Source of the DNA: Lentinula raphanica
Taxonomy: Eukaryota; Basidiomycota; Agaricomycetes; Agaricales; Omphalotaceae
Length of the DNA stretch: 64,000 nucleotides
Assembly: GCA_027919835.1 (NCBI GenBank)
Contig: JANVFP010000002.1
Location: 248,001-312,000 of the forward strand
Reading direction: 5' to 3'
The stretch's first letter is position 1. Each line of letters opens with the position of its first letter. The position numbers and the translations under genes were made by a program. A model generated the notes under the pieces. The model was not told the origin of the DNA. It ran no database searches and saw nothing but the letters and a program-made list of their open reading frames with translations. Below, in pieces: positions 1 to 64,000 of the stretch.

Positions 1-1144
1 TCTGTCGAAACGTGTAGCCGAGAGCGGTTTGAGCGAGGCTGCAGTGTTTCCGAAGAAGGTTCAGGAGAACGAGGTCTCCACCTCGATGTAATTGATCGAG
101 TTCGTTCGCGAGTGCGGCTGATTGATGATGGCCGTCGTGCTGACTGAGTGCTAGCGGGCCCAGTTGATACTGAAGGCACCACACCAGGGCCATCTTCCGG
201 TATGAAAGGTTTATGTCTTCCACTATGACTATAGATGAAAAAATATGAGTGAATAGACTTTGGAAAAAGGGAATCTGCTCAATCACCTGGTTGATGGAGA
301 TCTCGCTCTCCTTACTGGGCTGGATATGGTAGAGGTATCACCTTCGTCCTCATCGTCATCTGCACCCCTGCTCTCTGCTCCGTGGCGTGTAGAAGATCTC
401 CTTCGCCTATGGAAATACCGATTTATCAAACCACTTTCGGTTTGTGCACGTTCTAAACCTTCTTGGAATCCAATGTCCCAGCCTTCCTCCCACCCTTGAC
501 GTGTAAGCTTCTCTGACTCCAACGACCTGATTCTACTCCTCAGTCGATCAACTTCATTTTCTGCTTTGACACGAGCTTGATCCACCTGACGGACTACATC
601 GTTCGCGCGATTGACTTCCTTTTGAGCTAGATCCAGCTGCACTTGATGCAGCCTCAGGCTCTCTTGGGTAGACCGTAATTCAGACTCCAGAGAAGCTTTG
701 TCCTTGATGAGGGCTGCGAAGCGAACCAAAAGTTCCTCTTTCTGTGTTTCGAGGGCATTATTCCGTGCATAGGCCAAATTTAATCGATCGTTGGCGATAT
801 TGAGAAGTACAGCGGACCGGGATGAATGGCGCGAATGAGAGCTAGAGCGACGAGGTCTACTTTCTTTTTCAGCGTGTTCTCGACCGTTTTCGTGTTTGTG
901 AAGATTAGAGTGTGAGTGGCGCAAACCTGCGCCACGATTTTTCGGCGGTGGGAAAGGGAATTCGGTAACATCAGCCTCATCGTAGATGTTGGGGTGATAT
1001 TTCTCCTGAGAGCCTGACGACGTTGGTGAAGAACCGAGATGTTCATCTTCGACCGCAGGTGGATAATGAACGCTACATAACAGATTCATGAGATAATCCG
1101 AGAGTGAATTGACATCCAACTTACTGCTCTTGAGGAATGGACAT
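1..1144 (-). CDS. Coiled-coil protein of unknown function, 3' end outside window
   Basis: Partial gene entering from the right and running off the left edge. Three exons are visible: 1144-1125, 1072-287 and 228-<1, with introns 1124-1073 (GTAAGT...TAG) and 286-229 (GTGATT...TAG), both keeping frame. The ATG at 1144 gives a start MSIPQEHVHYPP; the longer open frame upstream of 1072 has only a TTG and is intronic. The product has a Ser/Arg/His-rich stretch (residues about 55-105), then about 110 residues of heptad-like charged helix (LESELRSTQESLRLHQ and onward) predicted to be a coiled coil, then a low-complexity acidic and Arg/Ser tail continuing through the last exon. I do not recognise the family; it could be a structural or scaffold protein. 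Gene existence is well supported by splice and frame consistency; function is unknown. Confidence 0.72.
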
Positions 1145-2429
1145 GGGAGATTATGCAGATAGGACAGAGCGAGAAGGGATTGCGACCTTCAGAGCCTCTA
1201 CTTTCGCCAGAACGCCACATACAGAGCCTCCTCGTGAGGGAGAAACGAACTTTATAAGAATCAGATCTGAAAGGAACAAGGACTATGTAGTCCTATCAGT
1301 ACACGTGTTGTGGGCATGTACATCATAGCTAGTGGTATAATTTTCACTTACCACACGAAGAAGGAAGGTTTCATGAAACGAGGAATACGCGAGGGACCAA
1401 TCAATCCGCGCGATAGGATAGTGGATACTACGTGGACACTGGACGAACAAGTCCACGAAGAGGTATTATTACATGGGAGCACTATTTCCCAAAGAGCCAC
1501 GAAGCTTCTTGATCAATGACGCGGGCTGAAAGAATCCAAAGAACTTGATTTTTCATAAGGACATCGATTTTCGAACTGCCGGATATTTTCTAATCAGATG
1601 TAGAACACGGTGGCTATTGGAACTAGCAGTCCACAGCTGGTCCATAACGTTGGGGAAGATGAATGTTTAATGACTTTGACAAGGAAGAAGAGTGATACAT
1701 GTCAAGCACGGTCGACTAAAGCCGATAAACTTACCAATGAAAACCGATGAGTTGTTCGAGACAAAAGAAAAGATGATATGTGCCAAAAGTAAAGTGAAAA
1801 TATTGAATTTCAAGAACGCGGTAAGCGCATTCGGGTCGACCACGTGCTGGTAAACCGAACTGCCAGTGACTCAGACTGACCTTGGGTATTGGCAGCCCTC
1901 TGCCAAAAACTGAGTTCCCACGTTATTGCCAGATGTATGCCGTGCAAGTGACACCGCCACTTCACCTGCCTAACAGAGCCATCCTCTTCTCCTTGAGTAC
2001 TAAAACTTGAACACATGAATATTTCCCCATGGTCAATAGAGCAAAAATGCTCACTGAGATGATTCATTTGTTTTGGCTGAGTCAATGGAGCCAAAAGAGT
2101 TTGCATTTAGAGAAACACCATTGCCTATGTATGCATAGTTAATGAAATACATGTAAACTTCACATACTGAGGTCAGCCGTTACACTCGAGAATATTATTG
2201 AAATCATATCCGAGAAGTTTCGGAGGTGTAGAGGACACAGAGCCTCCAATGTGAAATAACTCCACGGACTGTCCTTACACTGTACGTAACACGCGTTTTT
2301 CACATTTTGTGCACAACAGTCGCGCCCTCGACGCGTCATTTGATGCATTTTTCACGTTCAAAACACATCCAATCATCCTCATTTCATCTTTCACAGTTCA
2401 AAGGAGTATCTGACCGTGGCAGAACTAAC
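1145..2429. other. Intergenic, no recognisable gene
   Basis: Upstream side of the gene starting at 1144. Only short open frames without family resemblance are present on either strand, and I see no repeats with target duplications. Confidence 0.5.
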
Positions 2430-2810
2430 AAACCAGCAAAAATAGCAATAAAAATGGTATCAAAGGTTCTGTTCCAGCTACTGAAAGCTCATAGGGTAAG
2501 CGAGAGGATAAAATCAACCTTCTTAAATCTGCCATTGAATACAACACATCTGAACAATCAGTAACAGACCTAGGAGATATTCCGGAAGAAGGAGAGCATA
2601 TTGAGGACATTTCAGATATCACTGCTGAAGATCTCGAGGTTTTTCACAAAAATAGGTATGATTTCAAAGAGGAACATGATAGACAATGATATGATCTACA
2701 CTCTGACAAGATATCGGAGCTCTATAGTCAGTTGAACTTGCATAGAACGATCAGAATACCCAAGGAACTTGGGCGGAGACTCGAAATCAGTATTTGCTTG
2801 CTAGATTGAT
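2430..2810 (+). pseudogene. Possible decayed coding remnant
   Basis: One forward frame reads as protein-like sequence (charged, with DITAEDLEVFHKNRYDFKEE about midway) for roughly 110 codons but is broken by a TAG near 2500 and a TGA near 2687, and no start or splice sites rescue it. It lies between the coiled-coil gene and the MAPKK. It may be the remains of a gene or transposon; I recognise no family and the call rests on composition only. Confidence 0.25.
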
Positions 2811-2913
2811 TAAGCGCTGGATTTGTCAGCGCACGATTGCATTCGCTGCGGTTGCCGATACCCACTGACCTTGTTCAGTGTTCTGCTCTACCTCCAATTT
2901 GATCAACGCAACG

Positions 2914-4478
2914 ATGGCAGCACCAATCCGAAAGAAGAGAAACTTCAAGGCATTGCAACTACCTACTGCTCAGCCCACGCTGCCTTCAGAGCCTGAGCCA
3001 ATTCCAACCAGACTGGCTCCGGTAGCCAGCGGTAAAAAACGACCACCGCCGATGACACTGAAAGCACCCAAACTTCCCCCCAGTTCCACAACTGTAGAAG
3101 ATGGCAATCTCCTTACGGTTCAGTCTAGTTCGACTTCTGCTCCCAATACGGCTATCTCTCCATCTGCAAAGCGAAACACGTATCATACAGCGCTCTCCAA
3201 CACCTTAGCCAGCCTTGATTTGAACGCAGAGGTCAAATACGATCTGAGGAGTGAAGATCTCAAAGATCTTCAGGAGCTTGGACAAGGCAATGGCGGTAGT
3301 GTGAAGAAGGTTGAACATACACCCACGGGTACAATTATGGCCAAAAAGGCTCGTATTCTCAATGGAATGCTCAAACATCTTGTGTTAACGCCGTTGTACT
3401 TTACCTAGATCGTTCTTATTGATGCTAAACCATCTGTGAGGAAACAAATCCTCCGTGAACTACATATCATGCATGAATGTAAATCACGATATATCGTGTC
3501 CTTCTATGGTGCCTACCTTGCGGATCCAAACATCTGTATTTGCATGGAGTTTATGGACAAAACTTCACTGGATGGAATCTACAAGAAAATAGGGCCAATC
3601 GACATCGAAATAGTAGGCCAAGTCGCGCTTGCTGTACTCGAAGGTTTAACGTATCTCTATGATGTCCATCGCATCATTCATCGCGGTGAGTAACGTTTAG
3701 CTCATTTCACAACTTCTCTCTCAATCTTCACTTTCCATAGACATTAAACCGTCAAATATGCTTTGCAATTCAAAGGGAGAGATTAAGATATGTGATTTTG
3801 GAGTATCTGGCGAGCTCATCAACTCGATCGCCGACACTTTTGTGGGCACTTCAACATATATGAGTGTACGAACTTCCTATCCCTCTGAGGAATATACCAT
3901 CTACTAACAAATATCCAGCCGGAACGAATACAAGGTGCCCAATACACTGTCAAATCCGATGTATGGTCATTAGGCATCTCCCTCATCGAATTAGCCCTCG
4001 GACGTTTTCCCTTCGCCGACTCGGAGTCAGATGATTCTGACTTATCAGACTTTGAAGGAACTCTTTCACCTGCCCGGCCAGGTTCAATGGGATCTATAGC
4101 TGCCCTCTCACTCCCTCCCCGCCAAAAGCGCCCAAAAAGTGCCACCGCCAAAAAAGACAAACGGAAAAGCAAGGGTGTTAGCTTACAGGGGGGTGGGATG
4201 ACGATGAGCATCTTGGAGTTACTCCAACATATCGTGAACGAACCTGCCCCAAAGCTTACTCCCGAAGGACGATTTCCCAAGGAAGCTGAATTCTTCGTCG
4301 ATAGCTGCTTGCTGAAAGATCCTGACGCACGAAAAACTCCAAAGGAATTATTGGTGAGTATGTCTCTATATCACTAAAGTAATTGCTACATCGGTGTAAC
4401 CTGCAGGACTACTCTTGGATCGAGCAGGCTAAAACATCGACAGTTGATGTTCAAGCATGGGCAAATTCCTTCGACTAA
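2914..4478 (+). CDS. STE7: MAP kinase kinase, Ste7/Fuz7/Byr1 type
   Basis: Dual-specificity kinase expected to phosphorylate the TEY-type MAPK of the pheromone/filamentation cascade in the cytoplasm. Five exons (2914-3348, 3409-3685, 3741-3865, 3919-4353, 4407-4478) give 447 residues. The start [14 protein letters not shown] is preferred over an in-frame ATG 12 codons upstream because this N-terminus is typical of the family. Visible motifs: glycine loop [11 protein letters not shown] (about residue 125), catalytic loop HRDIKPSN, DFG, activation loop SIADTFVGT carrying the two phospho-acceptor positions, and SPE in place of APE. A basic, Ser-rich insert of about 60 residues sits in the C-lobe, as in other Ste7 proteins. 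The first intron (3349-3408) begins with GC, not GT. Family assignment is firm; the exact pathway is inferred from the activation loop and overall sequence. Confidence 0.93.
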
Positions 4479-4819
4479 ACTCACCTGGTAGTAGCTTAGA
4501 CGCCCACCGAAATATTTGACGGATCGGTTCAGATTGCTATGTCCTCGTCCCACTGCGGAAGATACACCCTCTTAAACCTCTTAAGTGTTTTAAATTAGCT
4601 ACACCTTGTATGATAGATCCAAAGGGACTGGAATACCCATTGCCATTTTCCATCAGTACTTAGTTTATGTAAGTTATGTGCAATTTTCACGCGTCGTAAA
4701 GCACGTGGTCTTGAATTCAAACGCGTTCCCGTCACGGTCTTCACGCCTTCCTTTGTTCCCTCCCTCTATGTACTGAGTCCTCTTTGATTAATTACTCCGT
4801 TACGCGTCGAGCTCGAGAC

Positions 4820-7800
4820 ATGTCCCGACAAACAAACACGAGGATATCGGAGCCCACTGAGGATCTGGATGTTAGCCTGCTGGAATCTGACCAGAGTTTA
4901 GAAACTAGGATAAATGATTGTCATCGGTGCGTGGTGTGACAAGGTTGATTCATCATCTCCTGACTTGGGAATCTAGAATAATGAGGACCAGTATGCAATG
5001 ACCCCGCTTGATTCGTTATGCGGCTGAAATTAACTGTGGGCTAGCATTTGGCTATTCAGATTACAAGGGAAAACAGAAGGAGATTATTGAAAGTGCGGTC
5101 TCTGGTGGGTCGCGGGCAATAATTTAGCTACACCCAGAATCTCAAGTCTTCAAGGTCGGGATGTCTTCGTGTTAGCTCCAACTGGAATGGGAAAAGCACG
5201 TCTTGACTACCATTGGATGAACAGCACTCTGACAACATTCTGACAGAGCCTGTGTTTTCAAGTTCCAGCAGTCGCGGCCCAAGTACGATTTGCTTCGAGA
5301 CGTCAACAAGGAATTTCCATTGACGACGCTTCCAGAGCGGCATGACTTTGGTCATTTCTCCGCTTTTAGGTACTAGTTGTCGATGTCAGTGCCACCTGAA
5401 TGCTAACAAAGTATATATGGCTCAGCACTTATGGAAAATCGTGCGTACACAGAACTTTTAACCTACAGCTTCAGATGTTTATTTGAATCTGTTCTTAGAG
5501 ACCGATGGGTTGCGCCGCAAAGGTGTCACCGTAGCTTCGCTATCATCAGAAACACCTGCAAATGAGAAAACAGAGGTCACTCAATTTTACTGTCGATTTA
5601 TAGAGCCTCATTGGACGATTCTGTTAGATACATCAAGCCTTATCGACCGGAGACCCGCATTTCCGCCTCTTATACAGTAGGCCCTACTTACTTTCTGATG
5701 TCGAGACTTTCCGTAATGTAGTCCAGTCACACCTGAAAGGCTGGCTGTAGTGGAGTTCATGAAGCTCCTTCAAAAGGTCTACCATGCGAAAAAGGTCAAC
5801 AGATTAGTCGTTGACGAGGTTCGTTCAGGAATCTTCCTTAGAAAGTCCATTGTCTGATCGATTGCATAGGCACATTGCATATCAGTGCGTCAAGCTGATA
5901 TTCTAAGATAACTCATGCGTTTACCTTGGTACCTAGGAATGGGGACACGACTTCAGAGCTGATTATCGTCGAATAGGCAACTTTCGGGACAAATTTCCAG
6001 GTGTACCAATGATGGCTCTGACGGCAACAGCCACCTCAAGGTTTATGCCGACAGTCATGCATCAACTGCCACTGACCTTGATCTTCCTGAAGCGTCGTGA
6101 ACGATATAATCTGCTCCTTGCGGATGAGAGATCCCCACCTCTTCATTCATCCGTTCAACCGAACCAATCTTTTTTATGAGGTTTGTTTTGTTGAAATTTT
6201 TTCACAAAGGTGTTGACGCGGTATAGGTTCGTTATGCTTCCACCGATGAATTGTCCAAGATGGCGGAAATATGCGACTACATATGCGGCCTTCATAGGAA
6301 GAGAGGCAAGGTCTCTTGCGGGATAATCTATTGTAGAGCGAAGAATACCTGCAATTCATTGTCTAGCTATCTCAGGTCGAAGGGATTGGCCGCTCGATCA
6401 TATCATCGAGGTTTAGCGTAAGTTCTACTTTTGCTGTGAATTTCACAGCTCTTCATACCATGCAAGTACTGGTACCCTGGCAAAGACGTTCAAAGACTGG
6501 TCCATTTCAGGAGGTTCTGATAATGGCGGTATAGACGTGGCAAGTGCTGTCACTGCAGCAATCTTCATGACCTATGACTTCTGACAAACTGTTGAACAAC
6601 ATAGGTGGTCGCTACGATTGCATTTGGTCTGGGGATAGACAACGGCAACGTGCGATACATTATTCATTATGATATTCCAAAGAGTTTTGAAGGTGAATCA
6701 TCACTTTTGACATGGTTGCAGCGGCTCATTCTCTATAGGTTATTATCAAGAGACTGGTATGTGATTTACTACACTTGCGACGTGAACAGTGGCTCACTTC
6801 TTGACATTTCAGGTCGAGCTGGTAGAAATGGTGCTGTAAGACCATCTACCTTTATGCAAATTGAGGATTGTTCCGACTCATGATCATATGTGTACAGCCA
6901 TCGAAATGCATCCTCTACTATTGTAAAAGATGCTCTGTTGTTCCATGCCATAACTTTCCGAACTAATACAACCCTGGTAGCTCGCGAAGATCTTCGTTAC
7001 GTTCAACGTTGGGTCACTGACGAGATCAGAAACCGAGTACAAAAGGCTCAGGATTTTCAATATCCCGATCCAAGCCAGAGGTCATTAACCAGTCTAGAAA
7101 AGGTGAGTAGTCGTACAAACTATTTATACGTAGTCTTGCTGACAATCCTACAGTTAGCTCTCTATGCAGAAAATACAGACGTCTGTCGCCACATTGTCAG
7201 ATTGCATATTCACATGCACGCAAGCTCAGTGGCTGATTTGATTTTTTGCCAGTCTATATGTCGCTATTTCGGTGAAGAAATCGACGAGAAGGATGTCTTA
7301 GAATATTGCGACATGATGTGCGATGTATGTTCTTGATACTAGGCGCCGGCAAATCGTTCAACTGTATAACGTTCGGTTTTCAGGTGTGCAAATATCCTGA
7401 AAAAACAAGGCGGCGAAAGGAAATGTTGGGGGAAGCACCCGTAGAGTTCCGGTCTGTGCCCAGCCGCGCTGCTCATTCAACAGCGATGAATGGCCGCAAA
7501 CGTCTCACTGATTCAAGCACCTCTAATGATTCTCCGCTCCCTTCGTCAACGACAGCCAAAAAGCTGAAGATAACGGGGTATAGTAAACCGCTAGGTCAGC
7601 TGCTCACATTGACATGCAGAAACTTACTATCTCAATGAGGTTTTCTAGTCACGAAGCCTCACCATTCTGCTGCTAGTTTATTGAAGCCTTTCAAGGCTCC
7701 TCTCATGAAAAGTCGGCGGTCTATCACACAGATTGCCCCACCACCGGAGAGAAATTCAACAGCACCTGGACCAGAACTTACAGATGAAGGAGGGCTCGAT

Positions 7801-8357
7801 GAATCTGAGCTAACAACGTTACAAGACGTTGCTGTTTCGACAGTATCCGGGTTCATGTTACCAGAGATCGATATTGAGTTAGAGGAACCAGGTTCTGGGA
7901 AAATCCCTGTGAGTTTCCTCTGCTCTCACAAATGAGATTCCTGGACTTGACTTGGTCCTATAGTATGTCATGCGTCGCGATGGCATGGACTCGATAAGAC
8001 AGACCTTACACGGGGTGTTCATGAGACATGAAGAACTCTGGGACCGAGTGAAGAAACCTCTCCACGTCTCCACACGGTCTGTCACATCGTAACTTGCTTC
8101 TCCTCGTTCTGCTAACTTGGACTTCCCATGTCAGTACAAATCTCATAGCATTGACTGCCATAGAGATTGAATTTGAGTCCATTCTCTGTTTCTCGAGCAC
8201 GTCAGAAGGATATCAAGAGCGGCTCAGAAGTAAATTAGATGCACTGGGGTTGCTGAGGAGTGAAGAAGCTTGGATGGAGTGCACCGTAGGGCAAGAGGGT
8301 TATGAAGATGCTCACGAAGCGATCAAGATTCTCATCCGCCTTGCACATCCTACGTAG
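4820..8357 (+). CDS. RecQ-family ATP-dependent DNA helicase
   Basis: 3'-5' DNA helicase of the RecQ family, acting in the nucleus on recombination and replication intermediates. My model has 26 exons totalling 2193 nt (730 residues) and all 25 joins keep frame. Motifs in order: Walker A APTGMGKS (about residue 74), VISPLLALMEN, DEAH followed by [14 protein letters not shown] (about 174), [38 protein letters not shown], and a RecQ zinc-binding stretch with [12 protein letters not shown] and CDMMCDVC. There is a C-terminal extension of about 260 residues but no obvious HRDC domain, so it is closer to short RecQ/RecQL1-type proteins than to Sgs1. Exons as small as 14, 15 and 18 nt occur. Two introns (5196-5246 and 6540-6604) start with GC. 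It lies 341 bp downstream of the MAPKK. Confidence 0.93.
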
Positions 8358-8400
8358 TTCGATGATTGGCAATTACCGACTGTTTGAAAATAAAAAGTAA

Positions 8401-8489
8401 TGGGCCTGACCGGGAATTGAACCCGGGACCTCGTCGAAAGCTACATTCACTGCCCTAACAACGAATCATACTCCTAGACCATCAGGCCC
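8401..8489 (-). tRNA. tRNA-Pro (anticodon AGG) with a 15-nt intron
   Basis: Read on the minus strand, the 7-bp acceptor stem GGGCCTG/CAGGCCC closes with discriminator A at 8401. The D-arm carries the internal A-box-like TGGTCTAGGAGT and the T-arm has GGTTCAATTCC (B box). The anticodon stem CGTTG/CGACG encloses a loop in which TTAGGG is followed by a 15-nt intron (8452-8438) and the final T, giving anticodon AGG (8456-8454) and the intron at the canonical position one nucleotide 3' of the anticodon. It lies 43 bp beyond the RecQ stop codon, on the opposite strand. Confidence 0.9.
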
Positions 8490-8821
8490 CCTAGTTATGT
8501 ATAGTCTTCCTGTAGGGCCTGAATGTGAACGTTAAATGCAGCGTCCTCCGATCGCGTACATACGAGGCGTCCGAGACGGAAAACGGAACAGTGAGATACA
8601 GCTGATTCCGAGAGTCGATGTAAGACTGAGTCGGGGACGAGTCGATACGAGTTCTTAGAACTTCTTACGTATGCGCTGATCGTGAAGACCGACAAACTTG
8701 AAAGTACTCTATACAGACGTGCATCAGGGCTTTGACTGGAACGAACTTGTCGTATGTAGAGAAAAGGAGAGAAAAACCTGCGACGGGAACGACCGTTGAA
8801 GGAGGCGTCAGAACAGGTTTA
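8490..8821. other. Spacer between tRNA and transposon stack
   Basis: No gene or repeat recognised here apart from the TA (8820-8821) that appears to be the target duplication of the outer element. Confidence 0.4.
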
Positions 8822-8864
8822 CAGCGCCTACCATAAATCATGTCAAGCACCAGACTCCTTCCCA

Positions 8865-9118
8865 TTCGCTATCGCAGCTGAAAAAATTATAATCCCAGTT
8901 ACTTACCATAAATAGCTTATCTCATATCTAATCATATCATGTGACTATACCATGTCATCATATCTTATCTACGTTGAATTTGCTTAGCTATAGCAGCTAA
9001 AAAATTCAACGTAGATAAGATATGATCACATGGTATAGTCACATGATATGATTAGATATGAGATAAGCTATTTATGGTAAGTAACTGGGATTATAATTTT
9101 TTCAGCTGCGATAGCGAA
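8865..9118. repeat. Near-perfect palindrome (two 117-nt arms, about 20-nt loop)
   Basis: Arms 8865-8981 and 9002-9118 are inverted copies differing at about one position; the loop itself contains TTAGCT...AGCTAA. The left arm is continuous with the MULE-like terminus at 8851, whereas the right arm stops about 14 nt short of the expected terminus. This suggests it was once a complete foldback element like the copy at 58876-59390 and lost its right tip. Transcribed, it would form a long hairpin. Confidence 0.9.
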
Positions 9119-9401
9119 CTAGAAAAGCGCAGACTGCGTCTGCAAAACCCTTGCTTGACTGGAATTGAATCAAACTACAGTGAACATTCACAAAGATGAC
9201 ATAGATTATTGGCAAGGCAACCAAAAAGGCCATGAGGGCAGTGAGTCATGTAGTCTTCGTTGGAAAGACTGATGGTTTGCTGGAGATTGTTTCCGGCGGT
9301 GTCATTCAAGACTTTGGCATTACTAGTAGTACCCTTGACAAAAGGGAGTGAGAATCAGAGACTATTTTGAGATCAGAGAGCCAAGGAACTAACAATGTTT
9401 G

Positions 9402-9785
9402 TGTCAGATTCGGTACGCCGACGCGGTTCATAACGATGCCATGTGACTGTTAGGCGTTCTGAGTGTATGCGCTCCGGAGGGGACAGCACTTGCATTTGCT
9501 TCCGCAAGTACAGCCCGACGAGGGAGTTTCACGAACGGTTTCAGGGTATCGGACTCGAGTCATAAGTATTGTAAAATTTCCTCTATATATACGTACGAAA
9601 ATTATTCGGAGTCCCCTCAGAACTTGTCGTTGTTCTGAGGGTACGTCCATTCACTTATTCTCATCTTAATCATTCCATACTTACAATGTCCTGTAGCTCT
9701 GTGTCTTACTTAGGTTACAGGTAAATGAGAACTTGTCGTTGTTCTGAGGCTCTGTGTCTTACTTAGGTTACAGCGAATCTTAACA
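9402..9785 (+). repeat. 5' LTR of the Copia element
   Basis: 384 bp, TG...CA ends. It contains a TATA-like CTCTATATATAC at 9581-9592 that may serve as the core promoter. Within it a block containing AACTTGTCGTTGTTCTGAGG and another containing CTGTGTCTTACTTAGGTTAC each occur twice, so the LTR has an internal tandem duplication in its 3' part. Confidence 0.95.
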
Positions 9786-9850
9786 GATTCGCAGTCAGAA
9801 TCGCAAAAGAGACTGACCTAGACTGACACGCCTATTGCGTTGACCCAAAA

Positions 9851-12800
9851 ATGTCGAATTCACTTCCAAATCTTATCTCCTTCCCGGAAGAACGTCAGCT
9901 TGCCGGAATTAGCAACTGGGCTGTTTTTCGTGATCATCTCAAAAGTGTAGCTCGGGCAACAGGACTCACTGGTTACTTGGATGGAACGATCGTCGCTCCT
10001 ACAACTCCCACTGCTCCGACTACTACCACCGTGCATACGACTACGTCTGATGGTGCTCCTGGTTCGTTCACAGCAGCTCCTGCGGTACCTACTCCCACTC
10101 CTATAAACTCGCATAGCCCATCCATCGAGGAATGGGAATTACACGACGGTCGTCTTGCGGGTATCATCTATCAAAACATAAAGGATCCTCGCTCGATTGG
10201 AGTCACCGAAGAAATGTCCTCTCACAAGATGTGGACTCGCCTTATCAGCGAGTATGATACGTCCTCCGCCGCTGCTCAATCACTAGCGAAGGAACGAATC
10301 CAACAGTTCCGTTACACTCCTGGAACCCCCTTCGAGGAATACTTCAAACATTTGGAGGCACTCCGTAAAGCCGCGAGCGACGTAGGATGTACCATCGCCG
10401 ATGATGATCTTCGTTCTCGGTTTCTCACCTCTCTCAATGCCGATTACCTTTGGGTTATCCAGAATCATGGATCTCGCACATACTCGGACCTCAAACGAGC
10501 TCTGGTCGAGTATGACATGATGGTTGAATCCGCGCTTCCTTCCTCCGCCAACACGACTGCTCCGAATGCCCTGGCTGTCCCATCCCGATCCAGCTCTGGT
10601 GGTGTCGTTTGCGATAACTGCAAACGGGTTGGTCATACCAAGAAGAATTGTTGGGCTAAAGGAGGTGGAAGCGAGGGGAAAGCCCCTAGATGGTACAACG
10701 CTCCTAAAGGCATGGAACCGTCTCCAAAACCTGTCACGGCTGCCTCGATCCAGGAGGAAGAACGCCAATTCGCTGCCGCTGCCACTGTGTACGACTTCAG
10801 CGACTATGACTTCGGAGGTATGGATAAGCTATCGTGTTGCCCAACTGCTCCTGACGCTCACTCGCATAGACTGGGAGAACAAGAAGCTTTTGCCCTTTTA
10901 AGCGATGAGCAGGGCAACACGAGTAGCATAGCTCCATCCTCTGTAGCTAGTAGTAGTCCGCCGAATTCGATCATAGATGTTCCAACTTTTATCGACAGTG
11001 GTGCTTCTCATTGGTGTATCCGTAATCGTCGTCGGTTCGTGACGTATACTCCTGTTAAGAGTGTTGGGCAGATGGCAGCCGAAGGTTCTTCTGGGTCGTT
11101 TGCCATTGAGGGTCACGGTATTGCAGAGATTACAGTGAAGAATGACGATGGATCTATCCACAAACTCCGCTTCCATGCCTCCCATACTCCAAGTTTTGCG
11201 ATGAATCTCCTCTCCCTACCCAGCATGGACAAAAAGGGTTTGAAAGGCGAGTGGGGCAGTGGACGAATTGATGTGCGCGATCCGAAATCTGGGAAGGTGA
11301 TTGTGAATGGTCGAATCGCTGGGAAACGTGGCGGACATGGTCTATATCAAGTTGAAGTCGTCGACGATTTGGATCGTCTCCAACCTGCGTATGTTTCTTC
11401 GTTGGGAACCCCCGATTCAACTTATGTCCTTGCCTCTTCGGGTCGATCGCGTTCGAAGCCTTGTTCTCTCGAGATGTGGCATAACCGGTTTGGGCATGCC
11501 GATGTAAACACGATCCGTCTAATGGCTAAGCGGAATATGGTGGATGGTTTAGAGGTATCGGACTTCTCGTTGTGTGGGAAGTGTGAAGTGTGCATATATG
11601 CAAAAGCGAAACGACATCCATTTGATGAGGTTGTGATCCCAGCATCAGAACCTCTGGACCGAGTTAGTCTTGACTTGTGGGGTCGTGCTCGTACGAGGAG
11701 TTTAGGGGGAGCCTACTATATGCTATTAGCATGCGATGATGGCACCGGAATTCCATTTTCTTACTTCTCTGCCAACAAGGATGCCGAGTCAATTCTAAAG
11801 CTTGTTCAAGAGTTTGTTGCTATGGCTGAACGTCAAACGGGACGGCGCGTGCGCGTGTTTCGTATAGATCTGGGTCGAGAATTTGACAACAAGCTTTTCG
11901 ATGCATGGTGTGCTGAGAGAGGAATTCTGGTTGAGAAGGTTCCCAAGGCTTCGTCAGCAGCTAATGGACAGGTCGAGCGAGCAAATCTCACCATCATATC
12001 TGGAGTGCGAGCCATGATCGAAGACTCTGATCTTGACCACCGTTTCTGGGCTGAGGCCGGTGCGGCATACAGCTACATACGTGGTATGATCCCTACAAGC
12101 AGACATCCTGGGGTTATTCCATGGGAGAAGTGGTTCGAATCAAGGGGTCTTAAAGTGAATGTGTCCCATCTCCGACGTTGGGGGTGCAAAGTTTGGGTGA
12201 CAGATTTGGATCACATCGAAGGTAAACTGGGTAGGCAGGCATGGGAAGGAAGAATGGTTGGTTACGTTGGGCGTAGAGGGTATCGTATCTGGGATCCCAG
12301 ACGTCGAGGCGTATATCCGGTTCGAGATGTGGAGTTTGAAGAGGGAGTCCCTAGACGTACTCTTCAGGATCCCTCGGTTGTCTCGGCAGGACCTGATCTC
12401 GACGTCGAAACGGATCAAGCGGCTCGCTCCGAGGGTCTCCCCGAATCTTCAGTAAACTCCGAAAATCTAACTCGGGCGACTGGTTCTGAGCCCACATCCT
12501 TGGATCCGACTACGACTCAACCCCAATCCATGCCCAATCCAGATCCTCCATCTGTTCCACCTAATCCACCTAATCCTGGGCCTTCTTCTCTTCGTCGTTC
12601 TACTCGTCTTCGTAACCCCTCGGCTCGTCTTCTTCAGTCCATGGAACACGAGCAAGATGTTCAACGTGCACAAGCAGAGGCTGAGGAATGGGCCAACATT
12701 GTCGTCCTTGCCAGCACCATCAAAGGGGGAGGGGATATAGCTATTCCAAAATCTTATGCCGATGCAATGAGGGCCCCGAACGATTGGCATCCTCCCATGC

Positions 12801-14362
12801 AGAAGGAGATCAAATCTCTTAGGGACCGCGGTTGTTGGACCTTGGTGGACAGACCAGAGAATACCCGTATATTGAACGGGATGTGGGTATACGATCTGAA
12901 AGTTGATGGTGATGGAGTAGTTCTCAAGCGAAAGGCTCGGTACGTTGCTAGAGGAGACATGCAGGTTCCTGGCGTGGATTTCGAGAAGAGTTGGTCCATG
13001 GTCGCAAGGTCTGAATCCGTTCGTCTCCTCATCGCTGTCTGCGCCTTCAAACGGTTACAAACGCGACAATGGGATTTCTCCTCCGCCTATCTCAACGGAT
13101 CGTTGCCCAAGGATCCACCTGTGTTCATGTACCAGCCCACTGGGTTTGCCGTTCAGGGGGAGGAAGACAAAGTGTGTCTTATGCATAAACCACTCTACGG
13201 CATGTCTCAAGCTGGTCATATTTGGTACAAGGAGCTTGAAGGGCAGTTTCAGAAGTTGGGCTTCAAATCCTCGCGCGCTGATCCATGTATACGCTATCGT
13301 CGGAATCCCGAGACGAACGAATTCTCTATTGCCTCGGTTCACACAGACGATGTTTTCTGTGGGTCATCGTCGCCTCACGAAGCTGACGCTGCGGTCAAGG
13401 GCTTCGAAGTTTGGGACCTCTCCGACGTCAAAGACAAGAATTTTCTCGTGGGTCTAACTATCGAACATCGTACAGACGGGTCCATTGCTATATCACAAAC
13501 TCCGTTCTTCCTCAATGCCTTCCGGTACTTTGGGATCGTAGATCAGCTGCGGCCACTGTACACTCCTCTCCCACCAAATTTCTCCTTATCATCGCTGGAA
13601 CCACGGACTGAGGACGATATTGCGTTCATGAAGGATAAACCATATCGTGCTATCTTAGGTTGTTGTTGGTGGGGTGCCAGTTGCACACGCCCTGACATAG
13701 TCTTTGCCTGCAGTGTACTCTCCACTGTTCAAGATGCTCCCTCTCGTTCCCATTGGGATCTTCTCATCAAGCTCTGCCGATACATCCATGCCACCATCCA
13801 CTATGGCATTGTGTATCGACCGGGCACCTCTGACTCGGTCAAACCGGTGGGATACGTAGATGCCGACTGGGCTGGGGATAAAGTTACCCGAAAATCTATG
13901 TCTGGTTATGTCTTCCTCATCAATGGCTCTCCGGTCTCTTGGTCTTCGAAACGTCAGGCCTCGGTCGCTCTATCGTCAACGGAATCCGAATACATATCTA
14001 TGTCTAGGGGGGTTCAACAAGCGCTGTGGACGCGAAGCTGGTTCGACGAGATTGAGATGGGTCTGGGTGAGAAGCCGATGAACATCTTCTGCGATAATCT
14101 CGGCGCAATTAGTCTAACGGAGACGAACAAGGAGCACAATCTGTCGAAGCACATAGATATCCGATATCACTTCATTCGTGATGTTGTCGCGCGCGGGAAG
14201 GTTGAAATACATCCTGTTCAGAGCAACCAGAACCTCGCCGACATCATGACAAAGTCGCTTCCTAAAGACAAACATCGTCGGATTGTGTCTGCACTTGGCC
14301 TTGATTGGTGGTACAGAACGCCAGGGGGAGTGTCAGATTCGGTACGCCGACGCGGTTCATAA
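9851..14362 (+). CDS. Copia gag-pol polyprotein
   Basis: 1503-residue polyprotein of a Ty1/Copia retrotransposon. Domains in order: gag (about 1-240); CCHC zinc knuckle CDNCKRVGHTKKNC (about 254); aspartic protease core FIDSGASHW (about 379); integrase HHCC zinc region from WHNRFGH to CGKCEVC; integrase core with D in LDLWG, D in RIDLGREF and E in NGQVERA (about 607, 671, 706); reverse transcriptase from about 990, whose catalytic box reads HTDD (about 1163) instead of the usual YVDD; RNase H with DADWAGD and STESEY (about 1336-1380). The order INT before RT defines Copia. The frame ends 32 nt inside the 3' LTR. No stop or frameshift is seen, so the protein should be full length. Confidence 0.97.
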   Translation: MSNSLPNLISFPEERQLAGISNWAVFRDHLKSVARATGLTGYLDGTIVAPTTPTAPTTTTVHTTTSDGAPGSFTAAPAVPTPTPINSHSPSIEEWELHDGRLAGIIYQNIKDPRSIGVTEEMSSHKMWTRLISEYDTSSAAAQSLAKERIQQFRYTPGTPFEEYFKHLEALRKAASDVGCTIADDDLRSRFLTSLNADYLWVIQNHGSRTYSDLKRALVEYDMMVESALPSSANTTAPNALAVPSRSSSGGVVCDNCKRVGHTKKNCWAKGGGSEGKAPRWYNAPKGMEPSPKPVTAASIQEEERQFAAAATVYDFSDYDFGGMDKLSCCPTAPDAHSHRLGEQEAFALLSDEQGNTSSIAPSSVASSSPPNSIIDVPTFIDSGASHWCIRNRRRFVTYTPVKSVGQMAAEGSSGSFAIEGHGIAEITVKNDDGSIHKLRFHASHTPSFAMNLLSLPSMDKKGLKGEWGSGRIDVRDPKSGKVIVNGRIAGKRGGHGLYQVEVVDDLDRLQPAYVSSLGTPDSTYVLASSGRSRSKPCSLEMWHNRFGHADVNTIRLMAKRNMVDGLEVSDFSLCGKCEVCIYAKAKRHPFDEVVIPASEPLDRVSLDLWGRARTRSLGGAYYMLLACDDGTGIPFSYFSANKDAESILKLVQEFVAMAERQTGRRVRVFRIDLGREFDNKLFDAWCAERGILVEKVPKASSAANGQVERANLTIISGVRAMIEDSDLDHRFWAEAGAAYSYIRGMIPTSRHPGVIPWEKWFESRGLKVNVSHLRRWGCKVWVTDLDHIEGKLGRQAWEGRMVGYVGRRGYRIWDPRRRGVYPVRDVEFEEGVPRRTLQDPSVVSAGPDLDVETDQAARSEGLPESSVNSENLTRATGSEPTSLDPTTTQPQSMPNPDPPSVPPNPPNPGPSSLRRSTRLRNPSARLLQSMEHEQDVQRAQAEAEEWANIVVLASTIKGGGDIAIPKSYADAMRAPNDWHPPMQKEIKSLRDRGCWTLVDRPENTRILNGMWVYDLKVDGDGVVLKRKARYVARGDMQVPGVDFEKSWSMVARSESVRLLIAVCAFKRLQTRQWDFSSAYLNGSLPKDPPVFMYQPTGFAVQGEEDKVCLMHKPLYGMSQAGHIWYKELEGQFQKLGFKSSRADPCIRYRRNPETNEFSIASVHTDDVFCGSSSPHEADAAVKGFEVWDLSDVKDKNFLVGLTIEHRTDGSIAISQTPFFLNAFRYFGIVDQLRPLYTPLPPNFSLSSLEPRTEDDIAFMKDKPYRAILGCCWWGASCTRPDIVFACSVLSTVQDAPSRSHWDLLIKLCRYIHATIHYGIVYRPGTSDSVKPVGYVDADWAGDKVTRKSMSGYVFLINGSPVSWSSKRQASVALSSTESEYISMSRGVQQALWTRSWFDEIEMGLGEKPMNIFCDNLGAISLTETNKEHNLSKHIDIRYHFIRDVVARGKVEIHPVQSNQNLADIMTKSLPKDKHRRIVSALGLDWWYRTPGGVSDSVRRRGS

Positions 14363-14714
14363 CGATGCCATGTGACTGTTAGGCGTTCTGAGTGTATGCG
14401 CTCCGGAGGGGACAGCACTTGCATTTGCTTCCGCAAGTACAGCCCGACGAGGGAGTTTCACGAACGGTTTCAGGGTATCGGACTCGAGTCATAAGTATTG
14501 TAAAATTTCCTCTATATATACGTACGAAAATTATTCGGAGTCCCCTCAGAACTTGTCGTTGTTCTGAGGGTACGTCCATTCACTTATTCTCATCTTAATC
14601 ATTCCATACTTACAATGTCCTGTAGCTCTGTGTCTTACTTAGGTTACAGGTAAATGAGAACTTGTCGTTGTTCTGAGGCTCTGTGTCTTACTTAGGTTAC
14701 AGCGAATCTTAACA
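14331..14714 (+). repeat. 3' LTR of the Copia element
   Basis: 384 bp, by eye identical to the 5' LTR including the internal duplications; followed by the target duplication GTTTG at 14715-14719. The gag-pol stop codon lies inside it. Confidence 0.95.
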
Positions 14715-15993
14715 GTTTGAGCAATCTAGAGCTAAGAGAGCATAGAAGGTATATGAACATGGCCAAAGGCACTACACAATGATCCAGATGACAAATAACT
14801 TATAAGTCTTCACAATAGAACATTATCAGTATGCATAAACAAAGATATCCTTCTAAATCACTGAGTTCCGCTCTTCCGCAGGCTCAATGATGAAGACTGA
14901 GGATTTCGAGTCATTCTTGAATTCCATGCTCAACTTTTGGATATCAATACTATGGGACATTTCTGAGTGGAAAGGAGACAATGAGAGTGTCGGAGATGTA
15001 AGAGGATCTTATTTATCCTCAGTGAGAGGAGAATGCACATGAATGGACATACACAAATGAAGTATGTGAACGGAAATGGAGAACGTATACAAACCAAGAA
15101 TGTGGGCAAAAGAGAGACAAATTGAGGATGCAAGAGGATGTTGATGGAGGACAGATGCAAGTAGTGAATAAAGCCCTTGCTTGAGGCTGCTTGATGTTGA
15201 ATGTTGAATGAAGCTTGAAGCGGAAGTACAGAGGATAACTGTTGGCTTTAGGCGCTTGCTGTTTGTAGGCTCTGGGAGGCACATACCGAAGGAAGCGCTG
15301 AAGAAAGCGCTGGAGTGACGTAATTTGTTTATCCGATGTTTACGGAAAACAACCGAATTAAAGGGGGTGGAAAGCCCTTGACAAGCAAGGGAATGGGAAG
15401 GAGTCTGGTCAAGCACACTTTTTTCTGACTCAAAAAATAAAAGGTACCCGAGATATGTGAAGAGATCTGAAGAGATGTGACTTAGTAGAATCACTCAGAT
15501 TCCATGGAAACCTCTCCTGGCTCTCCATCTCTCTCCATTCTTGTGCTCTTACATCAGTGTGCCGACTGATGCCGGATGATCAATCGTTGATCCATGCCGT
15601 AATTCCTCCAAAATTTCTCGGCTTCACTGCCAGCCATCAGCATCGATCACTCGGGACCTCTCGGGTACCTTTTATTTCTCGACGTAAGAAAAAAGTGCAC
15701 TTGCCATGAATTATGGTACATAGGCGCTGTAAAATACAGAGTCCAAATTTGATGATCCAGCCACACATCGGCTCATGCTATTTTGAACTGACCCTGCAAA
15801 ACCTGCGGTGGACCCAGGGTGGACCCTGGTGGACCTCAAGCCTCAAGCTGCCTCAAGGCGGTCTTCTGATATACATCAACTCAACCAGGCCTGACGACCC
15901 TGGCAGATCCTCAGGCCTCAGGAGGCGCCCTTTACAAAGCAGGCACTCAAATCTTTCTTAGTCTTTCCTTCGTTTTGTCCGACCAGACAAAAT

Positions 15994-17787
15994 ATGCGTT
16001 TCTCGCCAGCTCTACTAGCCGTGGCCCTCTTCAACACTGCTGTGTTCGCTCGACAGGTAGAGCTCGAGACCCCCAGTGAAAATAGACTTGAGGCGGAAGC
16101 TTGCGTACGTTCTGACAATGTTTCGCAGGGATTAGACGGTTTAATGTTTGTCTAGTGTCATGCACTGAGTTCCGTACTCCCTGGACAAGTCTTTTGGCCA
16201 TCTAGCGAACCATATAGCACTCAACAATCTTCATATTATTCTGGTGAACAGGCTACAATGACGCCAGCATGCCGAGTATCCCCGAATAACACTTTTGACG
16301 TTTCGCGTATACTTGAGTTTGCCGGGGCTCACAAATGCCAATTCGCGGTTCGAACAGGAGGACATATGGCATGGATTGGCGCGTCGAACATTGGTTCAGA
16401 GGGCTTCACGGTTGACCTGCAACGAATCAAAGGTGTGACACTCTCTGAAGACAGATCTGTGGTATCCTTTGGGGCAGGTTCACGATGGCGAGACGTGTAT
16501 GCTGTCTTACAGCCGATGAATCTCACAACTGTTGGTGGAAGGTAGGAATTTGATTATTACTCGTGAGAGCTCTTTCTGATCATCTATGTACTTACTACAG
16601 AGTTGGTGACGTAGGAGTTGGAGGATTTCTTCTTGGTGGTAAGCTATGAAGTTATCATTCTCCTCGAGCTTTCCCCATTGTGATTGGTATCTTCTCAGGA
16701 GGAATAGGTTTCTTGTCCGCAGAGTATGGGTTCGGGAGCGACAACGTCATTGAATACGAAGTGGTCCTTGCTAATGGCAGCGTCATTCACGCTACTAATC
16801 AGAACCAGCATTCCGATATGTACTGGGCGCTGAAACTGGGCAGCACGAACTTCGGTGTTGTAACGCGATTTGACATGCTCACTTACACGCAAGGACCAGT
16901 ATGGGGTGGTTCACAGTTCTTTGCGATCCAAGACGCCCCAATTCTCCTCGAACGTCTAGTCGAATTCACCGAAAAGCTTGCCGAGGACCCAAAAGGGTTC
17001 TTTGGTCTTAGCCTGGCATGGAATCCCGAATCCAAAGACTACATCATCTGGACGCTTCAAACGTATCTTCAGCCTGAACCATACCCTGAATTATGGTCCA
17101 ACTTCAAATCGGTGACGCCACTCGTTGATATGATGGGAATCAAGAGCCTTGTCGATATCACTGAGGAGTTTCAAGAGGCGGATCCAGGGAAACGGGGACG
17201 CAGTCGCTGGCTCTCAATGACCTATAAAGCCAATGCGCAATTTCATTTGGACCTTCATGCTAAAGGGATAGAACTCTTTTCTCCATATCACAACCACGCC
17301 GGAGTGCACTGGGCCGTTTCTGTGCAGCCTATCCCCGCTAGGCTGGCCACAGCTTCTGTGGCGAACGGCGGGAATCCGACATGTTTGAAGGAGAGTGATG
17401 GTGATCTCTGGGGTAAATCCAGCATTGAGATGCTGAGTTTCATGCACTGATATATCTCTTTCTGTAGTGATGCTCATCACGACTGACTGGCTCGACCCGG
17501 CCGACGATCTTATCATGAATACCAATGCTGAAGCGTTGTTGAAGTGGGCCGAAGACGAAGCACAGCGGCGAAATTTGTTCAGTCCGTTCATCTATATGAA
17601 TTATGCGTCGGGATCAGAATCTGTCATGATACGGACCACCAGCCAAGAAACATTGGAAAGGATGATGTGGGTGAAGCAGATGTACGATCCTCAGGGTTTA
17701 CTCGATGAACTCTGGCATGGTGGTTTCAAATTGCCTCAGATTGATGAGAGTAGACCAGTGGTGAATTATGATAGGTCCGAGCTATAG
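15994..17787 (+). CDS. Secreted FAD-linked oxidoreductase (berberine bridge enzyme type)
   Basis: Flavin oxidase of the FAD-binding PCMH/BBE family, which oxidises alcohols, sugars or alkaloid-like metabolites using O2. Five exons (15994-16104, 16156-16541, 16601-16638, 16699-17412, 17468-17787) give 522 residues with all frames kept. A signal peptide (MRFSPALLAVALFNTAVFA) indicates export. The FAD domain shows FAVRTGGHMAW, whose His is the expected 8-alpha attachment site, and VGVGGFLLGGGIGFLS. The Cys used for bicovalent flavin attachment in plant BBEs is absent, so the cofactor is probably mono-covalent. The C-terminal BBE motif region FIYMNYASGSE is present. The substrate cannot be told. 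It starts 265 bp from the outer MITE; no other secondary-metabolism genes are adjacent. Confidence 0.9.
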
Positions 17788-18359
17788 TCGCTTCATGCTT
17801 ATTTCCGTACAGAAAAAGTTGACATCAGGTGTTCATTGCTTTGCACTGGTAGTATCTTGCGAAATTCTCCGACACTTCCTGATTCACTGCAGTTTCAATT
17901 CGAGCTCGCGCACAACCGCGCACGTGTATATTGCCAGTTATACGAAATGCTACATAGATTGTCCGTGGATGTCTATTGCTACAGAATTGATTTGGGGGGG
18001 AGCACGGAAAACAAGACCAGGCAAGGAAGGGTACAGTGACAAAAGCACAGTGGACAAAGCGATTAGTAGTGGAAACAAGACATGCCTAAAACAAAAGCCT
18101 CATCAAGCCCCGAAGACGTGAATTATAAAGGAGTGTGACAGTTTCTTGTATCGTGAATGACAAGCGGATCCTGTCTCGTGAATGAACACTGCAGGCGGGA
18201 TGAGGATCAGCTTGGCTGTGAAGCAGAAGAAAAAATAGGCTTCACGAGTAGTTTATTATGGCGCCGAAGAGCGCTTAGTTATTAATGCACCAAGCAGGAT
18301 ACTCAGTAGGTTGTTGGCGCCGTGTTTTTGGTGATGGTTTCGACGATGGTTTTCGTATA
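17788..18359. other. Convergent intergenic region
   Basis: Lies between the 3' ends of the FAD oxidase (+) and the YTH gene (-). It should hold both 3'UTRs. Nothing else recognised. Confidence 0.5.
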
Positions 18360-21300
18360 TCATGATCGTGAAGTAGAGAGTTTTGCACCTTTTGAGCCGG
18401 CAGCAGGTGCTGGCTTTGTGGATGTTCCGGGTCGTTTGGGAGTTGGCTTCGCAATTGACGCGGCACCGCCTGGATCAATGACCTGTTGCGTGCCTTCCTC
18501 GACCAGCTGGGTCCATTCTTGCAACAACTGTTCCCCAACGCTAGGCTCCAGTTCGGTCCCATCCCTCGAAACCTTGACCTCGCGGTCATGATTCCATGGG
18601 TTTCGAAGATGTCGTGTTCGAAAGAATGGAAGTCGATCTGTGCAAATCCATTCCACCTTGAATGCTTCGCCCCAACTTTCAGGCTTCTCGTCCAAAGTTC
18701 TCTCCGGTCCATCCTCTTCCTTTTCCTCTCCAACTGAGCCGAGCCGTAGCCTAGATAGATCCTCGTCCAAGCTCTGCTCGCCGCTCTCGCCACGCATGGC
18801 ACGGTATGGAGCAGACTCGTCTAGCTCAAAGTCCTCAGAAACCGAATCATATAATTGAGTTTGAGCAGAGTATCTCAAGCGATTCCCGAGACTGAGCTTC
18901 GTTGATGGAGTGCTCATAGTAATGCGATGATGTTGGCTACCCAGCTCGGCAGGTGCAGACGCTACAGACGCTTTGGCAAGTAGAGGGGCTGGCGACTCTT
19001 GATGAAGTTCAGAGTCTTGAGCTGGAGTGACTGGTGCAGGAGAAGCTTCGACCATTCGGTTTTCGCGCTCTGGGAAAAAGTTTCTCGCACCCGGAGAGGA
19101 CGCCAACGGACTCGATGGCTCTTCTGGTATCGTGTCAGAGACAGGAGCACGATTGGTTATAGGAGAGAGAGAAGAACGGGAAGATGCTGACGAGTCTGCT
19201 CGGGTTGCCCATGATACACGCTGCTCTCCTTTACGAACTGGTCCTGCCATTCTGAACTTGTTCATAAGCACTTGAGGTGTGAGATAGATCAGACCTTACT
19301 TAGCATATCCGTAGAATTCACCGCTCTTGTTCACGCCAAAGATAAGAAAAACCTCATTGCTGGTACGATAAGCCTGGTCCAGAATGCCCTCGTTATGTTT
19401 TTGAGTGGCCCAGAGACCTTTCTGGACGCTGAGGTCGAGATCATACTAAAAAAAAACGAATGTCAATGTCAGAGCTGAAAATAATAGGGTAGGATTACAT
19501 ACTTGTGACAAGGACTTGAGGATGAAATAGCGTTTGGGAAAATGGCGAGTGAGTAGACTCGAATTCGTCGATGCGTATGAGCCAGAGCTGCTCGAGTGTG
19601 TGGCCTTTGGATGAGGAGGTCGAACTTCATCGTCGCTTGGTAACGACGTTGAAAGAGCGGCGATGGAAGAACTTGAATCATCAAAGTCAGACTGGTCCGA
19701 TTGATCAGTGGCCTTCCTTTTGCCTTTCGCCTTCTCTCGTTGTTCTCTCAACCACTTCGTGTGCATACCAACTCCACGCTGTCCGCCGACTCCAGCCTTG
19801 AGATCATCATCGATTTTTCGAACCCTGCAAACCAGTCTGGGGCACCGGGGATCATGGGAACGCAAGGGTACTCCATTATATTTAGCGATCGCGGCTTTCA
19901 AATGTGCTTCACTTTCATAATTGACAAACGCACAGCTGGATCTCGAAATCAGAAAGATGGACACGACTCCTGCGGACACAGACTGGTCATCCGTTTGAGT
20001 GAAGAAACGCCATAATTCATCATGTGTGGCATCTGAGGGAACGTTCCCAGCCCACATAACCCATTCCGAGCGATGAGAAGGTGGGTTCGGGTGGTAGGGA
20101 CGACGCATGGAAGCCGATGGTTTGTCACTGGGTGGATGTTTCGAAGAAGACGGGGCAGGCGCGGGTGAAGGAGATGCGGGACTGGCTCCACCAGAGGCGG
20201 CATGTGAGGAGGAAGGCTTACGCGCAGGATTGAGGAGAGCGGGTGAATGAACGGGCGAAATCGGATAGTTGGGTGCAACGGATGAACTAGCGATCGGAGA
20301 GGCCGGGTACGCATTTTCGATCTCTTGGTGAACAGGGGAGTAATTCATAGGATAATGCCCAGGATAGGATGGGGCGGTAGAAGCAGCATGAGGGAGGTAC
20401 CACCAAGTTCCCTGACCTTCCACTTCAGCTGGAGAAGTGAAATGGGGCGGATAAGGGGCAGGTGCGTACTGGGACTGATAGACAGGAGATGGGGAGTAGG
20501 AATGGGAAGATGGAGAATAGGAATGGTGAGAGTAGGGATACTGGGAAGGGGACATTGAAGAAGGATAACGTAAAGAATGGAATTGCCCATGAGTAGGGTA
20601 TGGCGGAGTGGTGTTTTGTGAGGTAGACGGCGAAGACATAGGAGGAGAGGGAGAACTGCCCTGAGACGGATGAGAGAACATGGGTTGGCTGGCAAAACCC
20701 GGGGAAGCACCCTCTGACGCATGACGCTGGTACGGATAAACAGATGCGGGGGGGATCATACTCTGATAGCTCGCGTGTATAGTTTGAGGAATCATCGTAT
20801 TTTCCGGAACGCTGTGATATGTATGAGGGTACGCGTAATTTGGATTGGGGGGCGCCATTGCCATAGGAGGTTTGGAGGACATCGTGTATTGTCCGAAAAA
20901 ACCTGGTCGTTGGCCGTACTGGGAAGGCGGAGGATAATGGGGAGAAGAGCCTAGAGGATGTTCTGGAGCGAATTGAGGGGGAGCAAGACGTCTAGGTTGG
21001 TTTGATTGGTTGTAGGATGATGGTCGCCTAGGATTACTTCCTCCAGCCTGATCTGCCATGCCTCTGCTACTATCATCACCCTGCATGTATGTTGCGCTTG
21101 CGCCCAGACTGTGGGGCTTGGCCAATTCTGAGGTGTCTTCGCGACAATAGGATGAGATCGTGCCAAATAGAACATATAAAAACTAAAAAGATTTGGGCTG
21201 AGAGAAAGATCTAGAACGTTGTAGAAAATACGAACCTGGAAATACCTCCACCAGACCCAGAGAGAAATTCTAGAGGTGAAGAAAATAAGAAACTTGCATA

Positions 21301-21512
21301 ACTTTTTCGTGTAGAGACAGAGAGAAAACTAAAATCAAGCCACAAGCGCCATATTCATCGCGTCCGAAAAAAAAACAACACGAGGACAGAAGAAGTATTC
21401 AAAGCACGTGCTACTCACTCATCGCGTCATCATCAATCTGTGATTGTTGTAGACTTGAAGGTTTCGGTGTGAGGTTTCTAACAAGTTCGTCTGCAGCCAT
21501 GGATTCGACCAT
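18360..21512 (-). CDS. YTH-domain RNA-binding protein with RRM (m6A-reader-like)
   Basis: Likely reader of N6-methyladenosine or determinant-of-removal type RNA motifs, by analogy with YTH proteins such as Mmi1 and YTHDC1. Exons 21512-21419, 21127-19503, 19445-19300 and 19251-18360 give 918 residues; the first intron is 291 nt, long for this genome. Residues 1-380 are low-complexity Pro/Ser/Tyr/Gln-rich. An RRM follows (EWVMWAGNVPSDATHDELWR, about 384-455). The YTH domain begins at RYFILKS (about 560) with GLWATQKHNE supplying the expected cage Trp, and runs to FGVNKSGEFYGYAKMAGP. It resumes after a Ser/Pro/Glu-rich insert of about 190 residues with FKVEWICTDRLPFFRTRHL and NPWNHDREVKVSRDGTELE. 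The disordered N-terminus suggests condensate-type behaviour; that is inference. Domain identity is firm. Confidence 0.9.
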
Positions 21513-22445
21513 AGTGTCAGGTTCTGAAAATAACGCGATGAGCCTCATGCGAGATGTCTTCATTTTACCTCTGTCAAAGAAAGAAACACCTACGGTTTTC
21601 GTTTTGATTTGAGGAAGACAGCGCGGATAGTTACAAGTTCTTAGGAGGGGATAGATTTTGCGTATACTCGTTTGTTAGAACGAATTTTTCTCGATTGATA
21701 TCGGTATAGAACAGGATTTGGTACACTGAGAGTAGAGTAGTCTTAAGTATCTACTTTAGAATATGGGAACTATGACGTCGTCGCATTCTTGGAGTGAGTT
21801 TTTTTGCCAGGGCAGATGCGTGTTGCGTATTCTTCACAGCGGATAGACTCCAATATACAGCCCGAGTGATCGCCAGCATGCGCGTCACCGAACTCGGTCC
21901 AACGCGCGCCCTGCACGTACCTTGAGTGTGTAAGTATAACAAATTCTCGTTTCCCAACTTCAATTCGTACAGCCATCCATTCGACGATGACGTATGTTTC
22001 TTCCGGAAGATAGTTCAAAATCTTGATGTTGTAGTTCCCATTCGACTGAATTCCTAGAAGCTCGACTTGGACAGAATGGAAAAATGACGCTGAGGGTGCT
22101 AAATACTGCCAGCTGTGGAGTCTGCACTCTTCCCCCGACCTCAGTATATACAGTCGTACACTGTTCTACATACATTTCTTTCAGTTTTATGTGTTACCAA
22201 CCAATCCATCAATCATTATCTCTGTGTCAAACGTATCTCATGATCTCAATGAGGCTCAATGTTGAATGGGCCCCAGCGTGAGCTCTGCACCGGCTGCATT
22301 CAAGCATCTTTGTTGATCTCGAAGATTTGAACCCTCAAATTTCAAACACCGAGCAAATCTCCACCGGGTCTCCACTCGATTGTCGACGATGATTGTCAAA
22401 TTAATTGTGGTATCGGAAACGTAACGGACACATATACATCAGCGT
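21513..22445. other. Intergenic region upstream of the YTH gene
   Basis: About 930 bp between the YTH start and the Apc2 stop, both minus strand. It should contain the YTH promoter. Only short, non-conserved open frames are present; no gene supported. Confidence 0.5.
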
Positions 22446-25400
22446 TCATTTAGACGCCAGCTTCCACATACCGTCACGAACTGCCACAAGTTCTTCAAGA
22501 CGAGCGGCTTCCATGAACATGCTGAGCTGATCTATTGACTGGTCGTAACCAGGCGCCAGCTTCAGCATAGACTGAATTCGATCAAGAGAAAGCGAACCCA
22601 GGTTAGTGAGCATGCCTTCGATGAACTGAAGAGTTTCTCAGGATATCTCCGAGGGGGAATGCGATAGGAGACCCACCTTCCAATAAACTCTCATCTGCTC
22701 AGCCTGCTGTTGCTGGACACTGGGTGCCGGGGGGAGCTCTACTACTGACCTCGTGACTGAAGATGCGTTCAGGGTTTCGGATGAATCAGTTGTAAAAAAA
22801 AATCACGGTCAGAAACTAATCCTTACCAGTTCTAGACTCTCTTGCACCTTCTGGAGCGGTCTCCGCCTCCTCCAGTAATTTGAATGAGTTTTCAGTCTGC
22901 TCCTTTAAGACGCCCAAGTCAACCCACGTCAGCAGCGCGTTCAAAGCTGCAGTTCGGTCAACTGAGGAGCCAACGTTGGCAATTAGCTCGTCCAGCGTCC
23001 AGACATCTATCACCGACATTTGTAAAAAAAAAAATACTGTATAGATAAAATACGTCCCACCCACCTTGTTGAGAGAAAAGCTCGATGAAAGCTGCCTCTA
23101 AAGGCGGCACGTCTGCTTCTACCGTCCGATCCCGCAAATGCAATACAAGTTGTACAGTGCCAAGATGAGGCAACCAACGCAGCTTCTTATCCGGTTTGAA
23201 GGCGGAGAATTCCTTTGCATATTCCTCTTGGAACCTAACCATTCCAAGATATCAGGTCATGTAATTTGATGGGCTCGTGTAACTGACATGCGAAATTGTC
23301 CAGGCATACCAATGTCTGTTGCTTCCAGCATAGGCCAAAAATGCTTTGACAGTATCGTTGGGTGAATGATGGACTAGTACGAATAGGTCTTAGTCAGGAT
23401 ACGAAAAGGGCAAAAAAAAAACGCTGACGGCTTTCTGCGATTGTACATGCCCGTCTATACGTTTGGAATCGGTCATATCTTTCAACATAACCTCGCAAAC
23501 TTGCAAAGCAGCTTCTCCGAAACGGATCTTCAGAATTTCAATGCTCCGACGCTGGACAAGATACGATAAGTGTTCCACGTTATAATTTGTTATAAGTTGG
23601 ATATTTGATTTACCTCCTTCTCCACTTTTTCGGTGTTGTCATCACTTATAGCAAGTAGGCGCTGGGCCAACAACACTTGGAGTTCCTTGACAAAAAGGTC
23701 TCGTGAATCATAGATACTGACAAGTGTACTGATGACGTCGCTAGGTTTGTTCGCGCGAAAGTCTGTCAAGATGCACGATAAACAACGTTTGGAAGGGGAA
23801 AGTAGCCACTCTACCTGGGCCAGCATCGACGGGTTCAGGTTCCCAGTTTGGATCTGTATAATCATCTAATTCCCAATGCTGAAGAGGTTGTATGGGTTCG
23901 TTGTCATCGACTAGAGGATCGCCACCATCGTCATCACCAACGAGGTTCGATACGATGCATCGTATAGTATCGGGTCTCTCCCTGATGGCAATATCAATTC
24001 GGTTCAGAAGAGACAAGAGGAAGCTACCTTGGGATACGCACCGAAGATATCGTCTGATAGGATCAGCCACTTTGAACAGTAGCACTCCTGGAGGGTCTAC
24101 GATACGTAGACATTTGATAATAGCAACGTATTGTGTGAGTATTAAGCGTGTGTCGGCCCCAGGATGGAGTAGTCGTTTTTGGTTTCTAAACGATCAATGT
24201 CAGCATTGAGGGGAAACGTAATAGTTTTAGTGTAGCCGTACGCCTTGCGCAAGGTATGCACCAAAGAGGCCCGTTGGTCAACTCGATGCATGCATTCCTG
24301 AATGCTCGATGTCATCAATAATCACAGATAGTAAAACTCACGCGTACTTTGAGATCCTGTAGGGCACCAGAGGAATCGGGGTAGTCGATAATTATGTCAA
24401 AGATCTCTTTCGTGCTACAATTCAGACATGAGATAGATTCAATTGCCAATTATCGGGTATACCGCAAGTCACAAAGTGTTTTGGCCATGTGAAAGTCAAA
24501 CCTGGAGCCGACATTTTGAAGCATAGCGCGAGCGTCATCCGCTGAAGGTGTTAGTGGTCAGACAGGATAAATCATATAATTGCCAAACACACCTGTCGTC
24601 GCGTTTCTTGCATACATCAATAACATCCAAGGCACAACCTTGTCCGTCATCCACTTTCTCAATTGGCCTAGCATAGACTCCGACCACTGCCCTGTACAGG
24701 TTGCTACTACATGGGCTTCAATATGCTCATAGCCCACACTGGCAATGATATTTTCGTATCTGTCCAGAAGCCCAAGAGTTTCAAATGCTTGCCACATCTC
24801 TACATTGGGAGCAGGATCGCTCGTCTCTGGATCCGCAGATGGTAACGTGGAGGCACACAATTCTTTGAAGCCTCGAACGAAAGTAGGAGTGAGGACTGAG
24901 AACAGGTGAGTTTGAAAGGACAGCACGAAGGCAGAATGAAGGGTGGCGCCTAATCTGGAAGACAAAAAAAGGTTGTAGCAATCATGACATCAAACGGAAG
25001 CTTGCGTACTCTTGCATTGGAAGCCATTTCTTGTACCATTGTAAAAGCCGAAATACAAGGTTCAAGATTACAGTCGTGTCAGAGGTGCGCTGAGTTGGAT
25101 CTCATTAGCAACGCCATATGTCGATACACCGAAAACGAGAAACGCACTTCGTATTCAAGAAGAAACTCTTTCACCTCCTCTTCGATCACCAAAAAACGTT
25201 TCCGCATATCCTCTAGGAAGTTATGAGCAATCGAAGGTGCGATTACACCTCTGACAGACACACCAAGAAAGCTCTCGAGGAGGATAGGAAGACGGCGGCA
25301 TCTGTTCAGTAGTTCGAAAGAGGCCTGAAATTTGCTTCTATCTACTAAGCATCATCAGATCAAGCTGCATAAGGTGTACGAAGATAGATACCATTTCGTG

Positions 25401-25619
25401 TGGATGGATCTGGTTCATCGAGTCCTCTAGGACGAATGCATTCTCTAGCAATGTCCCATGCCTGTGACTGGATCAGATGAGAGAGAGGGTGAGGGGCGTT
25501 TTGGTATTCACCTGACTGAAATTTAGCAGTCCTACGATGCCCGGCTCGTTCTGGTTCAATCGCGCGAAAGATTCCTGCCATTTAGCTGCAACTTGAGCTC
25601 GAAGTGCGTCGGTGGCCAT
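22446..25619 (-). CDS. APC2: Anaphase-promoting complex subunit 2 (cullin homologue)
   Basis: Scaffold cullin of the APC/C ubiquitin ligase; its C-terminal half binds the RING subunit Apc11 and E2 to drive ubiquitination of cyclins and securin in the nucleus. Seventeen exons, from 25619-25512 to 22625-22446, total 2301 nt (766 residues) with every join in frame; introns are 44-70 nt. Recognisable blocks: an N-terminal helical repeat region with KEFLLEYE; FRANKPSDVISTLVSIYDSRDLFVKELQVLLAQRLL (given here as a region, about residues 445-480); RSIEILKIRFGEAALQVCEV; SIIHPTILSKHFWP; the cullin-homology block WTLDELIANVG; and the winged-helix C-terminus ending VRDGMWKLASK. Length and order match fungal Apc2. 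Confidence 0.92.
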
Positions 25620-25972
25620 GACATTGAGGCTATCAGTCTATAGTATTACCTAGCTAGCCGTTGTAGTAGTTCACGAAGAAGTCATGCCTTATTTAACGTA
25701 ATGCAGCTCGATCACATGCTGATCATGTGCATGCTCGCATTGGCAACATCGAAAAAAACACAACGGTGTCAACCGTGATCATGACGGAGTCTGGAGATTT
25801 CTACTGGTAGCGCCGGAGCACTTGCACACTGCAGTGTGCACCTACAACCTCCTACAACATGACAGAAACGAGAGAAATAAATAGTGAATATTATCCGTAT
25901 TTATAGAATGTAAAGTATACAATTCTATCATACACTGCGTCCTACCATCCAAAGTTCGGACGATCATGAATT

Positions 25973-28703
25973 TTATCTAAGGCTTCCACCATTATTGACA
26001 ACTTCATACCCTCCGATATCTTCATCATCTTCGTCCTCGATTGACCTAGCCCTACCGGCGTCTAATCTCGACAGCGTTACATCTTCATCAGCATCGAGGG
26101 CTTGGTACTCAGAGATGTTCCTGCTGCTATTACGCCTAAAAAGTCTCCCAAGCCAGCCATGAGGGTTTGGCGTTGGCAAGCTATCATTTTGATCTCTGGA
26201 ATGACTTGGTGGGTAATGGGAGTTGGAAGGCAGAAATGCTGAACGTTCCGAGATAGCGTTAAGAGTGATTGGTGATTTACCACTTCCAGCTGGAATACAA
26301 ACTGTGTGTTCAGTGCATGGAGAGAGAAGATTTGAGTCTAGACTTTACCTTCACCGAACACAGCGTCCATCTCTTCCAGAGTAACGCCTTTTGTTTCGGG
26401 ATAAACTGAACTCGAGTTCATTGCGCATTCAAAGCGGGAGATTGTGCTGAGAAACTTACGAAAATAAACTACTCGGGCGATATTAGCAATAACATTTAAA
26501 GACACAAACAAGAACTTGCCTAGGATGAAACTGCAACAACAAAAGAAAGCATGCATGATGTAAAGCTTCCATGTAATGACTTCTTGCAGGTAAGGAGTAA
26601 TCTCTCCAACCAGAAAATTGAAAGCCCAGTTTGTAGCAGTAGACAACGACACCCCTTTCGCTCGTACGGTCAAAGGCATAATCTAATTCGGTCAGTGTTC
26701 GAACATATGTTTAATTGTCGACGATTTCACCTCAGGAGGATATAACCATGGGATTGGACCCCAACTTGAGATATGTGAGTACGTCAGAGAGGATGAATAC
26801 GAACTGACACCCACCTGTAACCAAATGCTGCATTGAAGATGATTACACAGGTGACCACAGCATTAGGCGTTTCAGGGCGATCTAGGTACATGAAGTAACC
26901 AGTCGCAAATAATGCAATAGCCATCTACGATAGAGATCAAGATCGTGTCTAAGCCGGGGCACGCGTAGAAGCTTACGATGACTGCGCCTGAAAGCAGGAT
27001 AGGTCGACGTCCCCATCGATCTATGAGATACCACCTTCGAGAAGAATGAGCGAGAGGGTCACAAGGGAACAGAGCTGAGGACGTACGGGGGTAACGTACT
27101 GAGAAGATACACGATAGAGTTAACGCCAGACATAAGAATAGCTTGGCGTCCTAGCCAACCCGCCTCTAGCAACAAACTCGATCAACACCACTGCAATAAC
27201 ATAGGAAGCTTTTCAACTTGCCTTCGAACACCTTAGCTTGATAGAGCGATTAGCCACAAGTTTTTCAGAATGAATGTGAAGCAAGGCTCACGTGCATAGT
27301 AAGAGATGACTATGAACGGAAACGTTTATCAGAACCCAAGTGACAGTAGTAACGATCATACCATTGATCCCATTCTGAAGATTGATCAGCCGCTGTGTCC
27401 CAGGAAAACAGATGAAAGGGAAAACGGACTAATTGAGCGAAAGCTTGTGAAGACATTGCAAGTAAAACCCTCTGCTTGTATTTGCGCCACATCATCCCAT
27501 AGGACCTTCCTTCACCAGACTCTCGCTGTTTTATGCATGAAAATCGGATATATCGCATGGTAATTTTGAGTTTGTTCACCTCCAGAATGACTTTGTCCTT
27601 AATTTCCCGGTATTCTGCCCTCGCAACAGGATTGTCCAGATCCCCACCATGTAGATCAGCAATGACGCGAAGCCCTTCATCATCCTTGTCTGTATCGATC
27701 AACCACCTGTGAGTGGGGTAAGCGAACTCCGCATCATGGAAGAAGGCAATATTTTCCTTGGAGACTCGGGCATGACCAGACTGCCAACAGCGAGGAGGGC
27801 TCCTATTGCACATTGAACCAATAAGGGTATCCTCCATGAATAGTCAGAGTCGATGAAAGAGCAGAAGTAATCCGTCCACTATGATGACATGTTAAAGATG
27901 GAATGACTTCGACGACATCCATGTAACGTACAACGGAGACCGAGTAGCCAAAGACATTGCCACTGAATTCAGCTGCGGCAAGAGCACCTCTCTGCGAATG
28001 AACGAATAGGATCAACGGAAAACACTAGGGAGAGAAGGCGACGCTTTACATGATTGGGGGGCGAAATTTCGCTTTGATATATTGGCACAATCGTCCTTGA
28101 ATTGCACAACGTCAACATCAGCAGGCAAGTGTTGGAGCAAGCTGCACGCACGAAAGTAGCCCAACCCCAGCTCCGCTTATGATTCGTCCAAGGACCATCA
28201 CAGAGAATCCCGTTGTGAACGTCTGGATAGCACCACCAATGGTAAAAACAAGTGCACCAATGAAGAGCGTGCCTTTCCGACCGATTATGTCCCCAACTCG
28301 ACCAGCGGCGAGAGACGTCGCTGTGTATCATTCATATTCGACATTAGATACTGCATCAAAACTAGTAGAACGGAGAACATACCGAATGCACCAACTTCTA
28401 ACACGGCGACCATGCTTCCGACTTGGATAGGGCCAGGCCTATCGAAATACTTGATGAAATGAGGCCCGGTAATAATACCAGACATAACACTGATGGTGAA
28501 TTAGCTCAGTACAGCAAGAAGTCGTCCTCTGCACACCCTTGATCATAGCCAAACTAGAGAATTCATATATCAGGAACACTATGGGCACACGACGGACGCA
28601 AACCTACAAGAAAGACGCCAATGGATAGGAAGACGGAGACTGTTAATAGTAGAGGCTGCCCAACGAGTCGTCTTCCGCGCGCTTCCACGCTGCGTAGAGC
28701 CAT
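25973..28703 (-). CDS. MFS sugar (hexose-type) transporter
   Basis: Twelve-span plasma-membrane sugar:proton symporter or facilitator of the sugar porter family. Start MALRSVEARGRRLVGQ at 28703; stop TAA at 25975-25973; about 15 short introns. Signatures: VFLFGYDQGVMSGIITG in TM1, GRVGDIIGRKG between TM2 and TM3, PIYQSEISPP, PESPRWLIDTD after TM6, AQLNGINVISYYAP in TM7, DRWGRRPILLSG between TM8 and TM9, WGPIPWLYPPE in TM10 and VYPETKGVTLEEMDAVF after TM12. A cytoplasmic tail of about 100 residues (Ser-rich then acidic) follows. The substrate cannot be read from motifs; hexose or pentose is likely. I joined exons by homology and did not check every exon length, so internal boundaries may be off slightly. 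Confidence 0.9.
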
Positions 28704-29019
28704 TTGTGTTGGACTCAGGTTGGACTCTACGTATTTGTTTGAAGAGAGAAACGATGCTCTGAGCGCTTCTGAGCGGCCCCACACTGCAGCCCGGATGCCG
28801 ACCCCGGAAATTTTTACTAAAATCAATCGATTTGCGGGCGCCGGCACCGTGGTCAACACTCACAATTCTCAGTTCTGTTCATGGATGGCAAGTAGCAATC
28901 ATAATAAGTTAGCTAATGAGGTACATATATATCCACTGCTACTTCTTAACGGTCATTTCATAAGAGTACACGATATTCAACAATTTAAAAGACTCCAGTC
29001 ACAATGACTGCTCGGTAGA
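28704..29019. other. Promoter-side spacer of the sugar transporter
   Basis: 316 bp between the transporter start and the phosphatase stop (both minus strand). The long open frame extending through much of it in the transporter frame uses a non-ATG start and was not accepted. Nothing else recognised. Confidence 0.4.
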
Positions 29020-30167
29020 TCATGCTAGAATGGTGAACTCGAGCTGTCCATCTACGACGTCGCACCTGACCTTCTCCATGTTCTCAACGATGAAATGTGC
29101 CCCACAGTTCTCGATCTTTGAACGTTCGTGGCTAGTGCAAACAGCAATGACAGTTGCACCACTGGCAACACCTGCCCGAATTCCGCTTGGAGAATCCTCG
29201 AAGACAACGCATTTTTTCGGGTCGTAGCCAAGGCATTTTGCCGCAAGCAAGAACGGGTCTGGTGCAGGTTTCCCAGCTTTCAAACGCCTGTCGTCGGCAG
29301 TGATAGTGACTGGGGGAGGAGTGATACCGACACGAGTCATGCATCCATAAGCTACAGAAATATCATGTAAACCAAAGCACAGAAGGTGTAATAATATTGA
29401 ACGAACCATATGTTTTGGCTCCGGACGTTGCAACAGCATAACGACCAGCAGGAATAGAATCAATCATCTTCTTCACCCCTGGAAGGATTCGGACAGAGCG
29501 ATCAACAGCGGCCGCCTCGATCTGCCATGCCTGGAGCTGATGAATTTTGCTTTTATCGTTCCACTGTTGTTCAATAATGTCCATCTGGTTCTCCTCCATA
29601 TATGAATCCTCGAAATCGGCGGAGCCTACCACTTCCGCCTCAGGAACAGCAGACATCATCAACGCGCTGCTGAGTTTGCTCGCGAAAGATGGCCGGCGAG
29701 AAGAGTCAAAAGCAAAGGAGGAAGCACGAGAAGACGGTGCTGAACTTCCAGGAGTGAGAGACGGGGTAGCAAATTCGGAATCTACAGCAGATTCGGAATA
29801 CGGAGGAGGAGATGTACGTTGCGACCCCGGACCGTGTGTTTTATACGCGTCGGCAAAGTATAAGATGGTGTTTTCAAAGTCTTGGACCTCGCTGTCCATC
29901 TGGTGGGGAAGAATATGGGGTTTGAACTGCGAGAGGTTGTCGATGGCACGCTTGCCATGAGTAGCAGCGATAACATATGCAGGGTCCTGCCCGATGTCTT
30001 TTGCGACTTTTCCCCAAGCGGCTTCCACGGCCGCAATGGAATCGGTGAGAGTACCGTCCTAGAACGACAAGACACGAAGTTAGATATGCAGGCGCTGTAA
30101 TGGTAGTAAGTAGGTGATGACCTACCATGTCAAAAAGTACTGCATCGGCGCGGAAGTTCGAAATCAT
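29020..30167 (-). CDS. HAD-superfamily phosphatase (glycerol-phosphate/2-deoxyglucose-phosphate phosphatase type)
   Basis: Haloacid-dehalogenase-type sugar or polyol phosphatase, cytosolic. Three exons (30167-30126, 30058-29407, 29351-29020) give 341 residues. Catalytic motif I FDMDGTLTDS (nucleophile Asp14, acid/base Asp16) is split by the first intron; motif II is VATSGAKTY, motif III Lys lies in KAGKPAPDPF, motif IV is VVFEDSPSG. This set matches the Gpp1/Dog1 group, usually about 240-250 residues. The excess is a Ser/Pro-rich, partly acidic insert of roughly 95 residues in the cap region (about residues 85-180), which suggests a regulated or re-targeted enzyme. Substrate is inferred, not shown. 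Confidence 0.88.
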
Positions 30168-33100
30168 TCTAGAGAAGTTCAGAGGATGTTTGACAGACGA
30201 TTTTATGTTCTCGAGAAGAGCAGGAGCTGGTTTGTTACTCCCATCGCAATCCTCGAGTCCTTTATACCTTTTCAACAGACGAAAATTTTTTCAAGTGGAG
30301 TGACGTCGTAGGTGAGCATCGGCGGAAACAATATCCAGGCATCGCTTTGTTGGAGACATATCAAAGAAACAGACTAATGAAACTTCCATAAAGAGCGAAG
30401 GAGGAAGAGGATTTCAACGATCCTGCTTTCCAAAGTAAGTCCAGGATATGAATTGTTATGAAATTACCTCCATGGAGCTCCACAGCCCTGTAAGCGAAAC
30501 GAAGTATTCCATGAAGATAGGTGATGATAGTGGAATCTAAAATGTAAGTATTCATGCAACTATCAGCGTCATCCTCGGGTATCGGGATTGGGGAAGGTCG
30601 TGAAAGTATGAAGAATTGGGAATCGGATTGAATCGGAGCGAAGACGTGAGAGCCTTTCGATGCCGATCCTCGGCTTGCAAGAAACTCATTCTAAAACAGT
30701 CCAAAACATCTACCGTCTCTCTTCTTCCAGCAACACCCAATGACGGTTAACTGCTGTGTATCTTGTGTATCATGATGGAGCTTGCGGAAGGGTGCCCGAT
30801 GCCTATCAAATAAGGAGCACGTTTTGAATGGATGAACCCTCGTTTCATGGTGCTCCAAGCTCGCTATCGAAGGCTATCGATAAGTTCCAGGACTGTTGAA
30901 CAATTCAGGACCTGACAGACAAAGTAACGACAGGCACAGTCCTCTATACATACGACAGTCCAAATTGGGCAGGGAGAAAGGACAAAGCAGGCTCGACGCC
31001 ACACAATAGCCGATATCAGGGATATTTCTGAACTCATGGTATGCCTCTGTATGCCTTGTCTTGCCTGTGATGTACATTTGCGTTCTATCGATTTGCGGTA
31101 ATCATCCGTTCTCCTTGGAAGGAACCACATGGGAAATATCGAGGTACATACGATGTTAGTGCAACTTTATTTCTTACAACACGCAACGCTTCGCAACACC
31201 CTTCCAGGTTAATTCATCCAGGTGGAGCAAGAATATCATCACAAAAACGTCCCAGAATCTGATGGAACTGATTTGCTGTCTTCATTTCCACAGAACGTTT
31301 CTGCAATACTCTGTCTCCTCCTTGGTCCCTCTTCCATTCACTATGTTGCGCAATGTCCTATCTTATACTACACGTTCCATCATGGAGTGGGAGGACGTGT
31401 GGGGCCGGGGATTTAAAACAACTACGCTCATGATATTGATCTGCTAAGTACGCCTTTGGTCTGCCACCAGTCTCTGGCAGGATGTATACGACCTTATACG
31501 ACCCATTGAATGTCGTTCCGCAGGATCCAAAGTAACCCTTTGTAAAATCGTCATTCTCTCGTGAGACCTTACTTGCTTTGTCTGATATCAGTTTTGCCGC
31601 CTAGTGCAACTCCGATTCCAGCTATGTGTTGGGAAGAACACTAGAATTTTCTTTTGAAGGTTTCAATTTTGTGCGGCCATTTTTGTTTCTCCTGGGTTTT
31701 GCCTTCAAGTTGTAATTGTAAGGTTGTAATTTGTGAGGTACGAGGTTTAATTTTGTTTTGCAGAGGTTAGTGGTTACACATCTCATCGCTGGCATAGAGG
31801 GTACAATGAACTAATGCTGAAGTTTCATTGAAGCAGTTTATTATTTGTCTGCAATTGTTGTTTTGGCACTAACAAGCTTGAGACTTGACATTAGCAACAA
31901 GCTGCAACATGATGCGCCAAAGAACTAGTTTCCCTAGTGAGACTCGTAGATTGACAATCCTTACAGGAAATCTCGACCAGAGAACGCCAAAACTCAAGGC
32001 TGTGACGATGCTAACCACTATGCTATTATTGCGAGCGAAGCGAAGCAATAGTGGTTTCGTGAGGACAGTGAATGGTGTCCGTGTTTGTATTTGTTTGGCG
32101 TTTGCATGGCACAGAGGATTTTTCCTCTTTTTCAAATGAATGCGCTCTTTCTCATTCAAACTCTGGTCTATATTTCTATTTCTCTCAAAGTGTGCTCATG
32201 TTGCATGCAGAAAGTGTTTGCCTTGCTTTTGAACGGTGTCTTGACTGTCAAAATTGAGCTGTCTGTTTTTGGAGAGGTTTCCTGGAGATGATTCAGACGC
32301 TTTCAAGGCCCTCATTCCTCAAGTGAGTTCTCAACTTTTTGTGCTCTATCCTCGGCTTATGTGAATATCTACAGGCTGTCGGGCTCCGTATTCAACTCAT
32401 TCTGGTCTTTTGGTTGTTTAAGCCATGTCCGCTTCTCTGCCTTCTCAAAACTCGAGTCATTCACTTGCGCGCCAAAATGTTTTTGGCATCACCACTGATA
32501 TTCTGAGATCTCACTGAGATTGAGATTGAGATGTGAGATGGCTTATGGTGAGATATTCCACTTACATGGTCCTGCTTTGGAGTCCCATTCATGAATATTG
32601 TGTACATATTGCAACTGCTTAGATTGAAAAGAAACATGAGCAGTAAAGAACTGCAATCAGAGCTTGATTAGAGCTTCCTTCGCGAGCACCAAACCGTGTG
32701 CCACGGTTACTTTATACTACTTACCGTAGCCATCAGTTTTACTCGCACTGAGCTCTCATTTATCTGTTCTGGCATAGCTATTCTCGGCAAAAGAAATCGT
32801 AGCGGCATGATTTACTATGGTACTAGTATGCCAAAGGAACGATCTTCCTTCTCAGTCAACTTGCACTTCGTCTGTGACAAGACGGCTAGCCGAGCAAAGG
32901 TCAAAGCGTCGAATATCATCGTCCAGAAATCTAGATCTAGATTCTAAAGTCTGGACATATGAATATATATGTGACACCGGTGACTCTAAGATCGAAACGA
33001 CAAGATATGAGGTTGAGTATCGACTCGAGCCCGCTCGAGCCAAGTCTCCAATGTGTGGTAGTATATAAGTTTGAGGGTGTTTCAATTTGCTCCGGATATA

Positions 33101-33849
33101 TGAAGGGAATTTCGAATGGCCACTTGCAAGTTAGTATCAATTGAAGCTGCCAGGCGGAGAGCCTTACATGTTCTGAATCTTTTTGTATTCACGGACCTTT
33201 GAATGTCGATGGGTAGATGGCCCACCAATCATGATGGACCACAGAAATCAATCTTCGAGGAATTTTCAATGGCCTGAAGGACTCGCGTGCTTTTAGTGAT
33301 CATCGACTGAGTCATGGTTCAAGCCTCGTTAAAAATGGGATATTGTCAACTGTCATTGCGAGCTTGCGGGTTCAGTTCACCTGCTTTGCTCTCTAAGAGT
33401 CATGACTCTGAATATCAGAGGAGCACGAATAGACGTTACGTCACCACTGATAGATAGTTAGAGGCAGGCTTATCCAGTTTACGATTCGTATTCGATGTTA
33501 AATTGAGCGACTCGGGCAAAATGTTGACAGGAATCTATGGAAATATGCTGTACACGTCGGAAAGGTGGAATTTCGGATGTTTAGACAGTAAAATCAAGTT
33601 GAGTGAACTTCGAGAGAAAATGACTGACTATCGGCTAGGAGGCCGTTTGGACCGGAGCGACGGGTTGTGGCTTGTTTTGCATCTGCGGCACGATACGGCA
33701 TTGACCTTTTCTGTTTTCGTTGACTTCCTCGTAGTCGTCTTGTTCTTCCATCGTCGCTGCGGTCGACGAAGGCGTTTTTTGATGTTTCTCCTGACATCCA
33801 CCTTCTTTTTAACAGTCTTTGTCTACCCGCGGTCGCTCTAACACATCCA
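30168..33849. other. 3.7-kb divergent intergenic region without a recognisable gene
   Basis: Separates the start of the HAD phosphatase (-) from the start of the gene at 33850 (+). Open frames are short, have no family resemblance and mostly overlap on both strands. I see T-rich stretches near 31660-31760, a short G/A-rich repeat GAGATTGAGATTGAGATGTGAGATGG near 32510 (positions only; the core unit is GAGATT), and no clear terminal repeats. It could hold long 5'UTRs, a non-coding RNA or a very old transposon. Confidence 0.4.
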
Positions 33850-36800
33850 ATGACCACTCGTCCGAAACGTACACGCCCAAATTCAGCTGTTTACCTCGGA
33901 AGTGATCCCCTTCATCTTGCTTCTACTCCTCCGGGAATTCCAGATCTACCAGAGCCTCCGAGTCCTGTGAGCTCAACAGGATCCGGACTACCATCACCTC
34001 CAGCAACCAACTCAACTGGCAGCGGTAGCACAGGCGACCCAGCGAGTATCGCTATTCGGGGTACAGCACGGACGGCGACGAGCATGCTCGAAACCCATAA
34101 CATCAAAGAACATGATGTTGGTTATGCTGACGGCCCTTCTGACGATGACGACGACGACGACTATCACAATGATCATGAAACTGAAAACGAAAACGACGCA
34201 GACGATACAGCCAGACTGAGCCACCGCCACTTCAAATCGGTATCAGTCAATGAAAATGCTCTGGCAATCCAGCGTGCTTTGACATTGAAGGAGAGGACGC
34301 GAATGACCATCGACAAATTGGCTTCTTATTCTCGAAACACCCCATCACCCTCGGCCCACACTCGCAGCTCTGATTCCTCTTCTTCTACTTCGCACCGCAG
34401 GCTTTTAGAGCAGCAACAACAATCTGGATCGGAAACAGAACGAGAGCTAGCAGACTCTGAATCGCGGCCCTTTACCCCCAAATTCAATCGTATTCGTCTC
34501 GTATCTGCTCCAACATCGCCAGGGAAAGCTCTCTCATCCACACAACAATCTACTTCTTCAAACTCATCTGATTCTCCCGCTAGAACGCGCAAAAGAGTTT
34601 CCATGGCTACTTCAGACTTAGCGGAGGTCACATTTGGACGAAGGGTGTTCTCTCCTGATGGATTTGAAAATTCTAAAACGTCGAAACGACTTTCTGATGT
34701 TGCTCAAGCTGCGCTGGCAGCTGTGGCGTCTACCCGAGGTCGTATGAGCCCCACTTCCAGCACAAAAAAGAGACAACCACTCCCCAAGGAGTTTTTCAAT
34801 GCAACAACCTCAAGCTCCACTTCGGGCTCTACTTCGACTCCTTCAGGCTCGAGAAGGGGTAGCCTATCCAGCTCAAACGTATTGGATAACGGTCGGGTAA
34901 GTTTCTGTCTACAATTTGTAATGTTCCCTGTTTTTGATGCTCGCTCCAGCCCTCTGCCGACCTCTCAACACTGCATCAAACTCCCCGTCCTTCCTCTTCC
35001 ATGAAGCACCTGCAACTGTCTCCTCGTCAGCAGAAAAATCTCAATAATGCACTGACTCATTCTGCCCCCCGTCATACATTTTCTGATCCGCGGCCCAATG
35101 CAGAACGTTCATCTACTCTGCGGAGGCATCAAACTGGAGGGAGATGGGTTTCCGAGGATATATCAGTTACCTCTCTACAATTTGATGGGGAAGACGATGG
35201 AGCCTATCAGGAAGCCGTTAATTTGAAAGGACGCAGACAAACTTTGCGCACAGGAGGTAGTGCTGATAGTGCGCTCACTATTGGTGCTGGTAGGAGCCTT
35301 GTAGGCGAAGGTTTGAAAGCTGCTGGTCTTAGAAATGGAGGAACTGTAGGTCGCAGGAATGATCTCTTCGACAGTGAAATGACGCCGTTGCGGGAGAAAG
35401 TAGCACGAGACAGAGAACGGGCGCAGAGAAGAGAGGCATTGGAGAGAAGTCTCAGTCGAACGGGACTTCGTAGTAGAAGTCGAAATGATTGGGACGACGA
35501 CGAAGGCGAAGGTCGTTTTTCTCACACTCGGAGCCTTGCAAATGGAGATATCCCTATACGTGCGGGATCTGTCATTGGAAATCGTGCATCTACTTCTATG
35601 GCAATACTAGATCATGAGCCGGAGGGTGTAGGTGGTGAACGTGAACCTCGAACTGCGCCTCCACATCTCAGATCGTACAAGAGCTCCTACGATCTGGTCA
35701 TTAGCCAGGAAACCCCTTCGCGTAGAGAGATCGACTCAGGCATAGATTCACTCAAGGAACGAGAAGGTCGATACGCTCCCAGTCCCTTTGCTAGCACACG
35801 GCGATTCATACCTAATGCGACAGCGAATGGTGCCGAAACTTCACATCCCAATGTCCCTGATCGTTCCGACCATAATCGACTACTTCATGATAGTCTTCAT
35901 ATGTTCGAAAATCATGTTACCCGTGTACCATCGACTTCAAGTGCAACTGCTAATGATCTGCTCCGGAATGCTCAAAACATCACTAGCGCCGCAGAGAAAC
36001 TCAATCTCATGACTCGTTTGGCTATGTCCCGGGCGTTAGATGCACAAATTAATGCAGAAGTTGACGGTGGTTCCAGTGATTCAGCAGCTGATATATGGAG
36101 AACGGTCGGTGCCGATTATCGAGACCAAATAAGAGTTAGCGACGAGCTGGTGCGGAGCGTGACAGATTTCCTTTTGGGTATTGGGCGTGCAATCAAGGAT
36201 ATGACAGGAACGGAAGAGGGCCATGGGAGAGGTGCCAATATGGATGAATTTGGCGGTAGATTGACGAGGAGTAGTCTCAATTCAGACGGGGGTAGTAACG
36301 GTAGTGGGAGACGCAGCGAAGAATCTCGGAGAAGCTGGGGTGATGATATCAAGCGATTGTCCACAGATTCAAAAAGGCCGGACAGTGTATCGACCGGAAG
36401 ACCCTTGTCAGTGCTCAATTTGAGGAATCATGAGGCACCAATCTCCTCCGGCTCACGGCAGCTGAACAACAATGTGAACACGAATCGCATGCAAGATTCT
36501 GGTCGCGGAGGCTTGGTTACACTCGATTCACAAGAAACTGTACATGCTGCCACTTTTGATCCATCACCTACTCCTGCTTCACGACAATCGAACCGCAATC
36601 AAGACCGTTCCGGGGCCAATCTGGATCGCGCGCGAACACTCCCGCCGTTATCTATACCCAAGTCTTCCGTTCACCTCCCGTCTGAACCACTGGCTCGTCG
36701 CCAAACGCAAACACCAGCTACCTCCACTGGTAGGCGTAGGCCAACCACAGCTTCATCAAATACTGTTCGCGCCCCCTTTCCACTTACCAGCCCCAACATG

Positions 36801-37274
36801 CCCACCACTGCGCTTACTCCCCATACCGTCTCCAATAGTGAGCGTCAAGATCTACTTCTTCGCTCAAATTCAGGCTCAGGGTCTGGCAAATCCTCGGGCA
36901 CTACTCCTCGTTCCACTGTTACCTTCTCTAGATCGTCTACAGTCTCTGCTTTGACCGGCCTTCAACAGCAACAACAACTTGCAGAGCAGCAGAGGCAGCG
37001 AAAGCGTACTCAGTCCAATTCTAGTGCTAGTGGTGCTGAAGCAGTCGAGCGTGTCTCAAGAAGCACCAGGATTACTTCTGGTAGTGAGACTGAAAGGCCT
37101 CCGACTCGCACGATTGGAAGGCTAGAAGATCGCTCGAGAATATCTATAGAGGGCCCTGTAACCTCGAACGGAAATGTTCATCCAGCAGACCGAAGTGCCG
37201 CCAGCCTGATTCTCACTAACACAAAGCCTCGAGAACGCAGGAAAACGGTGGTAGATATGTGGCCCAGGGGTTGA
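33850..37274 (+). CDS. Large low-complexity protein of unknown function
   Basis: Two exons (33850-34896 and 34950-37274; 53-nt intron with GTAAGT and CTCCAG) give 1123 residues with frame kept. The N-terminal half is Ser/Thr/Pro-rich with an Asp run (DDDDDDD near residue 100) and short Gln runs. A more ordered segment (SATANDLLRNAQNITSAAEK through RDQIRVSDELVRSVTDFLLG, about residues 700-780) looks helical and may be a coiled coil. Many RxxS and SP sites suggest phosphorylation. The protein ends VVDMWPRG. I do not recognise the family; a cytoskeletal or polarity scaffold is possible but unproven. Confidence 0.8.
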
Positions 37275-37848
37275 TCCTAGACTTGACCTTGACTTGGGTC
37301 GTTCAGTTGTATGTTACTGTGTAAGCTCTTCCTTCTCATACCGACTTCAAGTCCACTCATACCTTTATACAGACATACTTGTTTTTCCGATTATTATTAT
37401 GCAGTGGATCGAGACGGTCCATGTGCTATTCAACTTCTTCGTATGAACCTTCCATTAGTCTCAACATGTGTTTGTTTTGGGCTTTGCGATTGCGACCTCA
37501 ATATGTATATCTCTTTCCGCATTCATTTCTTGTTACAGATCAAGTATGATGGTACTCTCGTTTCTCTCTCTCTCTCTCTTTTCCTCTCTGTGTTTCATTC
37601 CGATGTGTTCTCATATCTTTCCATTGTCCCCGTATACGTTGCACGTATTTATGGACTCTATGTAGTGCTGAACAGTCTAACTTACATCTCTGTCCAGCAT
37701 AATGTTTATGCGTAATGAATGTCGTATCAATGCATATACATGAGCACTAAGAAATATATCATTGGCGTTTCTCGATGCCTCGAACTTTGACTTACTCCAG
37801 GCTTGTAGCCTCAGGTAATGCAACTTACGTCATCTTCTGCTCTTTCAG
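37275..37848. other. Intergenic with CT microsatellite
   Basis: Contains a pyrimidine tract with repeated TC units at about 37561-37590. Probably the 3'UTR of the preceding gene and the promoter of TGS1; short open frames here are not conserved. Confidence 0.5.
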
Positions 37849-38917
<1,069 letters not shown>

Positions 38918-39487
38918 GGAAATTTCGAGAAGATTAGTTGTCAAAATCTAATAGAACACGGGCAGTTGACTGTCACTGTGTATCGAATGCACGAATGAAT
39001 AGCGTTCAGAGAGAATGGGGTGACTAGTCCTAAGTATACTGAGTCTGGAGTCTATCAACAATATATCTCCAACATACAGTTACTTATGTAGTTACTGCAA
39101 GCCAAAATATGATGCTCGAAGAGAGGTTGTGACATCAAGGTTGTGTTTTATTTATCGGGGTTGTATTTCGGGGCCCGCCGTCCTTGGCAAAGCGGTGCCT
39201 GATCTCTTCACGAAACCTTTGAAGTTTGGCAGTTGGACAGATGCAACCCATCTGCAATCGCCTTCTCATCTCGTCGTCTGCATTATGTGCCAGTGGTGAA
39301 CACTGTTCGTCAACTCATCATGGAGTTGAGGCGTCTTGTGTCAATACCATCATCGGCCCGGACTTGAACAACTGCCAGTTGCTGTGCATGACGACACGCA
39401 GCAGTAACATTCTACCTTTTGTCTTCCATGTACCCTCAAACTATCTGAACAGTCAAAGATACCCTATTCCAACCAAGACTTGCCAAA
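38918..39487. other. Intergenic
   Basis: 570 bp between TGS1 and the mannosyltransferase, presumably 3'UTR plus promoter. No gene accepted; one short frame carries a Copia-like DLFTKPL at 39201-39221 that I treat as chance. Confidence 0.4.
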
Positions 39488-41125
39488 ATGAACATGACTT
39501 TAAGATATATCCTAGCTTTGTTCGGTGCCGTGGTCGGTGGCTTTCTTCATTTGGCTCTCACAATCCTTGATTTTTTCTTAGATCACCATCCACTACATTC
39601 TATCTTTCACCCACACCGAATATAGACGAGCTACTTCAATAAGCCATCTCGCTTCCCATTTTACAGGAGTCGATCCTGTAGACATCACACCTATACCAGA
39701 CCGATACTACCTTCCTTTCTGTGAGTGAAGAATCTTCCTGATGCTTCTCAGTTTAACATAGAGCCACCTGTTAGCAAACGATACCTTGGCTGTCGATCGT
39801 CGTGCCAATGCCACATTTGTGATATTAGCCAGAAACAGTGATGTTGATAACACCGTGCGGAGTATTCGAGAAATAGAGGACAGGTTCAATCGACGGTTCA
39901 GATATCCCTACGTGTTCCTCAACGAAGAACCTTTCTCAGATGATTTCAAAAAGTATGTCTCCAATGTCTTTCATTCAGATTCAATCTGAACGTTTGTTGT
40001 CATGGACAGACGAATCTCAGTACTCTCAGATGCGAAGATGGAATTCGGGACTATTCCACGAGAGCATTGGTATCAGCCCAGCTCCATTGACGAAGAGAAG
40101 GCAGAGGCCGGAAGAAATCGTATGGTCGAGCAAGGGATCATATATGGCGGAAGTGTGAGCTATAGAAACATGTGTCGTTTCAATAGTGGAGTATGTCCTC
40201 CACATTCTCCTCAACGATACTACAAACTCACACAGGAAACCCCTGAACACAGTTCTTCTTCCGTCATCCATTAATGGAAAAGTATAGATGGTATTGGAGG
40301 ATAGAGTACGTTGTCTTTCTTTCACGATACGCGACAACCCATCGACGGATTTATCCAGACCTGATGTTCATTTCCATTGTGATATACGATTTGACCCTTT
40401 TGTTTACATGGAGGAAAACAACAAGATCTACGCGTTTACTATCACCATGTACGAATTTGAAAAGACAATTCCTACACTCTGGGGACACGTCAAAGGTCTG
40501 GCCAAACTTGTGTAACTTTCCCCAACTCATTGATGTCGTCAACGTCAGACTTCATCAAGCTACATCCAGAATACGTGGCTAAAGACAACGCGATGGGATT
40601 CTTATCCGAAACTGGTGGCGATACGTACAACCTTTGTCATTGTAAATGATTTCCATCCTATGAGCTGACGAGACACTGACCTATCCTGCGCACAGTTTGG
40701 TCCAATTTTGAGATTGCGGATATGTCGTTTTGGCGCGGCGAAGCCTACACAAAGTTCTTCGAATACTTGGACGAGCAAGGTGGTTTCTATTACGAGGTTT
40801 GTGTCTGTGTTCAGATTTCGGTATCCACTTGTTGATCTTGGACTTCTAGCGATGGGGCGATGCTCCTGTTCATTCGATAGCTGCTGCATTATTTGCTTCA
40901 TCCGATCAGATACAATTTTTCGACCAGATTGGATACGAGCACAATCCCTATACGCATTGCCCCCGTAACGAGGAGACGTGGAAAGAGGAGAGATGCACTT
41001 GTGACCCTAAACGAAGTTTTGGTAAATCTTACTCCCTCTTTTGGAGAAACAGTGTATTCATTGTTTTCTCAGATTATGATGGCTATTCGTGTATGAGCAG
41101 ATGGGATCGATTTCTGCAAAGTTGA
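39488..41125 (+). CDS. Alpha-1,2-mannosyltransferase, GT15 (KRE2/MNT1/KTR) family
   Basis: Golgi type II membrane enzyme that adds alpha-1,2-mannose from GDP-mannose to N- and O-glycans of secreted and cell-wall proteins. Ten exons (39488-39532, 39582-39720, 39775-39952, 40010-40190, 40253-40305, 40359-40495, 40549-40641, 40696-40796, 40850-41021, 41073-41125) sum to 1152 nt, 383 residues. A membrane anchor lies at about residues 5-22 (LRYILALFGAVITIHYIL), reconstructed only when the first 49-nt intron is removed. Family motifs: ATFVILARNSD, YPYVFLNEEPFS, MCRFNSGFFFRHPLM, YWRIEPDVHFHCDI, WSNFEIADMSFWR, ERWGDAPVHSIAAALF and a C-terminal CTCDP. Lumenal domain is complete. Confidence 0.95.
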
Positions 41126-41527
41126 AGTTGAACATCGTCTTCCATCGTGTACAACCCATCCCCACACTAGACCTACGCATCGCAGAGACTACACGCTATC
41201 TATTATATATTAAGCTCCACCCATAGATGCCATCCGAAGGTGACGAATTATCCACCGTGCATCTTTACCATACATGTAAGTGAGCATGAATATTTGAGGG
41301 CAAGTCCGGAACTACCGTTCAATTACTTCCTATATCCTAGGCTCTAGCAAGACTTATCTTACATTGAGGGAGAGGGCGTGACTTCTATTTTCTCTGTCGG
41401 CGACGCAGCATCATTGGTGACAGAACCTTGATCTTGGCGGAGTTCCGCGTTCAAACTATCCGAGAGCCTTCTCAAAAGCATAAATTCGACCGTTCTGGAG
41501 ATGTAACACCTCCATAGCTCCATTTCT

Positions 41528-43192
41528 ATGGGTGAATTCATTCGAACTCCAACGAATACTAGCCACCTCTTGTACACGAACGTTGCACCCTCTGCCCACG
41601 AAAGATGCATCATTGCAGATTTACTAGAAAAGAAGGTTCAGCATTTGCGGAATATTGAAGAGATGGCTCGCACTCTGAACCATGAACTCATCCAGGCTCG
41701 AACTGATCTCGCAGAGCACAAAGCGCTGCTTTCGGGAGTTCGCAGACTGCCTGTGGAGATCATGTCAGAGATATTCTTGCAATGCTTGCCTGAAGTGGAT
41801 ACTTCATCCGTCATATGGAGTCCAGAGCCTAGTCCTGATCAAGCCCCCTTGCTACTGACTCAGGTCTGCCGGAATTGGCGCAGCATCGCTATTGGAACAC
41901 CGCGTTTGTGGTCGACTCTAAGCATAAATGCTTCGAACGGGAGTGCATCTCATGCTGAAATCTCCAAACTCTGGTTGGACAGGTCGAAGAAAGTTCCTCT
42001 TACGCTGTCGCTGCTTGTTCGGTCTACGGATCGATTTTACGGTGGGAGGCGCGCGAAGTCGTACGAGGAATTCGTCCCGCTTGCTGCCACCAAAGTTCTC
42101 ACCATGTTCGTCTCCCATCTCTGGCGAGTACGAGCTCTTGCTCTTCTCTTCGCACTACCCGTTATCCGCGCCGTTCCAGAGCTGCGTTCGGTGCGAGACA
42201 ACGTTTGTGTCCAGCTAGAGAGATTGCACCTTGTTACTTCTTTCGAGAACACCGCTCGAGAGATTTCGTGGACTAGATCCTTGGTTCACTCCGCTCCCAA
42301 CCTCCGACACCTATATTTCGATTCTTCCATGGTACCCCTTCCCATAGTACGAGGACAAGAATGGTTCCTCCGTCTTCGGACTATCAATCTGGATGCTGCG
42401 TATGGGATCCCTCCGCAGGATTTCTTTCTGCTCCTTCGAAATTCCCCTGAGCTTGTTCGGTGTGTCATTGTCATGAACCTTGACGAGTCATTGAATCATG
42501 CTACCCATTGGGACGAAATGCCCAAGGTCATGCATTCCGCGCTGCAGGAGCTCTCCTTGAGCAGTGAGGACATATTCCTTGGGAACGTTCTGGACCTCCT
42601 CACTTTACCAGCGCTTGTCTCTTTGAAACTCAGCACCGTAGGAGATGAAGCTTGGCCACACCAGCAATTGATCGGCTTCATGTCGAGGTCTTTGTGTATC
42701 CTGAAAGAGCTCAAACTGGACTCGGAGAGGATGACCGACGATCAGCTATTGATCTATCTGGGGCTCGTCAACAAAGGTTTGAGGGCGCTATATCTCCCGA
42801 CTTGGAAATCAGCGTCTGAGAAAGTTATGCGATTCATTACACCTGTCAAAATGAAAACACCCAGGGGGACCTTGCTGAACTCTCCTGGGATTCCTCCGTT
42901 CCCGCTGGATAATCTCCCATACCTTGAAACTTTAACCTTTGGCATTGCTCCCCATCAGCATATTGAGAGCCTTCGTGACTTTGTCAAAGACAGATGCTTG
43001 GTTGAACAAGGTAAAAAACCTAGGTTGCGATCTGTTCACATCCACCTGTTACTGCCTATCATCGCTGGACTTGCTACAGATTTGGATCTTTCTCTGAAAG
43101 GACTACTTGACCAAGTCCGATTCGATGGTGAAAACATGACTTTGAAGATTACGTCTAGTCATTTGCAGTTCTCATCTTTTGTTTCTGCCTAG
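41528..43192 (+). CDS. F-box-like protein with leucine-rich C-terminal part
   Basis: Single-exon 554-residue protein. A short coiled-coil segment (about residues 30-70) precedes the F-box core LPVEIMSEIFLQCLP (about 73-87), then CRNWRSIAIGTPRLWSTL, a layout repeated in the large F-box families of mushroom-forming fungi. The rest has irregular leucine-rich repeats (for example LYFDSSMVPLPIV, LQELSLSSEDIFL, LVSLKLSTVGDEAW). It probably acts as substrate receptor of an SCF ubiquitin ligase. Lack of introns contrasts with neighbours and suits a recently expanded or retroposed family; that is inference. Confidence 0.85.
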   Translation: MGEFIRTPTNTSHLLYTNVAPSAHERCIIADLLEKKVQHLRNIEEMARTLNHELIQARTDLAEHKALLSGVRRLPVEIMSEIFLQCLPEVDTSSVIWSPEPSPDQAPLLLTQVCRNWRSIAIGTPRLWSTLSINASNGSASHAEISKLWLDRSKKVPLTLSLLVRSTDRFYGGRRAKSYEEFVPLAATKVLTMFVSHLWRVRALALLFALPVIRAVPELRSVRDNVCVQLERLHLVTSFENTAREISWTRSLVHSAPNLRHLYFDSSMVPLPIVRGQEWFLRLRTINLDAAYGIPPQDFFLLLRNSPELVRCVIVMNLDESLNHATHWDEMPKVMHSALQELSLSSEDIFLGNVLDLLTLPALVSLKLSTVGDEAWPHQQLIGFMSRSLCILKELKLDSERMTDDQLLIYLGLVNKGLRALYLPTWKSASEKVMRFITPVKMKTPRGTLLNSPGIPPFPLDNLPYLETLTFGIAPHQHIESLRDFVKDRCLVEQGKKPRLRSVHIHLLLPIIAGLATDLDLSLKGLLDQVRFDGENMTLKITSSHLQFSSFVSA

Positions 43193-43630
43193 GTGAATTT
43201 GCTAAGATAGTATATATGAGTTACGAGATGCCTTGAAGCTCCTCGAAGTACTATAGGTAAACCAAGTACTGTACTGGTGTAACCGAGGTTTAGTATTAGT
43301 TGAATGCCGGTTCATTGCCGAATATGATCACAACTTGCCTTTCTTCTATCACAATCACAGAACCTTCCTTGTACATAATTGAATATCCGTAGCACAGAAG
43401 CTGAACATGGTCATTTGCTTGTTCCTCGCTGCGCGTTCTCAACATTGGAGGCATATATATGAACACCCAACTGCTCCGGCTGCGACCCTGCCATTCCAAT
43501 GTTCCAACTTGTGGAAGGCTGCTACTGCTACAAGATTTCAACACGCATTCGAAAGTCATTTCTTGTGCAGTCACAAATTTCTCTCTTCTATTTGTGAACC
43601 TGTAGTCACCCGCAACATCCCCGCTCGATC
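43193..43630. other. Intergenic
   Basis: 438 bp between the F-box gene and the next start. Overlapping short frames on both strands without resemblance to known proteins; none accepted. Confidence 0.4.
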
Positions 43631-44967
43631 ATGGCACATCTAGCTAACTCAGCACCGCTGAGATTGATGTCAGACTCCATTTGCTCAAACTTGAACAAGA
43701 ACTCCTCAAACCCTCTAGAACAACCGAAACTGACCATACGCATCCCGCCGTTAAAGCAGGTGCAAAATTCAAAGGTTTGTTCATGCTGATTCTGCAGTGG
43801 TCAGTACCGATACTGATTAGACAATTATCCAGATTAGTATGGACACGAATCGTTGGCCAAACAGAAAGCATTTCTCTGTTCGTTTCGTCGAGAGGTTCTC
43901 CTCTCCGCCACCGCTGGTATTCAAACCAACGGCGATCGAGGACGATCTAGCAACTGTACAACATTCTCAAGCAACTTCTAGTACTGGTGGGTGTTGTTCA
44001 GATGTACAGCACATTCACTTATATTGCTGGATTATACGCAGATCCTGAATGTGCATTCATTGCTACATTGGAGTACAAGTCGGAGGAAGAGTCAGAGGAA
44101 GAGTCGCCTCGAGAATTAGCTGATGTCTCGATGTCCGATATCACCAACGAAGGGTTTGCTACATATTCATCTCAGAATCCTCAGCATGACAAAAGGCCTA
44201 CTACTGTAGCGCTTGGCGACCTATTCAATCTGAATAGGTTGCCTCAACATTTGCTGGAAAATCCTAGCGAAAGGGCTCAACTCACAGAGTCTTCCTCTCG
44301 CATTACGTTCTCACGTCCGATGGCAGCTGCTTCTCTACCCTTTCACAACCCGATTTCACCATACCCCAGAAACCTATTGCCCTCAAGACCTATTTCGCCG
44401 CCACTCCGCGGTAGCTATCCTACCCCGCCACCGAGCCAGTCTCCCATGACTCCTCGCGCATCTCCTTCGTTTATCAGGTCTCCGTCACTCAAATATTCTG
44501 GCCCTCTCCCGACTATGCACAGGGAGCATTCGAGCCCTATCAAATTCAAAAAGAATAATTATCGCGCCGCCTCGGAAGACATGATGGTAGACCCTCAGGA
44601 AAATACCAGTTCTCAATCCATGGATATAGCAGGGGTAGACTTAGAGACCGATATGGTAGTGGACCAAAGGGGTTCAGGGTTCTTCAGAGATCACCCTACG
44701 ATTGCTTCGCCATATACCACGGCACATGAAGTTGATCCTGAACCAATGTCCGACATTGACGTGGTACACCATTCAGACCAAGGTCAAGAACCTGTATGGA
44801 ATGCTCTCCTGGAGGACTTCGACATGAGCGTTGACCCGCCGGTCGAAGTTGATCATAATGACCCAGGTATGGAATCAAATTCCGTAGACGAAAAGGAAGT
44901 CATAAACGATGAGGATGGCGATGATTTATATGATAAATACGACCTTGTATATCCTACGCTTGAATAA
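43631..44967 (+). CDS. Ser/Pro-rich acidic protein of unknown function
   Basis: Three exons (43631-43759, 43833-43986, 44042-44967) give 402 residues with frame kept at both joins (introns 73 and 55 nt). The N-terminal part has a folded look (RWPNRKHFSVRFVERFSSPPP and ECAFIATLEYKSEEE); the middle is Pro/Ser-rich (PTPPPSQSPMTPRASPSF) and the C-terminus strongly acidic (INDEDGDDLYDKYDLVYP). No domain recognised; a nuclear regulator or adaptor is possible. The start is the first ATG in frame and is not otherwise supported. Confidence 0.7.
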
Positions 44968-45197
44968 ACATGAAATGACGGAACAGTGTGTCCGGAGCGG
45001 AATAGGTTTCCGAACAAAGTTCAAGCATCTTCACACTTAGCCTTTACCTTCATCGAATTTCCTGCTTTCGCAATATCCCTTTCACTCTAGCATCCAAGAT
45101 TGTTTTCCAGAAGCCTGACAGCGACCCATTCTTCCGAACACTCATTTCGTACACGTTCCCCCATTGTTAGTGACTACTACAAACAGCCAATGTGCAC

Positions 45198-48100
45198 ATG
45201 TCAACAACAACGGACACGACCAGTGAGAAAGTCGATGACAGTAACTTTGTGAACGGTCACGGGGAGACAATAGATGATGAACAGGACGAGGTAGAAGAAA
45301 GTAGTGTGTCAGAAGAAGACGAACAAGATAGTGCTGAAGGCGAGGAGGAGGAGGAGGAGCAAGATGGTACGGAGGACGGAGAGGACGAGGACGAGGAACC
45401 AGCGTTGAAATATGAACGAATTGGCGGAGAACTGCCTGCATTACTCAAGAAAGATTCAGCTTCTGCGTTGACGATTTCAGCCAAATTCATGGTATGTGGT
45501 GTCAACTGTAAGTCATGTCCTGAATCACATCGGTATCCCAGGTATTAGGTACACACGCTGGCATCGTCCATCTTCTTGACCTCAGCGGCAACAGAATCAA
45601 GTCATACAAATCTCACCAAGCGTCCATTGTCGATATTTGTGTAGACGAAACTTCTGATTTTATTGCTACTGCTTCTATTGATGGTCAAGTAATCATCATC
45701 TCTCTCTCCTCTCGCGAATCTTACGCTTTCGACCTACGACGACCATTGCGTACTGTTGCACTCGAACCTTCCTTTGCTCAACGGAGTTCTCGCGCTTTCG
45801 TCTTCGGTGGTTTGGCTGGTACCCTCACATTGCGAGAAAAGCGCGGCTTTTTTGGAGTGGGCCACACTGAAACCCTCTTGCATTCATCGGAAGGATCTAT
45901 CTGGCAGGTTCGCTGGTCACCCTCTGGTCCGCTCATTGCCTGGGCAAATGATTTGGGTGTCAAAGTCTATGATACGGCCACCAAGTCGATCATAGCTTAC
46001 ATTGATCGCCCGCAGGATGCACCCCGTCCAGATTTGTTTCCAGTCAACCTGAACTGGCAGGACGAACAGACTTTGCTAATTGCTTGGGCCGATTTCATCA
46101 AAGTTGCTCGAGTTAGGACAAGAGAGACGGGATTTATGCTCGAAGTCATCAAAGTGTTCCAGTTGGATTCAATGATCGCAGGAATCATGCCTCATCCAAT
46201 GCCAATAGCAGTAGGGTCCGCGCCCGTCTCTCGACCACAGTCCATCGTTTCCACCACTTCATCATCTCATTCCCATCTCGTGAATGCTATTGCAAAGCCG
46301 AATCCGACCCCTACTATGAATCCTCCGCCTCTTACTTCTTTTCTACTCCTCACATTTTCGCCACCACAAACTTCGCTACTTGACCTCGATGCCCTCCTCA
46401 CATCTGATACCGACCGCACCAAGCAGGCCAAAGCTCCTTCCGAACGACCAGAGCTAAGAATCATCAGTCGCGGAGGGGAGGAATTGGCTGCGGATGCGCT
46501 GAGTGTCAGTGGATACCAATCATGGGGTTGTGGAGATTATATACTTGCAGGTCCTATATCTACAGACGCCGAATTGGCTAGGACGCTAGCATCACCTTCG
46601 GCAAATTCGCCTGCCAATGGTACTACGATCTCAACAAAATCCAACAAATGGTATGTTGTTCTCTCTCCCCGGGACCTGATACTCGTCCGGCCCAGAGATG
46701 AGCTTGATCATGTCTCGTGGCTGGTCGAGAGGGAGCGGTACGAGGAAGCCCTAGAAGCGCTAGAGGTGATAGAACATTCCTTAAGTGGGACCAACGATCA
46801 CGATGGAAATACGAAAAATCTGGGTTTTGGGGATAAGAAAGTTGCTGGAGTGAACCTTACTTCAGCCGATGTAGGCCAGAAACTTGTGGAAACATTGGTT
46901 AGCGAAGGTGAGCTCCGCTCAACTGTAGACTTCTGATTTCTAACAAATCTCCCTATTCCAGGTTCGTTTCCGAAGGCTGCTCAGTTTCTCCCCAAAGTTT
47001 GTGGGCGGGATCCAAAGCGTTGGGAGGATTGGATATTCGTGTTTGCCGAGAAAAGACACTTGCAGGTTTGTCAATTTCTCGATTGGTTGCTTCGTCTTAC
47101 TTATCATCCACAGTCTATTATCCCTGTGGTACCAACGCAACATCCTCGTCTCAATAGAGTGGTTTATGAGATGATAATGGCCTATTTTTTGACTCATGAC
47201 GCTACGGTACTTTCTACCTGATGCGAAAATCTTCCTGTGCTCATCTCGATCTCAACGCAGATGGTCCTCAGAACGATCAGAGAGTGGCCTCACGACATAT
47301 ATGATGTAGGTGCAGTCATCATCGCTGTGAAGGATCAGTTGGACAAAGCGGATGTTGCGAATGATCCTGCGGCAAAAGCGACTACCGTTGTGCTCATGGA
47401 GTGTCTCGCCGAACTGTAAGTGCTTCGAGGACGTCGAATCAGGTTTAGACCGTGACATTCCTGTCTTTATAGATATACCTCCAATCGTCAACCTGGAAAA
47501 GCATTACCATATTTCCTCAGACTGAGACGTCCTAATGTCTTCGAACTCATCGAGGAGAACAACCTGTATACGGATGTAAAGGAGATGGTACTAACTTTGA
47601 TTGAGTTCGAGTCTGAGTTGGATGAAGGGGATACAGGAAGGAAGGAGGAAGACGAATCAAGTCGGGCGATTGCGTTGTTGGTTGATAATGTGCATTCTAT
47701 ACCAGTGAGGAAATTTTCTTTCGGTTCTCTTCACTGTTGATCTTGCGACATAGATCAACAAAGTGGTCTCTCAGCTTGCGCCGAGACCAAAATACCTCTT
47801 TCTCTATCTGGACGCGTTGAATGCCAGAGACCCAAATTTGCTTGCTGGATCAGGGTTTTCGGATTTACAGAATCTTCAGGTATATATCGGACTACATTCC
47901 GCAATGTCATTCACCTCTACTCGAATCACTTAGGTTCAACTCTATGCTGAATATGCAAGGCCCAGGCTTATCGACTTTCTCAGATCGAGTACAGACTACG
48001 ATTTGGAAAAGGTATGTGATTCACACAATTTGTCCACTCATATGAAGCGGTTGATTTTTGATACAACATCTACGGGAAGGCATACCAAGTCTGTCAAGAG

Positions 48101-49077
48101 CGAGATCTCATTCCAGAAATGGTGTTTCTTCTTGGACGAATGGGTGATAACAAAAAGGCGCTGGGATTAATCATCGAAAGATTGGGGGATGTAGAAAGAG
48201 TAAGTGTATTGCACTTGGCATTCATGAGCGCTCCTCATACAATGATCAACCTTCAGGCCATTGACTTTGCTAAAGATCAAGCTGACGACGAATTGTGGGA
48301 AGACTTATTGAAATATGCAGAGACGAGGCCTGGTGGGTCCCGGTTCAAACTAATTTTTTTCCCTTACTGAGAACTAAATCATCCAAATTCAGCCTTTATT
48401 CGTGGCTTGTTGGAAAATGTTGGTTCTGAAATCAACCCCATTCGCTTGATCCGTAGAATCAAGAACGGTCTAGAGATCCCAGGATTGAAAGGTGCTTTGA
48501 TCAAAGTGCGTTCAAACATTGAGCATCACGAAACGTGCCACATGTGATCTGATATGTTCGTAACAGATTTTACAGGATTTTCATCTGCAGATATCGTTAC
48601 TGGAAGGATGTCAAACCATTCTCAATGGCGATAGCTCCGAGCTGAGCAAACGAGTTCAGAGCAATCAAACAAGTGGATTTTTTCTAACGGGCAAGCCTCT
48701 CGAAATCGACGTTGAAGTTCCTCATTCATATCTTGTTACAGGTAAATCTAGATGCCACATATGTTCTCAACCTCTCAAGGAAAGTCCGCAACATCTAGTC
48801 TTGCTATTTCTTTGTAGACATACAGTCCATGCCCGATGCGCACTTCCTACTGGGGACGGGATACAGTTACCTGAGCTGCCTGATCCTGCGTTGAGGGGGT
48901 GGAACTGGGTGGTCTGGGAGGGAGGGGGCTTAGTGGTCGGATTGCATTGTATGTTCCACCTGTACTGGATACGGGACAATCTTCGCTGATGTTATGTTTT
49001 ACAGTGAAGCTATGGTCAGGGCACGTATCGGTCGTGGGTGTCCTGTATGCCACAAGCGTAGCGAAGGAACTTCATGA
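45198..49077 (+). CDS. VPS41: Vps41, HOPS complex subunit
   Basis: Effector subunit of the HOPS tethering complex, needed for vacuole fusion and the AP-3 pathway; binds the Rab Ypt7. About a dozen introns. The N-terminus is very acidic (runs of Glu/Asp, residues 20-75), followed by a WD40-type propeller (LGTHAGIVHLLDLSGNRIKS, VDICVDETSDFIATASIDGQ, IWQVRWSPSGPLIAWANDLG). A clathrin-heavy-chain-like helical repeat follows from about LPKVCGRDPKRWEDWIFVF to RGLLENVGSEINPIRLIRRI. A C-terminal RING-like zinc site is formed by CHICSQPL, FLCRHTVHARC and CPVC. Exons were joined by homology; the last junction (intron ending near 49010) is the least certain. Confidence 0.9.
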
Positions 49078-49544
49078 TCTAAGTTGAGATGCTGAACTGC
49101 TGATAATACATACCCTGATCTGTCCGATATCATGACACCTTTTGATACCCTCAAATTTCAATAGTCCATGCAGTGTTTATAATGAGTGAGATTGCATTAA
49201 TCGAGGACCCTACCAAAACGAATCAGGTCCAGAACGCCCATGATTGTTGGAGAACATAAAAATAAGGTTAAGAGTATGAATAGTTCAAGTAACTTTTCGG
49301 TGTCTCTGTATCTAATAATGACATGCAAATGTAAGTAGTCGTAAATAGTCCGTAGGCGTAATGTTTGACATGGGTGAATACCAAAGTAGAATAAGTACGA
49401 AAACAGAAATGTGCTGCGTAACTAGTGTTTGTTATCCAAAGGACAATAGGAATGGCAGTGCAGTAAGAGTGTTCCAGGGATACTAATGAGAGAAATGTAG
49501 CTGTTTTGTCGCCAGGACCAAGATCTAGGTTATATTCGTCTGTC
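49078..49544. other. Convergent intergenic region
   Basis: Between the 3' ends of VPS41 (+) and the GPI-protein gene (-). No gene accepted. Confidence 0.4.
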
Positions 49545-50750
49545 TTAAGGGGCGAGGAAAGGATGCAAGGCAATGAAAAGAATAAGTGGAAGTGGCCATC
49601 CAAGGAAGGGTACCAAATGGTCGCTAGATGAACGCAGACGTTGCCAATTCAATATCTGAGATACCTGGCAGAAAGTTCAAAGAATTACTCACCCGCTGTT
49701 CGCAGGTTTTTCTGTGATCTTGACTTCTAATACAGCAACCAGTCCGTCAGTGGCATTTGAGCTCGACGTCTGTACGGTTATATTATGGTTGATGCCAATG
49801 CTGGTATTGTTGAGCAGGCCTGACACGTACTTTACGGAGGTAGAGTAAGTATACCCTCCGTAAGAGGTCGTACCGGAATATGTGGAGGAATTCGTGAGGT
49901 TCAAGGTAGGTATGTTGGTTTGTGTTATGTTTCCAATTATCCAATCTCGACCAAGATTATAGCCATTTGACACTATATCATGGCCATCTAGGAGCCAATA
50001 CATGTGAACTTTAGTGAATCGAAGCGATGTGCGACACGTACCAGTCAACGGAAGCTCATAAGACGAAGCCATGAAGATAGCGCCACTGTTTGCTTTCGCG
50101 CCATTCTGTATCCAGTAACGAAAGTGACCACCACCTTCTATCGTTTCGGTACATGTGCCCAGTTGCGCGTCGTTGTAATCGTATCGAATTTCATCTGTTT
50201 CATTCACTACAAGGGGTACAATTAATAGCAAGTTGGGCAGTCATATTCATATACACACAGATGCCGTTTCCGTCCCCAAGGTTTGCAGCCTGCTGTGAGC
50301 CAGCATGTTGCCCTAAACATTCACCGGCATAGTCAAACGAACTACGAACGTGAACCAAGCAGGACTGGAAAAATATTAAGTGACGACGTACAGCCAGTAG
50401 TTCCTTAGACCACCGTCAGTTTCTTGATCCACCAAGACCGCCTCGTCCGAATTCCCAGATATTATGATGTTCAAAGGCTCCCCTTGACCTGGTGGAAAAG
50501 TACCATCGACAAACTGGAAATTCCTTTAGATTAGTTACGAAAGATGAGAACGTTGACCCACAGTCAGCATCGAGCCTCCATTACTAAGAGGATTGTAGTA
50601 GCCTTCCGACGGTGCACTTCGTGGGGAATGAGATATAGACTTCGTTGGATGTAGAGGTGATGATGCCCTTTGGTGGTCGTCGAGCGCAAGCGCAAAAGTT
50701 GGTATACAGATGAGTAGAAAGGATAGTAAGCAGGTTCTGGCCGAAGCCAT
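49545..50750 (-). CDS. Secreted, probably GPI-anchored protein
   Basis: Starts at 50750 with a signal peptide (MASARTCLLSFLLICIPTFALA). Mature blocks include FVDGTFPPGQGEPLNIIISG, SDEAVLVDQETDGGLRNYWL and GHFRYWIQNGAKANSGAIFM, followed by many NxT/S sites (NITQTN, NLTNSS, NNTS, NHNITV). The frame through the penultimate exon hits a TGA right at a GTGAGT donor (49692). Splicing 49692-49624 instead adds SGDHLVPFLGWPLPLILF and ends at a TAA at 49547-49545, giving a hydrophobic C-terminus expected of a GPI signal. At least three further introns lie upstream. I know this as a fungal secreted-protein type without assigned function. It may be a cell-wall or surface protein. Confidence 0.75.
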
Positions 50751-50996
50751 AATCTAGAGTAGTCTGAAATGCTTATGGACCAGCAGAGGTGCTCAGGTTC
50801 GGAATAGGACAGAGCTGGGTCAGAGATGCGCGTAATGAGCTAGCTATATTTTGGTTTTAGCGCCGAACATAGGACCCATTCAATGATTTTATTACATAAG
50901 ATTTGCAGGACAAAAATAGAAGAAGGGTGCTTTGTATTATACACTGCTTTCACTCGGAGGACTTCAGTAGAACTAATCAAAGACTGCTCTCCTTGT

Positions 50997-53900
50997 TCAC
51001 ACTCTCTCCAGAATATACAGATACGCCAACTGTTTCAACACGTTGACACTTTCGTCATCGGCCTTCACAACCTTTTCGTCATTGAAGAGAACCCATTGGT
51101 CCTTTGGATCCACTTGTATGCTTGTATCCTATGGCAATCATCAGTCTAAGTCGCAGTCACACGAAAGAATAGAAAGCCGCGTCAATTTGTACCATTTTAT
51201 CGTCGCTACTCGAAGTAGGGACAGGTATTCGAATATGAGCAACGTAATGGCCTGAATGGACTGAAGGTCCTTTGTGCGAGATGAATGCTTTAAGACGGTA
51301 TCTGGCGGGTAATTCGGTCGAGCCGGGGAGTGTTTTGGGTTGGGCATGTTGAGCTGTTTCAGCGTAACCTAGACAATCAAGGATAAGTGGAATTTCTGGG
51401 AAGCATGGCGAATTTCCAGCGCACCAGTATCGACATCTCCTGCATCATCCGGATGACTAAATAACCATTCTACAGCACGTTCCATGTTGTTACCCTGTCC
51501 TGAGCGTTAGTACAACAAGTTCATCTTGACCGAAACATCTACTGTTTCAAGACACCGCAGCTTCAGGACTCACAGTTTCGCGTAACGCTTTTTTCGCTTG
51601 CGCAGAAGTAAAGCCCATATCGGACAACACGTTGATTTGTTCCATTGAAGGCTCGGGGCCTGACGAGGCAGCATTCATGGTAGGTTGGATAGGAGCATCG
51701 ATGTCTGAATTTGAAGGGGGAAATATAATCGAAAGTCAGTAATTAAGTTGGACAGTAGAAGTGCAGGAAAAAGAGCTTAAAGAAAAGCTCGAAGGGTGAT
51801 TTTTCCAGGCTCGAATGAGTGAGACAAAGTGCTCCCTTGTTCAGGAATGAAAAAATTCAAATTCACCAGGATCGTCCATATGCCCGAACAACCACTCCAT
51901 TGCAGCTTCAGCATTGTCGGTGTTTCCGGTAGCGAGCAAGGCTTTCTGGCATCGGATGAGAGGAAAGCCCATGGCTTGTAGTTGAGCAAGGGTAGTCTCG
52001 TTGAATTGGGGTGGGGACCCTGAAGCCCCAGGTCAGGATAAGCAGAAGGACTATAAAGTATAACACACCTTTCTGAGCCCCGGATTGATCCTCAGGTAAT
52101 TCTTCTTCTCCAGGTTGTGAACCCTTCCCAAAGTGTCGGTCGGTAAACTCAAGAACATCACCCTCTGGAAGGCGAACAGGTATATCTGCGAATGTGAAAG
52201 TAATTATCACAACCTTTCATCGATTATACGGGATGGACAGGCTCAGGAAATAGGAAATGACTCACCTAGCTTCGTCGGGACCCAATTGACTAGCTGGAAC
52301 TTTTTGGCATGAACTACGAGGACGGAAGGGAAAGAGGAAAGGAAGGTTTGTCTGTTGGGAGCGTATATCAATAAAAATTTATCGAAAGGACCGCAAGAAG
52401 GTCTGAACAATTCTCAAGCCAAGTGTAACTGTCCGGAAAAGGAGGCTAGACACAACTTACTTGACCGCTGTCACTGGCACTTTACACGAAGGACATTGAT
52501 AGTCCTCTAACGGCTCCGGTGAAAGAAGGGAGTCGACGCATTGTGTCAACAAAACATCTTGATATAATGTGTGATTGGTCTGCGGGTCTTTGCCTACGAT
52601 TTGAGGATATAAGATATTTGACAACTGCTCTGTAGAGAGTAGCAGATCTTCCGACCTTTTTCGATGGCGGGCACGGCGACGCTTAGCACGTCACTCTCAT
52701 CCGTCCTATATCGAACCTTTTGACATTTCGTACATTGTAGACGTTGAGATGTGGTGTAGGAAAATATCCGTGTAGGATCTATGAATCGATCAGGAAAAAA
52801 TAATGGTCAGAATCTTATGAACTGACCCTGTCCTCCCCGCTTCTTCCAATCCCTTCTCAACACATTGACAAGGTACCCTAAAAACTCTTCTGCATCTTGT
52901 TGTTTCATCGTTGCAAACTCCGGGTGGCCTTTTCCGATGAGAGACTTAAATGTGGAAGGTTTGAGGCCTTGTTGGAATATGGGGGTCGCTGGTAGTAACA
53001 AATTCAACGATCAAGACGTGCAATGCCTGGGAAAGGAGTACTCACGAGGATCAGCAGGCTCTGCACTGGAAGAAGCATTAGTATGAGAATCAGAAGGTAC
53101 GGCGTATCGTCCGCTCAATAAACCATCTGCGATCTTGCGCATTTGACATTCCACACAGTCAGCTGGAAGGGGTTCGGGGCACGTCTCGGCATGATTTTGC
53201 TCGTTGGCTGACTGGAGATCATAATATCTATCTTTGAAGTCCGGCAAAGCAAATATGGCCTGTAACACACTGGCCATGTAACAACTATTGCCCAGATTCC
53301 GGAGTCCAGTCAAGCCCTTGCCATAGATGGGCTCGAGTGCTTTCCCATCTTCGTTTGTCAAGCTAAAGTCGTATTTCAGATTGTGTTCGATCTGCATCTC
53401 CGTGGTACTCAGCTCCGTTTTGGTTTGAGCTGAGAGGTTGATGCCAAAGGTAGATAGGTGAGTAGACAGGTATGGATCTAACTTGGAATCATCGCAGGAG
53501 TAGCAATAGATGTCCGCGTTACCCTCGGGCGTGATGGTCCCGAGCTTAACAGCCACAGGGTGTCCCGTAGCCTTGTAATGGGCCAGTCCATGACTGTTTC
53601 CCCCATTTACCACGCCGAATTGAGCACGTCCGCAACCAAGGGAACCACAGGTTAAGCAGAGCCAGAGATTGGCTTTGATATCACAAGATGAGCATGTGGC
53701 GTCGCCGGCTTGGGCAATGGGCTGAGCAGAGAGAGGAAGTTGGTCGAGTGTGAGGGTGTGTTCACAGGCTAATATTTCCTCTTCCCAAGCTTTGACCTCA
53801 GATTGCCGGGCTGAGGAAGGGGAAGTAAGGACTGAGGAAATAAGGGAAGGGATCTGATGTTGAATTTCATAGCAGATGGGTTCAACGATGAATCAAAACA

Positions 53901-54393
53901 GAAGGAATCATCACAACTGCCTACTGACCTTGGTGCTATCGTCTTCGCCAATGGAGATGTCGCAGTCCCAGCACCTTATGCTCGTCACATAATTGTACTT
54001 GTCCTCATCACGTTCTTCGACAATAGCCAATTTGGTCATCTTGAGTGGCGGTTCAGCGCCTTCAGCCTTTGAGATAGTTAGAGGATTTTTTTGGACAAGC
54101 GAGCTAGATCTTACACGATGGCCCGAAAATCTCTCATTCGTTTCCTTTCTGACCCTCTTCACATCAAGGCTAAACAAATGACCGGTCTTTTTCCAATGCG
54201 TTAGGGCGTGATGTCGTTCAGAGCTGAGACAGCCTCCATTAAAGCAAGTCAGACAGACAGAGATACCACTGGCAGTATCTTGATCATCGAAGCACTGCGT
54301 ACACTCCTCTCTGTGTACACTCTGAGATAACTTGGGTGGCTGAAGGGAAGCCATTTGACTGAGATGGTTGCATTTTTGTTGCCCAAGAGACAT
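50997..54393 (-). CDS. UBP14: Ubiquitin carboxyl-terminal hydrolase, Ubp14/USP5 (isopeptidase T)
   Basis: Deubiquitinase that disassembles free polyubiquitin chains, keeping the proteasome clear. Start at 54393 (MSLGQQKCNHLSQM), stop at 50999-50997. Visible in order: a variant zinc finger (CTQCFDDQDTASGISVCLTC); the canonical ZnF-UBP (LWLCLTCGSLGCGR, GNSHGLAHYKATGHPVAVKL) that binds the free ubiquitin C-terminus; the catalytic Cys box GLRNLGNSCYMASVLQAIF; KQQDAEEFLGYLVNVL; the zinc ribbon RLQCTKC...YQCPSCKV; two UBA domains (LAQLQAMGFPLIRCQKALLA and INVLSDMGFTSAQAKKALRE); and the His box HKGPSVHSGHYVAHI. About ten introns. Domain order equals human USP5. The last exon ends YLYILERV. Confidence 0.93.
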
Positions 54394-54466
54394 TTTCGAT
54401 ACAGTCGTTGAATATATATGTCAGTAGAGTTTTGGAGATTCGCGAAGGTGGCTTCAGTCAGGTTGA

Positions 54467-55023
54467 CACTGCGGGGATGAGCCCGTATTCTCGTCCCGAA
54501 AAGTGTGTGATTATGCCGGGAAAATGTACAAATTTCTACTGATTGTGACAAGTAGAATATTTTAAAAAATGTCAGAATAGCTGGCAGGACAATTATCTGA
54601 GAAAAGTTGGGGAATATTCCAAGTAGTCTACATTTAATCCCACGTTCATAATTGAAAAATTTCCTCAAATATTCATTACGGGAATGCGTCACAATATTCT
54701 CCCAATATTCTCCCATCAAATATGGTCAATCCAGGATAGCCTGTGTGAGAATATCCTGAATACCCCATATCCCGGGGGAGATTATTGGGAGAATATTGTG
54801 ACACATTCCCATAGTGAATATTTGAGCAAAATTCTTAATTATCAAGGTGGGATAAATTGTGGAATATTTGAAATATTCCCAGATTTTTCTTAGCTAATTG
54901 CTCTACTGGCTATTCTGGCATTTTTAAAAATATTCTACTTGTCACAATCAGTGGAATTTTGTACATTTTCTCAGCATAATCACACGCTTTTCGGGATGAG
55001 AATATGGGCTCATCCCCGCAGTG
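54467..55023. mobile_element. Foldback MITE with CACTG termini, 3-bp target duplication TGA
   Basis: 557 bp. Left end CACTGCGGGGATGAGCCC is matched, inverted, at the right end, and the two arms stay alignable for about 240 nt each (roughly 80-85 percent by eye), meeting near 54740. TGA flanks both ends (54464-54466; 55024-55026). CACTR ends with 3-bp duplications fit the CACTA (EnSpm) superfamily; no coding capacity. Sits 73 bp upstream of the UBP14 start, so it may influence that promoter. Confidence 0.8.
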
Positions 55024-55374
55024 TGAATGAATGGCGATGGATAGAAACAAAGAAGTACGCGCGTGTGGTGGTCACAATTTACGCGTCACTCAGACTGAGA
55101 TAAGCGCCCATCGAGCGTTAGATACCTGATACGGAATTTACCATGCTACCTTAATGCTACCTCGGCTTTCTTCTCTTGCAATCGAAAGCTCTTGCTCAGC
55201 TGCACAGACAACACGAGGCGTTTATACTATGAATCCACTGTCACACTCTTGTCCTGCTACAACAACAGCAACTTTCGTCATCTCGTCAATCCTCGAAACA
55301 AATAACATATGTGATGTCCCCTCATATCCTCAGTTGGCGTGAGCTCTCAGCCCGAGATAATCCAACTTGATACT

Positions 55375-56048
55375 ATGACTTATGCGTATGAGATTGTAGA
55401 GACTGCTCTTTTGCAATTGACTGTTCTCGGTATGATCTGGTTCTTCTCTAGTTTACCGGGGATTGGTATGTGCAGGCCATTATTGCTCTTCATGCGTCAG
55501 TGCTCAATGTTCACGCCCAAAGCCAAACATGTGTACAGTATATTGTCTATCTCATCAGATAGGCCGTGGACCGTCGCTCAATCTTGTTGTATGTAATCAA
55601 TCGCTCAGTTTCCTCGAGATACTGATTTCCCTTCGATTCATAGCGAGGCTGCATCCATACATCATGATCAGCTGCTCGATTGTGATATTCGTTGGCCCAA
55701 TCTCATTCGTCCTGCCTTTGTTCATCTTACAGGATACCTTCTTCCACGCGTGGTTCATGATGGTCCATTCATTGCACGGTTACGTACCAGGCTAGTTTCA
55801 CGAATGTTATTTCAGGCTCTTATGCCAGTCTTACATCTTGTCTAGTATGGCCTTTCGCGAGATATTATTATACGACCAATAGCAGCATGGAATTCGTGTC
55901 GGGGCTTGGTCGTATATTCGCTTGGCTGGAATGGATAGCAGCAATTTATAATACCTGGACGACAAGACATAAATCTCTCCTTGTCCTCCGTGTATTAGCT
56001 GCGGCGACGGCTGTATATGTAGCACTTAGGCAAATATTTGGATGGTAG
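55375..56048 (+). CDS. Small multi-span membrane protein of unknown function
   Basis: Model: exons 55375-55465, 55539-55790, 55846-56048, total 546 nt (181 residues), frame kept throughout. Hydrophobic segments: LLQLTVLGMIWFFSSLPGI (exon 1), IMISCSIVIFVGPISFVLPL (exon 2) and LLVLRVLAAATAVYVAL (exon 3), with WPFARYYYTTNSS and FAWLEWIAAIYNTWTTRH between. The second intron would begin with GC (55791) and end TCTAG; no GT donor of viable length keeps the frame. The start codon is the least certain part; an upstream coding exon is possible. Family not recognised. Confidence 0.55.
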
Positions 56049-56301
56049 AACAGCATTATGGTTACTTAACTTGTAGATAATGATATATACATGCGTAGGA
56101 GCGATGAGCGTTGAGTACGTTGAGGTACTCCGAGTCTCCCGAAACGGCTTGACACCTCTTCGGTCCGCTTTCCGCTCTACGATCGTGATTCGTGATTCGT
56201 GACTCGAAAAAAGCTGCATGCTCAGAATATCGCGGCTCTGCAGATTTCGCACAAGACCTGCTTATCGACAGTCATTCTGCGCGTCCGACTTCTTACGAAC
56301 C

Positions 56302-58532
<2,231 letters not shown>

Positions 58533-58875
58533 AGAAAGGTTTCTTCATGGCTTGTTATTCATCTTGGTGGCAAATAGCAATACCAGATAGTGCTTGTATC
58601 TCGGACTCCTCAACCTATGGTAGTTTTATAAACCTTGGCCAGATCAAATTGTTGGCTTGCTATCTGTGCTGGTGGCTAGGCTTGGATCCATTCCCGCTAC
58701 CCTTTAGGGTAAGGGTTTTATACCCGGCTAAATTTTTGCCTCCAGTCGTTGTAACAAACTTTTGCTTGACGGTCCGGGTTTTAATTCAATTGCGTGGGAT
58801 TTTTGTACATGTGCGGGCCGGTTCTGTTTTTTTTTTTTTTTTTTTTTTTTTCCTTCAGCGTTGGGGGCGCTATCC
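58533..58875. other. 3' flank of KRS1 with a 25-nt poly(T) run
   Basis: Contains a T25 homopolymer at 58827-58851. It ends in GCGCTATCC (58867-58875), the left copy of the target duplication of the next element. No gene seen. Confidence 0.5.
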
Positions 58876-59390
58876 CAGACTCCTTCCCATCCGCTCTTGC
58901 GGGTTAAAAAATGAGGATATTACTATATATGGCATATCTTTATCTTATCCTTATCTATATCTTATCTTGTCATATGATAATTTGCATTTTTTAACCACGC
59001 AAGAGCGACTGGCATAATATGTCTAAGCGCCGGATGGTCTTGTTTGGTTCCAGTATTCAAATTTATAGTGCCCATGTCTTCAATGCTCATTATCATAATT
59101 TTTGAGGTGGCTAACTTACATTTGATTACACAAATTACATCCAGTTTGAGCTCTTAAACTACATTGTGGCCAGTGGAAGGATTGTTGAGTGAAAAATAAT
59201 GGGCACTACCAACTGGAACCAAACAAGACCATCCGGCGCTTAGACATATTATGCCAGTCGCTCTTGCGTGGTTAAAAAATGCAAATTATCATATGACAAG
59301 ATAAGATATAGATAAGGATAAGATAAAGATATGCCATATATAGTAATATCCTCATTTTTTAACCCGCAAGAGCGGATGGGAAGGAGTCTG
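58876..59390. mobile_element. MULE-like foldback MITE, second copy of the CAGACTCC family
   Basis: 515 bp with two 179-nt inverted arms (58876-59054; 59212-59390) that look identical by eye and a 157-nt spacer. Ends CAGACTCCTTCCCATCCGCT. The 9-bp target duplication GCGCTATCC is present at 58867-58875 and 59391-59399. The same translated string appears on both strands because of the inverted repeat, so open frames here are not genes. Long inverted repeats plus a 9-bp duplication indicate a Mutator-like non-autonomous element; shares termini with the element at 8851-15407. Confidence 0.88.
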
Positions 59391-59436
59391 GCGCTATCCA
59401 TGTGTGTGGCGGATACCGATACCGGATAGCAATTGT

Positions 59437-59718
59437 CACTGCATGCATGACCAAATAAGTGGCCCAACATTATGATGAAATTATTTTAAATTCTCGAATA
59501 ACGAGAAGATACTAAGTAATGCTATATATGGTGAACTTAATTAGATTTTTTACCAGAAGTTGACCATAATTTTACATATATGGTCATTTTTCAGAATATG
59601 TTTAAGATATGTTTTACCTGGTACCATATGTGGGGCAACTTAAGATTTTCCCATTATTTGAGAATTTAAAATAAGTTCAGCATACTTTGGGGCCACTTAT
59701 TTGGTCATGCATGCAGTG
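59437..59718. mobile_element. Foldback MITE with CACTG termini, 3-bp target duplication TGT
   Basis: 282 bp. The first bases CACTGCATGCATGACCAAAT recur inverted at the right end, with similarity extending about 60 nt (AAGTGGCCC, then AATTCTCGAATAA against TTATTTGAGAATT). TGT flanks both ends (59434-59436; 59719-59721). Same CACTG end class and duplication length as the element at 54467, but a different sequence family. Confidence 0.75.
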
Positions 59719-60447
59719 TGTGTCATCAACATAGCCACTGGATAGTCATGTGCTCTCTTAACCCTAATCCTATATCAACACTTTGAGAGGATATTGGCCC
59801 AAAAATTTGGACATTCCTGGGCTCAGCTAGTATGCCAGTTCAGTAAAATGAGTGATATGGTGGTGACTTGCACTGTACATGTAGGTAGAGTATGAGATAA
59901 AGATTTTGAAAACTCAAAAGTTGACCTTGAGCGCTCGAGCGCTTAAGCGCATGTGGCATGATGAGAACCGGCATGACAAAGCATATATGTCGTGCCGGTG
60001 GAATCCAGAATTTCCATATATGTATTATTTCCCAATGACCGAGCTCTTTCACAGTGTTCAAGAAATCAAACCTTGCTCAAAAAATTCTAGCAGCCTTGTA
60101 AGACTACTCTGACTGCTTCACTGGATTCAAATTCACAATGAACAAGACTTTTCAATGCATTTCATGGGTTCAATCATTAAAATCCTTGCACCTTTGATTT
60201 AGTGATGCTAGTATGCTCTCAAATATGCACAAAATGGCTCAGCATGTACCCTCAATGTGTCAAATGAATAGAAGTTTCAGCATCTCAAGAGCCTTGTCAA
60301 AGTAACAAACGTTGAGGAGTTCTTTTTCTTCCTTTTCTTTTTTTCTTTTTTGATTTATTTTTCTCAGATCCCACATACATCGCTATCGGGCCCAGCGTTG
60401 GCCCCTTAGTGCTCTTTTTTGTTTCGCCTGCCATCTGTGCAACCATC
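59719..60447. other. AT-rich spacer before the Helitron relic
   Basis: No gene recognised; includes a T/C-rich stretch at about 60320-60360. The left end of the Helitron (expected 5'-TC) may lie here but cannot be placed. Confidence 0.4.
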
Positions 60448-63400
60448 ATGCAGGTTTCTGTTCAGTCTCTTGGGCCCGTCACCTATAGTATCGACCGCCG
60501 TCTGGATTGCTCTCTTATCTCCAAAACGGTTTTGTCTCATCATTTGGAATGGCGTTTTTTGTCAGCGTCCTATCGGTTGCCTGTATCTGTTTCCTATGGG
60601 CTGAACCTGTCTTTCACCACGTCAATCGATTTCCGCGTCTCCTCACATGTCCCTGCTGGTGTTGACATTATTCTTGGTACCTCATTTGTGGACAGTTGCT
60701 CATCACATGGTGTTGAGTTGGACCGTCTTGCGTTGAGCGCATCCGCCGTGACCCCCTCTCAGTGCATGAGTGTTGTTGAAGCACTACCCTCTTTGAAGGG
60801 ACCGGCTCTGGTTGCCAACGTGTTCAATTGCAGGTGTAACAGTGGTATTACCCTATCACCGTTCGTGGCTGATTTGCATAGTCTTCGTCAAGTTGCATTG
60901 TTGCATGGAATTTCTTTGCTTAACTGTAGCGACAGTAAGGCTGCTGCCTGCGCTATCATCCGTCATCTTATGCATGGCCATTGCTTCTAGAGCAGCTTTC
61001 GGCTGTGTGCTTGATTTTCGGACGGGTTTCCTTCAGTCTCTGAGTACACCAGTCATCTTGAAGAAGTTGTGTGTACGTCTTCTATTCTGTCAAATGATGA
61101 CCTATGTTTGATCGTTCATGCTGTTGGTAACAACACTGTTTTCAAATTGAATGACATGCGTCGTCAAATATTGGCTGCATTGCGGAGGTTCTTCCATCAC
61201 GACTTTAACACCCCATTGCGAGATTGGTCTGTATCTGAGACCTTCCGTTCATTCTATAGGCTAGACCGGTGCAGTTTGGTAGATGTTGCCAGCGCTCATG
61301 GTCTATCTGATGCTTTGTATTCCACTTCTATTAAGGACATTCATGTCAGCATTCTCCGTCACTTGTGGAAAGTCTGAACATGGAGGTTCTTTTCATCCTG
61401 CGTGTGCAGCTGTTGTCACTGATTATGTTCGAACAGTGTCACCTGGTCGTTTTACTTCAGTTCTGCCAGAACGGTTGTCCTTTTTACACTTCTTGTCACA
61501 GCAGCTGTCTTTGGCACCCTTGCGTGATGTACTGATGTTGCTGAATTTGACTTACAGTAAGGAAGATTCACTTTCTCATCTTCAAAACTAAGTCGAAACT
61601 TACATCGAGCGCAAACGTGATGCTGTTGAACATACATCAGACGAGCGCGCTGATCCTTTGGCATCTATAGCAGCTGAGTGGCCTCAAGTGGTATCTCAGG
61701 AGATGAAGGACAGGCTTTTGTCTGATTTCAAATCTTTTACCTCCAGTGAAGCATTATCTTCCGTGACCTGTGCATCTTGTGCAGGGTCTACTTTATCTTC
61801 TGAATGCATCACTGTGGACGTCCGTGATGTTGATATCTCTCTGCTTCGATGGCCAGATGTTAGAGAAAGTTCTGCGGGAATAGTTGTTGATGCCCATTGG
61901 TTTTCTACTGAAACTGAACTCGATTTCGAGCCTGCTATCCAGCATATGCCTGACATTTTAATGTCACCTGCTGGTGTTACATTCGGAGATGGCCAGTGTA
62001 TCAAGCTAGTGTTGTGCAGACCCTGCCATTCAGCATTGATAAGCAATCGTGTGCCCCCTTTGTCTCTTGCCAATCATATGTACTTGGGTAAAGTCCCATT
62101 GGAATTGCAAGAATTGACCGTGGTTGAGGAGGCCATGATAGCACAGTGTCGTGCAAAATGTTGGATTGTACAGTTGAAAGAGGAAAACTCTGATTATCAT
62201 TCACCAACCTCTCAACGAGGCTTGCGAGGCAACATAATTATATATCCTCAAAAAGTTTCTGGCATAGCTAAATTGCTGCCTCCGAGCCTCGATGAAATAG
62301 CTGCTGCAATGTGTGTAATATTTGTGGATGTGAATTCCCCTTCTCAGGAATGGTTGCGGACTAAAGCAAAACCACTGGCCATCCGCCCTCACAAAGTTTG
62401 ACTTGCTCTCGAATGGCTCAAAGCACACAACCCATTATATAAGGATGTTGTGATCAATGTGTCTCTGCTCGACAGCCTTCCTGATGAACATTTTCTTTCT
62501 GTGCATGTTGAGCATGTAATGGCCAGTAGCACTTTGGATGCACTCACATCTGGTTATTCTCCCATGTCGGTTCCCTCAGGTTCTCCAACTGACGACCGTG
62601 TTGGAGAGCAGTCAAACAAATGTCCGGATGAATTACCGTTGGTAACTTTTGACAAAGTAGTCATAACAGATGTTGATGGCTCTGCAATGTCCAACCAGCT
62701 TCGGGCTGCAGCCCTTCGACATGTTCAGAATAATGGTGCTTTTGTTCAGATACCACATGCAGTGCAACCAGTGAACGAATTTGTAAATCCAGAGTTGTTT
62801 CCATTGATATATCTGACATTGTTTCCATATGGGATTGGAGGGTTTGAACATCATTCTCGGTCTGTGCAAGTATCTTTTCAACGTCAGGTTAAACATTTCT
62901 GTAATCTCACCATCAGAAAAAATACCTCAGCTCCAAAGACTCTAGAGACACCCCCCCAAAAGCCCTGAAATCTTTGAAGTGCTCCAGAGAATCTGAAAGC
63001 ACTTTCAGGATGCCTGGAGAAACTCAAAGTGCTTTCAAAATCTCTGGTGTCTCCAGGCTTTGGGGGGGTGTCTCAGAAGACTTCAGAGTCAGAAACATTT
63101 TTCCTGATGACTGACAAACGTTTCCAAGAGCACAACTCATTTTTGTTCACTGCGAAGTTTAATATCATCCAAAGGAGACAAGCGTTGCTTCACACTAGTT
63201 TTAAAGTCAAGAAGTTCAACTTTGACTACATTGCTTCGACGTTTGCTTCAGCATCACCAGAAAGTGTCCGCACAGTCTGTGAACATCTAAGCCAAGGAGA
63301 CCGTGTAGGTTGCAGTACCACAGAGGAGAGACAGCTCATGAATCTTATGAAAGAGCTGAATGTCATCAATACCCATGTGTCAGGATCATCTGCTTCAAAG

Positions 63401-64000
63401 GTGGCGATGCGAAATTCGTGCCATAAACATTGAAAAAGGACTGCCCAGCTTTTTCTTAACCATCAATCCTGCCGATGTGTACAACCCAGTCGTGAAATTT
63501 TTGGCTGGATCTAACATCAACATTGATAACATGGCTGACAAAGATGTACCCAATTATTGAGACCAAGCTAAACTTGTCGTCAAAAATCCTTTTGTTGCTG
63601 CCCGTTTCTTTCATATCTATATTACTGCATTCATCAAAACTATTTTGGGCTATGATGCACATTCTTCTGCAATAGGTAAGGGAGGTATTTTCGGACACGT
63701 CAGTGCATACTATGGGTGTGTTGAGGCACAGGGATGTGGTACCCTACATTGTCACATGCTGATATGGCTGCACGGTGGACTCAATCCTGATGAAATCAAG
63801 GCCAAAGTTGCAGGTGTTGACGGAGGTGCTTTTGAACAGTGTCTGATTCAGTATCTGGATGACACCATATCTTCTGCGGTTTTACCTGATCCAGACCCAC
63901 AGTTTCATGTACAGTCTTGTACTTTTCATCCCTGCTCAGTCCGCGGATTAATGAGTGATATGCCAGACAATGCAAAAGGAAAGGCGCACTCAAAAGATCA
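60448..64000 (+). pseudogene. Degenerate Helitron Rep/helicase gene, 3' end outside window
   Basis: Rolling-circle transposon protein in decay. The N-terminal third holds a stretch with VPAGVDIILGTSFVDSC and HGISLLNC often seen ahead of Helitron proteins in mushrooms. Then comes a DUF6570-like region (SLANHMYLGKVPLELQELTV, about 62060-62180). The Rep (helitron-like) domain follows from about 62770: NPELFPLIYLTLFPYGIGGF, FNIIQRRQALLHTSFKVKKF, LPSFFLTINPADVYNP and GCGTLHCHMLIWLHGG. In-frame stops are at 60988 (TAG), 61012 (TGA), 61589 (TAA), 62399 (TGA) and 63558 (TGA); frame shifts occur near 61370, 62895 and 63410, and a small insertion at 62899-63092 interrupts it. The helicase half would lie beyond 64000. 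Not functional. Confidence 0.85.
62899..63092. mobile_element. 194-bp insertion in the Helitron gene with 8-bp direct repeats
   Basis: AAACATTT is present at 62891-62898 and 63093-63100, directly flanking the insert, which has the size and duplication length of a hAT-type MITE. Removing it brings QVKHF next to FLMTDKRF of the Rep domain (one further nucleotide shift remains). Internally it contains a strong inverted repeat, GAGACACCCCCCCAAA (62945 on) against its complement ending at 63074. The outer ends are only weakly inverted, so the superfamily is uncertain. Confidence 0.6.

What the first reader, a model, noticed from the sequence alone, without database searches (positions are those of the whole stretch)
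9119..15390. Possible gene capture by a MULE-like element (Pack-MULE style)
The left arm pair 8851-9118 looks like a complete foldback element of the family seen at 58876-59390, except that its right tip (TGGGAAGGAGTCTG) is missing at 9118 and appears instead at 15394-15407. Between the two lies about 1.2 kb (excluding Copia) that looks like a fungal gene: C/T-rich leader, ATG at 14957 and two open segments, one of which would join a hydrophobic stretch by a one-base shift. This is what a MULE carrying a host gene fragment would look like. Such captures are well described in plants but much less so in fungi. The encoded protein is one I cannot place.
Basis: partly seen in the sequence, partly recalled or inferred. 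Interest (0 to 1): 0.75.

Follow-up and report, generated by a model that had tools for sequence, protein, structure and literature searches.

The report
Helitron-borne transporter gene fragment in mushroom
A rolling-circle jumping gene in a mushroom picked up the start of a transporter gene, landed inside a different jumping element, and was later hit by a third one, which made it look as if the outer element had captured the gene.

Summary
The foldback arm at 8851-9118 and its missing tip at 15394-15407 belong to one mobile element with a perfect 9-bp target-site duplication. The gene capture is also real: the cargo (9215-9401 + 14720-15033, minus strand) matches an apparently intact, intron-containing MFS transporter gene on another contig (411 of 454 aligned bases identical), outside the CAGACTCC pairs found. 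The captor is wrong, though. Everything between arm and tip, 9119-15393, is a Helitron: 5' TTCCCTTGC, 3' hairpin plus CTAG, no target-site duplication, inserted exactly between an A and a T. Leaving it out restores a 282-bp palindromic foldback. Its 5' 224 bp match a dispersed short-Helitron family. A Copia with identical LTRs (9402-14714) later split the cargo. The outer element is not MULE-like by its relatives' proteins: four long copies encode DUF6589, whose predicted fold resembles DDE transposases, and RecQ-like helicase pieces. That fits AcademH, reported to make 9-10 bp duplications. Verdict: a three-layer nest holding a Helitron capture traced to its donor gene. The process is known, but traced host donors look scarce in the fungal papers seen. 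No expression data were available.

The parts
8842..8850 (.). left 9-bp target-site duplication GTCAAGCAC of the outer foldback element
8851..9118 (+). outer CAGACTCC foldback element, everything except its last 14 bp
   Evidence: with 15394-15407 it forms a 282-bp palindrome, 274 of 284 columns self-complementary
9119..15393 (-). nested Helitron (957 bp without the Copia), 5' end at 15393, 3' CTAG at 9122-9119, inserted between A9118 and T15394
9119..9143 (-). Helitron 3' terminator: stem GCAGAC/GTCTGC (9129-9143), GCTTTT, CTAG (9119-9122); no second copy in the genome at up to 3 mismatches
9159..9214 (-). 56 bp of unplaced filler
9215..9401 (-). captured MFS transporter fragment, downstream part (intron 2, start of exon 3; exons read by eye from the donor)
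9397..9401 (.). left target-site duplication GTTTG of the Copia
9402..14714 (+). Ty1/copia retrotransposon inside the captured fragment; LTRs 9402-9785 and 14331-14714 identical; one 1503-aa ORF
14715..14719 (.). right target-site duplication GTTTG of the Copia
14720..15033 (-). captured MFS fragment, upstream part: 5' leader, exon 1 (ATG 14960-14958), intron 1, exon 2; intron 1 donor site changed and small insertions present
15034..15169 (-). 136 bp of unplaced filler
15170..15393 (-). 5' 224 bp of a short Helitron of a dispersed family, cut off just before its original 3' hairpin
15394..15407 (+). missing right tip of the outer foldback element
15408..15416 (.). right 9-bp target-site duplication GTCAAGCAC
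58876..59390 (+). sibling non-autonomous foldback element of the same family (515 bp), duplication GCGCTATCC

Best explanation
A three-layer nest in Lentinula raphanica. (1) A 282-bp non-autonomous foldback element of the CAGACTCC family sits at 8851-15407 with a 9-bp duplication. Its long relatives encode a DUF6589 protein with a DDE-transposase-like predicted fold and a RecQ-like helicase, so it probably moves by cut-and-paste and fits AcademH rather than MULE. (2) A Helitron, running from TTCCCTTGC to hairpin-CTAG, inserted between an A and a T of that element, 14 bp from its right end. Compared with its short relatives it lacks their 3' hairpin and has gained 136 bp of unplaced DNA, about 500 bp of an MFS transporter gene (leader, exon 1, intron 1, exon 2, intron 2, start of exon 3, in sense orientation), 56 bp of unplaced DNA and a different 3' terminator. 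(3) A Copia inserted into the captured fragment recently. Shown: boundaries, insertion site, donor, introns kept (so DNA-level capture), nesting order. Inferred: rolling-circle movement; the way of capture (patchwork filler-DNA or template switching at the 3' end somewhat more likely than simple read-through, because the pieces beside the MFS fragment do not match the donor's flanks); and that the fragment is dead.
For: Donor. Empty site: A9118|T15394, restoring a palindrome self-complementary in 274 of 284 columns. Helitron 3' ends: 8 of 10 compared copies end in CTAG, each followed by T; 9 of 10 have 6 of 6 stem pairs, with three different paired stem sequences. 5' end: 31 exact genome copies of the 19-mer and 4 with one mismatch, reversed control 0. 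The first 224 bp align with the 261-bp and 266-bp short copies up to the hairpin. The new terminator has no second copy at up to 3 mismatches. Helitron Rep domains are in the genome: 27 matches to PF14214, some from the same gene. Identical Copia LTRs. Outer element.
Against: Of nine 5' ends read, 5 follow A and 4 follow G, so the A|T rule holds only in part outside the window. The 5' end reads TTC, not the textbook TC (recalled). No Rep-bearing element with these termini was found: of the 35 5' ends, one has a Rep match within 25 kb downstream, and that is on the opposite strand. The cargo is a single copy, so no sibling shows movement after the capture. Two of ten 3' ends read CTAT, and one stem has a mispair. 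The compared copies were chosen because they matched the window ends.
Confidence: 0.9

Rival explanations
1. The outer foldback element itself captured the gene (Pack-MULE or Pack-TIR style): gap repair after transposition copied the MFS fragment between its arm and its tip.
For: 9-bp duplication around the whole; donor gene exists elsewhere; the donor lies about 7 kb from another CAGACTCC element on the same contig.
Against: Both edges of the segment are complete Helitron ends shared with dispersed copies, nearly all outside CAGACTCC pairs, and the join is a clean A|T.
Confidence: 0.04
2. Variant of the best explanation: simple read-through capture. The Helitron once lay just upstream of the MFS gene, skipped its 3' terminator, and ended at a chance hairpin-CTAG inside the gene.
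For: The short Helitron is cut off just before its hairpin; the cargo is 3' of it and in sense; the new terminator has no second copy. PMC4289320 (section 14) and passages of PMC5148889 describe read-through and end-bypass models.
Against: The 136 bp and 56 bp beside the MFS fragment match neither donor flank above shuffled controls, although the fragment itself is about 90% identical at aligned bases.
Confidence: 0.3
3. Variant of the best explanation: a short Helitron inserted in the foldback first and the MFS fragment was patched into it on the spot by break repair, so the cargo-bearing Helitron never moved.
For: Single copy of the cargo; TCAAGCAAGGGYTTT stands on both sides of the added stretch.
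Against: The terminal hairpin differs from the nine family copies compared with it, which suggests a recruited rather than an original 3' end.
Confidence: 0.25

Closest known systems
Helitron gene capture in fungi (Pleurotus HELPO1; Aspergillus nidulans Helitron-N1_AN, both as told in PMC4289320: abstract and sections 7 and 14 read)
   Same: 3' CT[A/T]G end with subterminal hairpin, no target-site duplication, cargo 3' of the older Helitron part
   Different: Pleurotus cap genes have no copies outside Helitrons and none of its intact elements showed P. ostreatus gene fragments; here the donor is a gene of the same genome, and the cut-off short Helitron is still visible
Pack-MULE (plants; recalled)
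   Same: terminal repeats, 9-bp duplication and a host-gene fragment with introns between the ends
   Different: the fragment entered inside a complete Helitron; no MULE domain over cut-off was found in the outer family
AcademH DNA transposons (Kojima 2020; paper not held, known here from passages of PMC10045372 and PMC10799480 and from recall)
   Same: 9-bp duplication; SF2 (RecQ-like) helicase beside a DDE-type protein; basidiomycete host
   Different: identity of DUF6589 with the Academ transposase was not testable here

Membership tests
Helitron (inner element) | 3' CTRR end with a short hairpin just inside it | tested here: met
   CTAG in the window copy and in 8 of 10 copies compared, window included (CTAT in 2); 6 of 6 stem pairs in 9 of 10
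Helitron (inner element) | no target-site duplication, insertion between A and T | tested here: met
   window: A9118|T15394 against the palindromic empty site. In the copies compared, window included: 3' neighbour T in 8 of 8 CTAG ends, 5' neighbour A in 5 and G in 4 of 9
Helitron (inner element) | 5' end beginning TC (recalled) | tested here: inconclusive
   TTCCC; one extra T if the A|T site is kept
Helitron (inner element) | autonomous partner with Rep/helicase and the same termini | tested here: inconclusive
   27 PF14214 matches in the genome; the only one within 25 kb downstream of one of 35 5' ends is on the opposite strand
Pack-MULE | host-gene fragment carried directly between the element's own terminal repeats | tested here: not met
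   the fragment lies inside a complete Helitron
Pack-MULE | target-site duplication of about 9 bp (8-11, recalled) | tested here: met
   GTCAAGCAC; 35 of 41 pairs perfect at 9 bp, 34 of 40 without the pair chosen by its flanks
Pack-MULE | MULE transposase in autonomous relatives | tested here: not met
   no MULE-family match in the ten ORFs of L009 and L015 scanned; 0 of 14 PF10551 matches inside a CAGACTCC pair. Against: the pair L019 holds an ORF with a PF10551 hit below cut-off, E 0.026
AcademH | 9 or 10 bp target-site duplication | tested here: met
   the criterion as quoted in PMC10045372
AcademH | encodes a superfamily II helicase | tested here: met
   DEAD and Helicase_C over cut-off in L015, Helicase_C over cut-off in L009 and L016; in L011 both below cut-off. 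RecQ models are the best NCBIfam match for 7 of 7 helicase pieces scanned, all below their full-length cut-offs
AcademH | Academ-type DDD/E transposase | not testable with these tools
   no Academ reference sequence held; the DUF6589 model matches Hermes, P element, ISCth4, Tn5 and RAG1

The most novel reading that the evidence does not exclude
Second-hand capture: the foldback with the gene-bearing Helitron inside it jumped as one unit, so a cut-and-paste element acquired a host gene through a Helitron. Some apparent Pack-type elements of mushrooms may arise this way. The same elements would identify DUF6589, a Pfam family of unknown function, as the DDE transposase of this 9-bp-duplication group.
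Probability: 0.15. Interest if true: 0.55.

Novelty: new member of a known kind. Interest (0 to 1): 0.4.

Why it matters
In the papers seen here, host-gene capture by fungal Helitrons has few traced donors. This copy keeps the donor, the cut-off short Helitron, the new terminator and the empty insertion site readable, so models of capture can be tested on it. It also warns that two matching TIR ends and a clean target-site duplication around a gene fragment do not prove that the TIR element captured it. In passing, it links DUF6589 to DDE transposases.

Tried and rejected
Rejected: MULE capture (Helitron ends at both edges); an element gene of the CAGACTCC family (none of the four long relatives matched the segment in the rows printed at E 1e-10 and over 80 bp); a unique orphan segment (donor found). 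I first considered a two-hairpin or Helentron-like element on the plus strand and dropped it once the minus strand showed hairpin plus CTAG.

Led nowhere: searching two other DUF6589 loci (L075, L076) for spanning inverted repeats and a 9-bp duplication gave none in the 6.0 and 5.5 kb read, so the tie between DUF6589 and such ends rests on the four CAGACTCC copies; the other 33 of 37 DUF6589 matches in the genome lie outside CAGACTCC pairs. Pairing Rep domains with the Helitron ends failed. The 136-bp and 56-bp fillers were not traced. The first control for the 9-bp duplications (186 of 8200) let an element draw its own flank; (0 of 1640) replaces it. No paper holding DUF6589 was found in the library, none for RecQ + transposase + Agaricomycetes + terminal inverted repeats, none for Helitron + captured + parental gene + basidiomycete. 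The listing for Pack-MULE + fungi (listing only) includes PMC3538342, whose title reports transduplication in a fungus, so capture by fungal DNA transposons is in print. In the fold comparison no MULE structure is listed; that says nothing.

Full report
Setting. The window is G000:C2:248001-312000 of a 49-Mb genome in 75 contigs. Two of its contig lengths (1350157 and 2145657) equal those given for Lentinula raphanica proteins in the homology search, so the host is this shiitake relative.

The cargo and its donor. The two parts of the cargo hit one place outside CAGACTCC pairs: C1:1967220-1967675. With the Copia left out they align as one stretch, 411 of 454 aligned bases identical. The donor locus L065 has MFS_1 matches over cut-off in two successive ORFs and below it in a third (TIGR00893 is the best NCBIfam model for the two ORFs tried, below its cut-off). 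I read its exons and introns by eye; the frames join across short introns, so it looks intact. The cargo holds the leader, exon 1, intron 1, exon 2, intron 2 and the start of exon 3, so it was copied as DNA. It is decayed: the intron 1 donor site is changed and insertions of lengths not divisible by three lie in exon 2. At donor CpG positions 17 of 46 bases show C-to-T or G-to-A in the cargo, against 10 of 162 at other C/G positions; in the reverse direction it is 2 of 12. This fits deamination of methylated CpG in a repeat (inferred) and makes the cargo the derived copy.

The captor. On the minus strand the segment 15393-9119 begins TTCCCTTGCTTGTCAAGGGC and ends in a hairpin, GCTTTT and CTAG. 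The 19-bp end has 31 exact copies and 4 with one mismatch in the genome. Copies L067 and L069 are 261 and 266 bp long from end to end, and the window's first 224 bp align with them up to just before the hairpin. Eight of the 35 ends have a recognisable 3' partner within 8 kb: five at 201-254 bp, two at about 1.1 kb, and the window's own. Among ten 3' ends compared, 8 end in CTAG followed by T, 2 in CTAT, and 9 have a fully paired 6-bp stem, with three left-stem sequences (GCCGCC, GCCACC, GCAGAC) that pair with matching changes on the right; L069 has one mispair. Left out, the segment leaves a join A9118-T15394 and a 282-bp palindrome, 274 of 284 columns self-complementary. These are Helitron hallmarks (hairpin, CT[A/T]G and lack of duplication as stated in PMC4289320; the A|T site is recalled). 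Against a strict reading, the base before the 5' end is G in 4 of 9 copies, and no autonomous partner with these ends was found.

How the gene was taken up. The parts are: short Helitron (224 bp), unplaced 136 bp, MFS fragment 501 bp, unplaced 56 bp, new 3' end 40 bp. The new terminator has no second copy in the genome at up to 3 mismatches. The unplaced pieces do not match donor flanks above shuffled controls. I therefore favour patchwork uptake over plain read-through, without certainty. PMC4289320 (abstract, sections 7 and 14 read) reports gene-like captures of unknown origin in Pleurotus HELPO1, no clear old internal terminator and no P. ostreatus gene fragments in intact elements, and mentions one Aspergillus nidulans capture. 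In PMC5148889 (passages only) 27 putative captures are listed for Fusarium Helitrons.

Order. The Copia is recent (identical 384-bp LTRs) and came after the capture it splits. The Helitron came after the foldback sequence it interrupts. Whether the composite later jumped as a whole is open: the cargo is single copy.

Noticed in passing
G000:C2:87111-122625 (L022, L023 hold the ends): CAGACTCC ends 35,515 bp apart with the same 9-bp duplication GGTTCAGAG: a candidate giant element or a heavily nested one; about 18 kb, 9 kb at each end, was fetched, its long ORFs listed and one of them scanned without a match.
   Followed up: partly
L032 (C27:309396) and L033 (C48:81799): A lone left end and a lone right end on different contigs share the 9-bp flank CACCATCTG, as if one element had been split by a translocation or by assembly.
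   Followed up: no
window 9215-9401 and 14720-15033 against L065: Indels are mostly insertions in the cargo: 10 against 1 deletion with dear gap opening, 13 against 1 with cheaper. The insertions repeat their flanks more than random ones (sum 16 against mean 6.1, p 0.001). Unexplained.
   Followed up: partly
L048 (C8:1043458-1043923): A second CAGACTCC pair, without target-site duplication, holds a copy of the same Helitron family.
   Followed up: partly
C1:1959756-1960274 (L036): The MFS donor lies about 7 kb from a CAGACTCC element on the same contig.
   Followed up: no
L019 1334-5517: A CAGACTCC pair with 9-bp duplication encloses ORFs matching DUF6729, a 3'-5' exonuclease domain and, below cut-off, a MULE domain; not known whether nested or its own.
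   Followed up: no
L010 5922-6629: A hAT dimerisation domain lies inside another long CAGACTCC pair, probably a nested hAT element.
   Followed up: no
window 63351-63764: Part of a Helitron Rep domain with two TGA stops (converted from C2:311351-311764).
   Followed up: no
window 8401-8489, minus strand: A tRNA-like gene, anticodon not resolved by ARAGORN, about 350 bp left of the foldback.
   Followed up: no
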